Shown here: piece after piece, positions 1-64,000 of the stretch
How positions within the stretch are numbered: the first letter of the stretch is position 1
How the letters are laid out: each line of letters begins with the position of its first letter
Assembly (NCBI RefSeq): GCF_900142395.1
Contig: NZ_FRAS01000001.1
Span: 496,001 to 560,000 of the forward strand
DNA length: 64,000 bases
Direction of reading: 5' to 3'
DNA from: Hymenobacter psychrotolerans DSM 18569
GTDB lineage: Bacteria > Bacteroidota > Bacteroidia > Cytophagales > Hymenobacteraceae
The notes under the pieces: generated by a model
Database searches by the model: none
Told to the model about the DNA's origin: nothing
What the model saw: the letters and a program-made list of their open reading frames with translations, nothing else
Made by a program: the position numbers and the translations under genes

Positions 1-215
1 GGGTCGCCGGTGCAGCTTTCTTCCATGCCCAGCACGGCATAGTTCACGCCCACATGCTCCAAGATGCGCACGAAAGCGCGCGTTACGCGCTTGTACCGGT
101 CATCGAAGGCCCCGGCGCAGCCCACCCAAAACAGGATTTCCGGCGTTTCGCCCCGGGCAGCCAGGTCGGCCATCATCGGAACGGATACTTGACGTTTGGC
201 AGTTTGCTCAGCCAT
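1..215 (-). CDS. (Fe-S)-binding protein, CCG domain, partial
   Basis: Only the N-terminal 71 residues are present; the gene runs off the left edge. Reading the minus strand from the ATG at 213-215 gives [20 protein letters not shown], then an [13 protein letters not shown] segment and an [10 protein letters not shown] segment. This WxGC...EESCxGD layout is the start of the cysteine-rich CCG domain of heterodisulfide reductase subunit B, LutA and GlpC-like proteins, which hold an Fe-S centre and pass electrons to a thiol or quinone-linked acceptor. It lies just downstream of a membrane-bound ferredoxin-type subunit on the same strand, so the two probably form one complex. The electron donor and acceptor cannot be told from the sequence. 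Confidence 0.8.
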
Positions 216-281
216 TATAAGGTCGGTTTTATGTGGCAGGCGTCCCGAAAGTAGCGCACCTGCCTGAGTATCTGAGTAAGA

Positions 282-314
282 GCAGCGCATCAGCCTCTAT
301 GGGCTTTGCGCTGC
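282..314 (-). terminator. Hairpin after the Fe-S membrane subunit
   Basis: GCAGCGCA (282-289) and TGCGCTGC (307-314) are a perfect 8-base inverted repeat with further AGCC/GGCT pairing in the loop. It begins 14 bases past the stop of the 328-1770 gene. There is no clear T-run, so it may be an mRNA-stabilising or processing hairpin rather than a strong terminator. Confidence 0.35.
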
Positions 315-327
315 CTGATAGGCTTGT

Positions 328-1770
328 TTAGGCCGTTACGGCAGCCTTATCGGCTACGTACAGCTCGTCGGCCCAGTTGAAGCGGTCTGAGGGCGAGAAG
401 GCCCAGGGCGCGCCGTTGTTTTCGATGTTGGAGAACATCACGTTCAGCGAGTTAGGTGCCGCCGACTCTTCCAGCACCAGGAAGCGGCGCATCTCAATGA
501 TGCTTTCCAGCGGGTTAATGTTCACGGGGCAGGCTTCCACGCAGGCATTGCAGGTGGTGCAGGCCCACAGCTCCTCGGGCGTTACGTAGCCGCGCAGCAA
601 GGTGTGGTTTTCCTTATCGAGCTGCTCCTGCGGGTCGTGCTTGGCTTCCTTGCCGTAGAGGTTAGGATCGAAAATAAGGGGCGAGTTGTACTTCTCCTCC
701 ATCCGGTCGCGCGTGTCCATGATGATTTTGCGCGGGGAGAGCAGCTTGCCGGTGATGTTGGCGGGGCAAACCGAAGTGCAGCGGCCGCACTCGGTGCAGG
801 AGTAGGCGTTCAGCAGGTTGGTCCAGGCCAGGTCGTTCACGTCCTTGGCCCCGAAGGACGTAGGCGCAGCCTCTGCTCCTTCCGAAGCCGGCGGCGTGGG
901 CACTTGGTACGTGGGGTCCATCATGGCTTTCACCTCGTGCGTGATGCTGTCCACGTTCGAGAACTGGCCCTGCGGCATGAGCCGCGAGAAGTACACGTTC
1001 GGGAAGGCCATGATGATGTGGAAGTGCTTGGAGCTGGGCAGGTAGTTCAGGAACAGCAAAATACCTACGATGTGCGCCCACCAGCCCACACGCTCCAGCA
1101 CATGCAGCGCCGTGAGGCTATCCGGCAGCAGCCCCGTGAGCAGCCCGCTGACCGGGAAGGCGCCGGGCAGGTCTTTGCCCTGCAGCTGGTGCAGCTTCAG
1201 GTCGGCGGCGTTCATCAGGAACAGCGCCACCATCAGAATCACTTCGATGTAGAGAATGACGTTGGCATCCATCTTGGGCCAGGCGCGCATCTCGGGACCC
1301 GTGAAGCGGCGGACGCCACCCACGTTGCGGCGCCACCAGAAGGCCACCACCGCCAGCACTACCAGCGCGCCCAGCACCTCGTTGGTCCCCGTCAGGGCCG
1401 AGTACAGTGGCCCCATGAACCCCAGCACCCGGTGCGTCCCGAAAATACCGTCAATCAGGATTTCAATGACTTCAATATTGATGACGATGAAGCCTACGTA
1501 CACCACCAGGTGCAGCAGGGCCGGCGTGAGGCGCTTGAACATTTTCTGCTGCCCGAAGGCTACCAGCAGCGTCTTCCAGAGTCGCTCGTTCACGTTGCCG
1601 CTCATATCCCGGTCGCGCCCGACGAGAATATTGGCCCGGATCTTCCGGGCTTGCCAGGCAAACAGGCCGAAGCCGGCTATTGCCACCAGCAGGAAGATGA
1701 TGTTTTGAAAGGAGAAGTGCACGGGAAAGGGTAGGTTTGGGGTTGGAGCCGAAATATAGTCGGTATGCAT
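328..1770 (-). CDS. Membrane-bound (Fe-S)-binding oxidoreductase subunit, HdrC/HdrE-like
   Basis: A 480-residue protein joining a membrane domain to a ferredoxin-type domain. Hydrophobic helices lie at about residues 23-40, 85-110, 130-147, 171-190 and 228-244, as in nitrate-reductase gamma/HdrE-type haem b subunits. The C-terminal part has two classical 4Fe-4S cluster motifs: C325, C328, C331 and C335 (CTECGRCTSVCP) and C404, C407, C410 and C414 (CTTCNACVEACP). By family it should pass electrons between the quinone pool and the CCG-domain partner encoded immediately downstream. An alanine/proline-rich linker at about 290-308 separates the domains. The start at 1770 is the first ATG before the first hydrophobic region. 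The family is clear; the physiological partner is not. Confidence 0.85.
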   Translation of the reverse strand: MHTDYISAPTPNLPFPVHFSFQNIIFLLVAIAGFGLFAWQARKIRANILVGRDRDMSGNVNERLWKTLLVAFGQQKMFKRLTPALLHLVVYVGFIVINIEVIEILIDGIFGTHRVLGFMGPLYSALTGTNEVLGALVVLAVVAFWWRRNVGGVRRFTGPEMRAWPKMDANVILYIEVILMVALFLMNAADLKLHQLQGKDLPGAFPVSGLLTGLLPDSLTALHVLERVGWWAHIVGILLFLNYLPSSKHFHIIMAFPNVYFSRLMPQGQFSNVDSITHEVKAMMDPTYQVPTPPASEGAEAAPTSFGAKDVNDLAWTNLLNAYSCTECGRCTSVCPANITGKLLSPRKIIMDTRDRMEEKYNSPLIFDPNLYGKEAKHDPQEQLDKENHTLLRGYVTPEELWACTTCNACVEACPVNINPLESIIEMRRFLVLEESAAPNSLNVMFSNIENNGAPWAFSPSDRFNWADELYVADKAAVTA

Positions 1771-1829
1771 AACAAATTACGGTTTTGCCTCCGATAGTTT
1801 TCCGCCGAAACATTTTTTTACGTTACGGC

Positions 1830-1859
1830 TTGCGAGATGAAAATGGTTTACTACTTTTG
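1830..1859 (+). promoter_or_regulatory. Bacteroidota-type promoter of tRNA-Phe
   Basis: TTG at 1830-1832, a 19-base spacer, then TACTTTTG at 1852-1859. This matches the Bacteroidota sigma consensus TTG/TAnnTTTG. It lies about 43 bases before the tRNA, with start of transcription expected near 1866. Confidence 0.7.
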
Positions 1860-1901
1860 TGCTCTCCAACGGCTACAACGGCCCGCGGAGCACCCGGAGC
1901 T

Positions 1902-1974
<73 letters not shown>

Positions 1975-1980
1975 CTAAAA

Positions 1981-2016
1981 CCCGCTTAGCGCTGCGCTGA
2001 GCGGGTTTTTTGTTTT
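1981..2016 (+). terminator. Intrinsic terminator of tRNA-Phe
   Basis: CCCGCTTAGCG and CGCTGAGCGGG form an 11-base-pair stem (one G-T pair) over a 3-base loop, followed by TTTTTTGTTTT. Confidence 0.9.
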
Positions 2017-2135
2017 ATCTGGCTAAGCAGACCTTAATTATACAGCCTTAGAATAGGCGCAGATAACCTACTGACTACTAATTCTGAACAACTGCTCAAA
2101 CAGATAAGCACAGGCAAAATTGCAGCTATTTTTAG

Positions 2136-2165
2136 TTGATAAAGCTAATTATATTAGTATATTTG
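2136..2165 (+). promoter_or_regulatory. Promoter of the small ORF at 2205
   Basis: TTG at 2136-2138, a 19-base spacer, then TATATTTG at 2158-2165. It matches the Bacteroidota consensus and makes 2205, not an upstream in-frame ATG at 2136, the likely translation start. Confidence 0.6.
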
Positions 2166-2204
2166 TTTCAGGTATCAGCAACTCACGTTCAACGCGGTGC
2201 AGTC

Positions 2205-2432
2205 ATGAAACAGGAGGCTTCTTATCAGGTACGCTGCCAGGTGACGACGGCAGAACTGCAGCACGGAGAGGTTGTCAGTACCCGGCAGACGGAGCATCAT
2301 CTTCTGACCAATACCTATGAAGTGACCGAAGTATTTTCCGATTTATACGCTCAGTTCCGCGGGCCGCGGCTGTTGGGCCTGCAAATTCTATCTATCTGCC
2401 GTTGCCAATCCAGACAAGCTGTAGCCGCCTGA
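2205..2432 (+). CDS. Small orphan protein of 75 residues
   Basis: A short ORF starting MKQEASYQVRCQVTTAELQH and ending in a cysteine-containing tail. I do not recognise a family. It has no obvious signal peptide or membrane segment; the first 45 residues are polar with alternating hydrophobic positions, as in a small beta-rich fold. It is supported by a good promoter 40 bases upstream and by a terminator just after its stop. No other gene shares the unit. It may be a lineage-specific gene; a chance ORF is not excluded. Confidence 0.45.
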   Translation: MKQEASYQVRCQVTTAELQHGEVVSTRQTEHHLLTNTYEVTEVFSDLYAQFRGPRLLGLQILSICRCQSRQAVAA

Positions 2433-2452
2433 TATCTGCTCATTACCAAGCT

Positions 2453-2490
2453 AAAAAGCCGCTTCCCTCTGCAAGGAGAAGCGGCTTTTT
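2453..2490. terminator. Bidirectional intrinsic terminator
   Basis: AAAAAGCCGCTTC (2453-2465) and GAAGCGGCTTTTT (2478-2490) form a perfect stem with A- and T-runs on the two sides. It sits between the convergent small ORF and the last phenylacetate gene and can stop both. Confidence 0.9.
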
Positions 2491-2513
2491 GCGTTTTAGT
2501 GGATTAGTCCGGC

Positions 2514-3275
2514 TTAGCGGCTCTTGAACTGCTGAATGGCCTGGCGGGTGAAGTCAGACAGTACCAGCCGGCCGCTGATGCCGGCCCGCTCGGTGAGCAG
2601 CGTATCCCAATGCTCCGTGCCCTGCCACACGACGTGCTTGAGGTCGGTGAGGGCCTCAGGGTTGTAGGCGGCCAGCTTGCGGGCAAAGGCCAGCACGGCG
2701 GCATCCAGCGCCTTAATGGAGTCCACTACTTCAGCGTACAGGCCTTTCTGCTGAGCCCAGTCGGCGCTGCGGAATTCGGCGGCATCCAAGGCAAGCTGAG
2801 CAAAGGCGGCGTTGCCAATCTTGCGCTCTACGGCCGGCCCCACCACAAACGGCCCGATACCAACTACCAGCTCACTGAGCTTCACGCTGGCCTGGGCAGT
2901 GGCGAAGCAGTAGTCGGTGGCGGCAGCCACGCCCACGCCGCCCCCAATGGCCTTGCCCTGCACCCGCCCGATGATGATTTTGGGCGAAGTGCGGCAGGCA
3001 TTAATCACCTTGGCAAAGCCCGAGAAAAATGCCAGACCCTGCGCTTCGTCCTCAATGGCTATCAGCTCGTCGAAGCTGGCACCGGCGCAAAAGGTTTTTT
3101 CGCCTTCGCTCTTCAGGATGATGACTTTCGTCTCGGCGGCCTGCCCTACCTGCGTGATGGTTTCGGCCAGCTGGGTGAGCAGCGCGCCTGGCAGGGCGTT
3201 GTGGCTGGGGTGAAAGAAGCTGATGGTGGCAATGCCTTCCGGGCTAGTGGCGGTGGTAACGGTTCCTGTTTGCAT
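2514..3275 (-). CDS. Enoyl-CoA hydratase/isomerase family protein, PaaF-like
   Basis: A 253-residue crotonase-fold protein, the last gene of the phenylacetate cluster. It shows the oxyanion-hole segment EKTFCAGASFDEL near residue 60 and a GKAIGGGVGVAAATDYCFA segment, as in the family. The acid of the LSELVVGIGP segment corresponds to the first catalytic Glu of classical hydratases, while the second catalytic Glu position seems to be Gln (AFAQLAL), so the exact reaction is uncertain. In the pathway it may hydrate 2,3-dehydroadipyl-CoA (the PaaF step) because the other crotonase here looks like PaaG. I start it at the ATG at 3275. A GTG at 3293 would add six residues but overlaps a large hairpin. 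Confidence 0.75.
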   Translation of the reverse strand: MQTGTVTTATSPEGIATISFFHPSHNALPGALLTQLAETITQVGQAAETKVIILKSEGEKTFCAGASFDELIAIEDEAQGLAFFSGFAKVINACRTSPKIIIGRVQGKAIGGGVGVAAATDYCFATAQASVKLSELVVGIGPFVVGPAVERKIGNAAFAQLALDAAEFRSADWAQQKGLYAEVVDSIKALDAAVLAFARKLAAYNPEALTDLKHVVWQGTEHWDTLLTERAGISGRLVLSDFTRQAIQQFKSR

Positions 3276-3287
3276 GTTCTGATAGGT

Positions 3288-3381
3288 TTTCACGCAGTGT
3301 CGCGCAATGGGTGGCGCGGTGGCTCGTAGTGGACGCCCACCCCGATTCCCTGCGCCGCCTACTGCGCGACACCGCGTGAAA
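3288..3381 (-). repeat. Large dyad between paaZ and the crotonase gene
   Basis: Arms 3288-3306 and 3363-3381 are 19 bases each and complementary except at one position. That position would be a G-U pair in minus-strand RNA. A second, imperfect stem (GGGTGGCG with CGCCCACCC) lies inside. It starts 3 bases after the paaZ stop and could process the operon mRNA or reduce readthrough. Confidence 0.75.
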
Positions 3382-3383
3382 TA

Positions 3384-5435
3384 TTACTCCTGGTTTTTCT
3401 TTTTCACCATGGTCAGGATGGTGGCCACGGCAACGGTTTCACCGGTTTCGTCCGACACGTCTACCAGCCAGCGCACAATGCCTTTGGCTACATCCTCGGC
3501 GTCGCGCTTTTCCTGCCCTATCTTCTCTTTCACCGTCAGCTTCACCCCGATGGTCATGCCGGGGTAAACGGGCTTGGTGAAGCGGCATTCGTCGAGGCCA
3601 TAGTTAAGCAGCACGGGGCCTTTGCGCGGGTCCACGAACATGCCGGCGGCTTTGCTGAGCACGTAGTAGCCGTGGGCTACACGGCCCGTGAAGAGCGTGC
3701 CTTCCAGCGACGTAGCATCCACGTGCGCATAGAAATTGTCGCCGGACACCTGCGCGAAATTGGTGATATCCGCCTCCGACACGGTGTGGCGGTGCGTGGT
3801 GTAGGTCTGCCCGATTTCCAGCTCCTCGAAGTAGTGCTGGAAGGGGTGTTTGTCCTTCTCAATCTGCCTGGCCTTCGGCTGATACACTTCCGTGATGGCC
3901 GTAATCATGCTTGGGGAGCCCTGAATGGCAACGCGCTGCATGAAATGCTCTACGCCGCGCATGCCGCCCATTTCCTGCCCCCCACCGGCCCGGCCGGGGC
4001 CGCCGTGGATCAGCAGCGGCAGCGGTGAGCCGTGGCCGGTGCTTTCCTTGGCTACTTCGCCGTTGAGCACCAGAATACGGCCGTGGTGCGTGGCGGCACC
4101 CAGCACGAATTCCTGCGCCGTGGCGGGGTCGTTGGTGGCGACGGAGCACACCAGCGAGCCTTTGCCAAGGTTGGCGAGCTGAATGGCTTCGTCCACATCC
4201 TTGTAAGGCATGAGCGTGGCCACCGGACCGAAGGCTTCGATTTCGTGGCTGTCGGTGAACTTGAACGGCTCGGAGTTGAGCAGCACAATCGGCGACATGA
4301 AGGCGCCGGTTTTGCAGTCGCCGCCAATAACCTGCACGTTGTCCAGGTCGCCGTACACGATGGGCGTGTTTTTGGCCAGGCGCTGCACCTGCTCACGCAC
4401 GCGCTTCACCTGCTCGAGGCCAGCCAGCGCGCCCATGCGCACGCCTTCGGCCTGCGGGTGACCTACGGTGGTTTGGGCCAAGGCTTTGCCGAGGGCAATC
4501 TGCACATCTTCCAGCAGATTTTTGGGCACGATGGCGCGGCGGATAGCGGTGCATTTCTGCCCAGCCTTGGCCGTCATTTCCTTGCGAATTTCCTTGATAA
4601 ACAGATCAAACTCCATCGTACCGGGCACGGCGTCGGGCCCCAGCACGGCGGCGTTCAGCGAATCGGCTTCCATGGTGAAGGGCACGGCTTCGGCGAGGAT
4701 GCGCGGGTGGCCCTTGAGCTTGCGGCCGGTTTCCGCCGAGCCCGTGAAGGTCACCACGTCCTGATAGGTTACGTGGTCGAGGATGCCCTGGCCCGAGCCC
4801 ACGACCAGCTGCAGCGCGCCTTCAGGCAGGATTTTGGAAGCAATGATTTCGCGCACCACGGCTTCCGTGAGGTAAGCGGAAGGCAACGCGGGCTTGATAA
4901 TGGCCGGCATGCCGGCCAGCAGGTTCACCGCAATTTTCTCCAGCATGCCCCAGATGGGGAAGTTGTAGGCATTGATGTGCACGGCGACGCCCTCCTTCGG
5001 TACCATGATGTGGTGGCCCATGAAGTTGCCGGCCTTCGACAGTGCAATGGGGTCCGACTCCACATAGAAGGGCTTATCGGGGAATTTGCGGCGCAGCGAA
5101 GCGTTGGCAAACAGATTGCCGATGCCGCCTTCGATGTCAATCCAGGAGTCGGCGCGGGTGGCGCCGCTGCGGTAGCTGAGCGTGTAGAAGTCTTCCTTTT
5201 TGCTGTCGAGGTGCAGCGCCAGCGCCTTGATCATGCGGCCCCGCTCGTGGAAGGTCATACGGCGTAGCGCCTTATTGCCGACCCGGCGGCCGTAGTCGAG
5301 CATGGCCGCGAAGTCCAAGCCTTCGCCATTGGCAATGGCCACCACTTCGCCGGTGCTGGCATCGTAGAGTTCCTGCTGGTCGCCGGTGCCGGCCATCCAG
5401 CGGCCCATGGCGTAGTTTCCGAGAAGTTCAGGCAT
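3384..5435 (-). CDS. paaZ: Oxepin-CoA hydrolase / 3-oxo-5,6-dehydrosuberyl-CoA semialdehyde dehydrogenase
   Basis: A fusion of about 683 residues that opens the oxepin ring and then oxidises the resulting aldehyde. The N-terminal 520 residues are an aldehyde dehydrogenase: a Rossmann region with TFTGSAETGRKL, and the catalytic cysteine in AGQKCTAIRRAI. The C-terminal 150 residues are a MaoC-type (R)-hydratase hot-dog domain with FAQVSGDNFYAHVD and GRVAHGYYVLS. The length fits PaaZ (about 681 in E. coli). I use the second Met, MPELLGNYAMG, at 5435 because it matches the family start; an upstream ATG at 5453 adds six residues. The gene sits after the thiolase gene. Confidence 0.93.
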   Translation of the reverse strand: MPELLGNYAMGRWMAGTGDQQELYDASTGEVVAIANGEGLDFAAMLDYGRRVGNKALRRMTFHERGRMIKALALHLDSKKEDFYTLSYRSGATRADSWIDIEGGIGNLFANASLRRKFPDKPFYVESDPIALSKAGNFMGHHIMVPKEGVAVHINAYNFPIWGMLEKIAVNLLAGMPAIIKPALPSAYLTEAVVREIIASKILPEGALQLVVGSGQGILDHVTYQDVVTFTGSAETGRKLKGHPRILAEAVPFTMEADSLNAAVLGPDAVPGTMEFDLFIKEIRKEMTAKAGQKCTAIRRAIVPKNLLEDVQIALGKALAQTTVGHPQAEGVRMGALAGLEQVKRVREQVQRLAKNTPIVYGDLDNVQVIGGDCKTGAFMSPIVLLNSEPFKFTDSHEIEAFGPVATLMPYKDVDEAIQLANLGKGSLVCSVATNDPATAQEFVLGAATHHGRILVLNGEVAKESTGHGSPLPLLIHGGPGRAGGGQEMGGMRGVEHFMQRVAIQGSPSMITAITEVYQPKARQIEKDKHPFQHYFEELEIGQTYTTHRHTVSEADITNFAQVSGDNFYAHVDATSLEGTLFTGRVAHGYYVLSKAAGMFVDPRKGPVLLNYGLDECRFTKPVYPGMTIGVKLTVKEKIGQEKRDAEDVAKGIVRWLVDVSDETGETVAVATILTMVKKKNQE

Positions 5436-5521
5436 GATACAGAAAGGATGCAAGGATGAAAGAATCCGGAGCCCGCGGCCCTTATTCGGGACTCAGACTC
5501 CGTACCAGTTACTATCGGGAG

Positions 5522-6727
5522 CTAGACCCGCTCCACAACGGCCGCGTAGCCCTGGCCCACGCCAATGCACATCGTGACGAGGGCGTAGCGCTTTTGCTGG
5601 CGGTGCAGTTCGCGCACAGCGGCATTGAGGATGCGCGCGCCGCTCATGCCCAGCGGGTGGCCCAGGGCAATGGCGCCACCGTTGGGGTTGATGCGCGGGT
5701 CGTTGTCCTGGAGGCCGAGGGCTCGGATGCAGGCTATGCTTTGGGCGGCAAACGCCTCGTTCAGCTCAATTATGTCGATGTCGTTGAGCGTCAGGCCGGC
5801 CTTTTTCAGGGCCTGATGGGAAGCGGGCACCGGCCCGATACCCATGATGCGCGGCTCTACGCCGGCCACGCCCATGCTCACAATGCGGGCTTTGGGCGTG
5901 AGGTTGTGCTGTTTGATGCCGTCTTCCGAAGCCAGCAGCAGCGCGGCCGCACCGTCGTTCAGGCCCGAGGCGTTGCCGGCCGTGACGGTGCCGGTTTTGC
6001 GGAAGGCCGGGCGCAGTTTGGACAGCCCTTCCAGCGTGGTAGCAGGCTTCAGGAACTCGTCCTGAGCGAATTGCAGCGGCTCCCCTTTGCGCTGGGGAAT
6101 GTCTACGGCCACGATTTCCTCGCCCAGCCGGCCTTCACGCTGGGCAGCGGCGGCTTTCTGCTGAGAGTGCAGGGCAAACTGGTCCTGGTCGTCGCGGCTG
6201 ATGACGTACTGGTCCACGAGGTTTTCGGCGGTTTCGCCCATGGCATCGGTACCGTACAGCTCCTGCATGCGCGGGTTGATGAAGCGCCAGCCGAAGCTGG
6301 AGTCAGCCATCTGCGAGTCGGTGCCGAAGCCCTTGGACGGTTTCGACATCACCAACGGCGCGCGAGTCATGTTTTCCACACCGCCGGAAATGAACAGGTC
6401 ACCGTCGCCGCTCTGGATGGCGCGGGCCGCCCCGATGCTGGCCGAGAGGCCGGAAGCGCAGAGGCGGTTCACGGTTTCGCCGGGCACGGTGGTAGGCAGG
6501 CCAGCCAGCAGCAGCGCCATGCGGGCCACGTTGCGGTTGTCTTCACCGGCCTGGTTGGCGCAGCCCAGAATAACGTCGGCAATGGCGGCGGGGTCAGCGG
6601 ACGGGTTGCGGCGGAGCAGCTCCCGGATGGTCAGGGCCGCGAGGTCGTCGGGCCGAACGGCGGAAAGCGTGCCGCCGAAGTTTCCAATGGGCGTCCGGAT
6701 GCCGTCGATGATATAGGCTTGGTTCAT
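5522..6727 (-). CDS. paaJ: 3-oxoadipyl-CoA / 3-oxo-5,6-dehydrosuberyl-CoA thiolase
   Basis: A 401-residue thiolase of the degradative type. The acylated cysteine is C90 in [11 protein letters not shown], the [10 protein letters not shown] segment carries the His, and the second cysteine is C387 in TMCIGVGQG near the end. In the phenylacetate route it acts twice, releasing acetyl-CoA from 3-oxo-5,6-dehydrosuberyl-CoA and later from 3-oxoadipyl-CoA. The position between the hot-dog thioesterase and paaZ supports this over a general fatty-acid thiolase, but the sequence alone does not separate PaaJ from PcaF. Confidence 0.88.
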
Positions 6728-6753
6728 AGTGGTTGTGAGTTGTCAGATAGCAC

Positions 6754-7191
6754 CTACAGTATCTCGTTGCTGGTGCGGTAGGCAGTGCCTTTGAACAAGG
6801 CCAGCACCGTGCCCTGCTGGTTGGTGGCGCGCACCTGGTACACGCCTACTTTGTGTTTGAGGCTTTCTTCGCGGGCCTCCACGGTAATTACGTCGCCGAG
6901 CTTGCCGGCTTCGAGGTAGTCGATGGTGACGGTGAGGCCCACGCTCTGGCGGCCGTGGCTGTTGCAGGCGAAAGCAAACGCCGAATCAGCGGCCGCGAAG
7001 GTGACGCCGCCGTGCAGCGCCGCGAAGCCGTTGAGCATATCGGGCCGCACCGTGAAGCGCAGGCGGCAGTAGCCCGCTCCTACTTCTTCCACTTCCAGCC
7101 CGAGCAGCTTGCTGAACGCGTCGTGCTGCAGCATCCGGTTTTTTACGGCTTCGGCAGTGCTGCTGGTACTAGCGGGTTGCGGCTGGCTCAT
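6754..7191 (-). CDS. paaI: Hydroxyphenylacetyl-CoA thioesterase, hot-dog fold
   Basis: A 145-residue single hot-dog domain protein. The NGFAALHGGVTFAAADSAFA segment holds the HGG and the catalytic Asp typical of PaaI. It is thought to hydrolyse dead-end CoA thioesters (such as 2-hydroxyphenylacetyl-CoA) and free trapped CoA when the pathway stalls. Its 5' end overlaps the 3' end of paaH by 23 bases, which indicates translational coupling. Cytoplasmic; no signal peptide. Confidence 0.9.
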   Translation of the reverse strand: MSQPQPASTSSTAEAVKNRMLQHDAFSKLLGLEVEEVGAGYCRLRFTVRPDMLNGFAALHGGVTFAAADSAFAFACNSHGRQSVGLTVTIDYLEAGKLGDVITVEAREESLKHKVGVYQVRATNQQGTVLALFKGTAYRTSNEIL

Positions 7192-8356
7192 GCTGAAAGA
7201 ACGTATGGCCGGCCGCCACCATGCGGCGCAGCAGCGGGCTGGCGCGGTAACGGTCCTCGTGGTAGTCGTGGTACAAGTCGTCTAGCGTCGTGAGGACGTG
7301 TTGCAGCCCCAGCTCGTCGGCCCAGGCCAGCAGACCTTTGGGGTAGTTGACGCCTTTGGTCATGGCCAGTTCCAGATCCTGCTTCGAGGCCACGTTCAGG
7401 GCCAGCGCATCCACGGCTTCGTTGATGAGCATGGCCAGGATGCGGTGCAGCACCTGGCGGCCCAGGGTTTCGTCGCGGGTAGGCTCGGGCAGCACAGCGC
7501 CTTCGCGGTAGTCGTAGAAGCCGCGGCCTGCTTTTCGGCCGTAGTAGCCGGCTTCAAACAGGCGCTTCTGGGTGAAGCTGGGCTTGTAGCGCGGGTCGAA
7601 GAAGAAGCTGGCAAACACCGACTCCGTGACGCGGTAATTCACGTCGTGGCCGATGAAGTCCATGAGCGTAAATGGCCCCATCCGGAAGCCGCCCAGCTCG
7701 GTCATAGCCCAGTCGATGGTTGCCACGTCGGCAATGCCTTCTTCCAGAATTCGGATGGCTTCGCCGTAGAACGGCCGCGCCACACGGTTCACGATGAAGC
7801 CCGGCGTGTCTTTGGTGAGCACCGGCAGCTTGCCCCAACTCTGCACCAGCGCCCGGATTTCCTCGGCCAGACCAGCGCGCGTCTGCACGGCCGGAATGAC
7901 TTCCACCAACTGCATAACCGGGGCCGGATTGAAGAAGTGGATGCCGATAAACCGCTCCGGCTTCTCACAGGCGGCTGCAATGGACGCAATAGACAGCGAA
8001 GACGTGTTGCTGGCCAGCACGCAGTCAGCCGATACCACCGTTTCCACGTCGCGGAATACGGCCTGCTTCACGGCCAGATCTTCCACAATGGCTTCAATTA
8101 CCAAACCACACTCCGCGAAATTATCCATGTCGGAGCAGGCGCGGATGCGGCCGTGCGCGGCTTCCGCGTCGGCTGATGTGATTTTGCCTTTTTCAGCTAG
8201 CTTGCGCAGGCTGGCCTCGATACCAGAAGTGGCCCGCTGCAGGGCGGCGGCATTCTTATCGAGCAGACAGACGGGGTGGCCGGCCTGAGCTACCACCTGC
8301 GCAATGCCCGCGCCCATGGCGCCGCTTCCGATAATGCCAACGGTGAATTTGCTCAT
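7169..8356 (-). CDS. paaH: 3-hydroxyadipyl-CoA dehydrogenase
   Basis: A 395-residue NAD-dependent 3-hydroxyacyl-CoA dehydrogenase. The dinucleotide-binding motif GIIGSGAMGAG is at residues 8-18; catalytic segments include ASNTSSLSI and GIHFFNPAPVMQLVEV with the active-site His. A second copy of the C-terminal helical domain follows (FYDYREGAVL onward), making it longer than the 280-residue single-domain type but shorter than E. coli PaaH (about 475). It overlaps paaG by 4 bases and paaI by 23. In this operon it should oxidise 3-hydroxyadipyl-CoA to 3-oxoadipyl-CoA. Confidence 0.9.
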   Translation of the reverse strand: MSKFTVGIIGSGAMGAGIAQVVAQAGHPVCLLDKNAAALQRATSGIEASLRKLAEKGKITSADAEAAHGRIRACSDMDNFAECGLVIEAIVEDLAVKQAVFRDVETVVSADCVLASNTSSLSIASIAAACEKPERFIGIHFFNPAPVMQLVEVIPAVQTRAGLAEEIRALVQSWGKLPVLTKDTPGFIVNRVARPFYGEAIRILEEGIADVATIDWAMTELGGFRMGPFTLMDFIGHDVNYRVTESVFASFFFDPRYKPSFTQKRLFEAGYYGRKAGRGFYDYREGAVLPEPTRDETLGRQVLHRILAMLINEAVDALALNVASKQDLELAMTKGVNYPKGLLAWADELGLQHVLTTLDDLYHDYHEDRYRASPLLRRMVAAGHTFFQHEPAATR

Positions 8357-9138
8357 TGTCCGGTGAAGCTGGGTTGGCGTTTTTCGAGGAAAGCCGACAC
8401 GCCTTCTTTGTAGTCGGAGGTGGCGCCGGCGCGCAGCTGCAGGTCGGCTTCGTAGCGGAGCTGCTGGGTCAGGTCTTTGCTGAACGTCACGTTCAACAGC
8501 TGCTTGGTGTAAGCCAGGCCTTTGGTGGGCATGGCGGCCAGCTTGCGCACCAGCGTCTGCACTTCCTGCTCAAACACGTCGTCGGCAAACGCCTTGTAAA
8601 TCATGCCCATCTGCACGGCTTCGGTGGCCGAAACCTTGTCGCCGGTCAGCATCAGGGCCGAAGCGCGCTGCATGCCAATCAGGCGCGGCAAAAAGTACGT
8701 CCCGCCGCTGTCCGGAATCAGCCCGATCTTGCTGAACGCCTGGATAAAGGAAGCCGATTCCTTGGCCACCACAATGTCGCAGGCCAGGGCCAGGTTAGCA
8801 CCCGCGCCGGCAGCCACGCCGTTCACGGCCGCCACTACCGGCTTGTCCAGGGCCCGAATCAGCTCCACAATCGGGTTGTAGTGCTTCTCCACAATCTCCG
8901 CTACTTCCGGGCTGTCGGGGCCGGTGATTTCCGCCAGATCCTGCCCTGCACAAAAGGCTTTGCCGGTTCCGGTGAGCAGCACGGCGCGCACTTCCGGGTT
9001 CTGCTGGCAGTCCTGCAAATACTGCTGCATGGCCAGCGCTACTTCCTTGTTGACGCTATTGAAAACCTGGGGCCGGTTGAAGCAGATGGTAGCGACACCA
9101 CCATCAAGGGAGAAAAGCAGAGAAGGAGTTTCGGACAT
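8353..9138 (-). CDS. paaG: 1,2-epoxyphenylacetyl-CoA isomerase
   Basis: A 261-residue crotonase-fold protein. The oxyanion segment GKAFCAGQDLAEI and GVAAGAGANLALACDIVVA are typical. The segment FSKIGLIPDSGGTYFLPRL, with Asp instead of a second Glu, is characteristic of PaaG, which isomerises the ring epoxide to oxepin-CoA and moves double bonds. It is placed between paaD and paaH and overlaps paaH by 4 bases, so all three are likely co-translated. I prefer PaaG to PaaF because of the PDSGG motif. Confidence 0.85.
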   Translation of the reverse strand: MSETPSLLFSLDGGVATICFNRPQVFNSVNKEVALAMQQYLQDCQQNPEVRAVLLTGTGKAFCAGQDLAEITGPDSPEVAEIVEKHYNPIVELIRALDKPVVAAVNGVAAGAGANLALACDIVVAKESASFIQAFSKIGLIPDSGGTYFLPRLIGMQRASALMLTGDKVSATEAVQMGMIYKAFADDVFEQEVQTLVRKLAAMPTKGLAYTKQLLNVTFSKDLTQQLRYEADLQLRAGATSDYKEGVSAFLEKRQPSFTGQ

Positions 9139-9174
9139 GATTAGTTGGGGTGGGAAAGAACAGAACCGGCTGTC

Positions 9175-9212
9175 AGGCGGAGCGAAGCGGCAAAGCTGCT
9201 CCGGCTCCGCCT
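9175..9212 (-). repeat. Intra-operon hairpin between paaD and paaG
   Basis: AGGCGGAGC (9175-9183) and GCTCCGCCT (9204-9212) pair perfectly; an inner AGCGGC/GCTGCT stem extends it. There is no T-run. It may set relative amounts of the oxygenase and downstream mRNA. Confidence 0.55.
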
Positions 9213-9242
9213 AACTCTCCGGGCTTATGAGAATGCGCCCGC

Positions 9243-9755
9243 CTACGCGTGGCACTTGAAGTAGTCGAATGGCTCCAGGCAGTCGTCGCACTGGTAATGG
9301 GCTTTGCAGGCCGTGGAACTGAACTGGCTGACCATGTGCGTATTATCAGACTTGCAGAGCGGGCAACGCACGGCCGTGTCCTTACCGAACAGGTTGAGCA
9401 TGTGGCCGGTAGCCGTGCCATCCACGGGCGGCGCAATGCCGTAGTCTTCCAGCTTCTGGCGGCCGGCCTGGCTCATCCAGTCGGTAGTCCAGGCGGGGCT
9501 GAGCTGGTTGTGGATGTGCAGCTTATGGATGCCTTCCGCCAGCAGCAGCAGCCGGATTTCGGTGGCAATAACGTTCATAGCCGGGCAGCCGGAGTAGGTG
9601 GGCGTGATGGTGACGTGGACTTCCTCGCCTTCCACCCGCACCGCACGCACGATGCCCAGGTCAATGATGCTGAGCACGGGCACTTCCGGGTCGGAAACGC
9701 CCTCCAGCAGCTGCCAGATGTGCTCCTCGGTCGGGGGTGCCAGTTGCTCTACCAT
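9243..9755 (-). CDS. paaD: Phenylacetyl-CoA epoxidase assembly protein PaaD
   Basis: A 170-residue DUF59/MIP18-type protein needed to mature the PaaABCE di-iron monooxygenase. The N-terminal DUF59 domain shows EGVSDPEVPVLSIIDLGIV and TPTYSGCPAMNVIA with its conserved Cys. The C-terminal third carries a zinc-ribbon-like set of cysteines: CPLCKSD, then STACKAHYQCDDC and FKCH. It overlaps the end of paaC by 7 bases, so it is coupled to it. Confidence 0.93.
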   Translation of the reverse strand: MVEQLAPPTEEHIWQLLEGVSDPEVPVLSIIDLGIVRAVRVEGEEVHVTITPTYSGCPAMNVIATEIRLLLLAEGIHKLHIHNQLSPAWTTDWMSQAGRQKLEDYGIAPPVDGTATGHMLNLFGKDTAVRCPLCKSDNTHMVSQFSSTACKAHYQCDDCLEPFDYFKCHA

Positions 9756-10555
9756 TCCAGGCCGGGGTAAGTGCGTTGCATGTATTGCAGCTCGGCCAGC
9801 AGGTAGCCCAGGTGCTCGGTGTGGCGGCCGTCTTTGCCGCCTTTCTGCATAAATACGCCTTCGGGCACCGCCAAAGTAGCTTCCTCAAACACGCGGGCAA
9901 TGTGAGCCGCCATCTGCTGCTGAATGGCCGCGTAATCGGGTACAAGGCCGGCAGCCTGCAGGGCCTGCTCGGTGGCGGATGGCGTCGTCAGCTCGCCGCT
10001 GTAGCGCCACAGGTTCCCGATGGCCTTCTCCACGCGGCGGCGGCTTTCCTCGGTGCCGTCTCCCAGCCGAATCACCCACTCGGAGCTCCACTTGATGTGG
10101 TAGGCCGCCTCTTTCACTGACTTCTCAGCAATGGCCGCCAGCTGCGCATCGGGGCCCGACTTGAGCTGCAGCAGCAGATGGTAGTGGAAACAGTCGTAGA
10201 TGAACTGCCGCACGATGGTGACCGCGAAGTCGCCGTTGGGTTGCTCCACCAGCAGCGGGTTGCGGTATTCCACGGCGCTGCGCAGGTACGCCAGGTCGTC
10301 CTCGGTGCGGCCTTTGCCTTCCAGTTCGGCAGCGTACTGATAGTAGCTGCGCGCCTCTCCCAGAAAGTCCAGGGCAATGTTGGCCATGGCCAGGTCCTGC
10401 TCCAGAATGGGGCCGTGGCCGCACCATTCCGACAGGCGGTGCGCCAGAATCAGGCTGGTGTCAGCGAGTTGCAGCACGAAAGGAAACAGCTGCGCCTGTG
10501 TTTCGGAAGGAGCAGCGGCCGGGGCTTGGGCGGGCATCGTGGAATCCGTCATCAT
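9749..10555 (-). CDS. paaC: Phenylacetyl-CoA epoxidase structural subunit PaaC
   Basis: A 268-residue ferritin-like all-helical protein that partners PaaA in the epoxidase core. The segments LAHRLSEWCGHGPILEQDLA, IALDFLGEARSYYQYAAEL and AAYHIKWSSEWVIRLGDGT match the PaaC family, including its near-complete set of helices but a degenerate iron site. Its start codon shares one base with the paaB stop, so translation of paaB and paaC is coupled. The N-terminal 15 residues are alanine/proline-rich, and the true start could be slightly downstream. Confidence 0.93.
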   Translation of the reverse strand: MMTDSTMPAQAPAAAPSETQAQLFPFVLQLADTSLILAHRLSEWCGHGPILEQDLAMANIALDFLGEARSYYQYAAELEGKGRTEDDLAYLRSAVEYRNPLLVEQPNGDFAVTIVRQFIYDCFHYHLLLQLKSGPDAQLAAIAEKSVKEAAYHIKWSSEWVIRLGDGTEESRRRVEKAIGNLWRYSGELTTPSATEQALQAAGLVPDYAAIQQQMAAHIARVFEEATLAVPEGVFMQKGGKDGRHTEHLGYLLAELQYMQRTYPGLEW

Positions 10556-10842
10556 TACATGTGCTTGATGGAATCCGGCACCTGATAAAAGGTCGGATGG
10601 CGGTAGATTTTGTCGTTGGCTGGCTCGTAGAAAGCCGCCGCATCGTCGGGGTTGGAAGCGTGCACGTTCGTCGATTCCACCACCCAGATGCTCACGCCTT
10701 CGAGGCGGCGCGTGTACACGTCGCGGGCGTTCTGGATGGCCATTTCGGCGTCGGCGGCGTGCAGGCTGCCCACGTGCTTATGGTCGAGGCCCTGCTTGCT
10801 GCGGATGAAAACCTCCCACAGGGGCCATTCTTTCTGGGTCAT
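10555..10842 (-). CDS. paaB: Phenylacetyl-CoA epoxidase subunit PaaB
   Basis: A 95-residue protein with the family segments WPLWEVFIRSKQGLDHKHVG and ALQNARDVYTRR-like (AIQNARDVYTRRLEGVSIWV). PaaB bridges PaaAC heterodimers in the epoxidase complex. It lies between paaA, 83 bases upstream, and paaC, with which it shares a TAATG junction. Length and position are as expected. Confidence 0.93.
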   Translation of the reverse strand: MTQKEWPLWEVFIRSKQGLDHKHVGSLHAADAEMAIQNARDVYTRRLEGVSIWVVESTNVHASNPDDAAAFYEPANDKIYRHPTFYQVPDSIKHM

Positions 10843-10925
10843 GATTTGGGGAATTTAGCTCAGGAAAGAGCAGGAGAAACGGCGCCATACAGCGCGCCGC
10901 AGAGCAGTCTGGATTTGGGCTGAGA

Positions 10926-11876
10926 TTACGCTGCTACGGCTTCGCGCTGCTTGCGCTTTTCGGCGTGGGCCAGAGCGGCTTCGCGCACCCAGGCGCCCTC
11001 TTCGTGGGCTTGCACACGGGCCTGCAGACGCTCCTTGTTGCACATGCCGTTGCCTTTCACCACGTTCCAGAACTCTTCCCAGTCCACGTCGCCGAAGTCG
11101 TAGCCCTGCTTGGCTTCATTCCACTTCAGGTTGGGGTCGGGCACCGTGAGGCCCAGGAACTCGGCCTGGGGCACCATCATGTCCACGAATTTCTGGCGTA
11201 GCTCGTCGTTGGTGAAGCGCTTGATGCGCCAGTTCATCGACTGTGCCGTATTCGGCGACTCGGAATCTTTCGGGCCGAACATCATCAGAGTGGGCCACCA
11301 CCAGCGGTTGAGGCCTTCCTGGGCCATGGCCTTCTGTTCCGGCGAGCCTTCGCAGAGCGTCTGCATAATCTCGAAGCCCTGGCGCTGGTGGAAGCTTTCT
11401 TCCTTGCACACGCGCACCATGGCCCGGGCATAAGGGCCATAAGACGTGCGGCAGAGAGGCACCTGGTTCAGAATAGCGGCACCATCTACCAGCCAGCCCA
11501 CGCAGCCCATATCGGCCCAGCTCAGCGTTGGATAGTTGAAAATGCTCGAATACTTAGCTTTACCGGAGTGCAGGTCGGCCAGCATTTGGTCGCGGGAAGC
11601 ACCCAGGGTTTCGGCGGCCGAGTAGAGGTAGAGGCCGTGGCCGGCTTCGTCCTGCACCTTGGCCAGCAGGATGGATTTGCGCTTAAGCGAAGGAGCGCGC
11701 GTAATCCAGTTGCCTTCCGGCAGCATGCCCACCAGCTCAGAGTGCGCGTGCTGCGAAATCTGGCGAATGAGCGTTTTGCGGTAGGCGTCGGGCATCCAAT
11801 CCTTGGGCTCGATGCGCACATCGGCATCAATACGGGCCTGAAACTGTTCTTCCTGGGTGAGTTCTAGCGTTTCCAT
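10926..11876 (-). CDS. paaA: Phenylacetyl-CoA 1,2-epoxidase catalytic subunit PaaA
   Basis: A 316-residue di-iron monooxygenase subunit that uses O2 and electrons from PaaE to epoxidise the aromatic ring of phenylacetyl-CoA. Iron-ligand regions are recognisable: [20 protein letters not shown] and [16 protein letters not shown] carry the E...ExxH pattern twice. The C-terminus is lysine/arginine-rich. A perfect inverted repeat lies 17 bases before the start codon and is probably the site of control for paaABCD and the following genes. Confidence 0.95.
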
Positions 11877-11892
11877 ACCGGTTCAACAAAGA

Positions 11893-11914
11893 TTAACTAA
11901 CAATCGTTAGTTAA
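11893..11914. promoter_or_regulatory. Candidate TetR (PaaR-like) operator before paaA
   Basis: Arms TTAACTAAC (11893-11901) and GTTAGTTAA (11906-11914) are perfectly complementary around four bases. The inner 14 bases fit the PaaR operator pattern I recall from Thermus (CNAACGNNCGTTNG) with one mismatch. A similar site precedes paaK, and the TetR gene lies in between. Confidence 0.75.
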
Positions 11915-11953
11915 ATGTAAGGAAAATTATTCTGCCCTGCCGAGCAGCCCCTT

Positions 11954-13033
11954 CTACTGGTCGAAATCCACAACCACTTTCTCAGAAGTGGGGCGGGCCT
12001 GGCAGCTTAGAACGTAGCCTTTGGCCACTTCGGTGTCGGAGAGGGAGTAGTTTACGTCCATTTCCACAGTGCCTTCCGTCACGCGGCAGCGGCAGGTGCT
12101 GCACATGCCGTTTTTGCAGGAGTAAGGCGCATCAGCGCCGGTTTCGAGCAGGGCATCCAGAATTGTGTCGCCGTAGTACGACATTTCCAGCACGCGCTTG
12201 GTGCCTTCCAGCTGCACGGTTACCTGGCTGTGCTTGTCGTCTTCGCCGGCGGGGCGCTGGGCCTGGCGGGCGGCGGCGCGCTGGGCGCTACCAGCGGAGG
12301 CAAACATCTCGAAGTGAATCTTTTCGGGCGCTACGCCGGCTTCCGCCAGCACGTCCTTCACATCGTTGATCATTTCCTCCGGGCCGCAGATAAATGCCTC
12401 GTCTATCTCGCGGGCGGGCACAATCTTCTGCAGAAACAGGCGGGCTTTTTCGGCGTTGATGCGCCCAAACAGCAGGTCGGTGTCGCCCTGCTCGCGGCTG
12501 AGAATGTGGTAGACGCTCAGGCGGTCTACGAACTTGTTTTTCAGGGCCTCGATTTCCTCCTTGAAGATGATGGAGTTGCGGCCCCGGTTGCCGTAGATGA
12601 GGTATACCTGGCTGTTGGGCTCGGTCAGGAGCACCGTTTTGATGATGGACATGACCGGCGTAATGCCGGAGCCGGCCGCGAACAGTACGTAGAGCTTCTG
12701 GTGCTCGGGGTGCAGGTCGGTGTAGAAATGGCCCATCGGCGGCATGACTTCCAGCTCCTCCCCTACCCGCAGCGTTTCCACTGCCAGCGAGGAAAACCGG
12801 CCTTCCGGCACCTTCTTGATGGCCACGCGCCACTCATTATCGAGCGGGCTGCTGCAGATGGAGTACGAGCGGCGCAGCTCTTCCCCGTCATGGTCGCGGC
12901 GGAACGTGAGGTACTGGCCCTGCGTGAATTTGAACGTTTCGCGCAGGTCGGCGGGCACATCCAGGGATACGCTCACGCAATCCGGCGTTTCGCGCACAAT
13001 GCTCTTGATTTTGACTTTATGAAAACGGCTCAT
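11954..13033 (-). CDS. paaE: Phenylacetyl-CoA epoxidase reductase PaaE
   Basis: A 359-residue reductase with three modules in order: an FAD-binding domain with RRSYSICSSP, an NAD(P)-binding domain with LFAAGSGITPVMSI, and a C-terminal plant-type 2Fe-2S ferredoxin with cysteines C306, C311, C314 and C344. It feeds electrons from NADPH to PaaA. Unlike the common paaABCDE order, it lies upstream of paaA, next to the regulator: its start is 3 bases past the regulator stop. The operator before paaA separates it from paaABCD, so it may be in the paaK unit. Confidence 0.93.
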   Translation of the reverse strand: MSRFHKVKIKSIVRETPDCVSVSLDVPADLRETFKFTQGQYLTFRRDHDGEELRRSYSICSSPLDNEWRVAIKKVPEGRFSSLAVETLRVGEELEVMPPMGHFYTDLHPEHQKLYVLFAAGSGITPVMSIIKTVLLTEPNSQVYLIYGNRGRNSIIFKEEIEALKNKFVDRLSVYHILSREQGDTDLLFGRINAEKARLFLQKIVPAREIDEAFICGPEEMINDVKDVLAEAGVAPEKIHFEMFASAGSAQRAAARQAQRPAGEDDKHSQVTVQLEGTKRVLEMSYYGDTILDALLETGADAPYSCKNGMCSTCRCRVTEGTVEMDVNYSLSDTEVAKGYVLSCQARPTSEKVVVDFDQ

Positions 13034-13036
13034 CGG

Positions 13037-13621
13037 TTACTTCTTTTCCAGCCCGGTGAGGAGCATGGTGATAATATTGGCTTCCAGCTCTTCGGCGGAA
13101 AGCTCGCGGCCAGGACGGTACCACAGCTCCACCCAGCGCACCGCCGACAGAATCGTGAACAAGGCCACCGACACATTCACGGGCTGAAACTCGCCGGCAG
13201 CAATACCCTGCTCAATCAGCGCAGCAAAGCCTTTCTCGTACTGTTTGCGGGCGTTTTTGAACTCGGTCAGAGCCGGCTCGCGCAGATATTTCCAGTCGTG
13301 GTTGGCTACTGATACGGCCGCACCGTCCTCAATCATGAGGCGGATGTGCAGGCTGATCAGGGCCTTGATTTTTTCGACGTACGACGCAGCCGTGGCCTCA
13401 ATTTCGGCAAGCTGAGAGATATACATACCCGACACGCGGAAGCAGATCAGCTCCAGAATCTCGTCCTTGGACTTGATGTGGTTGTACATGCTGGCCGCTT
13501 CAATGCCTACTTCGCTGGCCAAATCACGCATGGATGCTCCGCCGAAACCCTTTTGTTTGAAGAGTTTAGCGGCTTCATCGAGAATAAGCTGGCGTTTGTT
13601 GGCTTTGCGGGTCGGAATCAT
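13037..13621 (-). CDS. paaR: TetR-family regulator, probable PaaR
   Basis: A 194-residue TetR-type repressor. The N-terminal helix-turn-helix shows ILDEAAKLFKQKGFGGASM, then LASEVGIEAASMYNHIKSKDEIL, typical of the family. The C-terminal ligand domain ends VRWVELWYRPGREL, similar to the regulators of acyl-CoA pathways (TetR_C_33 type). It sits between paaK and paaE, with 3 bases to paaE. The likely ligand is phenylacetyl-CoA, by analogy with Thermus PaaR. Two palindromes at 11893 and 15068 are candidate targets, and the second would give autoregulation. Confidence 0.85.
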   Translation of the reverse strand: MIPTRKANKRQLILDEAAKLFKQKGFGGASMRDLASEVGIEAASMYNHIKSKDEILELICFRVSGMYISQLAEIEATAASYVEKIKALISLHIRLMIEDGAAVSVANHDWKYLREPALTEFKNARKQYEKGFAALIEQGIAAGEFQPVNVSVALFTILSAVRWVELWYRPGRELSAEELEANIITMLLTGLEKK

Positions 13622-13664
13622 AGGTGGGAAATCAGAAGGTCAGGAGCAGGTTGCCAATGGCCTT

Positions 13665-15005
13665 CTAAAGATTGCGCAAATCTTTGACCCGGCTCAATTT
13701 GCCCCCTTCGCTGCGCGGCAACTGCCCGCAACCCAGCAGGGTTACTTTCATGCTGAGCCCGATGTTGTCCTTGATTTTCTTGGCAAACGTGCCCTTCAGC
13801 GTTTTCAGGCACTCGTGCTGCTGCACCACGTCATCGGAGAGGCTTTCCAGGCCCAGCTCCCGCATCAGCACTTCCTCGATTTCCACGGTCACTTCTACCT
13901 CATCCATGCTGCCGCGGCGCGAAGCTACCACCTGGTAGTAGGGGCTCACGTTTTCGAGGCCACTGATGATATCCTCCACCTGCGTGTGGAAGAAGTTTAC
14001 GCCCCGAATGATGAGCATATCGTCGGCGCGGCCGCGGATGGGGCCCATCTTGACGTGGGTGCGCTTGTGGGAGTGCTCGTAGTAGATGTTGGTGATGTCG
14101 CCGGTCCAGTAGCGCAGAATGGGCATGGCCTTTTTGGTGAGAGTGGTGAGCACCAACACGCCCATCTCGCCCTCGGCTACCGGCTCGCCGGTTTCCTGGC
14201 TTACTATCTCGGGGTAGAAGTGGTCTTCCCAGATGTAGCTGCCCGTGCCCCGCTCGTCCACGTCTTCCTGCGACACGCCCGGCCCGATGATTTCGCTCAG
14301 GCCGTAGATGTTGGTGGCTTCCACGCCCAGGCCCTGCTGCACCTGCCCCCGAATGGCTTCGCTCCACGGCTCGGCGCCCAGCACGGCAAAGCGTAGGCTG
14401 AGCGTATTGGGCGAGAGGCCGCGCCGTTTCAGCTCTTCGGCCAGCACCTGCGCATAGGAAGGCGTGGCGCAGATAACCTCCGACTGGAAATCCTGCAGCA
14501 GCTGCAGCTGCCGGTCGGTGCCGCCCCCCGAAACGGGAATCACCGTCATACCCAGCTTCTCGGCACCATAGTGAATCCCGATGCCGCCCGTAAACAGGCC
14601 GTAGCCGTAGGAGTTGTGCATTTTCATACCGGGCCGGCAGCCGGCGGCGGCCAGCGAGCGGGCCACCACCTCCGAGAAGATTTCCAGGTCGTCGGCCGTG
14701 TAGCCTACCACTGTGGCTTTACCGGTAGTTCCGCTGGAGCAGTGCAGACGAGCTACCTCGTTCTGCGGCACCGCAAACAGCCCAAACGGGTAATTTTCGC
14801 GGAAGTCGGCCTTCTTGGTAAAGCCCAGCTTCGGCAGTTCCTCCAGCCCCTTAAACGTAGCCGGGTTGATGCCCAACTCGTCAAACTTTCTCTGATAGAA
14901 AGGCACCCGCTGGTATACATACGCTACCTGTTCTTTCAGGCGGCTGTTTTGCAAAGTCCGGAGCTGAGGCAGCGGCAGGCGTTCAACATCAGGATTGAAC
15001 AGCAT
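13665..15005 (-). CDS. paaK: Phenylacetate-CoA ligase
   Basis: A 446-residue adenylate-forming ligase that makes phenylacetyl-CoA from phenylacetate, ATP and CoA, the entry step of the pathway. The phosphate-binding loop HCSSGTTGKATVV is at about 88-100. YGYGLFTGGIGIHYGAEKLG and YGLSEIIGPGVS (adenine contact) are as in PaaK, and the C-terminal AMP-binding lid domain is present. It is the first gene of the minus-strand cluster. Its leader contains a candidate TetR operator and a promoter-like TTG-N20-TACCTTTA sequence. Confidence 0.95.
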   Translation of the reverse strand: MLFNPDVERLPLPQLRTLQNSRLKEQVAYVYQRVPFYQRKFDELGINPATFKGLEELPKLGFTKKADFRENYPFGLFAVPQNEVARLHCSSGTTGKATVVGYTADDLEIFSEVVARSLAAAGCRPGMKMHNSYGYGLFTGGIGIHYGAEKLGMTVIPVSGGGTDRQLQLLQDFQSEVICATPSYAQVLAEELKRRGLSPNTLSLRFAVLGAEPWSEAIRGQVQQGLGVEATNIYGLSEIIGPGVSQEDVDERGTGSYIWEDHFYPEIVSQETGEPVAEGEMGVLVLTTLTKKAMPILRYWTGDITNIYYEHSHKRTHVKMGPIRGRADDMLIIRGVNFFHTQVEDIISGLENVSPYYQVVASRRGSMDEVEVTVEIEEVLMRELGLESLSDDVVQQHECLKTLKGTFAKKIKDNIGLSMKVTLLGCGQLPRSEGGKLSRVKDLRNL

Positions 15006-15033
15006 GGGAATGGGGTTAGAGTCTAGGCAACAA

Positions 15034-15106
15034 AGCGCTACAATAAAGGTAAGTAACCACTATTTAGTAAACAAACGTTTGTTAGTTTATCGGAAAATGT
15101 AGCGCT
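15034..15106 (-). promoter_or_regulatory. paaK promoter region with flanking 9-base dyad
   Basis: On the minus strand a TTG inside the operator, a 20-base spacer and TACCTTTA make a near-consensus Bacteroidota promoter (the last base differs). The region is bounded by AGCGCTACA (15034-15042) and TGTAGCGCT (15098-15106), a perfect inverted repeat. The operator lies in the middle, over the -33 element. Confidence 0.5.
15068..15089. promoter_or_regulatory. Candidate TetR (PaaR-like) operator before paaK
   Basis: The central CAAACGTTTGTTAG (15072-15085) fits the 14-base PaaR-type pattern with one mismatch. Aligned over 22 bases it is identical at 16 to the site before paaA. Confidence 0.65.
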
Positions 15107-15364
15107 GACATCAATCATTTTTGTGGCAACCAGGGCATGCACAAAATAATATTAGCCATGAAAATCAGGCTAATGAGTGTTCACTAACCCAAAAAAAGCA
15201 AACACTCATTAGCATCTACCAAAGATTGTCTAATATTGTCCCGTCATCCAGCAGCTAATCCCCCCAGCTATTGGATGGCCAATTCCCACATCCCGCTTAC
15301 CAGATGAACTCCCACCCCATCTGGCCCCCGCTCTTCGAATACCCTACGGTTTCGAAATCCCACA

Positions 15365-15395
15365 CCGGCCGAACCAGGTAAACTGGTTCGGCCGG
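15365..15395. repeat. Perfect 13-base hairpin
   Basis: CCGGCCGAACCAG and CTGGTTCGGCCGG are separated by GTAAA. The stem is strong but there is no T-run on either side. It could be a factor-independent barrier or a repeat element. Confidence 0.6.
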
Positions 15396-15517
15396 TCTGC
15401 GTTTGGCCCACCCCATTTCCCGGGACTATGTTGGAGCGTGTCAGTCTTTGCCTTCCTGCTTGCTTGCAAAGCTTTACCGCTTAACGGTGGAGCTAGCGAC
15501 GGAAATGAAGGCCGGCG

Positions 15518-16009
15518 ATGACGCCCGGCACCGTGTCGGTAGGTGGCCAGGCGATGTACCCGAATAAGAATATTGTGCAGAATGCCGTCAACTCGGCCGA
15601 CCACACTACGCTGGTAGCCGCCGTGAAGGCAGCCGGTCTGGAGGAAACGCTGCAAGGCAAGGGCCCCTTCACAGTATTTGCCCCTACCAATGCCGCCTTC
15701 AGCGCACTGTCCGCCGGGACAGTAGAAACGCTGGTGAAACCCGAGAGTAAGGCAACACTCACCAAAATTCTGACTTACCATGTGGTAGCCGGCAACATGA
15801 CGGCCGACAAAATCATGGCGGCTATCAAAGCCGGCAAAGGCACGGCAACGCTGAAAACCGTAAGCGGCGGTACCCTGAAGGCAATGATGAACGGCCCGAA
15901 AAACGTGGTGCTCGTAGACGAGAAAGGTGGTGTTTCCACTATTTCCACCTACGATGTAGTGCAGAGCAACGGCGTCATTCACGTCATCGACAAAGTGCTG
16001 ATGCCCTAG
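15518..16009 (+). CDS. Fasciclin (FAS1) domain protein, leader apparently displaced
   Basis: A 163-residue ORF that is almost entirely one FAS1 domain: NAVNSADHTTLVAAVKAAGL, the H1 box GPFTVFAPTNAAF, the YHVVAGNM segment and the H2-like VIHVIDKVLMP ending. Relatives in the group are secreted or lipoproteins, but this ORF begins only eight residues before the conserved VGGQAMYPNKNIVQ segment and has no signal peptide. In the -1 frame a 27-codon stretch starting at GTG 15438 encodes a hydrophobic run with a lipobox (FLLAC) and ends at TGA 15519-15521, overlapping this start. The gene may therefore be frameshifted. Its role would be cell-surface adhesion. Confidence 0.75.
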   Translation: MTPGTVSVGGQAMYPNKNIVQNAVNSADHTTLVAAVKAAGLEETLQGKGPFTVFAPTNAAFSALSAGTVETLVKPESKATLTKILTYHVVAGNMTADKIMAAIKAGKGTATLKTVSGGTLKAMMNGPKNVVLVDEKGGVSTISTYDVVQSNGVIHVIDKVLMP

Positions 16010-16031
16010 TCGGCACTGCCAGATACACACC

Positions 16032-16067
16032 AAAAAGGCGCTTTCCTGACCGGGAAAGCGCCTTTTT
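16032..16067. terminator. Bidirectional intrinsic terminator
   Basis: AAAAAGGCGCTTTCC (16032-16046) and GGAAAGCGCCTTTTT (16053-16067) are perfectly complementary. It lies between the convergent fasciclin and DnaJ/TPR genes. Confidence 0.92.
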
Positions 16068-16090
16068 AGGTTGAGTGGCAATCCACTACT

Positions 16091-17230
16091 TTACGGGCAG
16101 TTTTGCCGGCGGGCCTCGTCGGCGTAAACGTAGCCCAGCCGCACGGCCCGCGTGAAGAACTCACACGCAGCCAGCGCGTTGCCCTCCTGCTGCGCCACAC
16201 GGCCCAGCAGAAAATGAACCTGCCCATTGCGCGGATTTGCCTCCAGAACCTGCCGGTAGTCTAGCCGGGCCTGCTGCAGATCCTGCAGCTTATAATAGGC
16301 CAGCCCCCGATAGGTTATGTATTTCACCGACAGCGGCTTGCCCTGCGCCATACGCTGCCGCAGGCCCACTGACAGATCTTCGATGGCTCGGGCGAAGCTC
16401 TGCTGCTCGAACAAACGCACTTCGCCTCTGGCCAGCCACGCGCCACTTTGGGTAGAGTCGAGGGCCAGCGCCACCGTGAGGCTTTGCTCGGCCGCATCAG
16501 CCTCCCCCAGACTGATCTGGCACTGCCCCAGGCGGTACAGCAGCCGGGCGCGGTCGGCCGCCTGCTCGGTGCCAGCCAGCGCGGCCATATAGTCTTCCTG
16601 CGCCGCTTTGTAGTTGTGGTTTATCAGCTGGTCTATTTCGGCCCGGCGGCGCAAGGCCTCTCTGTACGTGGGCTTGAAGTGCAGCGCCTGCGAGAAGTAG
16701 GCATGCGCAGTTTCCCATTTCTGCTGCCCATACGCCTGCATTCCATCTTCGTAGTTGCTTACTGCCGTGACGTGGTCCATGGTCAGCTTCACGGTCAGGA
16801 AAAACACCAGCAACCCGGCCAGCAGCCCAAAAGCCAGCAGATAGTCGCGGCGCGTGAACCGCCGCTGCCTCACAATAGGCCGGTAATGGCGCTCCGAAGC
16901 TCCGGCCGGCCGCCGGGTACGCAGCGGTGCCGGCGGAGGCATCGGCACGCCGTACAGGTGCTGGGTAGAGCTCTGATACTGCTGCTGGCGCAGTGCCTCC
17001 GCAGCGCGCTGGGCTGCCACCCGCAGCTGGTGGTCGTAGGCGGCGCGGCGGTTCGGGTCGCCCAGCACCCCGTAGGCAATAGCTACAGCCTTGAACCGCT
17101 CTTCGTATAAGGTGCTCCCACCGTGCTTATCAGGGTGCAGCGCCACTGCCAGCCGCTTGTAGGCTTGCTTCACGTCCTGCGCAGAGGCCGTTGCCGGTAT
17201 TCCTAATGTCTGGTAGTGATTCTGACTCAA
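16091..17230 (-). CDS. DnaJ-domain membrane protein with TPR repeats
   Basis: A 379-residue protein. The N-terminal J domain (residues 5-67) has YQTLGIPATASAQDVKQAYK, the HPD tripeptide at 32-34 and VLGDPNRRAAYD, so it should stimulate an Hsp70. A proline/arginine-rich linker leads to one membrane helix at about 130-150 (LLAFGLLAGLLVFFLTVKLT). The C-terminal 220 residues contain at least five TPR-like repeats (for example AHAYFSQALHFKPTYREALR and AIEDLSVGLRQRMAQ). The topology suggests a co-chaperone held at the inner membrane; the client is unknown. Confidence 0.85.
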   Translation of the reverse strand: MSQNHYQTLGIPATASAQDVKQAYKRLAVALHPDKHGGSTLYEERFKAVAIAYGVLGDPNRRAAYDHQLRVAAQRAAEALRQQQYQSSTQHLYGVPMPPPAPLRTRRPAGASERHYRPIVRQRRFTRRDYLLAFGLLAGLLVFFLTVKLTMDHVTAVSNYEDGMQAYGQQKWETAHAYFSQALHFKPTYREALRRRAEIDQLINHNYKAAQEDYMAALAGTEQAADRARLLYRLGQCQISLGEADAAEQSLTVALALDSTQSGAWLARGEVRLFEQQSFARAIEDLSVGLRQRMAQGKPLSVKYITYRGLAYYKLQDLQQARLDYRQVLEANPRNGQVHFLLGRVAQQEGNALAACEFFTRAVRLGYVYADEARRQNCP

Positions 17231-17378
17231 GACAGAAAAAGTTGCGGGTAAAATTATAGCAGATTTCAGACACGGTTCCGCAATTTCCGTATGAACTGGC
17301 TATCCGAAAAGTTGGTTTCGCACCGGCATTTCAGATGCTGCTCTCTTAACATGGTTTTCTATAAATCCTCTCCCGCAT

Positions 17379-17765
17379 ATGGGCATTTTCAACGACGAAG
17401 ACGACGCCAACAAGACACCCCGCACTGATAACCTGATTGGCAACCTCAAAGGCTACCTCGATACCCGCCTTGATCTGGTACGGCTGGAAGTGCAGGAAAA
17501 AGTGAAGGGCGCCGTAGTTGGCACCATGCACGGCGTGGCAATGGCCACCATCGGGCTGTTCTTTTTTCTCTTCCTGAATATCTTCCTGGGCCTCTTGCTC
17601 AACGAGCTGCTCGACAGCTCTTACTGGGGCTTCGGTATTTTGGCAGGCTTCTACTTGGTGCTCCTGATTATTTTTCTGGTCGGCGTCGATAAGAAAGCAT
17701 TTCAAGGTATGGCCGATAAGATGCTGGACAATACCATTTATAAATCCGACAAACGTCAAGCCTAA
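17379..17765 (+). CDS. Phage-holin-family-like small membrane protein
   Basis: A 128-residue protein with an N-terminal charged amphipathic stretch (LIGNLKGYLDTRLDLVRLEV) and two strong hydrophobic helices (about 48-72 and 83-105). It resembles the Holin-X/DUF1469 group, widespread non-phage membrane proteins of unknown role. There is no phage context. It forms a tight plus-strand unit with the next gene, six bases apart. Confidence 0.7.
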   Translation: MGIFNDEDDANKTPRTDNLIGNLKGYLDTRLDLVRLEVQEKVKGAVVGTMHGVAMATIGLFFFLFLNIFLGLLLNELLDSSYWGFGILAGFYLVLLIIFLVGVDKKAFQGMADKMLDNTIYKSDKRQA

Positions 17766-17771
17766 TCTGAC

Positions 17772-18473
17772 ATGGCCGAACTGACTAACCCACTGTTTGA
17801 AGATGAAAAGGAGTTTTTGGAGCGCCAAAAGCTTGAATACGAGCGTGCCTTGCTAGGCGACGTAGAGGAAATCAAGGAAAAAACGCAGCAGGTCGGCAAG
17901 TACGTAGCCATTGGGGCCAGCGTACTGGGCGGCGTCTGGCTGCTTTCCAAAGCCTTCGGCTCTAAGAAGCCCAAGCACGAGTTGGCTGAGCCTCGCCGGG
18001 GCCGCCGGGCGTTGCGCAAGCCGCTTCGCCCCGAAGCCAGCCTGCCCACCGGCGACGACCTGGGATTTGGCAGCTTCCAGCACCATGCCGACCGTGGCCA
18101 GCAGCCCATCCATGAGCGCGCCGATATTGCGCCCGATGTGTATCACGCCAGTGCCTCCGGTGCCGATGACCCATTTCAGCCTGTCGGCCCCGAAGCCAGC
18201 CTGACCGCTGCCGGACCGTATGCCACCCATTCCGATGAGGCTTCGTCTATTCTGGCTTCTACCTTTCGGGCATTTTTGCAGTCCGATACAGGCAAGATGC
18301 TGGTAGCGCAGGCTACAGCTGTGCTGATGGCGGTAGTAGCCAAAAAACTGAGTGAGTATTTGCCGGTGATCAAAAATCCCGACCTTGCATCTTCTCCGGC
18401 CGAGCCGGAGACCCGGGACATCGACTTTACTTATCACCACGACGACGCGAATGCGCCTCACCAGCCTCTATGA
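17772..18473 (+). CDS. Hypothetical protein with one or two membrane segments
   Basis: A 233-residue protein I cannot assign to a family. The N-terminal 45 residues are a charged helix (DEKEFLERQKLEYERALLGD), followed by a hydrophobic segment at about 45-60 (YVAIGASVLGGVWLLSKAFG). The centre is basic then disordered. A second hydrophobic stretch lies near 180-195 (MLVAQATAVLMAVVAKKL). It follows the holin-like gene and overlaps the start of the next gene by 23 bases, so the three are likely one operon. The N-terminal layout suggests a membrane partner of the holin-like protein. Confidence 0.65.
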   Translation: MAELTNPLFEDEKEFLERQKLEYERALLGDVEEIKEKTQQVGKYVAIGASVLGGVWLLSKAFGSKKPKHELAEPRRGRRALRKPLRPEASLPTGDDLGFGSFQHHADRGQQPIHERADIAPDVYHASASGADDPFQPVGPEASLTAAGPYATHSDEASSILASTFRAFLQSDTGKMLVAQATAVLMAVVAKKLSEYLPVIKNPDLASSPAEPETRDIDFTYHHDDANAPHQPL

Positions 18474-19218
18474 TGGCCTCAGCAAACGCCACGCGGACGG
18501 CCGCAAATCGTTAGCGGTCCTGCTTGACCCCGACAACCTCGACGAAGCAGGCTGCCGGCAGTTGCTGGAGCTCGCGCAACAGCACCCGATAGATTACTTT
18601 TTTGTAGGTGGCAGCCTGGTGATGACCTCTCATCAGGCTGCCCTTCTGCGTTTGCTGAAGCAGCATTCAGCTGTGCCGGTGCTGCTTTTCCCCAGCCACA
18701 GCCTGCACCTCGATCCGCAGGCCGACGGCATTCTGCTGCTGTCCTTGATTTCAGGCCGCAACCCGGAATTCCTGATTGGGCAGCACGTCATTGCGGCGCC
18801 CTTGCTGCGCCAGAGCAATCTGCAGATTCTGCCTACCGGCTACATGCTCGTGGACACCGGCCGCCAGACTACGGCGAGCTACGTGAGCGGCACCACTCCC
18901 CTACCTCACGACAAGCCAACTATTGCGGCCTGCACAGCCATGGCTGGCGAGCAGCTAGGTCTGGGCCTGATTTACCTAGATGGTGGTAGTGGCGCCCTGT
19001 ATCCGGTGTCTACCGCCATGATTCGGGCTGTGCGCCAGGCCGTAGACATTCCGTTGGTTGTGGGCGGGGGCATCAATACAGCCGAGAAGGCACACGCGGC
19101 CCTCGCCGCCGGCGCCGATGTCATTGTAGTGGGCAACCAGATTGAAAAAGCGCCCGAATTTCTGGGTGAGGTTTCCCGTGTGGTGCAGTCGTTCAACACG
19201 GTGCCTGACGTGGTATAG
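18451..19218 (+). CDS. Geranylgeranylglyceryl phosphate synthase-like prenyltransferase
   Basis: A 255-residue TIM-barrel protein of the GGGPS/PcrB family, which joins a polyprenyl diphosphate to sn-glycerol-1-phosphate through an ether bond. Family segments are LAVLLDPDNLDEAG, YFFVGGSLVMTSHQ, LLFPSHSLHLDPQADGILLL, IYLDGGSGALYP and the phosphate-binding VVGGGINTAEKA...ADVIVVGNQIEK. I start at ATG 18451 (MRLTSLYDGLSKR), which overlaps the previous gene; an upstream ATG at 18385 would add 22 unrelated residues. Bacteroidota homologues of this archaeal-type enzyme are known; chain-length preference cannot be read here. Confidence 0.88.
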   Translation: MRLTSLYDGLSKRHADGRKSLAVLLDPDNLDEAGCRQLLELAQQHPIDYFFVGGSLVMTSHQAALLRLLKQHSAVPVLLFPSHSLHLDPQADGILLLSLISGRNPEFLIGQHVIAAPLLRQSNLQILPTGYMLVDTGRQTTASYVSGTTPLPHDKPTIAACTAMAGEQLGLGLIYLDGGSGALYPVSTAMIRAVRQAVDIPLVVGGGINTAEKAHAALAAGADVIVVGNQIEKAPEFLGEVSRVVQSFNTVPDVV

Positions 19219-19244
19219 AGAGTTGTTGAAGCAGTATCCGACTC

Positions 19245-19287
19245 AACGAAAAGCCCCGCCCTGATATACAAGGCGGGGCTTTTCGTT
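19245..19287. terminator. Bidirectional intrinsic terminator
   Basis: AACGAAAAGCCCCGCC (19245-19260) and GGCGGGGCTTTTCGTT (19272-19287) are a perfect 16-base dyad between the convergent GGGPS-like and AraC-type genes. Confidence 0.92.
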
Positions 19288-19307
19288 GGAATCCAGGGAA
19301 TGAGGCC

Positions 19308-20231
19308 CTAGATGTTCATGGCCGATTCGCGGCGACGCATCTTGCCGGCCGGGATACCGAACATCATCTTGAAGCGGCGGCAGAAATAGGCAGTGTCTTT
19401 GTAGCCCACTTCCTTGCCGATGTCGCGGATGCTCTTTTTGGTGGTGCGCAGCAGGAACACGGCGCGCTCCATGCGCTGGTACTCGATGTAGTCCTGCGGG
19501 TTGATACCGGTCAGCATCTTGAAATACTGGCCCACATAGTCCTCGCTCACGTTGGCCACGTTGCTGAGCACTTTGTTCGACAGGTCGCCGCCAATGTTCT
19601 CCTTGATGTAGTTGAACAGGTCGATGAGGCGCGGATCCTTGAAGTACGTGCTGTTGGTAGCCAGCTGCTCCACAAACATCTTGTTTTTCAGGATGTAGCG
19701 CACAATTTCCACCACCAGATTCTCGGTGTAAATCGTAATCAGCCGCTCCCGGCCGGGCAGTTCCTGCAGGCTTTCCTCTACTACTTTAATGACGAGGTTG
19801 GCCAGTTTCGAGTTGTTCGAAATCAGGAAGGCCGGCACATCCAGCGAAGCAAAGAAGTTCACGGAGTCGAACACCTTGGCCTCAAAGCTCACAAACGAGT
19901 GGCTTTCCTCGGCGTCGCCAATCAGGTCGAGGTCCGAGTTGGAATGGAAGAACTTGTCCTTGTTGCTGATCAGGTCATCGTTGGTAATGATTTTACCCGC
20001 CGAATCGCCGTAGTTCACCTTGGTGGCGCGGCCACCCGGAATGAACAGCATTTCGCCTTCTTCCACCACCTGCTCCTCCTCACCAAAGGTAATCCGGCCC
20101 TTGTGCAGCAGAATCAGGTTGTTGCCTACGTCATAGGAATTGCGCACCGTAAAAGGCTGCTGCAGTACCAGGTTTTTCGCTTTGATGTATCGTACACCCA
20201 GCGACTCTATCACTTTATTGTAATCTTCCAT
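19308..20231 (-). CDS. AraC-family transcriptional regulator
   Basis: A 307-residue regulator. The N-terminal half is cupin-like (NNLILLHKGRITFGEEEQVV, then EGEMLFIPGG). The C-terminal 100 residues are an AraC-type double helix-turn-helix: NVANVSEDYVGQYFKMLTGI, then KSIRDIGKEVGYKDTAYFCR with RRFKMMFGIPAGKMRRRE. The ligand is unknown. Its leader contains a 9-base dyad (20259-20288). No co-transcribed gene is evident, since both neighbours have terminators, so it probably acts elsewhere in the genome. Confidence 0.88.
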   Translation of the reverse strand: MEDYNKVIESLGVRYIKAKNLVLQQPFTVRNSYDVGNNLILLHKGRITFGEEEQVVEEGEMLFIPGGRATKVNYGDSAGKIITNDDLISNKDKFFHSNSDLDLIGDAEESHSFVSFEAKVFDSVNFFASLDVPAFLISNNSKLANLVIKVVEESLQELPGRERLITIYTENLVVEIVRYILKNKMFVEQLATNSTYFKDPRLIDLFNYIKENIGGDLSNKVLSNVANVSEDYVGQYFKMLTGINPQDYIEYQRMERAVFLLRTTKKSIRDIGKEVGYKDTAYFCRRFKMMFGIPAGKMRRRESAMNI

Positions 20232-20258
20232 CTTCCAGGGGTGGTTTGCGTCCTTTGG

Positions 20259-20288
20259 TAAGTCCGGTAAACAGGGCGGCCGGACTTA
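20259..20288. repeat. 9-base dyad in the AraC-type regulator leader
   Basis: TAAGTCCGG (20259-20267) and CCGGACTTA (20280-20288) are perfectly complementary over a 12-base loop, 28 bases before the start codon. It may be an autoregulatory site or an mRNA hairpin. Confidence 0.5.
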
Positions 20289-20326
20289 TGTAATGCAAAT
20301 TAAGATATAAAAATTCACAAAAACGA

Positions 20327-20355
20327 AAAACCCAGCCGAAATTCGGCTGGGTTTT
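20327..20355 (-). terminator. Intrinsic terminator of the acyl-CoA dehydrogenase gene
   Basis: AAAACCCAGCCGAA (20327-20340) and TTCGGCTGGGTTTT (20342-20355) form a long stem ending in a T-run in either direction. Confidence 0.88.
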
Positions 20356-20389
20356 GTGCAATAGTTCTGACTTTTAGGCTATTCCTTCT

Positions 20390-21529
20390 CTATTTCAGGA
20401 TTTCCCGCGAGATTACAATTTTCTGAATCTCCGAGGTTCCCTCATAGATCTGCGTGATTTTGGCGTCGCGCATCATACGCTCCACGTGGTATTCCTTCAC
20501 AAAACCATAGCCGCCATGGATCTGCACGGCTTCTACAGCCGTGTCCATTGCCGTTTTAGAGGCAAACAGCTTGGCCATAGCGCCCGACTTGGCGTAGTCC
20601 TGGTGGGCGTCCTTGTCGTGGGCTGACTGCAGGCAGAGCAGGCGGGCTGCATCAATGTTGGTCGCCATGTCGGCCAGCTTGAACTGAATGGCCTGGTGCT
20701 GCGAAATCGGAACCCCGAAAGCTTTGCGCTCCTTCGAGTATTTCAGCGACAGTTCGTAAGCGCCCGAGGCAATGCCCAGTGCCTGCGCCGCAATGCCAAT
20801 ACGGCCGCCGGCCAACACCTGCATGGCGAATTTGAAGCCGAAGCCGTCTTCGCCGATGCGGTTTTCCTTGGGCACTTTCACGTCCGTGAACATCAGCGAG
20901 CAAGTGTCAGATCCACGGATACCGAGCTTGTTTTCCTTCGGGCCGGTCTGGAAGCCCTCCATACCTTTCTCCACAATCAGCACGTTGATGCCGCGGTGCT
21001 TCAGTTCGGGGTTGGTCTGGGCTACTACGAGGTACACAGAGGCCGTGGTGCCGTTGGTAATCCAGTTTTTGGTGCCGTTCAGCAGGTAATAGTCGCCTTT
21101 GTCTTCGGCGGTGGTGCGCTGGCTGGTAGCATCAGAGCCGGCTTCGGGCTCCGATAAAGCGAAGGCGCCGATGATCTGGCCGGACGTCAGGCCGGGCAGG
21201 TACTTGCGCTTCTGCTCTTCGGTGCCGTATTTCTCCAGGCCCCAGCATACCAGCGAGTTATTCACCGACATGATAACGGAGCACGAGGCATCCACTTTGC
21301 TGATTTCTTCCATGGCCAGCACGTAGCTCACGGTATCCATACCGCCACCACCGTACTCGGGGCTCACCATCATGCCCATGAAGCCCAGCTCGCCCATCTT
21401 TTTGATTTGCTCAGCCGGGAATTTCTGATGTTCGTCGCGCTCAATTACACCAGCCCAGAGTTCGTTCTGAGCAAATTCGCGGGCGGCTGCCTGTACGGCA
21501 AGTTGTTCTTCGGTAAGCTGGAAATCCAT
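20390..21529 (-). CDS. Acyl-CoA dehydrogenase
   Basis: A 379-residue flavoprotein of the short/medium-chain acyl-CoA dehydrogenase type, using FAD and electron-transfer flavoprotein. Signature regions are GAFALSEPEAGSDATSQRT (FAD contact), KNWITNG, QVLAGGRIGIAAQALGIA and QIHGGYGFVKEYHVERMMRD. The catalytic base is E363 in IYEGTSEIQ. It is a single-gene unit with a terminator after it and a promoter-like TAATTTTG on the minus strand (21610-21617). Butyryl-CoA or branched acyl-CoA are likely substrates, not determined. Confidence 0.92.
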   Translation of the reverse strand: MDFQLTEEQLAVQAAAREFAQNELWAGVIERDEHQKFPAEQIKKMGELGFMGMMVSPEYGGGGMDTVSYVLAMEEISKVDASCSVIMSVNNSLVCWGLEKYGTEEQKRKYLPGLTSGQIIGAFALSEPEAGSDATSQRTTAEDKGDYYLLNGTKNWITNGTTASVYLVVAQTNPELKHRGINVLIVEKGMEGFQTGPKENKLGIRGSDTCSLMFTDVKVPKENRIGEDGFGFKFAMQVLAGGRIGIAAQALGIASGAYELSLKYSKERKAFGVPISQHQAIQFKLADMATNIDAARLLCLQSAHDKDAHQDYAKSGAMAKLFASKTAMDTAVEAVQIHGGYGFVKEYHVERMMRDAKITQIYEGTSEIQKIVISREILK

Positions 21530-21609
21530 GCGGATAGTACTTGGGATGGGAATGGGGAAAAGGTCGGGCCAAGGGGCGGAAGCGTTGCAGCAACGCTGGT
21601 CCGGCCCTT

Positions 21610-21617
21610 CAAAATTA
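21610..21617 (-). promoter_or_regulatory. Promoter -7 box of the acyl-CoA dehydrogenase gene
   Basis: TAATTTTG on the minus strand, 81 bases before the start codon, matches TAnnTTTG. No clear TTG lies at the usual distance upstream. Confidence 0.4.
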
Positions 21618-21790
21618 AATCACAATTAGCGAGCTGGCGCAGAAAGCCCGGATTTTTATACTTCGCAAGCCCACAGCAGGCCAAAAAGCGGGTTTACAGC
21701 GGCGCGTTTCCTATCCTGACAGGATTGAGTAAGCGCTAAGCCGCCGCCCCGGATTTCGGAACGACGACTTGATGCACCATGCTTTTTTGC

Positions 21791-22486
21791 TTAGCGCCGG
21801 TCGCGGCTACCCATGAAAATGCTTACGTAATACAGCAGCGTAGCCAGTGAGCTGAGAGCAGCTACCACGTAGGTCATGGCGGCCCACCACAGGGCATCCT
21901 TGGCCATGGTGTGCTCCTGTGGCGTTACAATGCCGCGCCGGTCAATCCAGGCCAAAGCACGCTTGGAAGCGTCAAACTCGACGGGCAGAGTCACGAAAGA
22001 GAACAGCGTGGTGAGCGAAAACAACACGATACCGACGCCCAGCGGAATAACCGTGGAGCGAATCATGAGGACGCCGGCCAGCAGAACGAACGGCATAAAC
22101 TTCGACACGGCGCTCAGGGCCGGCACCATAGCCGAGCGGAACTGCAGGGCGCTGTAGGCCGTGGCGTGCTGCACGGCGTGGCCACACTCGTGGGCGGCTA
22201 CGGCGGCGGCGGCGGCACTCCGCTCCGCGTACACGGCTTCGCTTAAGTTCACCGTTTTGTCGGTGGGGTTGTAGTGGTCCGTCAGCTGGCCTTCGGTGCT
22301 GATGACGCGCACGTCGGTGATGCCGTGGTCGGCGAGCATCAGCTCGGCTATCTGCTTACCGGAAAGGTTGGATTGCAGCCCGACCTGGGCATATTGGCTG
22401 AACTTGCTGCGCAGGCGCCACTGAATGATCCAGCTGACGCCCATCGCCAGGATGACGATGAAATAAATTCCGCTTGAGTTGTACAT
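21791..22486 (-). CDS. Neutral zinc metallopeptidase, YugP family
   Basis: A 231-residue membrane protease. The zinc-binding motif is HECGH at residues 99-103 within AAVAAHECGHAVQHA. Hydrophobic segments lie at about 6-22, 125-160 and 195-220. The YugP/Zn_peptidase_2 family is widespread and poorly characterised. It is the last gene of a minus-strand run after the flippase-like protein and heptose-phosphate adenylyltransferase, but a strong dyad in the gap suggests separate expression. Confidence 0.87.
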   Translation of the reverse strand: MYNSSGIYFIVILAMGVSWIIQWRLRSKFSQYAQVGLQSNLSGKQIAELMLADHGITDVRVISTEGQLTDHYNPTDKTVNLSEAVYAERSAAAAAVAAHECGHAVQHATAYSALQFRSAMVPALSAVSKFMPFVLLAGVLMIRSTVIPLGVGIVLFSLTTLFSFVTLPVEFDASKRALAWIDRRGIVTPQEHTMAKDALWWAAMTYVVAALSSLATLLYYVSIFMGSRDRR

Positions 22487-22501
22487 GGAGAGGTTCGTTT
22501 A

Positions 22502-22556
22502 TGGTTTCTGAGCCCCGGCAGCGGCCCTGGCCGTTGCCGAACGCAACCAGAAACCA
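22502..22556 (-). terminator. Two-tier hairpin after the adenylyltransferase gene
   Basis: Outer arms TGGTTTCTG (22502-22510) and CAGAAACCA (22548-22556) are perfect. Inner arms CGGCAGCGGCC (22516-22526) and GGCCGTTGCCG (22529-22539) have one mismatch. There is no T-run. Confidence 0.6.
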
Positions 22557-22561
22557 CCCTC

Positions 22562-23041
22562 CTAGGAACTCCGCAATACTCGCTCGACGATGCGCGTGGT
22601 GCTGTAGCCGGCTACCAGTGGTACGGTGAGTACCTGCCCGCCGTTCTGTAACACCACCTCGTGGCCCACAATTCCGTCGATGGCGTAGTCGTCGCCTTTC
22701 ACCAGAATATCGGGCACAATGGCCTCAATCAGGGCCAGCGGGGTTTGCTCATCGAAGAGCACTACTGCGTCTACAAACAAAAGGGAGGCCAAAATGCGGG
22801 CACGTGACACTTCGTCCTGCAACGGCCGCCCCGGCTTGAGCCGGCTGACAGAAGCGTCGGTATTGAGGCCGAGCACCAGCTTGTCGCCGAGGTGGCGGGC
22901 CTTTTCCAGGTAGTCGACGTGGCCAAGGTGCAGCAGATCGAAGCAGCCGTTGGTAAACACGATTTGCTGGCCCTCGGCCTTCCAGGATGCCACCAGCGGC
23001 AGCAGGTCGGCCCGGCTCAGGATTTTATCTTTGCTCCACAT
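22562..23041 (-). CDS. rfaE2: D-glycero-beta-D-manno-heptose 1-phosphate adenylyltransferase
   Basis: A 159-residue single-domain nucleotidyltransferase, matching the RfaE2/HldE C-terminal domain. It has VFTNGCFDLLHLGHVDYLEKAR with the HxGH nucleotide site at 38-41, RARILASLLFVDAVVLFDE, and the C-terminal YSTTRIVERVL (ISSTxxI/V-like). It makes ADP-heptose for the lipopolysaccharide core. Start chosen at ATG 23041 (MWSKDKILSR), since the upstream frame runs into the flippase-like gene; the two overlap by 17 bases. Confidence 0.88.
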   Translation of the reverse strand: MWSKDKILSRADLLPLVASWKAEGQQIVFTNGCFDLLHLGHVDYLEKARHLGDKLVLGLNTDASVSRLKPGRPLQDEVSRARILASLLFVDAVVLFDEQTPLALIEAIVPDILVKGDDYAIDGIVGHEVVLQNGGQVLTVPLVAGYSTTRIVERVLRSS

Positions 23042-24095
23042 CGGCGGTGTTTTCAAGAGGCACGGTAGTGAGCAAGGAACCCTTGCGCCCCAGCCGCCCC
23101 GATTTTCCCATACTGACAATAAAGCTGATTCCGCCCATTATCACAATGAGCAGGGTCTGAGCGCCGTGCACTACCAGCGCATAGGCAATGCCCCCCTCCT
23201 TGCTGATGCCGTATACCAGCAGCGTGCTTTGCACCAGCAGGTGAAACACACCAATACCGCCCTGCACCGGTGCCGCCATGCCAAACGCGCCAAACGTGAG
23301 AATGGCCAGCGCTGCCCGTACGCCCAGGTTGTAGGTTTCCGGGAAGGCAAAGAAGGCCAGGTAATCCATCAGGAAGTAAACCAGCCACGTAAAGAAGGTG
23401 TGGAACAGAAATGCGCCTTTGTTTTCCAGCTTCACGATGCTGAACACGCCGGCCAGCAGCCCTTTCACAAAGCCCAGCATCTTATTGAAAACGGCCACCT
23501 GCCGCAGTCGCTCTAGGTTGCGCCACAGGATATAGCCGAACAGCAACACCAGGAGCACAGCTACAATTGCCGCGGCCACCAGCGCATTGCTGTTGCGGGC
23601 CAGCGCATCGGCCTTGCCCTGCAGCAGGTACTTATCGGCAAAGCCCCAGAAGGTCTTAAAATCAAGAAGCAGCACGGTGCCCAGCAGCGCCAGCAGAACC
23701 AATACGTCAATTATCCGCTCGGTGATAACCGTGCCCAGCGACACCTGCAGCGGCACTTGGCTGGTGCGCTGCAGCAATGAGCAGCGCACAACCTCTCCCA
23801 CCCGGCCCGGAAGCACCATATTAGCCAGGTTGCCGGCCATCATGGCGTGGTACACATCCCAGAAAGACGGTTTGGGCCCGCTCACGGTAGGGTCGAGCTG
23901 CATTTTCCAGCGGTGGGCCCGGCTGAAATATCCCAGCACCGAAAACACCATTGTCAGCAGCAGCCACATGTAATTCGCCTCCCGCACGGTTTGCACAATC
24001 CGGCTTAGGTCTTGCCCACGCAGCGCATACCACATCAGCAGCCCGGACACCGACAGCAGCAGGGTATATTTAAGAACAGTAAGGAGTTGCTTCAC
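23025..24095 (-). CDS. Lysylphosphatidylglycerol synthase/flippase-like membrane protein
   Basis: A 356-residue protein with about eight hydrophobic helices, of the UPF0104 (LPG_synthase_TM/AglD-type) family. Typical segments are NYMWLLLTMVFSVLGYFSRA, GNLANMVLPGRVGEVVRCSLL, ERIIDVLVLLALLGTVLLL and QGGIGVFHLLVQSTLL. Relatives move or glycosylate lipids. It overlaps the heptose-phosphate adenylyltransferase gene and probably shares an operon, hinting at an envelope glycolipid role. No aminoacyl-transfer domain is present, so it is not a full MprF. Confidence 0.82.
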   Translation of the reverse strand: MKQLLTVLKYTLLLSVSGLLMWYALRGQDLSRIVQTVREANYMWLLLTMVFSVLGYFSRAHRWKMQLDPTVSGPKPSFWDVYHAMMAGNLANMVLPGRVGEVVRCSLLQRTSQVPLQVSLGTVITERIIDVLVLLALLGTVLLLDFKTFWGFADKYLLQGKADALARNSNALVAAAIVAVLLVLLFGYILWRNLERLRQVAVFNKMLGFVKGLLAGVFSIVKLENKGAFLFHTFFTWLVYFLMDYLAFFAFPETYNLGVRAALAILTFGAFGMAAPVQGGIGVFHLLVQSTLLVYGISKEGGIAYALVVHGAQTLLIVIMGGISFIVSMGKSGRLGRKGSLLTTVPLENTADVEQR

Positions 24096-24153
24096 AAGAT
24101 GATTTACTAGAATCAGCTAACGGCTCTTCAGGATTCAGCAGTACGCACAAGGG

Positions 24154-24501
24154 CTAGCCCAGGCGGTTGTGCTGGTCGGGAAATATAACGGTGGGCTTGT
24201 GCGCGCGGGCTTCGGCAAAGTCAATCAGACCATAGGAAATGATGATGACGATGTCGCCAACGGCCACACGGCGGGCCGCCGGCCCATTCAGGCAAATCAT
24301 GCCCGAGCCCCGCTCTCCCCGGATGGTGTAGGTTTCAAACCGCTCCCCATTGTTAATATTCACAATGGTCACTTTCTCATTTTCCACCATGTTGGCCGCG
24401 TCGAGCAGGTCCTCATCAATGGTGATGCTGCCTACATAGTGCAGCTCGGCCTGCGTGACCTTAACGCGGTGAATCTTTGATTTGAGGACCTCGATGTGCA
24501 T
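24154..24501 (-). CDS. panD: Aspartate 1-decarboxylase
   Basis: A 115-residue pyruvoyl enzyme that makes beta-alanine for pantothenate. The self-cleavage site is G24-S25 in [18 protein letters not shown], and the family segments [17 protein letters not shown] and [20 protein letters not shown] are complete. The promoter box TATCTTTG lies on the minus strand at 24530-24537. panC is directly upstream on the same strand, 90 bases away. Confidence 0.96.
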
Positions 24502-24529
24502 GAGAAAAAGCAGATAAAAACAAAGGCCG

Positions 24530-24537
24530 CAAAGATA
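24530..24537 (-). promoter_or_regulatory. panD promoter -7 box
   Basis: TATCTTTG on the minus strand, 28 bases before the start codon, matches TAnnTTTG exactly. Transcription should start about 20 bases before panD, separately from panC. Confidence 0.55.
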
Positions 24538-24591
24538 CGGAAGCCAGAGTTGGTAGGCTGCCTCGCAGAAAGCGGCTTACCAGCCCGGCAG

Positions 24592-25464
24592 CTAGGCTGC
24601 TCCTACCGCCTGCTGCTCCGGCAGCAGCACAATGTTGTCGATGAGGCGGACGCCGCCCACCTGCGCAGCCAGGCACACAACCACCGCCTGCCCGGGCACC
24701 CACACATGAATGGGCTGCAGCGTATGCGCATCGGCTATTTCCAAGTATTCAAGCGAGAAGGCTGGCTCCTGCCCGATGTAAGCGGCCGCCGCCGCCTGCG
24801 CAGCCGCAGCAGAAGCCCCGCGCGTGAGTTGCTCGGCGGCAAGCTGCAGGGCAGCATACAGGCGCGGAGCCGCTGCACGGGCCTCGGCCGGCAGCCGGCG
24901 GTTGCGCGAGGACATAGCCAGCCCATCCGCCTCACGAACGGTTGGAAAAGACACAAGCTCCAGGTCAAAACCAAGGTCCATCACCATCTGGCGAACAATG
25001 GCCACCTGCTGCCAATCTTTCTGGCCGAAGTAGGCCTGATGCGGCCGACTCAGGTGAAATAATTTGCTGACCACCGTAGCCACCCCGTTGAAGTGGCCGG
25101 GCCGGTGGGCCCCTTCCATCACGCGCTCCAGCGCCCCGAAATCGAACCGTAGTACTGCGGCGTGCGGATACATTTCCTCTACCGAAGGCAGAAAGAGCAC
25201 GGTGCAGCCCGCCGGCGCCAGTAGGTCGGCATCGGCCTGGGGCAGGCGGGGGTACAGCCGGAAATCATCAGCGTTGTTGAACTGGGTCGGATTGACAAAA
25301 ATACTGACAATCACCACGTCGCAGGCTTGCGCGGCGGCCCGTACCAGTTGCAGATGGCCTTCGTGTAGAGCACCCATAGTGGGCACCAGCCCCAGGCGCA
25401 ATCCCGCGCGACGACAGTTTTCGGTGTAGGCTTGCAACGCGGCGGCCGTGTGCAGTATCTCCAT
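24592..25464 (-). CDS. panC: Pantoate--beta-alanine ligase
   Basis: A 290-residue synthetase that condenses pantoate with the beta-alanine made by PanD, via pantoyl-adenylate. The nucleotide-binding HxGH is in LVPTMGALHEGHLQLV (residues 27-42), followed by VSIFVNPTQFNNADDF, the FGQKDWQQ segment and the KMSKS-like SSRNRRL. I start at ATG 25464 (MEILHTAAALQAY), where the family begins; an upstream ATG at 25521 lies in the divergent promoter region. Next to panD in one direction and divergent from the GT5-like gene. Confidence 0.95.
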   Translation of the reverse strand: MEILHTAAALQAYTENCRRAGLRLGLVPTMGALHEGHLQLVRAAAQACDVVIVSIFVNPTQFNNADDFRLYPRLPQADADLLAPAGCTVLFLPSVEEMYPHAAVLRFDFGALERVMEGAHRPGHFNGVATVVSKLFHLSRPHQAYFGQKDWQQVAIVRQMVMDLGFDLELVSFPTVREADGLAMSSRNRRLPAEARAAAPRLYAALQLAAEQLTRGASAAAAQAAAAAYIGQEPAFSLEYLEIADAHTLQPIHVWVPGQAVVVCLAAQVGGVRLIDNIVLLPEQQAVGAA

Positions 25465-25505
25465 AGATGTAGTAGCCTGTTTCGACAGGCCCCGGATGGG
25501 TTTAG

Positions 25506-25536
25506 TTGAATTTTCGCCCAAATTTGTTTAATTTTG
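25506..25536 (+). promoter_or_regulatory. Promoter of the GT5-like gene
   Basis: TTG (25506-25508), a 20-base spacer and TAATTTTG (25529-25536) match the Bacteroidota consensus, about 48 bases before the start codon. Confidence 0.65.
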
Positions 25537-25583
25537 TGCTCCCCAACGTGTTGCCTTCCCCCAACTACCCTTTTCTAACTGAT

Positions 25584-26396
25584 ATGTCCAAGTTGAGAAT
25601 CCTCTACGCGGCTACGGAGATTGATCCGTTTTTGCAGACCACCAAAGTAGCGGAATTTTTACGGCGCCTGCCCCAGGGGATGCAGGAAATGGGAATGGAG
25701 ATTCGCATTTTCGTTCCACGCTTCGGCATCATCAATGAGCGGAAAAACCGGCTCCACGAAGTTGTGCGCCTTTCCGGCATCAACATCGCCGTAGGCGAGG
25801 ATGAGAAGCCATTGATCATCAAGGTGGCATCCATCCCGAATGCCAAGCTACAAGTGTACTTCATTGACAATGAAGACTATTTCCACCGCAAATCGGTGTT
25901 GGTAGACAAGAACGACAAGTTCCACGCCGACAACGATGAGCGGGCCATCTTCTTCTGCAAAGGTGTGCTCGAAACGGTGAAAAAACTAGGCTGGGCGCCC
26001 GACATCGTGCACTGCAACGACTGGATGACCGGCCTGATTCCGATGTACCTGAAAACGACCTACAAGAAGGACCCGATTTTCAAGGACGCCAAGTCGGTTT
26101 TCACGATCTACAACAACGAGTTTGACTACAAATTCGGCGGCGACATCATCGAAAAAGCCAAAATGCTGGATATCGATGACGAAATGCTGGCCGGTTTGAA
26201 GACTGCTGACTTCGGTGGCTTCATCAAAGTAGGCATGGAATACGCCGACTCGGTGGTGAAATCAGACGAGGATTTCAGCGACAACCTGAATGCTCTGTTC
26301 TCGGAATACTCGAAAAACAAGCAGATCGGGCAGGTAGGAGCCGACGAAAACCTACTGACTTCTTACTACGCACTGTATAATGAACTGGCCAATTAG
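25584..26396 (+). CDS. Half-length glycogen/starch-synthase-like (GT5 N-terminal) protein
   Basis: A 270-residue protein that resembles only the N-terminal Rossmann domain of GT5 glycogen synthases: MSKLRILYAATEIDPF, EMGMEIRIFVPRFG, VYFIDNEDYFHRK, DERAIFFCKGVLETVKKLGW and DIVHCNDWMTGLIPMYLK. The C-terminal GT-B half is absent. The ADP-glucose-binding KTGGL motif that normally follows the first strand is replaced by TTKVAEF, so ordinary glycogen synthesis is doubtful. It lies between panC and a DUF4270 lipoprotein gene followed by glmS, and its stop overlaps the DUF4270 start. A conserved Bacteroidota neighbourhood suggests a structural or envelope role. Start chosen at the second Met, MSKLR. 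Confidence 0.8.
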   Translation: MSKLRILYAATEIDPFLQTTKVAEFLRRLPQGMQEMGMEIRIFVPRFGIINERKNRLHEVVRLSGINIAVGEDEKPLIIKVASIPNAKLQVYFIDNEDYFHRKSVLVDKNDKFHADNDERAIFFCKGVLETVKKLGWAPDIVHCNDWMTGLIPMYLKTTYKKDPIFKDAKSVFTIYNNEFDYKFGGDIIEKAKMLDIDDEMLAGLKTADFGGFIKVGMEYADSVVKSDEDFSDNLNALFSEYSKNKQIGQVGADENLLTSYYALYNELAN

Positions 26397-27954
26397 CGCC
26401 TACCGGCTCGCGTCGGTTTCCCTAGTTTCCGCCACGCTGCTTTTCACGGCGGCCGGTTGCGAAGACGCCAGCAACCTTGGCGTAGAACTGCCTGGTACCA
26501 CTGCTGCTAATACCGACTACCGCGACTTCGACGTGACGGCCTCTACCGTATTGCGCGACTCGCTGGATACCCAGAAGTCGTCGCAGATTCTGTTAGGCCG
26601 GGTGCGCGACAATGTGTTGGGCACGACTACCGCTAGTGCTTACCTGAATCTGAAGATTGCGCAGGCCCTGCCCGCACGCGACACAGTTCCGTCGGGTGTG
26701 AGGCAGGTAACCGGTGTAGACGCTAATCCGCAGCTCGATTCGCTGGTGATAGAAGCGCCCTTCGAAACGGTTTATGGCTCGGCTACCGCTCCGCTTCGCG
26801 TAAACATCTACCAGCTGGCTCAACCCCTGGACGAGCGGCAGGTCTATAATTCTTCTTCTTCGGTGGTAACAGGCGCCGAGTTGGGGCTCAATGTGAGTGC
26901 CCGGCTTAATGGCGTGAAAAAGGAGTGGCAGCGCACCAACCCGACCAGCGCCACCGACAAAGACTCGGTGCTGGTAACGACTCCGGATAAAGTGGTGCGC
27001 CTCAAGCTGCACGGCGGCGGCCGGACTCTGCCTTTGGCAAACGACGTATTCGCGCTGCTCAAGGGTACCAACTTCACGCAAGCGTCCCTGAATGCCCTTT
27101 GGAAAGGTATTGCCATTCAGCCTACTTCTGATTTTAATACGGCGGTAGCGAGCATCCTTCCAGGCGGCGGTACGCGGGTGGTTTTTCATTACCACTACAC
27201 CAACAAGAAGAACACTGGCACACTGAAGGGACGATACAGCCTTGCGCTGGGCCTGACCGGCTTCCAAAGTTTTGGCAACGCCCCGCGCTTCTTCACCCAG
27301 ATTACTAACGAGCTGCCTACCGGCTCACCGCTTAGCCGCCTAGCTGGCACTGCCGGTGCTGCGCAGTCGGTACCAGCAGCGGAAACCGATGGCAAAGTGT
27401 ATATGCAGGGCGGCAACGGTTTTGGAGCCAAGCTGGAAATACCGGGCCTGAACGAGCTGCGGACTCTGGCCCAGCCAACTACGGATGGTGGCAGCCCCGC
27501 CATTGCCATCAACCGGGCCGAGTTGCTGATACCGGTAAGCCCTTTCGCCAACCTGCTGTTCCCGCAGGCTACCAGCGCCTACCTCTACGAAGTTAACGCC
27601 AGCAACCAAGCACTGCAGCGCACCGTGCTTAACACCCGAATTGAGCGCATGGTATTGCGTGATGGGGTAAACCCAACCGGCGCTGGCTTGACTTCTATCG
27701 GAGATGACCAATATTCTGGTGGCTACTATCAGAACACAGCTAAGGCTACTCTGAATAACCCGCTCAACACATTCTACAGCACCAGCATTACGTCTTATGT
27801 GCAGGCGTATGTCTATGACAGACTGAATGGCCCTTCTCCGGCAGCATTCGTATTTTCTCCGTTCCTGCGCAACTCGTTCACGCTGGATCTGAACCGGGCT
27901 GTATTGGACGGCACCAATATCAAGCTGCGGGTATACTACTCGAAGTTGCGCTAA
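26380..27954 (+). CDS. DUF4270 family lipoprotein
   Basis: A 524-residue lipoprotein: signal sequence followed by the lipobox SATLLFTAAGC with Cys27, then the DUF4270 region beginning with DASNLGVELPG and a segment containing ILLGRVRDNVLGTTTASAYL. Two repeated halves of beta-rich sequence follow, ending in a conserved LRVYYSKLR tail. The family is known in Bacteroidota without a biochemical role and is usually predicted in the outer membrane. It overlaps the GT5-like gene by 17 bases and precedes glmS. Confidence 0.85.
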   Translation: MNWPISAYRLASVSLVSATLLFTAAGCEDASNLGVELPGTTAANTDYRDFDVTASTVLRDSLDTQKSSQILLGRVRDNVLGTTTASAYLNLKIAQALPARDTVPSGVRQVTGVDANPQLDSLVIEAPFETVYGSATAPLRVNIYQLAQPLDERQVYNSSSSVVTGAELGLNVSARLNGVKKEWQRTNPTSATDKDSVLVTTPDKVVRLKLHGGGRTLPLANDVFALLKGTNFTQASLNALWKGIAIQPTSDFNTAVASILPGGGTRVVFHYHYTNKKNTGTLKGRYSLALGLTGFQSFGNAPRFFTQITNELPTGSPLSRLAGTAGAAQSVPAAETDGKVYMQGGNGFGAKLEIPGLNELRTLAQPTTDGGSPAIAINRAELLIPVSPFANLLFPQATSAYLYEVNASNQALQRTVLNTRIERMVLRDGVNPTGAGLTSIGDDQYSGGYYQNTAKATLNNPLNTFYSTSITSYVQAYVYDRLNGPSPAAFVFSPFLRNSFTLDLNRAVLDGTNIKLRVYYSKLR

Positions 27955-27973
27955 CTTTCGACCTTTATTTTTG
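27946..27973 (+). promoter_or_regulatory. glmS promoter
   Basis: TTG (27946-27948), a 17-base spacer and TATTTTTG (27966-27973), at the very end of the DUF4270 gene. Transcription would start near 27980, where a hairpin begins. Confidence 0.6.
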
Positions 27974-27979
27974 CGAGTG

Positions 27980-28013
27980 AAGCTGCGGCATGGCATTTGC
28001 CACGCCGCAGCTT
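27980..28013 (+). repeat. Hairpin between DUF4270 and glmS
   Basis: AAGCTGCGGC (27980-27989) and GCCGCAGCTT (28004-28013) pair perfectly, with TGGCA/TGCCA pairing inside. It lies at the predicted 5' end of the glmS mRNA and may also end the DUF4270 transcript. Confidence 0.6.
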
Positions 28014-28056
28014 TCTGACTTTTTCACGAACCAACCCCCTTTTCACTCTTCCACTT

Positions 28057-29892
28057 ATGTGCGGAATTGTTGCTTATATCGGCCACCAGGAAGCTTGTCC
28101 CATCATTCTTAAGGGACTTCACCGCCTGGAGTACCGCGGTTACGACTCCGCTGGTGTTGCGCTGCTCAACGGAGACCTGAATGTTTACAAAAAGAAAGGC
28201 AAAGTAGCCGAGCTGGAGGCTTTCATTGCGGAAAAAGACACGCGTGCCCACGTTGGCATGGGCCACACCCGCTGGGCCACGCACGGTGAGCCCAACGACT
28301 CCAACGCCCACCCGCACTACTCTACTTCGGAGCGTATTGCCATCATCCACAATGGCATTATCGAAAACTACGCTGCCCTGAAGCAGCACCTGCAGCAGCA
28401 GGGCCACGTTTTCCATTCCGACACGGACACGGAAGTATTCGTGAACCTGATTGAGGAAGTTCAGAAGCAAAACAACTGCTCGTTGGAAGAGGCTGTGCGC
28501 CTGGCCCTGCACGAAGTGGTTGGCGCCTACGCCATTGTGGTGCTGAGCCGCGACGAGCCCAACCAGTTGATTGCAGCCCGCAAAGGCTCGCCGCTGGTAA
28601 TCGGGGTTGGCAAGGACGAGTTTTTCCTGGCCTCGGACGCTACGCCTATCATCGAGTACACGAATGAAGTGGTGTATGTGAATGACTACGAAATCGTGGT
28701 TATCCGCAATGGCCAGCTCGAAATCCGCACCAAGGAAGATGTGCAGCAGACGCCCTATATCCAGAAGCTGGAAATGGAGCTCGACAGCATCGAGAAGGGT
28801 GGCTACGAGCACTTCATGCTGAAGGAAATCTTCGAGCAGCCGCGCTCCATCCTCGACTCGATGCGCGGCCGTCTGGAGCTGGAAGCCGGCCACCTGAACA
28901 TGGGCGGCATCCGGGCCTACGAGCGCAAGTTTGTGAATGCCGACCGGATCATCATTGTGGCTTGTGGCACCTCCTGGCATGCTGGCTTGGTAGCGGAATA
29001 CCTGCTGGAAGATCTGGCCCGCATTCCGGTAGAAGTGGAGTATGCGTCGGAATTCCGCTACCGCAACCCTGTTATTACGGAGCGCGACATTGTAATTGCT
29101 ATTTCGCAAAGCGGTGAAACCGCCGATACGCTGGCCGCCATTGAGCTGGCCAAAAGCAAAGGCGCTACCATCTTCGGTATCTGCAATGTGGTGGGCAGCA
29201 GCATTGCCCGCGCTACGGATGCCGGTGCCTATACCCACGCTGGCCCCGAAATCGGGGTGGCTTCTACCAAGGCTTTCACGGCTCAGGTAACGGTGCTCAC
29301 GCTGCTGGCCATGATTGTAGGCCATAAGCGCGGCTCGCTTTCCGATACCCGCCTGCGCGAGCTGATGGTGGAGCTGAGCAGCATTCCGGCCAAAGTAGAG
29401 AAGGCGCTGCTGCTGAACGACGAAATTGAGTTGATTGCCGAGACGTTCAAGGATGTGCCTAACTTCCTGTATCTGGGCCGCGGCTACAACTTCCCGGTAG
29501 CACTAGAAGGCGCACTCAAGCTCAAGGAAATCAGCTATATCCACGCCGAAGGCTACCCGGCTGCCGAAATGAAGCACGGCCCGATTGCACTCATCGACGA
29601 GAATATGCCTGTGGTAGTTATTGCTACCAAGGACAGCTCGTATGAGAAGGTGGTCAGCAACATTCAGGAGGTAAAGGCCCGCAAAGGCCGCATCATTGCC
29701 GTCGTGACGGAAGGCGACACGGTAATTCCGGCTATGGCGGAATTTGTGATTGAAGTACCGCTGACGTCGGAAGTGCTGGTGCCGCTGGTTTCGGTGGTGC
29801 CGCTGCAGCTACTCTCCTACCACATTGCCGTTCTGCGCGGTTGCAACGTCGATCAGCCCCGTAACCTGGCGAAATCGGTAACGGTGGAATAG
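28057..29892 (+). CDS. glmS: Glutamine--fructose-6-phosphate aminotransferase
   Basis: A 611-residue enzyme that makes glucosamine-6-phosphate for peptidoglycan and lipopolysaccharide. The N-terminal glutaminase begins MCGIVAYIG with the catalytic Cys next to the initiator, and contains GHTRWATHGEPND. Two SIS sugar-isomerase domains follow (IVACGTSWHAG, AISQSGETADTLAA, EGALKLKEISYIHAEGY). The C-terminus LAKSVTVE is canonical. I start at 28057 because the catalytic Cys must follow the first Met; the frame extends 20 codons upstream. There is no sign of a glmS ribozyme. Confidence 0.97.
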   Translation: MCGIVAYIGHQEACPIILKGLHRLEYRGYDSAGVALLNGDLNVYKKKGKVAELEAFIAEKDTRAHVGMGHTRWATHGEPNDSNAHPHYSTSERIAIIHNGIIENYAALKQHLQQQGHVFHSDTDTEVFVNLIEEVQKQNNCSLEEAVRLALHEVVGAYAIVVLSRDEPNQLIAARKGSPLVIGVGKDEFFLASDATPIIEYTNEVVYVNDYEIVVIRNGQLEIRTKEDVQQTPYIQKLEMELDSIEKGGYEHFMLKEIFEQPRSILDSMRGRLELEAGHLNMGGIRAYERKFVNADRIIIVACGTSWHAGLVAEYLLEDLARIPVEVEYASEFRYRNPVITERDIVIAISQSGETADTLAAIELAKSKGATIFGICNVVGSSIARATDAGAYTHAGPEIGVASTKAFTAQVTVLTLLAMIVGHKRGSLSDTRLRELMVELSSIPAKVEKALLLNDEIELIAETFKDVPNFLYLGRGYNFPVALEGALKLKEISYIHAEGYPAAEMKHGPIALIDENMPVVVIATKDSSYEKVVSNIQEVKARKGRIIAVVTEGDTVIPAMAEFVIEVPLTSEVLVPLVSVVPLQLLSYHIAVLRGCNVDQPRNLAKSVTVE

Positions 29893-29920
29893 CCTCCGTC
29901 AGATTCAGATACGCTTGTAG

Positions 29921-29953
29921 AAAAATCCGTCTGCTCCGGCAGACGGATTTTTT
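29921..29953 (+). terminator. Intrinsic terminator of glmS
   Basis: AAAAATCCGTCTGC (29921-29934) and GCAGACGGATTTTT pair over a 4-base loop and end in TTTTTT. Confidence 0.93.
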
Positions 29954-30032
29954 ATTGCCTGACTCTCCGGCAGCAGCAGCTTCCGGCTGCGGGCATCTCC
30001 ATAGCCCTTCCAGCGGCTGGCATTTTTCCGCT

Positions 30033-30040
30033 TACTTTTG
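30033..30040 (+). promoter_or_regulatory. Promoter -7 box of the RidA gene
   Basis: TACTTTTG, 45 bases before the start codon at 30085. It matches TAnnTTTG; the upstream TTG is not evident. Confidence 0.5.
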
Positions 30041-30084
30041 CTTAGGTCCTGCGGCTGACGTTGCCGCCTATTTTCTTCTCTTCT

Positions 30085-30474
30085 ATGCCCCATTCCGTCG
30101 TTTACTCCGCTCAGGCCCCCGCGCCCATCGGCCCCTATAGCCAGGCCGTGCAGGCCGGCAACACCGTGTACGTGTCCGGCCAGATTGCTCTTGATGCCAC
30201 CACCGGTCAGCTCGTCGGCGACGGCGACGTAGCCCAGGAAACCCACCAGGTAATGCGCAACATGCAGGCCGTGCTGCAGGCCGCCGGCCTCACGCTGCGC
30301 GACGTGGTGAAGTGCAGCATCTTCGTGAAGGATCTTGGCAACTTCGGCACCATCAACGACATCTACGGCAGCTACTTCGAAGCCGATTATGCCCCGGCCC
30401 GCGAAACGGTGGAAGTAAGCCGCCTGCCTAAAGACGTGCAGGTAGAAATTTCCTGCGTGGCGGTAAAAGGGTAA
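30085..30474 (+). CDS. ridA: RidA family enamine/imine deaminase
   Basis: A 129-residue YjgF/RidA protein that hydrolyses reactive enamines released by PLP enzymes. The signature SAQAPAPIGPYSQAVQAG and the C-terminal RETVEVSRLPKDVQVEISCVA contain the conserved Arg and Cys around the trimer interface. Start chosen at the second ATG (30085, MPHSVVYSAQAPA); an upstream ATG at 30061 adds eight residues. Forms a likely two-gene unit with the pentapeptide protein, 16 bases away. Confidence 0.92.
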   Translation: MPHSVVYSAQAPAPIGPYSQAVQAGNTVYVSGQIALDATTGQLVGDGDVAQETHQVMRNMQAVLQAAGLTLRDVVKCSIFVKDLGNFGTINDIYGSYFEADYAPARETVEVSRLPKDVQVEISCVAVKG

Positions 30475-30489
30475 GCCCCCGCTCCTGCC

Positions 30490-31101
30490 ATGCGCCGTCC
30501 TGTTTCCCGGAAGCCTGCCAAAGCACTGGCTAAGCCTTCCTATTTCCCGCCCGAAAACGTGCTGGACCGCGCTATGCCGCCGGCGCTGGTGGGGCAGCAG
30601 GAGTTCGAGCAGTACCACTTCCGCAATTTCGACCTGACGCAGGCCAGTCTGGCCGGGCGCCGGTTCAGTGAGTGTCTGTTCGAAAACTGCAACCTCGCCG
30701 GCACCAGCCTAGCGGATACCGCACTGCAGAACGTGGCATTCGAGGGCTGCAAGCTGCTGGGGCTGGCTTTCCATGCCTGCCGCGACATGCTGTTCGACGT
30801 GCATTTCGACCGGTGTCAGCTCGATTATGCCTTGTTCTCGGGCAAGAATATGCCTAACACCCGCTTCGTGGACTGCTCACTGCGCGGAGCTGACTTCACC
30901 CGCACCAACCTGACCGGCGCCCTGTTTCAGGAATGCCGGTTGGCTGAAGCTGTTTTCAGCCAGACCAACCTGACCGGTGCCGACCTTGCTACCGCGCAGG
31001 AAGTGCTACTGGACCCCGAACAGAACGAACTAAAAAACGCCCGTTTTGCGCTGCAGAGCCTGCCGGGCCTGCTTACCAAGTATGGGCTGGTGGTAGCATA
31101 A
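30490..31101 (+). CDS. Pentapeptide repeat protein
   Basis: A 203-residue protein whose residues 50-165 form tandem five-residue repeats of the A(D/N)LXX type: FENCNLAGTSLADTALQN, CRDMLFDVHFDRCQLDYALF, SLRGADFTRTNLTGAL and FSQTNLTGADLATAQ. These should fold as a right-handed quadrilateral beta-helix. The N-terminal 30 residues are proline/lysine-rich. Relatives include Qnr-type gyrase protectors, but length alone does not prove that role, and most family members are uncharacterised. Confidence 0.9.
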   Translation: MRRPVSRKPAKALAKPSYFPPENVLDRAMPPALVGQQEFEQYHFRNFDLTQASLAGRRFSECLFENCNLAGTSLADTALQNVAFEGCKLLGLAFHACRDMLFDVHFDRCQLDYALFSGKNMPNTRFVDCSLRGADFTRTNLTGALFQECRLAEAVFSQTNLTGADLATAQEVLLDPEQNELKNARFALQSLPGLLTKYGLVVA

Positions 31102-31186
31102 GAAATGCGCTGAGCGCACGGCGGGCCTGTTTCAGCAGCCCGAACGTCAAACTCACCATTTCCCTGTTTCGCCGCCGCACCTTTTG

Positions 31187-31194
31187 TACCTTTG
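31187..31194 (+). promoter_or_regulatory. gltX promoter -7 box
   Basis: TACCTTTG exactly matches TAnnTTTG and lies 44 bases before the gltX start codon. Confidence 0.6.
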
Positions 31195-31238
31195 CAGCGC
31201 GTTTTTCTATCCCGAAGACGCTGCGAACCGACTGTATT

Positions 31239-32795
31239 ATGGAAAGAGAAGTACGGGTGCGCTTTGCGCCCAGCCCCACGGGGCCGCTGCATATTGGCGG
31301 CGTGCGCACGGCGCTGTATAACTACCTGCTGGCCCGCAAGCTGGGCGGCAAGATGCTGCTCCGCATCGAGGATACTGACCAGAACCGTTTCGTGCCCGGC
31401 GCCGAAGACTACATCCGCCAGAGCCTGGAGTGGGCTGGCATTAAGCTGGACGAAAGCCCCTGGACGGCCACGCCCGGCCCCCACGCGCCCTACCGCCAGA
31501 GCGAGCGGAAACCGATGTACATGCAGTATGCGCAGCAGCTCATCGACAGCGGCCACGCCTACTACGCCTTCGATACGGCCGAGGAGCTGGACGCCATGCG
31601 CGCCCGCCTGACCGCCGCCAAGGTGCCTAACCCGCAGTACAATAGCATCACGCGCGCTCAGATGCGCAACTCTCTCACGCTGCCCGCCGAGGAAGTAAAG
31701 CAGCTGCTGGAAACCGGGGCGCAATACGTGATTCGCCTGAAAGTGCCGCGCAAGGAAGAAATCCGCTTCAACGACCTGATTCGGGGTTGGGTAGTGGTGC
31801 ATTCTTCGGCCGTAGATGACAAGGTGCTGATGAAATCGGACGGCATGCCGACCTACCATCTGGCCAACATCGTGGACGACCACCTGATGGAAATCACGCA
31901 CGTAATCCGGGGGGAAGAGTGGCTGCCCTCAGCCCCGCTGCACGTGCTGCTCTACCGCTATTTCGGCTGGGAAGCTACCATGCCGCAGTTTGCTCACCTG
32001 CCCCTGCTGCTCAAGCCCGACGGCACCGGCAAACTCAGCAAGCGCGACGGCGACCGGCTGGGCTTCCCGGTATTTCCGCTGGAATGGCACGGTAAAGACG
32101 CTGAAACCGGCGAACCGACCGTGAGCAGCGGCTACCGCGAAAGCGGCTACCTGCCCGAAGCATTCATCAACTTTCTGGCCTTCCTGGGCTGGAACCCCGG
32201 CACTACGCAGGAGCTTTTCTCCATGCAGGAGCTTATCGAGGCCTTCTCCATTGAGCGGGTAAGCAAGTCGCCGGCCCGCTTCGACCAGAACAAGGTGCGC
32301 TGGTACAATGAGCAGTACCTACGGGCCAAGCCCGACGCCGAGCTGGCGCAGTACCTGCAGGAAGCTCTCAAAGGGCAGGGTCTGGAAGTGCCGGCCGACA
32401 AAGCCGAGCAGATTGCGGCCCTCGTGAAGGAGCGCGCCACTTTCCCCGCCGACTTAGCCAAAGAAGCCCAGATCTTCTTCACGCGCCCCGCCAGCTACGA
32501 CGAGCAGGTCATCAGCAAGAAGTGGAATGCGCAGGTGTCCGGCGCGCTGGCTGAGTTTGCCCGTCAGCTTCCCGCTGCCGCCGATACCACGCCCGATGCC
32601 ATCAAAACGCTGCTCACGCAGGTAGTGGAAGGCCAGGGCCTGAAGCTGGGCCAGGTGCTGCAGGCGCTGCGCGTAGCCGTAACCGGTGCCGCCGCTGGCC
32701 CCGACCTGATGGCCATTATGAGCATTCTGGGCGCCCAGGAAACCGCGCAGCGCATTGAGCTGGCGGTAGCAGCCTTGGCTCAGCCCGCCGCATAG
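31239..32795 (+). CDS. gltX: Glutamate--tRNA ligase
   Basis: A 518-residue class I synthetase. HIGH-type motif in FAPSPTGPLHIGG (residues 9-21), and KMSKS-type motif KLSKRDGDRLGFPVF at about 265-280. The glutamate-binding segment RIEDTDQNRFVPGAED and the anticodon-binding C-terminal half are present. Whether it is discriminating or also charges tRNA-Gln is not visible here. It is a single-gene unit with a terminator after it. Confidence 0.96.
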   Translation: MEREVRVRFAPSPTGPLHIGGVRTALYNYLLARKLGGKMLLRIEDTDQNRFVPGAEDYIRQSLEWAGIKLDESPWTATPGPHAPYRQSERKPMYMQYAQQLIDSGHAYYAFDTAEELDAMRARLTAAKVPNPQYNSITRAQMRNSLTLPAEEVKQLLETGAQYVIRLKVPRKEEIRFNDLIRGWVVVHSSAVDDKVLMKSDGMPTYHLANIVDDHLMEITHVIRGEEWLPSAPLHVLLYRYFGWEATMPQFAHLPLLLKPDGTGKLSKRDGDRLGFPVFPLEWHGKDAETGEPTVSSGYRESGYLPEAFINFLAFLGWNPGTTQELFSMQELIEAFSIERVSKSPARFDQNKVRWYNEQYLRAKPDAELAQYLQEALKGQGLEVPADKAEQIAALVKERATFPADLAKEAQIFFTRPASYDEQVISKKWNAQVSGALAEFARQLPAAADTTPDAIKTLLTQVVEGQGLKLGQVLQALRVAVTGAAAGPDLMAIMSILGAQETAQRIELAVAALAQPAA

Positions 32796-32838
32796 GCAGG
32801 GAGTCAGCTAAAAAATTAGGGTATCCGGTTATCCGTAC

Positions 32839-32891
32839 GCGGGGCCGCTTCGTAGTGTGATGCTAGGAGCGGCCCCGCTTTGCGTAGGGCC
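32839..32891 (+). terminator. Intrinsic terminator of gltX
   Basis: GCGGGGCCGCT (32839-32849) and AGCGGCCCCGC (32878-32888) are a perfect 11-base stem over a 28-base loop, followed by only a short T-run. Confidence 0.6.
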
Positions 32892-32923
32892 TTGCCGTTA
32901 CTCTACGCTTTACTGCCCCCGCT

Positions 32924-33304
32924 ATGGCCAAGAAACCCGTCAGCCCGAAAAAGAAAAAGAACGACCCCGAGAAAAAAGCCCGCGTACACAAGGAGCTGGA
33001 GGGGTTCGAGATTAAAGTGAACCCGCTGGGCGAAATCACCTCCAACTACTCCATAGAGGACATCAACACGTTTCTCAACCGCCACGTGCGCGACAAGAAG
33101 CTGGTGAACCGCGACGGGCAGTTTGGGGAGAAGCCCGAAGATGAGGAGGATTTCCCGCTGGAAGATGGCGCCGCCGAGCCGGAAGAATCGGACGACGAGT
33201 TTATGCGCCGCACCAGCCGGGAAACCAGCCGCAAAGGCACCAAGACCGAGCCCGACGCCGCCGCCGAAGCCGAAGATACCCGCGCCGAGCTGCCGGAAGA
33301 ATAA
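32924..33304 (+). CDS. Acidic/basic low-complexity hypothetical protein
   Basis: A 126-residue protein I cannot place in a named family. The first 25 residues are lysine-rich (KKPVSPKKKKNDPEKKARVH), residues 30-60 form the only ordered-looking part (FEIKVNPLGEITSNYSIEDI, then NTFLNRHVRDKKLVNRDG), and the rest is highly acidic with a terminal ARAELPEE-like end. The ordered core suggests a small conserved Bacteroidota protein. The own terminator and clean gaps suggest a single-gene unit. Confidence 0.6.
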   Translation: MAKKPVSPKKKKNDPEKKARVHKELEGFEIKVNPLGEITSNYSIEDINTFLNRHVRDKKLVNRDGQFGEKPEDEEDFPLEDGAAEPEESDDEFMRRTSRETSRKGTKTEPDAAAEAEDTRAELPEE

Positions 33305-33347
33305 GCCCCCGCAATGCCTGGCTTCTCAGCAGGCCACACACTTACTC

Positions 33348-33387
33348 AACGCCCCAATGCCTGCCGGTAGTGGGGCGTTGCTTTTTG
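33348..33387 (+). terminator. Intrinsic terminator after the low-complexity gene
   Basis: AACGCCCCA (33348-33356) and TGGGGCGTT (33371-33379) form a 9-base stem followed by GCTTTTTGC. Confidence 0.8.
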
Positions 33388-33502
33388 CGGACCGCCTACG
33401 CTGCCGGGCCAGTCCCAGAGCCCGAAAGGCAAGCGTGCGGCAGGCCACAATACCTGCGGTTTCACTATACTTGAGGCACCTTTTCACCACACGCCTCTCT
33501 CC

Positions 33503-34291
33503 ATGGCTATGAACTCGCACGACGTAGATTACAAGATTCTCGGCACCGATATTCAGGTGCTGGAAGTAGAGCTGGACCCCAACGAGACGGTAATTGCGGA
33601 GGCCGGCGCCATGGTGTACATGGACGAAGCCATTGCCTTCGAAACCAAGATGGGCGACGGCTCGGAGCCGGACCAGGGCTTTATGGGCAAGCTGTTTTCG
33701 GCGGGTACGCGCCTGCTCACGGGCGAGTCGCTGTTTATGACGCACTTCACGCACCGGGGCGGCTACGGCAAGAGTCGGGTAGCCTTTTCCGCGCCCTACC
33801 CTGGCACCATCATTCCCATAGATCTGGGCACGATGCCACAGGGGCTGATTGTGCAGAAAGACGGCTTTCTGGCGGCGGCACGAGGTACCAAGATGAGCAT
33901 TCACTTCAACCAGAAGCTGGGCGCCGGCTTTTTCGGGGGAGAAGGCTTTATCCTGCAGAAGCTGACCGGCGACGGCAAAGCCTTCATTCATGCTGGCGGC
34001 ACCATCATTGAGAAGCGCCTCAACAACGAGCTATTGCGCGTGGATACGGGCTGCGTGGTTGCCTTCGAGCCCGGCATCGACTTTAGCGTAGCGCGGGCTG
34101 GTGGCCTGAAATCCATGATTTTTGGGGGCGAAGGCCTGCTCCTAGCCACGTTGCGCGGCACCGGCCGCGTATGGCTGCAGTCGATGCCCATCAAGAAGCT
34201 GATTCAGGCGCTGGCTCCCAACGGCGGCAATGCGCAGAAGGAAAGCGGCGGGGTACTGGGCAAGATGGTAGGCGGTATTCTGGACCAATAA
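33503..34291 (+). CDS. AIM24/TIGR00266 family protein
   Basis: A 262-residue beta-rich protein with the glycine-rich repeats of the AIM24 family: [61 protein letters not shown] and [19 protein letters not shown]. Bacterial members have no settled role; the yeast namesake is mitochondrial. It has no signal peptide. The start could be the Met at 33503 or 33509. It sits alone on plus between the low-complexity gene and a minus-strand gene. Confidence 0.88.
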
Positions 34292-34314
34292 GCAGTACGG
34301 CCCCGGCCAGCCGG

Positions 34315-34554
34315 CTACTGGCTCACAAAAAAGCTGGTCGGGGCCTGCTGGCTGGGGCTGCTCTGCGAGGAGATGGTGTCAGAGTCGCCTAGCTGCGCCA
34401 CGATAATGCCCAGACTGACCAGCAGGCCCAGGATCAGCAGGCCCAGAAAGCCGAGCATGGAACGGTTGCTCAGGAGCGGAGCTTCTTCGGAAAAACGGCG
34501 GCGTTTCCGGCGGGAAACGTAAGGACGGTGGGATGAGGAGGCAACGGCGGACAC
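34315..34554 (-). CDS. Small single-pass membrane protein
   Basis: A 79-residue ORF with a basic N-terminal stretch (SRRKRRRF at about 14-21) and one strong membrane helix (MLGFLGLLILGLLVSLGIIV at about 33-52), then a serine/glutamine-rich tail. The arrangement follows the positive-inside rule with the N-terminus in the cytoplasm. I do not recognise a family. The AT-rich region just upstream could hold its promoter. A spurious ORF is possible but the topology is coherent. Confidence 0.55.
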   Translation of the reverse strand: MSAVASSSHRPYVSRRKRRRFSEEAPLLSNRSMLGFLGLLILGLLVSLGIIVAQLGDSDTISSQSSPSQQAPTSFFVSQ

Positions 34555-34728
34555 AGAGGGGGCGGTTGAGCGGTATCGAATCCTCTAATATATAGTTGTT
34601 TGAGAACAACGTAAAATTCTCCCTTAAATTTATTGAATTGTCCAACAACATCTAAGCAAGACATACGTAGCAGCCTACCCTTCCATTGCTTGGCTAAATC
34701 CTCATTTTGATGATTTTTTGTGGCTGGC

Positions 34729-36267
34729 TCAGGCTGTATTGAGGATTTCCTCCAGCAGTTCCCGGGAATTGCTGAGACGCGGCACCTTGTGCTGCCCACC
34801 CAGCTTCCCACGGCTGGCCAGCCACCGCTCAAACTGGCCCGATGTAGCTACCGTTACCATCGGGGGAGCCAGCGCCAGGTCGCGGTGGCGCTTGGCGTCA
34901 TAGTCGGAGTTGAGCTGGCGCAGGGTCTGGTCGAGGATGGCAGTGAAGTGAGCGGGGTCGTGGGGAGGCTGCGTGAATTCGATAAGCCACTGATGGCCGC
35001 CACGGGAGCCATCGGCCGCTCCGGCGAAGTAGATGGGAGCAGCTGTGAAGTCGCGCACGGTGGTAGCGGTAGCGCGGCAGGCGGCGGCCACGGCGGCTTC
35101 GGCATTTTCCACCACCACTTCTTCCCCGAAGGCATTCAGGAAGTGCTTGGTGCGGCCCGAAATGCGGATACGGTAGGGCTGCAGGCTGGTGAAGCGCACC
35201 GTATCCCCGATTTTATAGCGCCACAGGCCGGCATTGGTACTGATGATGAGGGCGTAGTTTTTGCCCAGCTCCACGGCTTCCAGCGGCAGAGCCCGGGGCT
35301 CGGGAGCCTCCCACTGGTCGGCGGGCAGAAACTCGTAGTAGATGCCGTGATTAAGCAGCAGCAGCAGGTCCTCCGAATCGGGCTCGTCCTGCAGGGCCAG
35401 GTAGCCTTCCGAAGCGTTGTAGACCTCCAGATAGTGCATTTGCGGGCCCGGAATAAGCTGCCGGAACAACTCCCGGTAGGGCCCGAACGCCACCGCGCCG
35501 TGCAGAAACAGCCGCAGATTGGGCCATACTTCCGTGATGCTACCAGCGCCGGCCAGCTCCGTGACGCGGCGCAGCAGCACAATCATCCAGGTGGGCACGC
35601 CGGCCAGCGCCCGCACATCCTGGGTTAGTACGTAGCGCGCAATCCGCTCGATTTTCTGTTCCCACTCATCCAGCAGCGCCAGCTCCAAAGGCGGCGTCCG
35701 GATATGCTCGGCCCAGGCGGGCAGGTTCTGCATTATCACCGCCGATATGTCGCCGGCGCGGGAGGCCGCATCGGTGGGGCGGAGCGGATTGGGCGTGTGC
35801 GTGCCGCCAAGTGAGAGAGTTTTGCCGCCCGGCAGCTGGGCCTCAGGATAGTGGAGCGTAGACAACGCCACCATGTCGCGGCCAGCCCGGTAGTGGCACT
35901 CGTGCAGCGCCTCGCGCGTGACGGGAATGTACTTGCTGCGGGCGTTGGTAGTGCCGCTGCTCTTGGCAAACCACTGCACCCGGCCGGGCCACAGCACATC
36001 GGCCTCGCCGCGCATCACCCGCTCCAGATCCGGCACCAGCTCTTCGTAGGCACTGATGGGCACGCGCGCCGCAAATTCCGCACTGCTCATCCCGTCGGCA
36101 AAGCCGTAGCGGCGGCCCCATTCCGTGGCGCGCGCTGTGTGCAGCAGCTCCCGCAGCACCTGCTGCTGCACTTCGTGCGGATGGTCGCGGAAGTGACGGA
36201 TGGCCGGCAGGCGCCGCTGCGCGGTCCAAGTGAGAAGGGCAGACTGGGCGGAAGAAACGAAAGTCAC
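34729..36267 (-). CDS. GH3 auxin-responsive promoter family protein
   Basis: A 512-residue adenylate-forming enzyme related to plant GH3 acyl-amidases. Family segments are VQWFAKSSGTTNARSKYIP (the phosphate-binding loop), SLGGTHTPNP, LAGVPTWMIVLLRRV, YNASEGYLALQDEPDSED and YKIGDTVRFTSL. The C-terminal domain ends KVPRLSNSRELLEEIL. Plant members link amino acids to hormone acids; the substrate of Bacteroidota members is not known. It may be co-transcribed with lptB, 94 bases further down on the same strand, with no terminator seen between. Confidence 0.9.
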   Translation of the reverse strand: MTFVSSAQSALLTWTAQRRLPAIRHFRDHPHEVQQQVLRELLHTARATEWGRRYGFADGMSSAEFAARVPISAYEELVPDLERVMRGEADVLWPGRVQWFAKSSGTTNARSKYIPVTREALHECHYRAGRDMVALSTLHYPEAQLPGGKTLSLGGTHTPNPLRPTDAASRAGDISAVIMQNLPAWAEHIRTPPLELALLDEWEQKIERIARYVLTQDVRALAGVPTWMIVLLRRVTELAGAGSITEVWPNLRLFLHGAVAFGPYRELFRQLIPGPQMHYLEVYNASEGYLALQDEPDSEDLLLLLNHGIYYEFLPADQWEAPEPRALPLEAVELGKNYALIISTNAGLWRYKIGDTVRFTSLQPYRIRISGRTKHFLNAFGEEVVVENAEAAVAAACRATATTVRDFTAAPIYFAGAADGSRGGHQWLIEFTQPPHDPAHFTAILDQTLRQLNSDYDAKRHRDLALAPPMVTVATSGQFERWLASRGKLGGQHKVPRLSNSRELLEEILNTA

Positions 36268-36360
36268 AGAGCGGAACGGGGCAGACGGAAACGGGATGGA
36301 GAGGGATTTAACGCAGCGAAGAAACGGAAGTTAATCCACCCTTTCCCCTACCAGCGCCCC

Positions 36361-37092
36361 CTACAGCTTGCGCTTCAGCTCGAAGTTCTTGCCCAGGTAC
36401 ACGCGGCGCACGGTTTCGTCGGCGGCCAGTTCTTCAGCAGTGCCGGCTTTCAGCAGCTTGCCTTCGAAGAGCAGATAGGCGCGGTCCACGATGCTGAGCG
36501 TGGAGTTGACGTCGTGGTCGGTGATGAGAATGCCGATGTTCTTGTGCTTGAGCTTGGCCACGATGCCCTGGATTTCCTCGGTGGCAATGGGGTCGACGCC
36601 GGCAAACGGCTCATCGAGCAGCACAAATTTGGGGTCGACGGCCAGCGCGCGCGCTATTTCGGTACGCCGCCGCTCGCCGCCGCTCAGCACCTTGCCCAGG
36701 TTTTTGCGCACGTGCGTCAGGCTGAACTCATTCAGCAGCGACTCCACCTTGTCGAGCTGGGCCTGCTTGGGCATGTCGGTCATTTCGAGCACCGCCAGAA
36801 TGTTCTCCTCCACGCTCAGGTCGCGGAACACGCTGGCTTCCTGGGCCAGGTAGCCTACCCCGAGGCGGGCCCGCTGGTAGATGGGCATTTTGGTGATTTC
36901 CTGGTCGTCGAGGTAAACGCGGCCGCCGTCGGGCTTCACCATGCCCACGGTCATGTAGAAGGACGTGGTTTTGCCGGCTCCGTTTGGCCCCAGCAGCCCC
37001 ACAATCTCGCCCTGCTCCACGTGCAACGACATATCGTTGACGACGGTGCGGGCTTTGTATTTCTTAACCAGGTGTTCGGCTCTGAGAATCAT
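36361..37092 (-). CDS. lptB: LPS export ABC transporter ATPase
   Basis: A 243-residue ATPase of the LptB type that powers lipopolysaccharide transport through LptFGC. Walker A is GPNGAGKTT (residues 35-43), the signature is [15 protein letters not shown], Walker B is [13 protein letters not shown], and [20 protein letters not shown] carries the switch His. The C-terminal [14 protein letters not shown] is typical of LptB. lptC lies 7 kb further along on the same strand, not adjacent. Confidence 0.94.
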
Positions 37093-37217
37093 CGGGGCAA
37101 AGGTAGCGAAGCGGCGCGGGGTTGCACGGGATAGACGCTAACGCAGAATCGGGTGATTGGTATACAGGTAGCCATCAGCCTCGCAGCCATACGGTAGCCG
37201 CCGCGTTCCAGCTGCCG

Positions 37218-38942
37218 TTACTCCCAGCGGATATCCTTCAGCCGAAGCTGCAGAGTGCGCACGCCGCGGTACTCGTTGATTTCGACAGTGTAGCAGACGC
37301 TGAACGGCTGGCCCTGCTGAATCTGGGGCAGGTGCTCGGCCAGCCCAAAGCCGATGGCGTCGAGGACGTGGTGCCCGTCCTGGGTGAGGGCCAGCTTGAG
37401 GTGGGAGTTGCCGACCACACGGGCCGAATTAGGCGCCGCGTACACGCCGCGCGCCATAAAAGTGGGGTTGCTGTTGCCGGGCCCGAAAGGCTCCATCTGG
37501 CACAGCAGCTTATGGAAGCTGCCCGTTACTTCGTTTAAATTCAGCTCAGCGTCGATTTCCACGGGCGGAATCATCTGCTCGGGCCGGATGCGGCTGGCCA
37601 CAATCCGCTCAAACTTCGCCCGGAAAGCCGGCACGTTCTCAACCGGCAGCGTGAGGCCGGCCGCGTACATGTGGCCCCCGAACTGATCCAGCAAATCGGC
37701 GCACTCCTCAATGGCCTGGTGCACATCAAACCCAGCCACGGAGCGGGCCGAGCCGGTGGCTTTGCCGTTGCTTTCGGTGAGGATGATGGTGGGGCGGTAG
37801 TACTTGTCGAGGCAGCGCGAGGCCACGATGCCTACCACGCCCTTGTGCCAGTCCTGCTTGAAGAGCACCGTAGTGTGAGCATCCTGAAACAGCGCGTCGG
37901 CCTCAATCATGTCCAGCGCTTCCTTCGTGATGCTGGTATCGAAGCCGCGGCGCTCCTGGTTGGTTTTGTCCACCACGGCGGCTTTGTCGAAGGCTTCCTG
38001 CTTGCTGTCGGCCAGCAGCATAGCTACTGAGCGTTTGGCGTCGCCCATGCGGCCGGCCGCGTTGATGCGGGGCGCAAACCCGAACACCAGGCTGCTGATG
38101 TTGAGGTCGGACTTCTGCAAACCAGCCAATTCGCGCAACGCGTCGAGGCCGGCTCGCTGGGGCCGCTGCGGGTCGTTGAGCAGGCGCAGCCCGTGGTAGG
38201 CCAGCGTGCGGTTTTCCCCCATGATGGGCACAATGTCGGCGGCGATGCTCACGGCCACCAGGTCCAGCAGGTCGTAGAGCGGGGCTTCGTCGAGCCCCTG
38301 GTCTTCGGCAAAGGCCTGCATCAGCTTGAAGCCTACGCCGCAACCGGAAAGCTCCTTAAACGGGTAGTTGCAGTCCTGGCGCTTGGGGTCGAGCACGGCC
38401 ACGGCGGCAGGCAGCTCTGCGCCCGGCAAGTGGTGGTCGCAGATGATAAAGTCAACGCCCCGCTCGTTGGCGTAGGCAATCTTATCCACGGATTTCACGC
38501 CGCAGTCGAGGGCAATGATGAGCGAGAAGCTGTTTTCGGCCGCATAATCGATGCCGGCCTCCGAAATGCCGTAGCCTTCTTTGTAGCGGTCCGGAATGTA
38601 GTATTCGATACGCTCCGTGCCGAAGTAGGGCAGCAGGAAGCTGTAGGTTACGGCCACGGAAGTCGTGCCGTCCACGTCGTAGTCGCCAAAAACCAGCACT
38701 TTCTGGCCGGCGTGCAGGGCTTCGCGCAGGCGGGCCACGGCGCAGTCCATGTCGCGCATCAGCAGCGGGTCGGGCAGCGTGCGCAGGTCGGGGCGGAAGT
38801 AGGCGCGGGCCTCTTCGAAGGTGCAAACGTCGCGCTGGCAGAGCAGCGCTACAATGGTTTCATTGACGCGCAGGGCGTCGGCCAGGTGCCGGACTTTTTC
38901 AGCGTCGGGCGCTGGCTTGCGAATCCATCGTTTTTCCATCAT
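37218..38942 (-). CDS. recJ: Single-stranded-DNA-specific exonuclease RecJ
   Basis: A 574-residue DHH-family 5'-3' exonuclease. The phosphoesterase motifs are VFGDYDVDGTTSVAV, IALDCGVKSVDK, FIICDHHLPG and FAPRINAAGRMGDAKRSV. The DHHA1 domain shows GVVGIVASRCLDKYYRPTI and GSARSVAGFDVH, followed by the OB-fold tail. Start MMEKRWIRKP at 38942 or the next Met. Divergent from a tiny membrane-protein gene; the minus-strand box TACTTTTG at 38974-38981 fits its promoter. Confidence 0.94.
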   Translation of the reverse strand: MMEKRWIRKPAPDAEKVRHLADALRVNETIVALLCQRDVCTFEEARAYFRPDLRTLPDPLLMRDMDCAVARLREALHAGQKVLVFGDYDVDGTTSVAVTYSFLLPYFGTERIEYYIPDRYKEGYGISEAGIDYAAENSFSLIIALDCGVKSVDKIAYANERGVDFIICDHHLPGAELPAAVAVLDPKRQDCNYPFKELSGCGVGFKLMQAFAEDQGLDEAPLYDLLDLVAVSIAADIVPIMGENRTLAYHGLRLLNDPQRPQRAGLDALRELAGLQKSDLNISSLVFGFAPRINAAGRMGDAKRSVAMLLADSKQEAFDKAAVVDKTNQERRGFDTSITKEALDMIEADALFQDAHTTVLFKQDWHKGVVGIVASRCLDKYYRPTIILTESNGKATGSARSVAGFDVHQAIEECADLLDQFGGHMYAAGLTLPVENVPAFRAKFERIVASRIRPEQMIPPVEIDAELNLNEVTGSFHKLLCQMEPFGPGNSNPTFMARGVYAAPNSARVVGNSHLKLALTQDGHHVLDAIGFGLAEHLPQIQQGQPFSVCYTVEINEYRGVRTLQLRLKDIRWE

Positions 38943-38973
38943 AGCCTACAGGAGCCTAACAGCGGCATATCTT

Positions 38974-38981
38974 CAAAAGTA
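38974..38981 (-). promoter_or_regulatory. recJ promoter -7 box
   Basis: TACTTTTG on the minus strand, 32 bases before the recJ start codon, matches TAnnTTTG. Confidence 0.5.
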
Positions 38982-39014
38982 CGAAGAAAACCGCGTGCAG
39001 CCAGCCCCTCGCCG

Positions 39015-39022
39015 TACCTTTG
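39015..39022 (+). promoter_or_regulatory. Very close promoter box before the mini membrane gene
   Basis: TACCTTTG matches TAnnTTTG and ends only four bases before the ATG at 39027. Transcription would begin at or just before the start codon, giving a nearly leaderless mRNA. Confidence 0.55.
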
Positions 39023-39026
39023 CGGC

Positions 39027-39140
39027 ATGTCCAGCTTCCACGAGTTCCTCCGCAAATACGGCCAGTACATCCTCTCCGACGGGCTGATGTATCTGATTTT
39101 CATCATGGCCCTGGGCCTGATGTTTCTGTTTTTCAGCTAG
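39027..39140 (+). CDS. Mini membrane protein of 37 residues
   Basis: A very short ORF: MSSFHEFLRKYGQYILSDG followed by a single hydrophobic helix (LMYLIFIMALGLMFLFFS) to the end. A good promoter box lies directly before the ATG, and a strong dyad follows. The amphipathic first half plus one helix resembles small regulators or subunits of membrane complexes. It lies divergent to recJ. Family unknown. Confidence 0.55.
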   Translation: MSSFHEFLRKYGQYILSDGLMYLIFIMALGLMFLFFS

Positions 39141-39157
39141 GCGGCTGTCCTCTTACA

Positions 39158-39204
39158 CGTCACTCCGAGCATGTGGCTTGATGCGCCACATGCTCGGAAT
39201 GACG
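39158..39204. repeat. REP-like palindrome, 20-base arms
   Basis: Arms 39158-39177 and 39185-39204 are complementary at 19 of 20 positions over a 7-base loop; the mismatch would be a G-U pair in minus-strand RNA. It lies between convergent genes and can end both transcripts. The GTCATTCCGAGC core resembles dispersed repeats I have seen in other bacterial genomes. Confidence 0.7.
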
Positions 39205-39221
39205 GCCTCGTGGTTACATCC

Positions 39222-41033
39222 TTACAGCGAGTCGCCGCGCAGCTTGCGGAACCGTTTGCGGGCTTCGGCCACGTAGATGCTGCCGGGGTATTTCACCAGC
39301 AGCTGGTTGTAGAGCGTCTGGGCCTGCTCCTTGTCCTGCAGATTCTCCTCCTGAATATTGGCCAGCAGGAACAGCGCATCGTCGCTGAGCACGTCGTATT
39401 TGGGGTTGGCCGTAATCTTCTCCAACGTTCCGACGGCCGCTTTGTAGTCGCCGGTGCGGCGCTGCAATTGGGCTTTCAGCAGCCAGGCTTCGTCCTGCAG
39501 CGCGTGGCCGGGATACTTCTGCAGCAGCGCATCGAGGCCGCGCAGCGCTTCGGGCAGCTTATTCTGGAACACGAGCTGCTCCACCACGGCGTAGTCGCGC
39601 AGGGCTACGCCGGCGGTGTCCATGGCGGTGTTGTCGGTGATGAGCAGCGAGAGCTGCATGGCGTCGTTGGCAATTTCGCGGCTGGTGGCTTCCTTCAGAA
39701 TGTCGAGGTGGCTTTTGGCCAGCTTGAAGTCGCCGGCGAAGTAGCTCAGGCGGGCGTTGCGCAGCTTGGCCTCGTAGCCCAGCGGCGAGTCTTTGTGCGA
39801 CTTCTCTACCTGCGAGTACAGCAGTGTGGCCTCCCAGGGCTCCCCGCGCAGCAGGTAGATGTCGGCCAGATCAACTTTGGCCTGATCTACCACCGCAAGG
39901 CTGGCGCGGGGCATATCAATTACTTCCTGCAGCAGCTTCATGGCCGCGGGCTTCTCGTCGAGCTGGAAGGCGTAGAGCACAGCCATGCTACGCAGCACCG
40001 GCGCCGTTTGGGGCGTGCGGCCCAATTCCGTCAGCACCTGCTGGTACTCCCCTATCAGTCCCCGGATTTTGGCCGGATCAATGGGGTAGGTGTCGCGCAC
40101 CTGGGCTTCGCGGGTCTGCACGAGCCGCTGGCGGGCGGTGGCGTAGAACTGCCCGCTGCGGTATTCGCGCAACACGTATTCGTAGCCGCTGATGGCGCTT
40201 TCATAGTCTTTGTTTTGCTGGGCAATGGCCGCAATATCCATCACGCGGCTGCCTTCGCTGCGGCCGCGCCGGTCGAGGGCTTTGGCCTGCACCAGCGCAC
40301 CAGTGAAGTCGCGGCGCTGCACCTGCAGCCACAGCAGCAGCTCGCTGTACACGGCCCGCTCGGGGTACTTCTGCACATTGGTGAGCAGCTCCCGCTCCAG
40401 CGCCTCAAAGCCTTTCTCGTCCTGCAGCGTGTTCTGGAGCATGTTGCGCACAAAGGGCAGCTGCTGCTCATCGTTCTGCAGCAGGCGCAACGTTTCGGCC
40501 ATCAGCCGCTCCGAGTTGCCGCTCTGGGTATAGAGCTGGATGAGCTGCGGCCCATACTCGGTGTCGTTCTGGGCCAGCGCGCGGCCGCGCAGGTAGGTTT
40601 TCTCGGCCCATTCCGGCAGCTTCCGGCGGCTGAACTCAGTAGCGACGGGCACTACCTGAGCGGTGCTGAGTTGGCTCACCACCTTTTCGTACTGCTTGTT
40701 GGCGGCGGCCTGGTCGCCGGCAGCGGCGTACACGGCCCCCAGCGTCACGCCATACACCTGCTCCTGCGGGTACTGCCGCTGGGCTTTCTTCACCAGCTTC
40801 TCGGCATCCTTGTGGCGGTTGAGCTGCTGCAGCGACTCCAGATAGTCGGGCAGAATGTTGGGGGCAGTCTGGGCCTCGGTAGGCAGCTTGCTGAACAGAA
40901 AGGCCGCCTTTTCGTGCTCCCCCTTGCGGGTGTATTCTTTGGCCAGGGAAATGTTGCCTCCCTCCTGCTGCGCGTAGGCCGGAGCTACGGTCAGGAGCAG
41001 AAGAGAAATCAGCACGGGACGTAAACGACGCAT
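39222..41033 (-). CDS. Secreted TPR-repeat protein
   Basis: A 603-residue protein. The start at 41033 (MRRLRPVLISLLLLTVAPAY) gives a clean signal peptide with a cleavage at AYA-QQ; an upstream start at 41168 would bury it. The mature part is a long run of TPR-like helical pairs (about 12), such as SLAKEYTRKGEHEKAAFLFS, LLEVIDMP-like linkers and a C-terminal AQTLYNQLLVKYPGSIYVAE. It probably works in the periplasm as a scaffold, perhaps in envelope assembly as in BamD-like or YbgF-like proteins. The partner is unknown. Confidence 0.85.
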   Translation of the reverse strand: MRRLRPVLISLLLLTVAPAYAQQEGGNISLAKEYTRKGEHEKAAFLFSKLPTEAQTAPNILPDYLESLQQLNRHKDAEKLVKKAQRQYPQEQVYGVTLGAVYAAAGDQAAANKQYEKVVSQLSTAQVVPVATEFSRRKLPEWAEKTYLRGRALAQNDTEYGPQLIQLYTQSGNSERLMAETLRLLQNDEQQLPFVRNMLQNTLQDEKGFEALERELLTNVQKYPERAVYSELLLWLQVQRRDFTGALVQAKALDRRGRSEGSRVMDIAAIAQQNKDYESAISGYEYVLREYRSGQFYATARQRLVQTREAQVRDTYPIDPAKIRGLIGEYQQVLTELGRTPQTAPVLRSMAVLYAFQLDEKPAAMKLLQEVIDMPRASLAVVDQAKVDLADIYLLRGEPWEATLLYSQVEKSHKDSPLGYEAKLRNARLSYFAGDFKLAKSHLDILKEATSREIANDAMQLSLLITDNTAMDTAGVALRDYAVVEQLVFQNKLPEALRGLDALLQKYPGHALQDEAWLLKAQLQRRTGDYKAAVGTLEKITANPKYDVLSDDALFLLANIQEENLQDKEQAQTLYNQLLVKYPGSIYVAEARKRFRKLRGDSL

Positions 41034-41182
41034 AGAAGGGAGCATATTGGAAGGAAACGGCGTAGCGGCCGGATTCATTTCAAGATAAGCAGGAAAATGG
41101 CGGGTAGCTGGGTTGACGGAATGCTTAGCCAGTGGTTCAAGCCATAGGCAACCCGGCACCTTTACCAACCTGACACACGCAC

Positions 41183-41220
41183 ATAAAAAAAGCCGCTCCT
41201 GAAGAAGCGGCTTTTTTTAT
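41183..41220 (-). terminator. Intrinsic terminator of the PPIase gene
   Basis: ATAAAAAAAGCCGCT (41183-41197) and AGCGGCTTTTTTTAT (41206-41220) are perfectly complementary, with long A and T runs. Confidence 0.93.
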
Positions 41221-41234
41221 GCGGCGGGCAAGGT

Positions 41235-43355
41235 CTAGAAGAACTTGTTACGCTCGTCCTTGATGTTGGCGTGGTTTTTCACGGCTTCGTAGATGAGGCC
41301 GTCGGCGCGGTTCTGGCGCTGAATCATCAGCTGCTTTTTCACGGCGGCTACATCGGTGGCAGCAGTGGGCTTCTGCACACTCACGGGCTCTACAATCAGC
41401 ACGCCCTGCTCACCCTGGATGGGAGCCGACTTCTGGCCGGCTTTCAGCCCGAATACGGCGCCTACTGCTACCGGCTCACCGCCGAGGCCCGGAATGGTAC
41501 CGGTACCCAGCACAACGCCTTCCGTGGTTTTCACCTGCGCCTGCGGGCCGTAGGTGGCCGCAATCTGCTCCAGCGTACCGGTTTTGCCTTTCAGCTTCTC
41601 TATAATCTGCTGCGCTTTCAGCTCGTTGCGCACGGCGGCCTGCAGCTCGGGCTTCAGGCTGGCCACGTCGGCAGTGCCTTTGCTCCGCTCACCGGTCAAG
41701 ACGGCAACAACGTACTGGTCGCCCATATCAAACACCTCCGATACGTCGCCGACAGCCGTTTTCTTGCCGTTGGTGCCATAGGCCCAGCGCACAATTTCGC
41801 GGGCGTTCTGGATGCTGTTTACGGCCCGGTCGCCACGGCCGAGGCCTTTGGCTTCCTGCTTCTGCAGGTTCTTGTCTTTGGCTACGGCCTTGCGGAACGA
41901 CTCCAGGTCGGTGGCTTCGCCTTTCAGCGTCTGGGCTTTGGCGTAAGCAGCTTCGTTGGTGGCTTCCGAAGGCGCAATGCGCTTCTGCACGGTGGCCAGC
42001 TGGTAGGTCTGAGTGGTTTTGGGTGCCGTGATTTTGATAATGTGGTAGCCGAACGAGGTTTTCACCAGGTTGGGCAGCAGGCCTGCGGAAGAAGCGCCGA
42101 ATACGGCTTTCTCAAACTCGGGAACCATGCGGCCTTGCTGGAACCAGCCCAGGTCGCCGCCGGTCGTTACGGTGCCGTCGGTGCCGAACTGGCGAGCCAT
42201 GGCAGCAAAGTCGGCGCCGCCTTTGATTTTGTTGAGCAGGTCGGTGGCTTTGGCTTTGGCAGCAGCATCGGCCTCCGGGGTAGTGCCTTCCGCCTTGATG
42301 AGGATATGGCTGGCGCGGGCCGCCGCCTGCGCCCCGGTTTTCTCACCGATTACTTTGTGCAGGCTGGTAGTGCCGTTCTCCGAGTACGGGCCGTACACCT
42401 TGCCTACCGTGAGGGGCAGCTGCTGACGCAGCTTCTCCGGCATATCGGCCGGCGAAACGTAGGCCGAGTTGTAGGGCTGGTCGGAGTTGAGCTTCACAAA
42501 TAGCGTGTCGTTCGGGGCAGCGGCAAACTGGGCTGCCAGCTGATCAACAGCCTGCCGGGAAGCCGTGCTGTCTTCCACAGAAGCCGTAACCGGAATGCTC
42601 ACGTACTCGATGGTGCGGCCATCTTCTACCTTATAGCGCGACTTGTTCTTGTCGAGGTAAGCCTGCAGCTGGTCGTCGGTTACTTTCACCGCCGAGTCGG
42701 AGATGGAGAAGTACGGCACGAACAGGTAGCGCATGGAGGCGCGGGTGTTCTGGTCTTCGTCGAAGCGCTTGGCTTCCGCCGTCGTCACGTAGTTGCTCAG
42801 TTTGAGCAGGCTGTTGTACTTCTGGCCCATACGCTCGGGGCCGAGGTTGGCTTCGAAGTTGTGCCAGGCGGCCTGCGCATCCGGGGGCATTTTGTCGAGG
42901 CCCTGCAGGTACTGGATGATTTTGGCGCGGTCGAACTGGCCGGTTTGCTGATCGGTGAAGGCCTGCCGGATGCTGGGGTGAATGTTTTTGCCCTGCACCA
43001 TATCGGTCAGCTCCTCATCCGAAACCGTGAGGCCCAGCTTTTCAAACTCTTTCTGGAACGCAATCCGGTAGATAGTCTGGTTCCAGGCCTGGTCGCGCAG
43101 GTAGCCCATCGTCTGCTCGTCGGGCTGGGTGCCCTGCTGCTGAATGAACGACTGCTTGGCCTGCTCCAGGGTGTTTTGGAAATCTTCGAGTTCCACTTTC
43201 TCGCCGGCAATTTCGCCTACCACGGTCTGGTCCCGATTGAACAGCCGACTATTGCCGCCCACCAGGTCGCCCCCCACAATGAAGAGCACCATGCCCACGG
43301 CGACGACGCCCACGGCCCAGCCTGATTTTTCCCGAATCGTGTTAATTAATGCCAT
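41235..43355 (-). CDS. Membrane-anchored peptidyl-prolyl isomerase, PpiD/SurA type
   Basis: A 706-residue folding factor. One N-terminal helix (WAVGVVAVGMVLFIVGGDLV at about 13-32) anchors it in the inner membrane with the bulk in the periplasm. A SurA_N-type region (residues 50-230) includes YLRDQAWNQTIYRIAFQKEF. A parvulin PPIase domain at about 345-450 is recognised by ARASHILIKAEG, GGDLGWFQQGRMVPEFEKAVF and FGYHIIKI. A second, degenerate PPIase-like module follows. It should assist the folding of exported proteins. Its terminator is at 41183, and a two-tier dyad lies upstream. Confidence 0.9.
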   Translation of the reverse strand: MALINTIREKSGWAVGVVAVGMVLFIVGGDLVGGNSRLFNRDQTVVGEIAGEKVELEDFQNTLEQAKQSFIQQQGTQPDEQTMGYLRDQAWNQTIYRIAFQKEFEKLGLTVSDEELTDMVQGKNIHPSIRQAFTDQQTGQFDRAKIIQYLQGLDKMPPDAQAAWHNFEANLGPERMGQKYNSLLKLSNYVTTAEAKRFDEDQNTRASMRYLFVPYFSISDSAVKVTDDQLQAYLDKNKSRYKVEDGRTIEYVSIPVTASVEDSTASRQAVDQLAAQFAAAPNDTLFVKLNSDQPYNSAYVSPADMPEKLRQQLPLTVGKVYGPYSENGTTSLHKVIGEKTGAQAAARASHILIKAEGTTPEADAAAKAKATDLLNKIKGGADFAAMARQFGTDGTVTTGGDLGWFQQGRMVPEFEKAVFGASSAGLLPNLVKTSFGYHIIKITAPKTTQTYQLATVQKRIAPSEATNEAAYAKAQTLKGEATDLESFRKAVAKDKNLQKQEAKGLGRGDRAVNSIQNAREIVRWAYGTNGKKTAVGDVSEVFDMGDQYVVAVLTGERSKGTADVASLKPELQAAVRNELKAQQIIEKLKGKTGTLEQIAATYGPQAQVKTTEGVVLGTGTIPGLGGEPVAVGAVFGLKAGQKSAPIQGEQGVLIVEPVSVQKPTAATDVAAVKKQLMIQRQNRADGLIYEAVKNHANIKDERNKFF

Positions 43356-43511
43356 TTACTTGAAAAAAAGCGCAGTATGTAAAAGCGGAAAGAGGTGCAA
43401 AATAACCAGAATTGCCGGGAGAATCAAAGGGCCGGCCCCGATTGGATAATCGGGTGAGGTAGTGGGCAGTAAGCCAGCGTCGCGAAAACACGCACCGGCC
43501 CCTGCAAAGCA

Positions 43512-43571
43512 CAGGACCTTCCCTTGCCGGAACGCCAACCAAACGGCTGATTCCGGCGAGAAAAGGTCCTG
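43512..43571 (-). repeat. Two-tier dyad between the lptC cluster and the PPIase gene
   Basis: Outer arms CAGGACCTT (43512-43520) and AAGGTCCTG (43563-43571), inner arms GCCGGAA (43526-43532) and TTCCGGC (43551-43557), are perfect. It lies 37 bases past the stop of the 86-residue membrane protein. There is no T-run. Confidence 0.6.
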
Positions 43572-43607
43572 CACAAGGTGGTTGGCAGCCGGTTGGCTGG
43601 CCTTGGG

Positions 43608-43868
43608 TTAGTCGCGGCGCTTGTTGCGGGGTACGCGCTTGGCGGGAGGCGTAGAGGGCTGGCTGGGGGCCTGCGGCTTGGCGTCAGGCTTGAGGTAGCG
43701 GTACAGCATCACGCAGGAAAACGAAATCATGAACAGCCAGTAGTTGTCGCGCAGGGCGTTTTCGTCGCCCATCCGCTGCACGGTCTGGTAGGTGCCGATA
43801 ACGAAAGACACTACGGACACGGCAAACAGAATAGTGCGCCCAAGGCCCGGCTCCCAGAATCGTTTCAT
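43608..43868 (-). CDS. Small two-helix membrane protein
   Basis: An 86-residue protein with two hydrophobic helices (TILFAVSVVSFVIGTYQTV at about 12-30 and YWLFMISFSCVMLYRYL at about 43-59) and a basic proline-rich tail (PKPQAPSQPSTPPAKRVPRN). I do not recognise a family. It lies 11 bases after lptC in the coaX, barrel-protein, lptC series and could take part in lipopolysaccharide export or regulation. Short but well placed. Confidence 0.65.
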   Translation of the reverse strand: MKRFWEPGLGRTILFAVSVVSFVIGTYQTVQRMGDENALRDNYWLFMISFSCVMLYRYLKPDAKPQAPSQPSTPPAKRVPRNKRRD

Positions 43869-43879
43869 GCGGTACAGGT

Positions 43880-44488
43880 TTAGTTGGCGGACTTCATATC
43901 CGCCTGATCAATGGTAAACACGCCTTCGGGCTTCAGGATGGTGTAGCGCGAGAAGTCCTGGTTGGCGGTCAGGCCGTAGCCCGTCAGGATTTCGGTGGGC
44001 GTCTGGATGCGCACCAGCTGCGTGGTATCGTTGTAGATCAGCCGCTTTTCCTGGTCGAAGTACATTTCCTCGGTCTTCATCGACTGCTGCTTTTGCACGT
44101 TGCTTACGCGCACGTCGCCCCGGATGAAATAGAGGTTTTTGGCTTTGTCGTAGCGGCCATAGTTGCCGCGCAGCGTGTTGAGCACCTCTTTGCCCCCGTT
44201 CGTGTAGAACGTTACGTCGATGCCTTTGGGGTAGAGCTTGTCGCCGCTTTCGAACTGCTGCTCCAAAGGGGCCGTGTACTTAATCTGCAGTTTGGCCGAG
44301 TCGCTGTAGAGCGTCAGCACGTTGGTGGTTTCCAGCAGCGGGCCCTTGTACTCCACGGGCTTTTTGCTGGCCGCCGGGTCTTTTTTCTGGCAGCCAGACG
44401 CCAGCAGCCCGGCGCCCAGCACCAGGGCCAGCACAGGCCGGCAGGACAATATCAGACCGAAAGCAGCCATGCGCGGCAGTTTACTCAA
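43880..44488 (-). CDS. lptC: LPS export periplasmic protein LptC, lipoprotein form
   Basis: A 202-residue protein with a lipobox GLLASGC (Cys33) and an LptC-type beta-jellyroll: NVLTLYSDSAKLQIKYTAP, GIDVTFYTNGGKEVLNTLRG, YFIRGDVRVSNVQKQQSMKT and LIYNDTTQLVRIQTPTEILT. E. coli LptC is held by a helix rather than a lipid, but lipoprotein forms are usual in Bacteroidota. It bridges LptFG to LptA. Its start overlaps the barrel-protein gene by eight bases; LptB is encoded at 36361. Confidence 0.88.
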   Translation of the reverse strand: MSKLPRMAAFGLILSCRPVLALVLGAGLLASGCQKKDPAASKKPVEYKGPLLETTNVLTLYSDSAKLQIKYTAPLEQQFESGDKLYPKGIDVTFYTNGGKEVLNTLRGNYGRYDKAKNLYFIRGDVRVSNVQKQQSMKTEEMYFDQEKRLIYNDTTQLVRIQTPTEILTGYGLTANQDFSRYTILKPEGVFTIDQADMKSAN

Positions 44489-45830
44489 TGCGGCGTTTGA
44501 TAAACCAGCGGTTGTTGATTGACACTCCCAGCTGCGCCCGGATGTAGGTTTCCTTCACGTTGCGCTCCGTCAGACCGGTGCTCAGCTCCCGCACATCGGT
44601 GTTGCCGCGCTGGCCATAGGCAAAGCCCAGGTTGAGGATGGTGGCATCAAGAGCTGTGGCGGATACCGGAAACGAGAAGCCCCAGCTCACCGACCGGTCG
44701 TAGAGCACCTGCCCCCCGGGCCGATACGGCAATTGCGCTACGGCAATACCTGCCCGGTACGTTACGCGCTTAAAGTAGCTATCAACCGAGCCAGGATCCG
44801 GAGCAAATTCCCCGCCGAGAGCGGCGCGCCACGTGTCGTCCAGCGGCACGCCAACCGTACCGCCCTTCTGGTTGAAGGCCCGGAACTTCGACCACTGCTG
44901 CTGCGCAACATCCAGGCTGGCTGACCAGCTGCGGTTGTTGTCGAGGCTCAGGCCGAACTGCGCCAGCGCTGGCACCGTCGCGCTGCCTTCGCCGCTTTCC
45001 AGCACAATGTTTTCGCCAATCTGGCTACCAACGGCCGTCTGGCGGCTCAGCGTCAGGAGCCGCTCTCCGTTCAGCTTGGTCTGGAAGCTGTAGGTACCGG
45101 CTACATTGTAGTTGAGGGTCTTGCTTAGCTTGCTCCGGTAGTGCGCACCGCCCCGAAATTTGAAATCGGAGTAGTGGATATGGTCTATCAGCACCGTCTG
45201 GTCTATGTCCCCACCCGCGGTCAGCACGTCGTCGGGCACCACCTGCGTGGAAGAGTTCATGTCGATGCTGCCGAACACATACGATGCGGCCACGCCCACC
45301 GACAGCCCTTTGGCCAAGCGCACGCCGTGGGCGAAGTAGGCTTCGGAAAGCTCGCCCTCGCCTTTGTAGCGGTTGAGTACCTGCGCCAGGTTGGGGTTGT
45401 TATCGACGCGCATTATTTCCGTCGACTCAAAATCGACGGAGCTGAAGGGCTTGAGGCCCAGGGCAGCTCCCCAACGGCTGGAAATAGGCACCGACAGCGC
45501 CAGATAGCCCAGCTTGCCGCTACCGGTTTTCTGCGAAGTCGTGCTGTTGCTTACCGTCTTGTACTCCCCTATTGCTGTCGCCTCCCAGGTGGTGCGGTTC
45601 GTGTAATAGAGCAGGGCCGGGTTCAGCTCGTTTACCTGTGAGCCGTTAGGCGCCGCCAGGCCAGTGCCCCCCATACCCATCTGCCGGACACCGCCCGCAT
45701 TGAAATAGGTGTCGCCCAGTCCGAGGCGGGAATAAGGAGAGTTGCCGAGGTTTTGGCCCTGGCTGTGCGTGGCAGCACCGAGGCCCAACACCGTCAATCC
45801 CAGCAGCCCGGCGTATTTAGAGTTTAACAT
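44481..45830 (-). CDS. Predicted outer-membrane beta-barrel protein
   Basis: A 449-residue protein starting MLNSKYAGLLGLTVLGLGAA, with a signal peptide ending near THSQGQ. The mature part opens with NSPYSRLGLGDTYFNAGGVR and has alternating-hydrophobicity strands with aromatic ends throughout, as in FadL/OmpP1-type barrels of Bacteroidota. I do not recognise a specific transporter. It sits between coaX (14-base overlap) and lptC (8-base overlap), a tightly coupled arrangement that implies an envelope role. Start moved from the frame start to the Met at 45830. Confidence 0.8.
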   Translation of the reverse strand: MLNSKYAGLLGLTVLGLGAATHSQGQNLGNSPYSRLGLGDTYFNAGGVRQMGMGGTGLAAPNGSQVNELNPALLYYTNRTTWEATAIGEYKTVSNSTTSQKTGSGKLGYLALSVPISSRWGAALGLKPFSSVDFESTEIMRVDNNPNLAQVLNRYKGEGELSEAYFAHGVRLAKGLSVGVAASYVFGSIDMNSSTQVVPDDVLTAGGDIDQTVLIDHIHYSDFKFRGGAHYRSKLSKTLNYNVAGTYSFQTKLNGERLLTLSRQTAVGSQIGENIVLESGEGSATVPALAQFGLSLDNNRSWSASLDVAQQQWSKFRAFNQKGGTVGVPLDDTWRAALGGEFAPDPGSVDSYFKRVTYRAGIAVAQLPYRPGGQVLYDRSVSWGFSFPVSATALDATILNLGFAYGQRGNTDVRELSTGLTERNVKETYIRAQLGVSINNRWFIKRRIE

Positions 45831-46560
45831 TGTATGCCAATATACGGTGGAGCCCAATCAGCACGAGCTCCGGAATGCCAAAGATAAGGCCTTTCAGCCG
45901 TGGTTGGAAAAAAGCCGCGTCGCCGCCGGCCAGCACCACGCCCAGCTGCGGAAACTGTTGCTGGTAGCTGGCAATGAAGCCGTTGACTTCGGCGGCGGCT
46001 CCATTCAGTACGCCGCTGCGGATAGCCGCCTGCGTGTCGTGCCCGGTCAGGGGTATCGGCGCGGCGGCTTCGGCGGGCATTTCTACCAGCGGCAGGCGCC
46101 CCGTGAGCTTGTGCAGCGCCTCAAACCGCATCCGGAGCCCCGGCGCAATACTGCCACCCCGGAACGTATGCCCGCCCTCCACCAGGTCGCACTTGATGGC
46201 CGTACCGGCATCCACGATAAGCGTATCGTGGCCGGGGCGCAGCCAGGCAGCTCCTACGGCGGCGGCCAACCGGTCGGCCCCGAGCGTGTGCGGCGTGGCA
46301 TAGGCGTTGTGCAGCGGCAGCGGCGTGGTGGCAGGGCTGAACTCCAGCACCTGCCCGCTCAGCTCCTGCCGCAGTGCAGCGGCCCACTCCCCCGTTGGCT
46401 CGGCTACCGATGCCACGATACCGTGGGTTGGCCGCAGCCGCTGCAGGGCAGCCAGAATCTGGGCGGCGGTTTGCCCGCTTTCTGATTCCAGTAGCGCGTT
46501 TCCCTCAAAGCAGCCATATTTCACGGCTGTGTTACCAATATCAAGGGCAAACGTGCGCAC
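45817..46560 (-). CDS. coaX: Type III pantothenate kinase
   Basis: A 247-residue kinase of the CoaX type, which phosphorylates pantothenate without being inhibited by CoA. Motifs: FALDIGNTAVKYG near residue 5-17 (phosphate loop), LGADRLAAAVGAAWL, and IVDAGTAIKCDLVEGG with GGSIAPGLRMRFEAL. I prefer the GTG at 46560 (VRTFALDIGN) because the family starts about five residues before DIGNT; an ATG at 46608 adds 16 residues. It completes the pantothenate-to-CoA theme begun by panC and panD. It overlaps the next gene by 14 bases. Confidence 0.88.
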   Translation of the reverse strand: MRTFALDIGNTAVKYGCFEGNALLESESGQTAAQILAALQRLRPTHGIVASVAEPTGEWAAALRQELSGQVLEFSPATTPLPLHNAYATPHTLGADRLAAAVGAAWLRPGHDTLIVDAGTAIKCDLVEGGHTFRGGSIAPGLRMRFEALHKLTGRLPLVEMPAEAAAPIPLTGHDTQAAIRSGVLNGAAAEVNGFIASYQQQFPQLGVVLAGGDAAFFQPRLKGLIFGIPELVLIGLHRILAYNVKL

Positions 46561-46599
46561 GGGCTGATGCTGACGGGTGAGGCGTAAGGAAGCAGGCCA

Positions 46600-46680
46600 G
46601 AGAAGCACAGAAGTGGTGAGTTCTGCCCGAACCGGCAGCGCGCCGGCCGGACTACAAACTCACCACTCCCTGTTTCTCTA
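46600..46680 (-). repeat. Large structured dyad before coaX
   Basis: AGTGGTGAGTT (46612-46622) and AACTCACCACT (46657-46667) are perfect 11-base arms; outer ACAG/CTGT and GAGAA/TTCTC and inner CCGGC/GCCGG pairs extend it. A second hairpin CCCCGG/CCGGGG (46697-46714) sits closer to the pseudouridine synthase stop. Confidence 0.6.
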
Positions 46681-46722
46681 CACCATGGATAAGAGCCCCC
46701 GGACAGCGCCGGGGTTGCGTTT

Positions 46723-48525
46723 CTACATGAAATACTTCAGCCGGATAACTTCCTTTTCGTTCAGGAAGCGCCATTTGCCGCGGGGCAGGTCTTTCTTGGT
46801 GAGGCCGGCGTACTGCACCCGGTCCAGCGCCACCACGTCGTAGCCGAGGTGCTCGAAGATGCGCCGCACGATGCGGTTGCGCCCAATGTGCAGCTCAATG
46901 CCCACAAAGTGCGGATTGCCGGCTACCACAGCTACGTCGTCTACTTCGGCTTTGCCATCTTCCAGCTCTACGCCGGCCGCAATCTGCTTCAGATGCTCTT
47001 CGGTCAAAGGCTTGTCGAGTTCGGCCTGGTAGATTTTCTTGTTGCGGTGCGACGGGTGCGACAGTTTCTGCGCCACTTCTCCATCATTGGTGAAGAGCAG
47101 CAGGCCTGTGGTGTTGCGGTCGAGGCGGCCCACCGGGAAGATGCGCTCCTTCGACGACTCCTTCACAAGGTCCATCACGGTACGGCGGCCTTCCGGGTCT
47201 TCGGTGGTCGTGATGGTGTCTTTCGGCTTGTTGAGCAGCACGTACACCAGCTTCTCTCGGTTGAGGTTGGTTTTGCCGTACTGTACCGTGTCGTTGGGCT
47301 GCACTTTGTAGCCCATTTCCGTCACTACCTGCCCGTTCACCTTGATTTCGCCGGCCGCAATCAGCGAGTCGGCCTCGCGGCGCGAGCATACCCCAGCGTT
47401 GGCGATGTAGCGGTTCAGGCGCAGCTCCTCGGTGCCGGCCTCTTCCTCCTGGCGCCGACGCTTGTTGCCGCGGTTCTTGTTTTCCTCGTAGTGCTTGAGG
47501 TTTTTGTAATCGGGGGCCTGGCCGGCTACTTCGCCCCGGCGCAGCTTGTCGGCGCGGTGCGGGGTAGCGGCATCGTGCCCAAAGCGGGCCGGCCGCTCCG
47601 GCCGCGACGATGGACGAGCGTCCCGCTCCGTGAAGCTGCGCGGAGCGCCGAAGCCGCCTTCTTTGCGGTCAGAGGAGCCACGCGTACCAAAGCTGCTCCG
47701 CTCGCCCGTGCTCCGGCTGCCGAAGTTGCTTTCGCGCCGCTCTCCGAAGCTGCCCCGCGGGCGGTCATCCGGGCTGGCGCTCCGCTCCCGGCGCGGCGCA
47801 TCCTGCTCCTCAAACCCTTCCGGGCGGCCCCGGAAATCGAACGGACGAGCCGGCCGGATTTCCCGATCCGGACCCAGGTTCTGCTCGGGGCGCGGGCCGC
47901 GCTCGAAGCTGTCTTCGCGCGGCGTGAAGCTGCGCGGCGCCTCCGTTTGGTTGGGGTCCGCTTTAATAAACTTCCGATTCCGCTCGCCAGCGTTGCCGCG
48001 GGGCACGGCCGGGCGCCCTTCCTGCCGGTACGGCTGGCCTTCCCAGGTTTTTTTAGGCTCAAACGAGCGTACCGGGCGTTCATCTTCGCGGCGCTGCCCC
48101 CCGAATCCTCCCCGGCGGTCATCGTCGCGGCGCGGCTCCCGGCGCTCAAAGCTCCGGCCACCATCGGCCGGGCGGTTGCCATAGGGGCGGCTGTCGGTGT
48201 CGCGGCCGCGGAAGCCGCCTTCATTGCTCCGCCCGAAGCTACCGCCCGGACGGCTGCCGCCGAATTTCTTGGGGCCACCAAAGCCACCGGTACGGTCGCC
48301 AGGACCCCGCCCGAAGGCCGGGCGCTCGGAATAGCCTCCCCGGCCGCCGGCATCACCAGAACGGCTTGGCCGCTCCCGGTCACTGCCGTTGCCGCCCGAA
48401 CGGTCGGAGCCGCCCCGTGGGGTATTGAATTTCTGGTAAAAACCGGATCCGTCGGCGTTGCCTGCAGGTCGGTCGGTGCGGCCACGGCGGCCAGCAGGGT
48501 TGTCGGAGTTGTGCTTCTTGCCCAT
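46723..48525 (-). CDS. RluB-type pseudouridine synthase with long disordered N-terminus
   Basis: A 600-residue protein. The last 235 residues are a complete RsuA/RluB-family enzyme: an S4 RNA-binding domain (LRLNRYIANAGVCSRREADS) and the catalytic segment FPVGRLDRNTTGLLLFT with the nucleophilic Asp, then the HIGRNRIVRRIFEHLGYDVV segment. The first 365 residues are low-complexity, rich in Gly, Arg, Ser, Phe and Glu, resembling RGG RNA-binding tails. It modifies 23S (RluB) or 16S rRNA; the exact site is unknown. Start at ATG 48525 (MGKKHNSDNPAGRRGR). Confidence 0.87.
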   Translation of the reverse strand: MGKKHNSDNPAGRRGRTDRPAGNADGSGFYQKFNTPRGGSDRSGGNGSDRERPSRSGDAGGRGGYSERPAFGRGPGDRTGGFGGPKKFGGSRPGGSFGRSNEGGFRGRDTDSRPYGNRPADGGRSFERREPRRDDDRRGGFGGQRREDERPVRSFEPKKTWEGQPYRQEGRPAVPRGNAGERNRKFIKADPNQTEAPRSFTPREDSFERGPRPEQNLGPDREIRPARPFDFRGRPEGFEEQDAPRRERSASPDDRPRGSFGERRESNFGSRSTGERSSFGTRGSSDRKEGGFGAPRSFTERDARPSSRPERPARFGHDAATPHRADKLRRGEVAGQAPDYKNLKHYEENKNRGNKRRRQEEEAGTEELRLNRYIANAGVCSRREADSLIAAGEIKVNGQVVTEMGYKVQPNDTVQYGKTNLNREKLVYVLLNKPKDTITTTEDPEGRRTVMDLVKESSKERIFPVGRLDRNTTGLLLFTNDGEVAQKLSHPSHRNKKIYQAELDKPLTEEHLKQIAAGVELEDGKAEVDDVAVVAGNPHFVGIELHIGRNRIVRRIFEHLGYDVVALDRVQYAGLTKKDLPRGKWRFLNEKEVIRLKYFM

Positions 48526-48635
48526 AGTTGCAAGGGTGAGTTCCGTATCGCTACGGTACAGATGAAAATAGATGTGTGTCAGGAAAGCGCCGGTCGGAGG
48601 CTGGCGGTTGATAACGAGTCCGACCAGAAAACAGT

Positions 48636-48691
48636 GCCCGGACTTCCGGCCCTGCTTCCACATACTGGGAAGGACGGCCGGAAGTCCGGGC
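48636..48691 (-). terminator. Perfect 16-base dyad after the DksA-like gene
   Basis: GCCCGGACTTCCGGCC (48636-48651) and GGCCGGAAGTCCGGGC (48676-48691), with CTTCC/GGAAG pairing inside the loop. There is no long T-run. It lies 22 bases after the stop. Confidence 0.65.
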
Positions 48692-48713
48692 TCTGCAGGA
48701 ACAGGTGGCGGAG

Positions 48714-49097
48714 TTAGTCGCGCCGGGCCATTTTGGCCTCAATCGAATGCTGGGTGTGCGGTACGGCGCGCAGGCGCTCCTTCGGAATCAGCTTGCCAGT
48801 ACCGATGCAGACGCCGTAAGTGCCGTTTTTGATGCGGACCAATGCGTTTTCCAACTGCATGATAAACTTCATCTGGCGCGAGGCCAGCTGGTTAAGGCTT
48901 TCTTTCTCGGCCGTATCAGCACCGTCTTCCAGCACCTTCGAAGAAGAGGCCGTATTGTCGGTGCCGGAATCGTTTTTGCGGCTCAGGGTTTCTTTGATGA
49001 AAGCAACCTCTTTGCGGGCGGCGGTTAGCTTATCCTGGATGATTTGCTCAAACTCAGCCAAATCTTCTCTGGAATAGCGTAGGGTTTCGTCACTCAT
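48714..49097 (-). CDS. TraR/DksA-family regulator
   Basis: A 127-residue DksA-like protein expected to act in the RNA polymerase secondary channel with ppGpp. The coiled-coil tip region has DLAEFEQIIQDKLTAARKEV, and the zinc-finger region reads YGVCIGTGKLIPKERLRAVP, keeping one cysteine where classical DksA has four. Loss of the zinc ligands is common in Bacteroidota relatives. The DxxDxA-type tip (DNALVRIKNGTYG nearby) could not be fully verified. Confidence 0.85.
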   Translation of the reverse strand: MSDETLRYSREDLAEFEQIIQDKLTAARKEVAFIKETLSRKNDSGTDNTASSSKVLEDGADTAEKESLNQLASRQMKFIMQLENALVRIKNGTYGVCIGTGKLIPKERLRAVPHTQHSIEAKMARRD

Positions 49098-49161
49098 GTC
49101 GGGGTCGGAAAAGGTAAACTAAAAATGGAAGAGAGAAGATGATACGAAAAAGACGTAGACA

Positions 49162-49280
49162 GGCTTCAGGATGTTGAAGCCAACAGCTTTAGCAGAAAAT
49201 TAGTTTAGCTGCGTGCCTACGCTGCCAGCCAAATTCCCTGTTTCGGCGCAGGGCACCCGGCATTTTCGGGCGCAAAGCTA
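49162..49280 (-). promoter_or_regulatory. DksA-like gene leader: promoter box and hairpin
   Basis: TAGCTTTG on the minus strand (49273-49280) matches TAnnTTTG and implies a leader of about 170 bases. Within it GGCTTCA (49162-49168) and TGAAGCC (49175-49181) make a 7-base hairpin. Confidence 0.4.
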
Positions 49281-49352
49281 CGCTTTTGTACGACAATCCC
49301 TTTTGCCTGGGCACTTTACGCTTGTGTGCGCTTTGGTAGGCGGGTCGGCTTG

Positions 49353-49829
49353 CTAAAAACTCAGCATCTGGATGGCCGCTACTGCGCCTTCTACTCCCTT
49401 ATTGCCGTGCTTGCCCCCTGCCCGGTCCCAGGCCTGCTCCAGGGTGTTCGTAGTTACGAGCCCGAAGATGACCGGCTTGTTGAACTTGAGGCCCACGTTG
49501 GTGATGCCATTGGCTACGGCGTGGCAGATGTAGTCGTCATGCTTGGTTTCGCCTTTAATGACCACACCCAGGCAGATAACGGCATCTATTTCCTCATGCT
49601 GGGCCAGTAGCTGCGCGCCCAGTGTCAGCTCGAAGCTGCCGGGCACCGTGTTGCGGAAAATGTTTTCCTCCTTGGCGCCGTGCTTCAGTAGCGTTTCGTA
49701 CGCACCGCGGGCCAGGGTGTCGGTTATTTCGCGGTTCCATTCTGCCACTACCAGCCCGAAGCGCTTGTCGGCAATATCAATGAAGTGGTCGGAGTTGTAC
49801 TCGCTCAGGTTTTTGAGGGAAGTAGCCAT
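49353..49829 (-). CDS. ribH: 6,7-dimethyl-8-ribityllumazine synthase
   Basis: A 158-residue lumazine synthase, the penultimate riboflavin step. Segments: FGLVVAEWNREITDTLARGA, NTVPGSFELTLGAQLLAQ, VICLGVVIKGETKHDDYICHA with catalytic His, and NKPVIFGLVTTNTLEQAWDRA with KGVEGAVAAIQM. The length is normal. It would assemble into the icosahedral or pentameric form. No riboflavin neighbours are seen in this window, and no FMN-riboswitch-like leader. Confidence 0.96.
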   Translation of the reverse strand: MATSLKNLSEYNSDHFIDIADKRFGLVVAEWNREITDTLARGAYETLLKHGAKEENIFRNTVPGSFELTLGAQLLAQHEEIDAVICLGVVIKGETKHDDYICHAVANGITNVGLKFNKPVIFGLVTTNTLEQAWDRAGGKHGNKGVEGAVAAIQMLSF

Positions 49830-49923
49830 CAGAGGAAAGGTTGAGAAGCGTTGCGCATGCCCATTGCCGGGCGTTGTGTGTTGCGCGCCGGCAAACGACC
49901 GGAGCGGCTGAATCGGGTAAAAG

Positions 49924-49950
49924 AAAAGGACGGTACTACACCGTCCTTTT
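49924..49950 (-). terminator. Intrinsic terminator of the TPR gene
   Basis: AAAAGGACGGT and ACCGTCCTTTT pair over a 5-base loop. Confidence 0.88.
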
Positions 49951-49987
49951 CCTGTTGGGCCAGCTCCAGTGCCGGAGCAGCTCGTTC

Positions 49988-50758
49988 TTATTTGCCGCTG
50001 AGAGCTTCAGCGCGGGCCTTGTACTGGCGGGCTTCGTTTACTTCGAAGGAAGCCGGGTATTCCGTTACAATCCGGTCGTAGGCTTTCAGGGCGCCGGCGT
50101 AGTCCTTGGCTAGTTCCCGGGCCGTAGCTTCCTTCAGCAGGTAGCCGGGCGAGAACTGCTCGTTGGCATTGTAGTTGGCGGCCTTGTTGTAGAAGTCGGC
50201 GGCCTCCTTGTATTTGTTCTGCTCCAGATTTGCATCACCAAGCAGGGCGTAGGCGCGGGCCTGCACCAGCAGATCATCAGACGAGAAATCCTCCAGGTAG
50301 TCAGCGGCCGCTTTGTATTGGCCTTCCTTCAGGGCCGCCACGCCAGCGTAGAAATTGGCGAGGTTGCCGGCTTTCGTGCCGCTGTACTCGTTGGCTACCG
50401 ATTCCAGCCCGACGTACTGACCGTCGCCTTTCATGGCCTTCTTCAGCGAGTCGGCTTCCCAGTAGTGTACCGCCTGGAACATGGCTGCCTGCGCTTTGCC
50501 ATCCTGGGAGGAGCGCCACATGTAGAAGACAAAGGCTCCCACTACGGCCAGCACCACTACTGCCAACAACCCGAGCAGTACGTTCTTGTTGCGGCGCAGA
50601 AAGTCCTCCGACTCAGCCAGCCGGATAGCCAGCGCGTCGGGGTCTTCCAGTAGCGGGTGTTCCGGGGCATACGTGCCGGTAGCAAGCGGGTCGGCCGAGA
50701 CGGGCTGTTGCGGCTGACGGGCTCCGGGCGTTTTGCCCGTTTGAGGAATCTTTGACAT
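49988..50758 (-). CDS. Tetratricopeptide membrane protein, YfgM-like
   Basis: A 256-residue protein with a disordered N-terminal 45 residues, one membrane helix at about 59-79 (VLLGLLAVVVLAVVGAFVFY) and four or more TPR repeats after it, for example FYAGVAALKEGQYKAAADYL and AYALLGDANLEQNKYKEAAD. The fold and topology match YfgM-type proteins that assist the SecYEG translocon and PpiD in E. coli. That link is an inference; PpiD-like protein is encoded 7 kb away. Confidence 0.82.
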   Translation of the reverse strand: MSKIPQTGKTPGARQPQQPVSADPLATGTYAPEHPLLEDPDALAIRLAESEDFLRRNKNVLLGLLAVVVLAVVGAFVFYMWRSSQDGKAQAAMFQAVHYWEADSLKKAMKGDGQYVGLESVANEYSGTKAGNLANFYAGVAALKEGQYKAAADYLEDFSSDDLLVQARAYALLGDANLEQNKYKEAADFYNKAANYNANEQFSPGYLLKEATARELAKDYAGALKAYDRIVTEYPASFEVNEARQYKARAEALSGK

Positions 50759-50809
50759 GAGAAGTTTCTGGAAACAGCGGCCAGAGCCGGAGTGAAGTCC
50801 GCGGCAGGG

Positions 50810-51997
50810 TTAGTCGCGGATGTAAGGATAATCCTGCTGCACGTACACGTCCTTGAACAGTTCGTCGGCGGTTGGGTAAGGCGAAGTTTCCGCAAATTCC
50901 ACCGACTCCTGTACCTGCACCTTGATCTTGTCGTCAATGGCAGTCAGCGCTTCTTCCGTAGCCATGTTATTGGTCAGGATGGTGTGGCGTACGGCCTCAA
51001 TGGCGTCGCGGGAGCGGTAGTCCTCCAGCTCTTCCTTGGTGCGGTACTTTGCCGGGTCGCTCATCGAGTGACCTTTGTAGCGGTAGGTTTTGAACTCCAG
51101 GAACGTGGGGCCTTCGCCGGCACGGGCACGCTCGGCGGCGCGTGCTACGGCATCGTGCACGTCTTCTACGTTCATGGCATTCACCGGCTCCGACGGCATG
51201 TCGTAGCCCCGGCCGATGTGGTAGAGCTCCGTTACGTTGGAAGTCCGCTGTACCGAAGTACCCATGGCGTAGCCGTTGTTCTCCACCACGAAGATGACGG
51301 GCAGCTTCCACAGCATAGCCATGTTAAAGGCTTCGTGCAGCGCACCCTGGCGCACGGCACCGTCGCCCATGTAGCAGATGCAGAGGTTGCCGGTCTTGTT
51401 GTATTTCTCAGCGAAGGCAATGCCGGCACCCATGGGCACCTGCGCACCCACAATGCCGTGGCCACCCACGAAGTTTACTTCCTTATCGAAGATGTGCATC
51501 GAGCCGCCTTTGCCTTTCGAGCAGCCGGTAGCTTTGGCATACAGTTCCGCCATGATGGCGTTTGGCGAAGTGCCCAGGGCCAGCGGGTGGGCATGGTCGC
51601 GGTACGCGGTAATCCACTTGTCGCCTTTGCGCAGCGCCGATACGGCTCCGGCAGCACAGGCTTCCTGGCCAATGTAGAGGTGGCAGAAGCCTTTGATTTT
51701 TTGCTGACCGTAGAGCTGGCCGGCCTTCTCCTCAAACTTGCGCATGAGCTGCATCTGCTCATACCAGGCGAGGTAGGTTTCTTTCGAGAATTTGGGTTTA
51801 GCTGGTGAAGTAGCTTCTGCCTCCTTCACATCACCCTTCTTGGCTGATTTGCCTTTGCTTACGGCAGGGGGCATCACCGGGTCGGGCTGTTCTACCGTAT
51901 TGGTAACAGCATTGCTCTGGGCTACGGCTTTTTGGGCCGGCGTTTTCTTCGCCGAATTGGAAGCCTTCGGGGTAGCCTTTACTTTCGTCTCCGCCAT
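50810..51997 (-). CDS. pdhA: Pyruvate dehydrogenase E1 component alpha subunit
   Basis: A 395-residue E1-alpha. The thiamine-diphosphate motif is in CYMGDGAVRQGALHEAFNMA with VIFVVENNGYAM; the phosphorylation-loop-like YRYKGHSMSDPAKYRT is present. The active-site His is in AYRDHAHPLALG. The first 60 residues are Ala/Lys/Pro-rich and probably flexible. E1-beta is not next to it, so it is encoded elsewhere. Start at ATG 51997 (MAETKVKATPKASNSAKK); the frame runs further into the recF gene. Confidence 0.93.
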   Translation of the reverse strand: MAETKVKATPKASNSAKKTPAQKAVAQSNAVTNTVEQPDPVMPPAVSKGKSAKKGDVKEAEATSPAKPKFSKETYLAWYEQMQLMRKFEEKAGQLYGQQKIKGFCHLYIGQEACAAGAVSALRKGDKWITAYRDHAHPLALGTSPNAIMAELYAKATGCSKGKGGSMHIFDKEVNFVGGHGIVGAQVPMGAGIAFAEKYNKTGNLCICYMGDGAVRQGALHEAFNMAMLWKLPVIFVVENNGYAMGTSVQRTSNVTELYHIGRGYDMPSEPVNAMNVEDVHDAVARAAERARAGEGPTFLEFKTYRYKGHSMSDPAKYRTKEELEDYRSRDAIEAVRHTILTNNMATEEALTAIDDKIKVQVQESVEFAETSPYPTADELFKDVYVQQDYPYIRD

Positions 51998-52066
51998 CTT
52001 GCTTTCGGTTGTTCGCGTTTGGGATGCGAAAGTACGTAAAAGGATTGCAATTCCGAACCCCCAAGC

Positions 52067-53194
52067 ATGATACTCGAAAGCCTGCACCTGCTGTTTTTCA
52101 AAAACTACAATGAAGCCAATCTGCGCTTTTCGCCGCGCATCAACTGCTTCATCGGGGACAACGGCAGCGGCAAAACCAATCTGCTCGACGCCGTTCACTA
52201 CCTCTCTCTAACCAAGAGTGCCTTCTCCCCGCTAGATGCGCAAAGTATTAAACAAGGAGAAGAGTTTTTCGTGGTGAAAGGCCGCTTTCAGCAGGACGCT
52301 CCTGGTTCCGATGCTGGTGCCAGCAAGGAGATGATTCAGGTGAGCCTGCGGGCGGGCCAGAAGAAAGTCGTAACGCACGACAAGCAGGCCTACGAGCGGG
52401 TATCAGACCACATCGGCCGCTATCCGGCCGTGCTCATTTCCCCCTACGACACGGACCTGATCCGGCAGGGCAGTGAAGAGCGCCGCAAATATTTCGACAG
52501 CCTTATCTCGCAGCTCGACCACGCGTACCTGGAGCTGCTGATTTCTTATAACCATATTCTGCGGCAGCGCAACTCACTCCTGAAGCTGGCAGCCGAGCGG
52601 CAGGGTGGCTACGACCGGGACTATCTGCTTGTGCTGGATGAGCAGCTGGTGCCGGTGGGCGAGAAGATTGTCGCAGCCCGGCAGCAGTTCCTGCTGGAGT
52701 TCGTGCCCATTTTTCAGCGCCACTACCAGCAGCTTGCTGATAGCCGGGAAGTGGTGACCCTCTCCTATAAGAGCCAGCTACCGGAAGCCGATTTCGCCAA
52801 GCTGCTCCGGGTGCAGGAACGCAAGGACCTCACGCTGCAGCGTACCACGGTTGGTCCCCACAAAGACGACTTCGTGTTCCTGATGGATGACCTGGCCGTG
52901 AAGAGCTACGGGTCGCAGGGGCAGCAGAAGTCCTACGTCATTGCGCTTAAGCTGGCGCAGTTCGAAATCCTGGCTGCGCGGAACCAGCAAAAGCCCCTCC
53001 TGCTTCTCGACGACATCTTCGACCGGCTGGATGAGAAGCGCATCACCCGGCTACTGCAGCTCGTCGCCGACCATACCTTTGGCCAAGTGTTTCTCACCCA
53101 CACCCACCTCGACCGCACCGATCTGGCGCTGGCAAACATCACAGATCAGATCAGTCGTTTTCGGGTGGAGCATGGCAGCGTGCAGGCGCTATAA
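52067..53194 (+). CDS. recF: DNA replication and repair protein RecF
   Basis: A 375-residue SMC-like ATPase. Walker A is GDNGSGKTN at residues 30-38 (NCFIGDNGSGKTNLLDAV), the signature region is YGSQGQQKSYVIALKLAQFE and Walker B is LLLLDDIFDRLDEKR. It loads RecA at gapped DNA with RecO and RecR. Divergent from pdhA with about 70 bases between. recF is often near the replication origin, and a DUF721 gene follows in the same direction. Confidence 0.95.
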   Translation: MILESLHLLFFKNYNEANLRFSPRINCFIGDNGSGKTNLLDAVHYLSLTKSAFSPLDAQSIKQGEEFFVVKGRFQQDAPGSDAGASKEMIQVSLRAGQKKVVTHDKQAYERVSDHIGRYPAVLISPYDTDLIRQGSEERRKYFDSLISQLDHAYLELLISYNHILRQRNSLLKLAAERQGGYDRDYLLVLDEQLVPVGEKIVAARQQFLLEFVPIFQRHYQQLADSREVVTLSYKSQLPEADFAKLLRVQERKDLTLQRTTVGPHKDDFVFLMDDLAVKSYGSQGQQKSYVIALKLAQFEILAARNQQKPLLLLDDIFDRLDEKRITRLLQLVADHTFGQVFLTHTHLDRTDLALANITDQISRFRVEHGSVQAL

Positions 53195-53256
53195 GCACCG
53201 TACCTTTGGGCCAGGGCAGCTGCGCCCTTCCTCGCGCGTTATATTAAATTCTCTTC

Positions 53257-53574
53257 GTGAAAAAACCAAACTCCCCCGAAAACTCCCGTCAGGCTGATAT
53301 TGTCCCGCTCAAGGATAGTATCAAGGCTTTGCTGAAGGCCTATCGGCTGCAAGGCAAACTGAACGAGGTGACGGTAGTAGCTAGCTGGGAGAAGGTGATG
53401 GGCAAGGCAGTTGCTCTTAAGACCAAGGAAATCTACGTTAGCAACAGCAAGCTATTCGTCAGGCTGACTTCTGCTCCCCTCAAGCATGAGTTGGTGATGG
53501 CCAAGACCCGGGTGCTGGAGCTTATTAATGCGGAGGTTGGCGAAACGGTTGTCAAAGAAGTAGTCTTCCTGTAA
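53257..53574 (+). CDS. DUF721/DciA-like protein
   Basis: A 105-residue protein of the DUF721 family, whose members include DciA, the ancestral loader of the replicative helicase. It shows SIKALLKAYRLQGKLNEVTV, ASWEKVMGKAVALKTKEIYV and a beta hairpin KLFVRLTSAPLKHELVMAK. The start is a GTG at 53257 (VKKPNSPENSRQ). It lies 62 bases after recF in the same direction and can be read with it, which supports a role in replication. Confidence 0.88.
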   Translation: MKKPNSPENSRQADIVPLKDSIKALLKAYRLQGKLNEVTVVASWEKVMGKAVALKTKEIYVSNSKLFVRLTSAPLKHELVMAKTRVLELINAEVGETVVKEVVFL

Positions 53575-54530
53575 TTGGCGCTTTCGCCAGTGTGAGGCCA
53601 GCAACCGCATCGATCCAGCTCACCTACCCTGAGGCCCACCTAGCATTGCCACTACACGCATATGGCTTGCTCTCGACTTGGAGCCTTGGCTCATTTGAGG
53701 GAGCACTACCTCTGGGGCTCAGGTTTAATCCTGATTACTCCGCTCTGCAGCATCGGTAGGCCTACATAACCCTGACCTTCCTTAGTGGGATGTGATTGTA
53801 CGCCACCTCCCACAGGCAACACTGCTGGTGTGAGGTTATATGCCCCTCCCCTCCTATCGACTGCTCACCATCCTGAGGGCCGGCGGCTACGTCTAGTTGG
53901 CTTGCCTACATACGCGGCGTGCTATACTTGGCAATAGAGTCAGGCAGCTATTTCGTACTCTAAATTAGGATACGCCAAGACTTTCAAAGCACCCGCATAA
54001 GCCGCCGCATTGGGTGAGCTTGGTATGATGGCAGGCCTTTTCTTGGCTCACTCTACTTTATGGGTGGCATCTGGTCGTATTAGCTGCTCTGTCTTCCTGA
54101 TGTAGAATGTAAGGACTTGGTGAGTCGGTCAGAGCTACGATTGACCTATTGCCCTGCAGGCACTTTAGAGGCATTCAAATCTGCGAGGTTTAGAAACGAA
54201 AATCCTTCACTTGCAAGATGCCGTCCCCTGCCCTATTTAGGCATCAACAGTCCGGGTATATCAGCACAGCAACCTTTGTAGTAGTCGGCAGTAGCAGCCA
54301 GGAAAAAAGCACTAGTGTGCGTCTGCCAGCACGGCGTTCTGTAGCAGTTCGCCACTATGGCTTACCCCTGCTATTCCCGACTTGCTTTAAGCTTGGATGC
54401 AGCCTTAAGTATGTACTTGGTCTATCGTGAGCTTGCGTATTGACCTGCCTACATCGTCCGGCTAGGCGGTCAGTTCCACACAACGCGGCTACTGGAAGCA
54501 AACAAAAATGTTTCACGTGGAACGTTTTTG
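53575..54530. other. 956-base stretch without a convincing gene
   Basis: AT-richer than its surroundings (judged by eye), with stops in all frames except two short ORFs of 65-70 codons that have no family features or promoter. The word GCCTACAT occurs three times (near 53760, 53902 and 54445). I saw no DnaA box TTATCCACA, tRNA, insertion-sequence ends or hairpin except the palindrome at its right edge. It may be an origin-associated or decayed region. Confidence 0.6.
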
Positions 54531-54532
54531 TT
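54501..54532. promoter_or_regulatory. 32-base palindrome with a parS-like core
   Basis: Half-sites 54501-54516 and 54517-54532 are complementary at 14 of 16 positions. The centre TGTTTCACGTGGAACG (54509-54524) differs at one position from the ParB site pattern TGTTNCACGTGNAACA. It overlaps the stop codon of the helix-turn-helix gene and has A- and T-rich outer arms, so it could also act as a terminator. Confidence 0.7.
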
Positions 54533-54917
54533 AACGCGGGCCATACACCTTCAACAGGAGCTCGTTGTAGGCTTCCAGTAATGCAATGTACTTGGTTTGG
54601 AGTGCTAACAACTGCTTTATGGGGTCAGCCTCAGTAGATTGTAAAGAGGAAGACTTGTTTGTTACAGTGTTAACAGGTGTAACATCCGCCTTATGTGTTA
54701 CAAAAGGCAATACAGATTGATGTGACGATGTAAAATCATTTGAAAAGTCGTGTCCTATAATTTCGCCAACCCTTTTAACAAATGCGTAATCAAGTGTCTC
54801 TTCTTTGAATTTACGATACATAGTGGGACGTGTAATACCCAACCCGTCCACTATCCGAGTAATGGATATACCGCTGTTTTTGATGGTTTCCTGAAGGATT
54901 TCGCCTTGATGTGGCAT
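54531..54917 (-). CDS. Helix-turn-helix protein with C-terminal coiled coil
   Basis: A 128-residue protein. Residues 5-45 are a clear helix-turn-helix (ILQETIKNSGISITRIVDGL, then GITRPTMYRKFKEETLDYA), like XRE/Fis-type DNA-binding domains. The middle 45 residues look disordered (rich in Thr, Ser, Val). The last 30 (PIKQLLALQTKYIALLEAYN) form a probable coiled coil for dimerisation. The gene is AT-rich compared with its neighbours, its stop overlaps a parS-like palindrome, and it contains TGTWACA words also present upstream. Function unknown; a DNA-binding regulator or nucleoid-type protein is plausible. Confidence 0.75.
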   Translation of the reverse strand: MPHQGEILQETIKNSGISITRIVDGLGITRPTMYRKFKEETLDYAFVKRVGEIIGHDFSNDFTSSHQSVLPFVTHKADVTPVNTVTNKSSSLQSTEADPIKQLLALQTKYIALLEAYNELLLKVYGPR

Positions 54918-55259
54918 AGAAGAAGCAACTACAGATCAGAGTGTAAATATGACAAATATGTTCGGCATTACAGCAATACAAGATCGAACAAGTAAACACA
55001 TTTGAATGAACAAAAACTGTTACAGTATAAAACTTGTAACGAGTAACACATGCTACAATTTACAAGCTCACTGTTTTACACATACTGAAACAATGCCTTT
55101 TACACTTGTATTGCATCACTAGCAAAAGCCTATTCTGGGCCTATAGGCAGTGTTTTAACCTGTAACAGTAGGCCTGACGCTGAACAGAGCAAGATGATTT
55201 GCCGGAACAATAGTTGTGCGGCAACCGCCAGTGGGCTTGTTACAGAAGCCGATGCATGC
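54918..55259. other. 342-base AT-rich region with TGTWACA repeats
   Basis: It carries the helix-turn-helix gene's promoter and several TGTTACA/TGTAACA-type words (55018, 55035, 55042, 55161 and 55238). No convincing gene is seen; a 78-codon plus-strand frame near 55194 lacks family features. Confidence 0.6.
54953..54981 (-). promoter_or_regulatory. Promoter of the helix-turn-helix gene
   Basis: On the minus strand TTG (54979-54981), an 18-base spacer and CATATTTG (54953-54960); seven of eight bases of TAnnTTTG match. Start of transcription near 54946. Confidence 0.5.
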
Positions 55260-56117
55260 CTAATGGGCATTTTCAGGAAGAAGCGCCAGCAGACGGTCAG
55301 GGTAATCGGTAGTGATGCCAGCTACTCCAAGTACCAGCAGCCTGCGCATGTCCTGCACCTCATTGACCGTCCAGGGCACCAGCCGCACATTACCAGCAGC
55401 CGCTTGCGCCACCAGCTCTGGGGTCACTAGGTCATGGCGCGGACCGTATACCTCGGGCAAAAATCCGAGTCTCTGCACGTGCTCTGCGAAGGGTATGTCG
55501 TCTTCCACAAGCAGGCACAGCGGCAGGGCCGGGAGTAGCTGCCGGCACTGCTGCAGTATCCGGTCATCGAAACACAATAGCGTAGTGCGGGGCACCAGCT
55601 CCAGAGTTTGCAATTCGGTTAGTACGGCCTGAGCGAAGGCAGCCGGACCAGGGTGAAACAGATTGTCGCCGGCAGGAGTGCTCTTTACTTCAACGCTGAA
55701 ATGAACTGGTGCACGGCCCAGCTGCCGGGCCAGCATAGTAGTAGCCGCCACTACGTCGCGTAGCAGCGGTTTAACTGCGGGCTGGCTGCGCTGGTTTGGA
55801 TACGCCGGATGCCGTAGCCGCCCACAGTCATAGGTGCGGATGCTGGCGTAAGACATCCGAAAGAGGTTGTGCTGGTGCTGCTCATCAGCCGGAATTGGCT
55901 GCTGGCGGGGGGCGAGGCAGATAATAGAATTCATCCAGGGCTCGTGCGACACCACTACCTGGCCATCGGCTGAAAGCACTACATCCAGCTCCAACACATC
56001 AACTCCGAGCTGCACAGCGTGCAGAAAGGCAGGCAGCGTATTTTCGGGGTACAGGCCCCGGCAGCCCCGGTGGCCATGCACTTCGGGGCGCACAAAAGAA
56101 GCAGAAGAGACTTGCAT
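55260..56117 (-). CDS. Glycerophosphodiester phosphodiesterase
   Basis: A 285-residue GDPD-type TIM-barrel enzyme releasing sn-glycerol-3-phosphate from deacylated phospholipids. Catalytic features: HGHRG (residues 14-18, the acid-base His), ENTLPAF with Glu25, LELDVVLSADGQVVVSHEP with Glu43, Asp45 and His58. It lacks an evident signal peptide, though the first ten residues are poorly conserved. It is the first gene after the AT-rich island and on the opposite strand to the next gene. Confidence 0.9.
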   Translation of the reverse strand: MQVSSASFVRPEVHGHRGCRGLYPENTLPAFLHAVQLGVDVLELDVVLSADGQVVVSHEPWMNSIICLAPRQQPIPADEQHQHNLFRMSYASIRTYDCGRLRHPAYPNQRSQPAVKPLLRDVVAATTMLARQLGRAPVHFSVEVKSTPAGDNLFHPGPAAFAQAVLTELQTLELVPRTTLLCFDDRILQQCRQLLPALPLCLLVEDDIPFAEHVQRLGFLPEVYGPRHDLVTPELVAQAAAGNVRLVPWTVNEVQDMRRLLVLGVAGITTDYPDRLLALLPENAH

Positions 56118-56255
56118 AGCTGCTTCTACGCAGCCTGCCCTCAGAAGGAAGTGCGCCTCATGGCAGCCAGCTATACACTACGCATTCAGCGCGTGGTAAG
56201 CCCGCTCCAATCGAGTATTTTCGCTGTTCAAACACTCCTCTCCCTACGTATACTT

Positions 56256-56879
56256 ATGAAGAAGTTGATGATTCTGCTCGTGCTGGTGGCCATTGCGGCC
56301 GGCGGCTACTTCTATTACCAAAGCCTGAAGTCGGGCCCCAAATACTCGCTGATGCAGGCCGCCAATGCCGTGCGCACCCACGATGTGGCCGACTTTGAAC
56401 GCTACGTAGACGTAGGCAGCGTAACGGGCAACCTAGTAGACCAGGTTACCACCCAGGGCTCTGCGCTGGGGCTCCTGAACCCCGGAGGAATGATGTTTAA
56501 GGGGGCCTTGCGCATGATGAAGCCCCAACTCGCGCAGGCGGCCCGCAAGGAGCTGCACCGCTACATCGAAACCGGCTCGGTGGAGGCGGCGGCGGCAGCG
56601 CAACCGGGCAAGCTCGTGAACATATCCATGCTGGGCCTGGCTGGCAAAGTGGTCAACCCCGACAGCCAGTTCAAGGACATTAAGTACGTGAAGGAAGAGG
56701 GAGAGCAGGCGCTGGTTGGCCTGGAGTTCACGCAGCCCAAATATGACACCACGCTGGTAGTGGAGCTGAAGATGCTTAGCCGCGGAGACCATTGGCAGGT
56801 CACGGAAATCACCAACTCCGGTGAGCTGCTCAAGCACGTAGCTCGCCTCGAAAAGAAGAAACTACTGGGTGGGAAATAG
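56256..56879 (+). CDS. DUF2939 family protein
   Basis: A 207-residue protein beginning MKKLMILLVLVAIAAGGYFY, an N-terminal membrane anchor or signal segment, followed by the DUF2939 domain: SLMQAANAVRTHDVADFERYV, LGLLNPGGMMFKGALRMMKP, and EKLRYVKEEGEQALVGLEFT-like segments. The family's role is unknown. Start chosen at 56256 because the frame upstream overlaps the antisense phosphodiesterase gene and lacks family sequence. A perfect terminator follows. Confidence 0.85.
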   Translation: MKKLMILLVLVAIAAGGYFYYQSLKSGPKYSLMQAANAVRTHDVADFERYVDVGSVTGNLVDQVTTQGSALGLLNPGGMMFKGALRMMKPQLAQAARKELHRYIETGSVEAAAAAQPGKLVNISMLGLAGKVVNPDSQFKDIKYVKEEGEQALVGLEFTQPKYDTTLVVELKMLSRGDHWQVTEITNSGELLKHVARLEKKKLLGGK

Positions 56880-56897
56880 GCACTGGCAATAGCGCAG

Positions 56898-56935
56898 AAA
56901 AAAGCCCCGGCACGAATTCGTGCCGGGGCTTTTTG
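56898..56935. terminator. Bidirectional intrinsic terminator
   Basis: A perfect palindrome: AAAGCCCCGGCACGAA and TTCGTGCCGGGGCTTT with A- and T-runs, between the convergent DUF2939 and PLDc_N-like genes. Confidence 0.93.
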
Positions 56936-56954
56936 TTGTCTTCAACTGAAGCAG

Positions 56955-57230
56955 CTACCGCCGACCCGAGAAGAGGAAGTAGATGATGGAACCGCCAAAG
57001 GGGAAAAACCAGATGATAAGCCCCCAGACGATTTTCTTACCAATCGACCAGTCCTGCTTGATGAGGCTCAGGAAGGCCAAGACGGCAATAATCAGGTAAA
57101 TGACCCCGAAAATGGTCAGGCTACCGTTGCTGCTGCGGCCGGAACAGCTGCTGAGCAGTACAGAAAAGACTAGAGTCAGGGAAAGCATGGCGACCGGCAG
57201 GCGGCTAGCCAAAGAAGTCAATTTGTTCAT
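56955..57230 (-). CDS. Small PLDc_N-like membrane protein
   Basis: A 91-residue protein. A signal sequence ends at a lipobox-like LLSSC (Cys29). Two helices follow: FGVIYLIIAVLAFLSLIKQD and KIVWGLIIWFFPFGGSIIYF. The second ends in the WxxPFxGSIIYF motif of the PLDc_N (cardiolipin synthase N-terminal) family, which also occurs as stand-alone small proteins. The role is unknown. Confidence 0.75.
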   Translation of the reverse strand: MNKLTSLASRLPVAMLSLTLVFSVLLSSCSGRSSNGSLTIFGVIYLIIAVLAFLSLIKQDWSIGKKIVWGLIIWFFPFGGSIIYFLFSGRR

Positions 57231-57321
57231 GGGAGTAGAGAGTGGTAGGTTGAATGCCCTTTACGGTACACTCTCCGGAATAGATATAAAAATTCGTTTA
57301 TTTTTTCTATATAATATTGGT

Positions 57322-57975
57322 TTACAGTAAGTTACTTAAGTAAGCCTGCACTTTCTGGACGAAGGCCATGGCTGAAGCCGGGGCCAGCGCCAACGACAGC
57401 ACCACGCCATACAAAGCACCATAAAAGTGCGCATCGTGGTTGATGTTGTCGGCATTGCGGCGGCTCATGTAGTAGGAATAGGCCAGGTACAGCAAGCCGA
57501 ACACGAAGGGCTGGATCGGAACCGGAAGCGGAAAAATGTAGATACCGGCACCGGCCGGCGCTACCGGAAAGAACAGCACGCTCGCAAACACCACCGACGA
57601 CACCCCACCCGAGGCACCCAGACTCCGGTAGCCGGGGTCGTGGCGGTGGCGTAGGTAGGTGGGAATGTCGGAGACGATGATGCCGCCCAGATACAGCAGC
57701 AGGAAGCAGCCGATACCACCGCCCAGCCCAAACCGCTCCGTGTACTCGCGCAGCACAATGGGGCTGAAGGAGTAGAACGCAAACAGGTTGAAGAATAAGT
57801 GCGTCAGGTCGGCGTGCAGAAAGCCGGAAGTGAGGAACCGGTACCACTGCTGCTTGTGCTGCACGAGGTAGGGGCTGAGTATCCAGCGGTCCATTAGTTG
57901 GCGGTTCGACCACGCGTACATGGAAATACCGGCGGTAAGGGCAATCAGCACAAGGGCCGGGTTGAGCAGGAACAT
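57322..57975 (-). CDS. Rhomboid family intramembrane serine protease
   Basis: A 217-residue, six-helix membrane protease. The catalytic Ser122 is in SLGASGGVSSVVFASVL and His183 in DNINHDAHFYGALYGVVL. The L1-loop element FLHADLTHLFFNLFA carries the conserved HxxxHLxxN. It cleaves single-pass membrane proteins; no substrate is evident here. It starts 129 bases after the polyprenyl synthetase stop on the same strand. Confidence 0.92.
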   Translation of the reverse strand: MFLLNPALVLIALTAGISMYAWSNRQLMDRWILSPYLVQHKQQWYRFLTSGFLHADLTHLFFNLFAFYSFSPIVLREYTERFGLGGGIGCFLLLYLGGIIVSDIPTYLRHRHDPGYRSLGASGGVSSVVFASVLFFPVAPAGAGIYIFPLPVPIQPFVFGLLYLAYSYYMSRRNADNINHDAHFYGALYGVVLSLALAPASAMAFVQKVQAYLSNLL

Positions 57976-58104
57976 AGAAGCAAGGAAAAGCAGGAAAAAC
58001 GTTTTACAGGGCCGCCACGCGCTTAACAGGCGTCGCCCCTATCGTCGGAACGGCCATTACTGCGCGAGGGCTGTAAAGGGCCTGAAAACAAGCAATGGAC
58101 TGGT

Positions 58105-59076
58105 TTAGCTTTCGCGCTCCAGCAACTGCAGTGCCAACTGGCGTAGCGGCTCCTTGCGGGCAGCAGGCGTAGCTACCCGCTCCAGGTGGTGCAGGGCATC
58201 TGCGAAATAGCGGTTGATGAGGGCTTCCGTTTGCGGACGAACGTCCAGCTTGTCGTAGACGGCACGCACGGCCTGCACCTTGGCGTCGGCATCCGCTACG
58301 GGCTGGCCGATGTAGCGCGCCAGCTGCGCCTGCTGCGTGGCATCGGCCTGCGCCTGGGCTGTGAGCAGCAGGAACGTTTTCTTGTCGCTCACGATGTCGC
58401 CGCCGACGCGCTTGCCAAAGGTGGCCGCGTCGCCATACACATCCAGCAAGTCGTCGCGCAGCTGAAAGGCCAGGCCAATGTCTACCCCGAACTGGCGCAG
58501 GTGGTCGGCATCCTGCTCGGAGGCTCCGCCCAGGCGCGCGCCCAACTCCAGCGCGAAGCCCAGCAGCACGGCCGTTTTCAGCCGGATCATGTCGAGGTAT
58601 TGGGCAATGCTGACCTGGGTTTCCGTCTCGAAGTTCATGTCCCACTGCTGGCCTTCGCACACCTCGGCGGCCGTCTGGGAGAAGCGGCGCAGCATGGGCG
58701 CCAGCAGCGCCGGCGGCATGTCCAGCAGCAGTTCGTAGGCGCGCACCAGCATTACGTCGCCGCTCAGGATGGCCACGTTGGGGTTCCATTTCTCGTGCAC
58801 CGTGGGCTGACCCCGGCGCAGCGGCGCCTGGTCCATGATGTCGTCGTGCATGAGCGTGAAGTTGTGGAACACCTCCACGGCCAGCGCGGGCTTCAGAGCT
58901 CCGTCCAGCTCATCGGTGAACAGCTGGGCGCCCAGCAGCGTGAGCAACGGCCGGATGCGCTTGCCGCCAAGGGCCATGATGTAGCGGATAGGCTCGTAAA
59001 GAGCGGTAGGCTGGTCGCCGTAGTGCAAGCCGGCGAGGCCGGCCGTGAGTTTGTCGGTGAGGGCAGTGAGGTCCAC
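58105..59076 (-). CDS. Polyprenyl synthetase (trans-isoprenyl diphosphate synthase)
   Basis: A 323-residue all-helical enzyme that condenses isopentenyl diphosphate with allylic diphosphates. First Asp-rich motif DDIMD (residues 78-82) in FTLMHDDIMDQAPLRRG, second in QLRDDLLDVYGD (208-212), with the GGKRIRPLL phosphate site at about 38-46. The residues before the first motif (HNFTLMH) favour a medium- or long-chain product, but that is an inference. It may supply the GGGPS-like enzyme at 18451 or quinone tails. Confidence 0.93.
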   Translation of the reverse strand: MDLTALTDKLTAGLAGLHYGDQPTALYEPIRYIMALGGKRIRPLLTLLGAQLFTDELDGALKPALAVEVFHNFTLMHDDIMDQAPLRRGQPTVHEKWNPNVAILSGDVMLVRAYELLLDMPPALLAPMLRRFSQTAAEVCEGQQWDMNFETETQVSIAQYLDMIRLKTAVLLGFALELGARLGGASEQDADHLRQFGVDIGLAFQLRDDLLDVYGDAATFGKRVGGDIVSDKKTFLLLTAQAQADATQQAQLARYIGQPVADADAKVQAVRAVYDKLDVRPQTEALINRYFADALHHLERVATPAARKEPLRQLALQLLERES

Positions 59077-59206
59077 AGAAACGGGTAAAGGTTCGGAGAG
59101 GAAAGGTACGGAAGAGTAACCGAGCGGCTGGGTAACGGCGCAGGCGGGTCGGACAGCAAACCGGTATCTTCGGGAGGTGTTCTTCTATGCTTAAGCTATT
59201 TCTCCG

Positions 59207-59695
59207 ATGCGTGGTCTGCTTGTCTGCTGCGGCCTGCTGCTGTCTGCGGTAGCCGCTTCCGCCCAGAACTCCTACAACTGGTGGGATGCCCGCAAGCCGG
59301 CGCCGGTTTCCCGGCCGGCCCGCCCGGCTGCCAAACCAGCGGCAACATTGCCTCAACCAGCTCCCACCGACTCATTGCCCCTGACCAGCGGCGGCTACCT
59401 GCGGGTGGAACAGATGCCCGTTTTTCCGGGCGGGCATGAGACGCTTCTGAAGTATATCCACAAGACGCTCCAACGGCCCCGGGGGCCACGGCAGCACGGC
59501 CGGGTGCTCGTGAATCTGATAGTGGCCGCCACCGGCGAAGTCACGGAGGTGCAGGTAGCACCGGGACAAGGCCTCACTCCGGCTTATGATGCCGCCGCTA
59601 TGGAATGCATCAGGCAACTGCCCCGTTTTTATCCGGGCAAGTTCAACGGCCAGGCAGCAGCCACTGCCATTACGCTCCCAGTACACTTCAAGTAG
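59207..59695 (+). CDS. Secreted TonB C-terminal domain protein
   Basis: A 162-residue protein with a cleavable signal peptide (MRGLLVCCGLLLSAVAASAQ, cleavage near ASA-Q), a proline/alanine-rich linker and a C-terminal TonB-type fold: FPGGHETLLKYIHKTLQRPR, then GRVLVNLIVAATGEVTEVQV and AMECIRQLPRFYPGKFNGQA. Because it lacks the usual N-terminal membrane anchor, it may be a periplasmic or partner form rather than a classical energy transducer. A terminator follows. Confidence 0.8.
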   Translation: MRGLLVCCGLLLSAVAASAQNSYNWWDARKPAPVSRPARPAAKPAATLPQPAPTDSLPLTSGGYLRVEQMPVFPGGHETLLKYIHKTLQRPRGPRQHGRVLVNLIVAATGEVTEVQVAPGQGLTPAYDAAAMECIRQLPRFYPGKFNGQAAATAITLPVHFK

Positions 59696-59713
59696 GCGCT
59701 TCGGCATGGCCAT

Positions 59714-59751
59714 AAAAAAGCCCCCGGCACAAGTAGCACCGGGGGCTTTTT
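59714..59751. terminator. Bidirectional intrinsic terminator
   Basis: AAAAAAGCCCCCGG and CCGGGGGCTTTTT pair around an 11-base loop, between the convergent TonB-like and RNase R genes. Confidence 0.92.
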
Positions 59752-59806
59752 CACGGTTGAGGCTGGGGCCGAACTGCTCGGCTGCTCCCTGCCTGCACGA
59801 GCAGAC

Positions 59807-62311
59807 TTACCGGCGGCGCTTGCCTTTGTCGCCGCCGGGGCGGCCGCCGCTGCGCTCGGGGCGGTAGCCGCGGGGCTTGCTGTTCTGGCGGCGCTCCTCC
59901 TGCTCGCGGCGCTTCACGGCATCGGGCCGGTTGTCCACCAGCTCGAAGTCGATAGTGCGGTCGAGCAGGTTGGCGGCTTTCACAACTACCTGCAGCTCGT
60001 CGCCGAACTGGATAATGCGCTTCGTGTTTTTGCCCACGATGCGGTAGTTGTCCTTGTCCAGCTCGAAGAAGTCGCCGGGAATCTCGCTCAGGCGCACCAT
60101 GCCTTCGCACTTGTTCTCCTCGATTTCCACGTACATGCCGCGCTCCGTGAGGCCCGACACCACGCCGGTGAACGTCTCACCGATAACCTCGGACATGAAC
60201 TCCACCTGCTTGTATTTGATGCTGGCCCGCTCAGCGGAAGCCGCCACTTTCTCGCGCTCCGAGGAGTGCTTGCACTCTTCTTCCACGGGCTCCACGTCCA
60301 CGTTCTTGCCGCCTTCCAGGTAGTGCTCCAGCAGGCGGTGGGCCATCATGTCGGGGTAGCGGCGGATGGGCGAGGTGAAGTGCGAGTAGTGGTCGAAGGC
60401 CAGGCCGAAGTGGCCCAGCGGCTCGGTGGTGTAGATGGCCTTGCTCATGGTGCGCACGGCCAGAGTCTGAATCACGTTTTGCTCGGGCCGCCCAATCACC
60501 TCCGACGACAAGTCGTTCAGCTCGGTGCTCAGCTTCTTGGGGTTGGTCAGGTCCAGGTTGTGGCCGAATTTCTTGGCAAACAGCGCGAAGGTCTGCAGGC
60601 GGTCCGGGTCGGGGGCTTCGTGCACGCGGTACACCATGGTCAGGCGCGGCTTGCGGTTCTTGAGCTTGAACACGAACTCGGCCACCTTGCGGTTGGCCAG
60701 CAGCATGAACTCCTCAATCATCTTGTGCGCGTCCTTGCGCTCCTTCACGTACACGCCCAGCGGCTTGCCGTTCTCATCGAGCCGGAACTTCACCTCCTGC
60801 GTTTCGAAGCTGATGGCCCCTTGCTTGAAGCGCTGCGCGCAGAGCTTCTTGGCGATGTTGTTCATGAGCTGAATCTCGGCGGTGTAGTCCGAGTCCAGCC
60901 CTTCGATGCGCTCCTGGGCTTCTTCGTAGGCGAAGCGGCGGTCGGAGTGAATGATGGTTTTACCGAACCACGACTCGTAGAGCTTGCCGTTTTCGTCCAG
61001 CTCAAACACGGCCGAGAAGGTCAGCTTGTCTTCGTTGGGGCGTAGCGAGCAGAGGCCGTTGGAGAGGCGCTCCGGCAGCATGGGAATCACCCGGTCCACG
61101 AGGTACACGGACGTGGCGCGGTGCTTGGCTTCCTGCTCCAGCGCCGTGCCGGGCCGCACGTAGTGCGTCACGTCGGCGATGTGCACCCCGATTTCCCAGT
61201 GGCCATTTTCCAGCTTCTGAATGCTCAGGGCATCGTCGAAGTCTTTGGCGTCGGCCGGGTCGATGGTGAAGGTGGTGATGGGACGGAAGTCGCGGCGGCG
61301 CTCAATCTCGGCCTGCGGAATAACGTCGGAAATAGATTCCGACTCTTCTTCCACTTCAGCCGGAAACTCAAACGGCAGCCCAAACTCGGCCATGATGGCG
61401 TTTATCTCGGCCTCGTTTTCGCCGGCCTGTCCGAAGCTACGAACTACCTCACCTACCGGCGAGCGGCCGGCGTCATCCTCCGGAAACTCGGTAATGCGCA
61501 CCAGCACCTTTTCGCCGTGGTTGGCACCGTGCAGGTTCTCGAACGGCACAAACACGTCGAAGTAAAGCTTGCGGTTGTCAGGCTTCACGAAGCCGATGCC
61601 GCCCTGCAGCTGCAGGCGGCCTACCACTTCCACGCGGTTGCGCTTGAGCACCTCCACCACGTCGCCGACGGGGCGGCCGTCGCGGGAGCCGCGCAGGCGC
61701 AGGCGCACCGTGTCGCCGTGCATGGCAAACTTCAGGCGGTCCGTGAACACGCGCACGTCGTTCTCACTGTCTTCGCTGATAACGAAGGCGTACTTGTCGG
61801 TCGCCAGCGCCACCGTCCCAATGAGGGTTTCGGCGTGGCTGTCGTGGCCATGGCGGCGGCGGGTATCAGCGCCGTCGGCATCCGGAAAGTCGAAGCCTGC
61901 TTCGCGGCGGCGGTGCACCACGGGGTCCTGGCCAAACTCGGTTTCAACCGGGCGGCCGCTACGGCGGGCCGGCACCGGAATATTGCCGGCATTGCGCGGC
62001 CGGCGGCTGCTGGCGGGCTCCGTAGCAGCGTGGGCGGCCCCGGCATCCGTGAGGCGGTACTCGTCGTTCTGGAGCAGCGTAAGCGTGCCGGCGTTTTTCA
62101 GCGCCTTCAGATGGGCAAAGATGTCTTCGCGCTGCTCCTTGGTAGTTACGCCCAGGCGGCGCGAAATCTGGCGGTAGGCGAAGACTTTGCCGGGGTTGTC
62201 GCGGAAGATCCGGAATACAATGTCTTTGGTAATGGGGGCAGCTTCATGGCTGCCGGTTGCTGCCTTCGCGCGGTCGGCGCGGGGGGCGGCGGAGTCGTCT
62301 TTTCTTTTCAT
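59807..62311 (-). CDS. rnr: Ribonuclease R
   Basis: An 834-residue 3'-5' exoribonuclease. In order: an N-terminal helix-turn-helix segment (VFRIFRDNPGKVFAYRQISR), a disordered linker, two cold-shock domains, the RNB catalytic domain with ITTFTIDPADAKDFDDALSI (metal-binding Asp cluster), GHFGLAFDHYSHFTSPIRRYP, and an S1 domain near the end (TFTGVVSGLTERGMYVEIEE). The C-terminal tail is Arg/Gly-rich (RPERSGGRPGGDKGKRRR). The upstream gap of 194 bases holds three small dyads, such as GGAAAGCT (62367) with AGCTTTCC (62383). Confidence 0.95.
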   Translation of the reverse strand: MKRKDDSAAPRADRAKAATGSHEAAPITKDIVFRIFRDNPGKVFAYRQISRRLGVTTKEQREDIFAHLKALKNAGTLTLLQNDEYRLTDAGAAHAATEPASSRRPRNAGNIPVPARRSGRPVETEFGQDPVVHRRREAGFDFPDADGADTRRRHGHDSHAETLIGTVALATDKYAFVISEDSENDVRVFTDRLKFAMHGDTVRLRLRGSRDGRPVGDVVEVLKRNRVEVVGRLQLQGGIGFVKPDNRKLYFDVFVPFENLHGANHGEKVLVRITEFPEDDAGRSPVGEVVRSFGQAGENEAEINAIMAEFGLPFEFPAEVEEESESISDVIPQAEIERRRDFRPITTFTIDPADAKDFDDALSIQKLENGHWEIGVHIADVTHYVRPGTALEQEAKHRATSVYLVDRVIPMLPERLSNGLCSLRPNEDKLTFSAVFELDENGKLYESWFGKTIIHSDRRFAYEEAQERIEGLDSDYTAEIQLMNNIAKKLCAQRFKQGAISFETQEVKFRLDENGKPLGVYVKERKDAHKMIEEFMLLANRKVAEFVFKLKNRKPRLTMVYRVHEAPDPDRLQTFALFAKKFGHNLDLTNPKKLSTELNDLSSEVIGRPEQNVIQTLAVRTMSKAIYTTEPLGHFGLAFDHYSHFTSPIRRYPDMMAHRLLEHYLEGGKNVDVEPVEEECKHSSEREKVAASAERASIKYKQVEFMSEVIGETFTGVVSGLTERGMYVEIEENKCEGMVRLSEIPGDFFELDKDNYRIVGKNTKRIIQFGDELQVVVKAANLLDRTIDFELVDNRPDAVKRREQEERRQNSKPRGYRPERSGGRPGGDKGKRRR

Positions 62312-62505
62312 TTAGAAAATGAGAGCCGCCAGTGGTTGTCTTTTTCGCAGGCGGCAGGGTTGATAGGGAAAGCTGTTTACGAAGCTTTCCGGGTTAAGTA
62401 TGCAGGCCCACAAATGGGCTCTGGGGAGATGATACGGAATATAGCCGGGAATAACTATTCCGGACTACAAATACGGGGTTATGGTTACGTTATGCGCCGG
62501 CCACT

Positions 62506-64000
62506 TTACGCCCGGCTGGCCACGGCGGCCCGGATATCAGCGGGCTCGTCTTTAGGAATAGCAGCCAGCAGCGTGCGGGTGTACTCGTGCTGCGGGTTGG
62601 CGTAGACTTCGGCGGCCGGGCCACTTTCCACAATCTGCCCCTGGCGCATCACCAGAATCCGGTCGGACATGAAGCGGGCCACGGACAGGTCGTGGGTGAT
62701 GAACAGATACGTAATGCCGAACTCACGTTTGAGGTCGTTGAGCAGGTTGAGCACCTGGGCCTGCACCGATACGTCCAGCGCCGACACGGACTCGTCGCAG
62801 ATGATGCACTTGGGCTGCAGCGCCAGGGCCCGCGCAATGCAGATGCGCTGGCGCTGGCCGCCGCTGAACTCGTGCGGGTAGCGCAGGTAGTGCTCCTCCT
62901 TCAGGCCCACCGTGCGCAGCAGCTCCAGCACCCGGTCTTTCTGCTGCTGCCTGGTGCCGCCCACGCCGTGCACCCGCATGGGCTCCAGGATGGCCTCGCC
63001 CACGGTCATCATCGGGTTCAGGGCGGCGTAAGGGTCCTGAAACACCATCTGAAACTCGCGGCGGCGGCGGCGCAGCTGCTCCGCCGGTAGCGTGGCCAGG
63101 TCAACTCCTTCGAACAGGATGCTGCCTGAAGTTGGTTCCACTAGCCGCAACAAGGTTCGGCCCAGCGTGGTCTTGCCGCAGCCCGACTCCCCCACCAGCC
63201 CTACGGTTTCGCCCGGATAGATGTCGAAGCTCACGCCATCCACAGCGCGCACGAATTCCTTCCGGCGGTTGAAGAAGCCCTTGCGAATCGGGAAGTGCAC
63301 GTTCAGGTTTTCGACGCGAAGAATGGGCTCGGCGCGGGTGGCCGCTACTACAGGACCCGCGGCTGCGTCAGGACCAATGCCCGAAGCTGGAGCAGCATCC
63401 AGAGCACCAGCTCCCGGCATGGTTCCGCCGACAACCCCGGCGGCCGGGCCTAGCTGAACCAGCGGCAGTGGTAACCCGGACTCCAGGCCCGGCGCCTCAG
63501 TCAGCCCAAAGCCCGGTTCCACAGGGCGTGAAACAGAATGTTCCACGGGGAACGTTTTGGTGGTTTCAGGAATGCTTTGAGGGACTATTGGAGCAGCTTG
63601 ACTAGTGTCATTAGCAGATAGTTGCGGTAGGCCAGTTTCAGTAGCAGAAAAGCTTCCATCGGCGTTTTCCTGCATGAAATCGGAAACAACAGGAAGTTTT
63701 TTCTTCCCAACCGAAAGTTTTGGCCGGCAGGCCAGCAAGCCTTTCGTGTACGGGTGCTGGGGGTTGGTGAAGATGTCGAGCACCGGCCCCTGCTCCACCA
63801 CGCGGCCGCGGTACATCACCAGAATCCGGTCGGCTATTTCGGCCACTACGCCCAAATCGTGGGTGATGAAGATGACAGCCGTCTGGTGCTGCCGGCGCAG
63901 GTCGTCGATGAGGCGGAGCATGCGCGCCTGCACCGTTACGTCGAGGGCGGTGGTGGGCTCGTCGGCAATGAGGATGGCGGGGTTGCAGGCCATGGCCATG
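62506..64000 (-). CDS. Peptide ABC transporter double ATPase, partial
   Basis: At least 497 residues of a DppD-DppF-type fusion; the start lies beyond the right edge. It opens in the first ATPase at Walker B ([14 protein letters not shown]). A linker of about 130 residues, rich in Ala, Pro and Gly, follows. The second ATPase has Walker [16 protein letters not shown], signature [16 protein letters not shown], Walker [15 protein letters not shown] and the [12 protein letters not shown] switch His. Each half normally pairs in an oligopeptide or dipeptide importer. The linker encodes a parS-like sequence (63539) and is AT-richer than the ATPase parts. Confidence 0.93.
63539..63554. promoter_or_regulatory. 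Weaker parS-like sequence inside the ABC linker
   Basis: TGTTCCACGGGGAACG matches TGTTNCACGTGNAACA except at the central T (G here) and the last base. It lies in the poorly conserved, AT-richer linker, where bases are free to vary. Another GTTCCAC...GTGAAAC inverted pair precedes it (63516-63534). Confidence 0.35.

Follow-up and report, generated by a model that had tools for sequence, protein, structure and literature searches.

What function is served by a GT5 protein that has retained only half of the glycogen synthase after which it is named? The question is raised by a plus-strand gene of Hymenobacter psychrotolerans DSM 18569 (25584..26396 of the window, by which we mean the whole 64,000-nucleotide stretch analyzed), which opens with an ATG at 25584, ends with a TAG stop at 26394-26396 and encodes 270 residues. 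Its initial residues (MSKLRILY...) recur in close relatives, and among the matches listed the closest named relatives of this short GT5 belong to Hymenobacter; two pattern matches in a viral scan included no real relatives. Across the phylum, 294 of 296 sampled genomes gave a GT5 match, which chance could not explain, a count that includes full-length GT5 of any kind. A sequence-only reading had described the protein as the N-terminal GT5 half alone, an observation confirmed here together with the loss of the KTGGL site; its interpretation was partly supported. The N-terminal catalytic-domain fold, Pfam PF08323, is present in both sequence and fold, covering residues 5-228 (E = 1.4e-58), with Pfam otherwise listing just two GT4 N-domain matches, both below threshold. 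NCBIfam glycogen-synthase models reach residue 243 at most, all far under their cut-offs; the top-scoring full-length model, NF010698 (starch synthase, PRK14098 type), gave 202.5 bits against a cut-off of 754, with only positions 5-236 of its 489 aligned.

The manner in which the remainder was lost was addressed through an AlphaFold2 model (pLDDT 91.3; 93 over the last block). Residues 4-269 of the model align to residues 1-477 of E. coli GlgA (2qzs) over 246 residues (2.5 Å, Z = 26.8), and the match to Arabidopsis SS4 (6gne_A) attains Z = 30.0. As alignments to solved starch and glycogen synthases run from chain start to chain end with roughly half skipped, the last helix of the short GT5 (residues 257-269; 26352..26390, plus strand), assigned from the model and from tail profiles, would occupy the position of the GT-B crossover helix. 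When the C-terminal tails of full-length proteins were made into a profile and searched against 149 short forms with a permissive cut-off (E ≤ 10), 55 of the 56 resulting domain matches fell at the C-terminus. Profile comparison of short-form with full-length tails gave P = 1.4e-5 and a probability of 80%, whereas none of the controls, comprising six unrelated tails drawn from these loci and ten segments taken along the length of the short GT5, exceeded 0.7%. Sequence and model together strongly support internal excision of the C-terminal Rossmann domain with retention of the terminal crossover helix, as opposed to a protein that simply ends early. The earlier claim that the C-terminal half is missing thus holds for the Rossmann domain, with its equivalents of Arg300, Lys305 and Glu377, but not for the crossover helix, which appears to be retained. 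With GlgA the short GT5 shares the N-terminal Rossmann domain and the terminal helix.

Phylogenetic reconstruction of the N-domain with FastTree (130 sequences, 223 columns) placed 79 short forms in a single clade (support 0.997) within a group linked to BamH, a gene considered below; the backbone nodes of this tree are weak (0.18-0.73), and those relied on here range from 0.81 to 0.997. Short GT5 and their full-length relatives separate from canonical GlgA at a node of 118 sequences (0.86), the 12 canonical GlgA rows forming no supported clade of their own. Two further short sequences with KTGS/KTSA remnants, L075 and L095, group with full-length sequences elsewhere (0.81, 0.95), and from this placement apart from the main short clade, shortening apparently occurred at least twice, independently in this second lineage. 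Chlorobi-type sequences lie beside the main short clade with a support of just 0.32, so that their loss of KTGGL may or may not represent a separate event; in these full-length proteins, encoded beside gmhB (L101, L102, L224, L225), the motif has decayed to RVSSL, RVSAL or RISAL. The short-form family descends from complete GT5 enzymes. Relatives possessing a full KTGGL and C-terminal domain, which the sequence-only reading had set against its own proposal, do exist in deep lineages with the same gene order; they demonstrate this descent but restore no activity to the short form.

In the window protein the ADP-glucose motif is replaced at residues 18-22 by QTTKV (25635..25649, plus strand; alignments), and the KTGGL motif is absent from short GT5 generally. 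KxGG was found in none of 148 short forms, neither of the two second-lineage sequences, 29 of 33 full-length members of the same clade, none of four Chlorobi-type sequences and all 12 canonical GlgA. For the roles of active-site residues in E. coli GlgA we relied on the available part of PMC6210743. By alignment, His161 of that enzyme corresponds to Y176 (26109..26111, plus strand) and not to the HCNDW segment, and its equivalent is His in only 18/148 short forms and 0/2 of the second lineage, against 31/33 full-length, 4/4 Chlorobi-type and 12/12 canonical sequences. Loss of the catalytic His of an HDW motif through the Asn of HCNDW was considered and rejected, this Asn being present in 31 of 33 full-length relatives. 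Compared with GlgA, the short GT5 is thus without the C-terminal domain, without KTGGL and mostly without His161, and has instead conserved residues specific to its clade.

The remaining machinery of the genome also bears on whether the protein acts in glycogen synthesis. Its second PF08323 match belongs to a GT3 glycogen synthase of 621 aa (PF05693, E = 1.4e-205), encoded on contig 41 (L002) next to an alpha-amylase-type frame that is probably GlgB, and this locus is probably the real glycogen route of the organism; GlgC gave no match above cut-off in the same genome. Given a separate GT3 synthase and a short GT5 without a donor site, glycogen is most likely made by this other route. From sequence and model, the short GT5 is very unlikely to make glycogen and is very likely a pseudoenzyme, in agreement with the earlier proposal of a role outside glycogen synthesis. 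The annotated function, active synthesis of glycogen or a glucan, has database naming in its favor, and the available part of PMC10797578 cites BT_4307, presumably a member of the short-GT5 family, as a potential glycogen synthase; nevertheless, the protein has neither donor domain nor KTGGL, His161 is mostly lost, and a GT3 synthase is encoded elsewhere in the genome, so that we consider the probability of this reading to be negligible.

Pseudo-glycosyltransferases and split GT-B enzymes, such as the Alg13/Alg14 pair, are known classes, and the short GT5 resembles them in being a GT lobe without catalytic residues. As it constitutes one GT-B lobe, it could be half of a split enzyme whose C-terminal half is separately encoded. 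However, a GT5 C-domain profile found no detached C-domain in its own genome, a search that a strongly diverged lobe would escape, and was equally empty in three others of ten genomes searched, the remaining six yielding only frames of at least 373 aa, the size of a whole enzyme. Furthermore, KTGGL and mostly His161 have also been lost on the retained lobe, and the crossover helix closes that lobe. A split enzyme is therefore very improbable; the short GT5 differs from those classes in that one lobe has been excised, the terminal helix retained, and no separate C-lobe is found in its own genome.

Despite these losses, the gene is under strong constraint. Values of dN/dS (NG86) were 0.008-0.079 in the 11 pairs computed (one further pair was of unequal length), with dS above 1 in seven. 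Identity between the window and six relatives was 94, 84, 83, 82, 72 and 71% for GT5, and 92, 91, 91, 83, 74 and 74% for GlmS in the same six, compared with 46-25% for BamH and 74-50% for PanC. The short GT5 is thus nearly as constrained as GlmS, and far more than BamH.

Within the N-domain, alignment identified a stretch (25704..25853, plus strand) containing six clade-specific invariant residues, R41, R53, H58, R62, K80 and Q90. All six were present in 148/148 short forms, 1/2 of the second short lineage, 22/33 full-length relatives and 4/4 Chlorobi-type sequences, but in 0/12 canonical GlgA. Eighty of the 148 short forms were collected by patterns containing H58, R62 and Q90, so in that subset these three are partly conserved by selection of the sequences; the six residues were likewise intact in all 68 short forms not chosen by pattern. 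Since they follow clade membership, this putative patch goes with the clade and not with catalysis, and the alignments suggest that it probably predates the excision.

These conservation patterns also inform a further possibility, that the protein is a glucan- or sugar-binding sensor acting through what remains of the acceptor side of the active site. Glu9 and Tyr165 contact the acceptor glucose in E. coli GlgA (as given in the available part of PMC6210743), and their equivalents are Glu in 147/148 short forms and aromatic in 109/148, respectively. Yet the Asp137 equivalent is Gly in 83/148 short forms, and the Glu9 equivalent is Glu in all sequences of the other GT5 groups as well, such that it may be structural. 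As the strongest clade-specific constraint falls elsewhere, in the six-residue patch, we regard a sensor of this type as improbable.

The gene immediately downstream provides a different line of evidence. It encodes a 524-aa DUF4270 surface lipoprotein with a lipobox Cys27 (26380..27954, plus strand), a cysteine invariant in 55 DUF4270 sequences, and it is the genome's sole DUF4270 match at a threshold of E = 0.001. Its best NCBIfam match is BamH (NF053686), at 40.3 bits against a cut-off of 420, so that the window BamH is divergent. At 84.9 bits, BamH from a Pedobacter locus (L163) likewise fell under this cut-off; the model, which is named for F. johnsoniae, therefore misses both BamH proteins tested. 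The window protein alone (P0002) matched no BamH in the PDB by phmmer, but a profile of 55 DUF4270 proteins including it matched solved BamH chains of F. johnsoniae, P. gingivalis and B. thetaiotaomicron (9n2d_C, E = 5.3e-44; 9hjm_G, 7.1e-37; 9his_G, 1.3e-18). Moreover, a Foldseek search with its AlphaFold2 model (pLDDT 85.9) ranked exactly these chains in the top three places (E = 4e-20 to 9e-15), at TM scores of 0.49-0.57 and a large rmsd. On the strength of this profile homology and predicted fold, both common to the window protein and to BamH as described in PMC12611786 and PMC12578637, we identify the DUF4270 protein as BamH, which makes it a predicted surface subunit of the Bacteroidota BAM complex. 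The coupling to DUF4270 proposed by the sequence-only reading is real, and extends to glmS in part of the loci; what required correction was the identity of the partner, a subunit of outer-membrane assembly.

The same reading had noted that the GT5 frame overlaps the lipoprotein gene and that glmS follows, as is the case: with a DUF4270 start at 26380 the overlap amounts to 17 nt (26380..26396, plus strand), and glmS begins at 28057. Of the 69 named relatives in which GT5 and BamH are neighbors, among the best 80 of 592 matches, 13 have an in-frame ATG at the same -17 place. Such an overlap could mean that the GT5 is a relict leader frame, kept only for translational coupling to bamH. This is hardly credible given the low dN/dS and invariant residues described above, and given that GT5 is retained where bamH lies elsewhere or is undetected.

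To establish how general the arrangement is, we compared 80 neighborhoods (L033-L112) taken by GT5 match alone and spread over families, though not at random, plus 40 stretches around deep-lineage and canonical GT5 genes, two of which were unusable; the gene-order counts exclude the 12 loci of canonical GlgA. Iterated profiles place BamH after GT5 on the same strand in 61/69 short and 31/33 full-length loci of the same clade, so that the conserved neighborhood suspected earlier is borne out. The iterated profile matches 22 of 24 full-length loci outside the set used to build it, although iteration may have drifted in some full-length loci; a stricter profile, A3, detects BamH in 59/69 short and 12/33 full-length loci. 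BamG follows BamH in 31/69 short and 25/33 full-length loci, and a GmhB-like phosphatase lies directly after GT5 in 19/33 full-length and 2/69 short loci, each of these two profiles having been built from ten loci that were later counted. Seven BamG proteins tested against the NCBIfam BamG model gave E-values of 8e-38 to 3e-77, three being above cut-off, and a profile of ten BamG matched solved BamG chains at 1e-60 to 2e-67. One of three GmhB tested exceeded both GmhB model cut-offs, one fell just below and one clearly below. Seven second genes from deep lineages had no DUF4270 match, matched no BamH in the PDB by sequence and gave nothing notable in Pfam; profile comparison with A3 (probability 99.7, E = 4.6e-26), along with gene order, led us to file them as BamH-like.

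The linkage of GT5 to BamH is old: in deep lineages it is full-length GT5 that lies ahead of a BamH-like gene and, in most cases, of BamG. In the four Chlorobi-type loci GT5 and GmhB are present without BamH or BamG; if our guess at their lineage is right, this agrees with the statement, in the available part of PMC12611786, that Chlorobiota are without both. Among the best 80 of 592 matches, BamH follows GT5 in 69 of the 80 named loci and glmS directly follows it in five (L116, L117, L124, L131 and L146). In these five loci bamH is gone from beside GT5, and DUF4270 is found on another contig in every case.

Small-genome relatives provide a counterweight to this linkage. The Amoebophilaceae live as endosymbionts, and in the family of one Amoebophilaceae genome we found the short GT5 in 17 of 21 genomes (0.7-2.7 Mb). 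BamG was detected in none of the 21, in a search in which the control genome matched, and BamH likewise in none, in a search that had no control genome and whose empty result leans on the BamG search and on a Pfam survey that found DUF4270 in 12 of 14 genomes but not in those of L150 and L183. The L150 genome also gave no GlgC above cut-off and no other PF08323 match. Since GT5 is kept where BamG and BamH are undetected, it cannot be only a BAM accessory, and its envelope link is weakened; this argues that its function does not need BamH or BamG. No neighboring gene is common to all small-genome GT5 loci. At five of them (L249-L253) the frame after GT5, or in L250 and L253 the second frame after it, is helicase-like, measures 865-909 aa and has a start resembling a P-loop (RASAGSGKTH or a near variant).

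Which role, then, is best supported? With the substrate-gripping half lost, yet conservation close to that of an enzyme and BAM genes as neighbors, the short GT5 probably has a different job. Most likely it acts in the cytosol as a pseudo-glycosyltransferase whose conserved role is non-catalytic, and we see about an even chance that this role is one of sensing or scaffolding linked to the envelope. The ancestor was a complete GT5 enzyme of the glycogen/starch-synthase type, whose gene would have headed an outer-envelope cluster (GT5, gmhB, bamH, bamG) early in the phylum. In the window lineage the donor-binding C-terminal Rossmann domain appears to have been excised, with the former C-terminal helix now capping the N-domain, and contacts to ADP-glucose decayed. 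What was retained would be a non-catalytic function, probably older than the excision and dependent on the mostly basic, clade-specific R41, R53, H58, R62, K80 and Q90, whose simplest role would be to bind a phosphorylated or otherwise anionic ligand, or a partner. On this proposal the short GT5 would be a housekeeping protein that senses a ligand or serves as a scaffold in envelope biogenesis, its overlapping reading frame allowing co-production with BamH. The data establish its descent, the missing C-domain and donor site, the constraint and the gene order, whereas cytosolic location, lack of activity, ligand binding and a part in the envelope are inferences.

Several observations count against an envelope role: besides the 21 small genomes, gene neighbors may have nothing in common but a promoter, neither BamG nor GmhB lies beside GT5 in the window lineage, A3 sees BamH in just 12 of 33 full-length loci, and the seven deep second genes matched no BamH in the PDB by sequence. 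The protein may instead be a cytosolic housekeeping protein unrelated to the envelope, with its BAM, gmhB and glmS neighbors a matter of history. We view this as a lesser but appreciable possibility: the gene stands alone in the 17 Amoebophilaceae-family genomes, with BamG and BamH undetected and no neighbor in common, but full-length and short forms alike are linked to BamH, and many to BamG as well, and the heptose, GlcN-6-P and flippase-like genes that recur around GT5 exceed scattered adjacency. Beyond the envelope-linked reading, a more far-reaching version can be offered tentatively, although we consider it unlikely. Here a phylum-wide cytosolic pseudo-glycosyltransferase, historically at the head of a bamH-bamG operon, would sense an anionic sugar or nucleotide metabolite by its basic patch and so pace outer-envelope assembly; its catalytic parts would have been lost in at least two lineages independently (the main short clade and L075/L095) and would have eroded in the Chlorobi-type sequences as well as in a small number of full-length relatives, with most of the patch kept.

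These results imply that the "glycogen synthase" annotation is very probably wrong across a major gut, oral and environmental phylum, and this naming is already entering physiology, judging from the available part of PMC10797578. BamH and BamG set the Bacteroidota BAM complex apart, and GT5 precedes BamH in most of the loci sampled and BamG too in many. Linkage to BAM genes, GlmS-like constraint and survival in small genomes together make the short GT5 a good candidate for an unrecognized core function. We found no functional study of the gene in the literature, most subscription papers and bioRxiv preprints lying outside the scope of our search; a P. gingivalis paper places a glycogen synthase orthogroup under selection, which from the available part of that paper is not identifiable with the short-GT5 family. 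According to the available parts of PMC12611786 and of PMC12578637, a Nat Microbiol 2025 paper, F. johnsoniae cannot live without BamH, whereas in B. thetaiotaomicron, where it is Bt4306, the protein is important without being essential; the adjacent locus numbers of Bt4306 and BT_4307 fit the same GT5-bamH pair. The words glycogen and glycosyltransferase are absent from the main text of both papers. The F. johnsoniae bam gene organization is drawn in a figure that, from the part available, may include the GT5 neighbor. PMC12611786 (Nature 2025) also used the promoter of fjoh_0824, presumably the short GT5 gene that precedes bamH in F. johnsoniae, the passages naming fjoh_0824 containing no discussion of the gene itself.

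The wider neighborhood in the window includes, upstream and on the minus strand, panC (24592..25464; Pfam), divergent from GT5, followed by panD (24154..24501; Pfam), a flippase-like/LPG-synthase transmembrane protein (23025..24095) and an RfaE2-type heptose-1-phosphate adenylyltransferase (22562..23038; TIGR02199, 193.5 bits against a cut-off of 181.5). A bamG encoding the FadL-like BAM subunit lies about 16.5 kb downstream of bamH on the opposite strand (44490..45755, minus strand, the matched part of a 458-aa frame; NF053685, 317.3 bits against a cut-off of 250). In the interval upstream of GT5, a promoter-like site, TTG-N20-TAATTTTG (25506..25536, plus strand), ends 47 nt before the GT5 start and fits what we take to be the Bacteroidota-type consensus. 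The TANNTTTG motif is not enriched in the window, with 20 occurrences against 18.2 expected. The glmS gene itself (28057..29892, plus strand; Pfam, ATG at 28057) encodes a glucosamine-6-phosphate synthase of 611 aa. A TATTTTTG motif is located at 27966-27973, between bamH and glmS, and from this motif glmS may have its own promoter.
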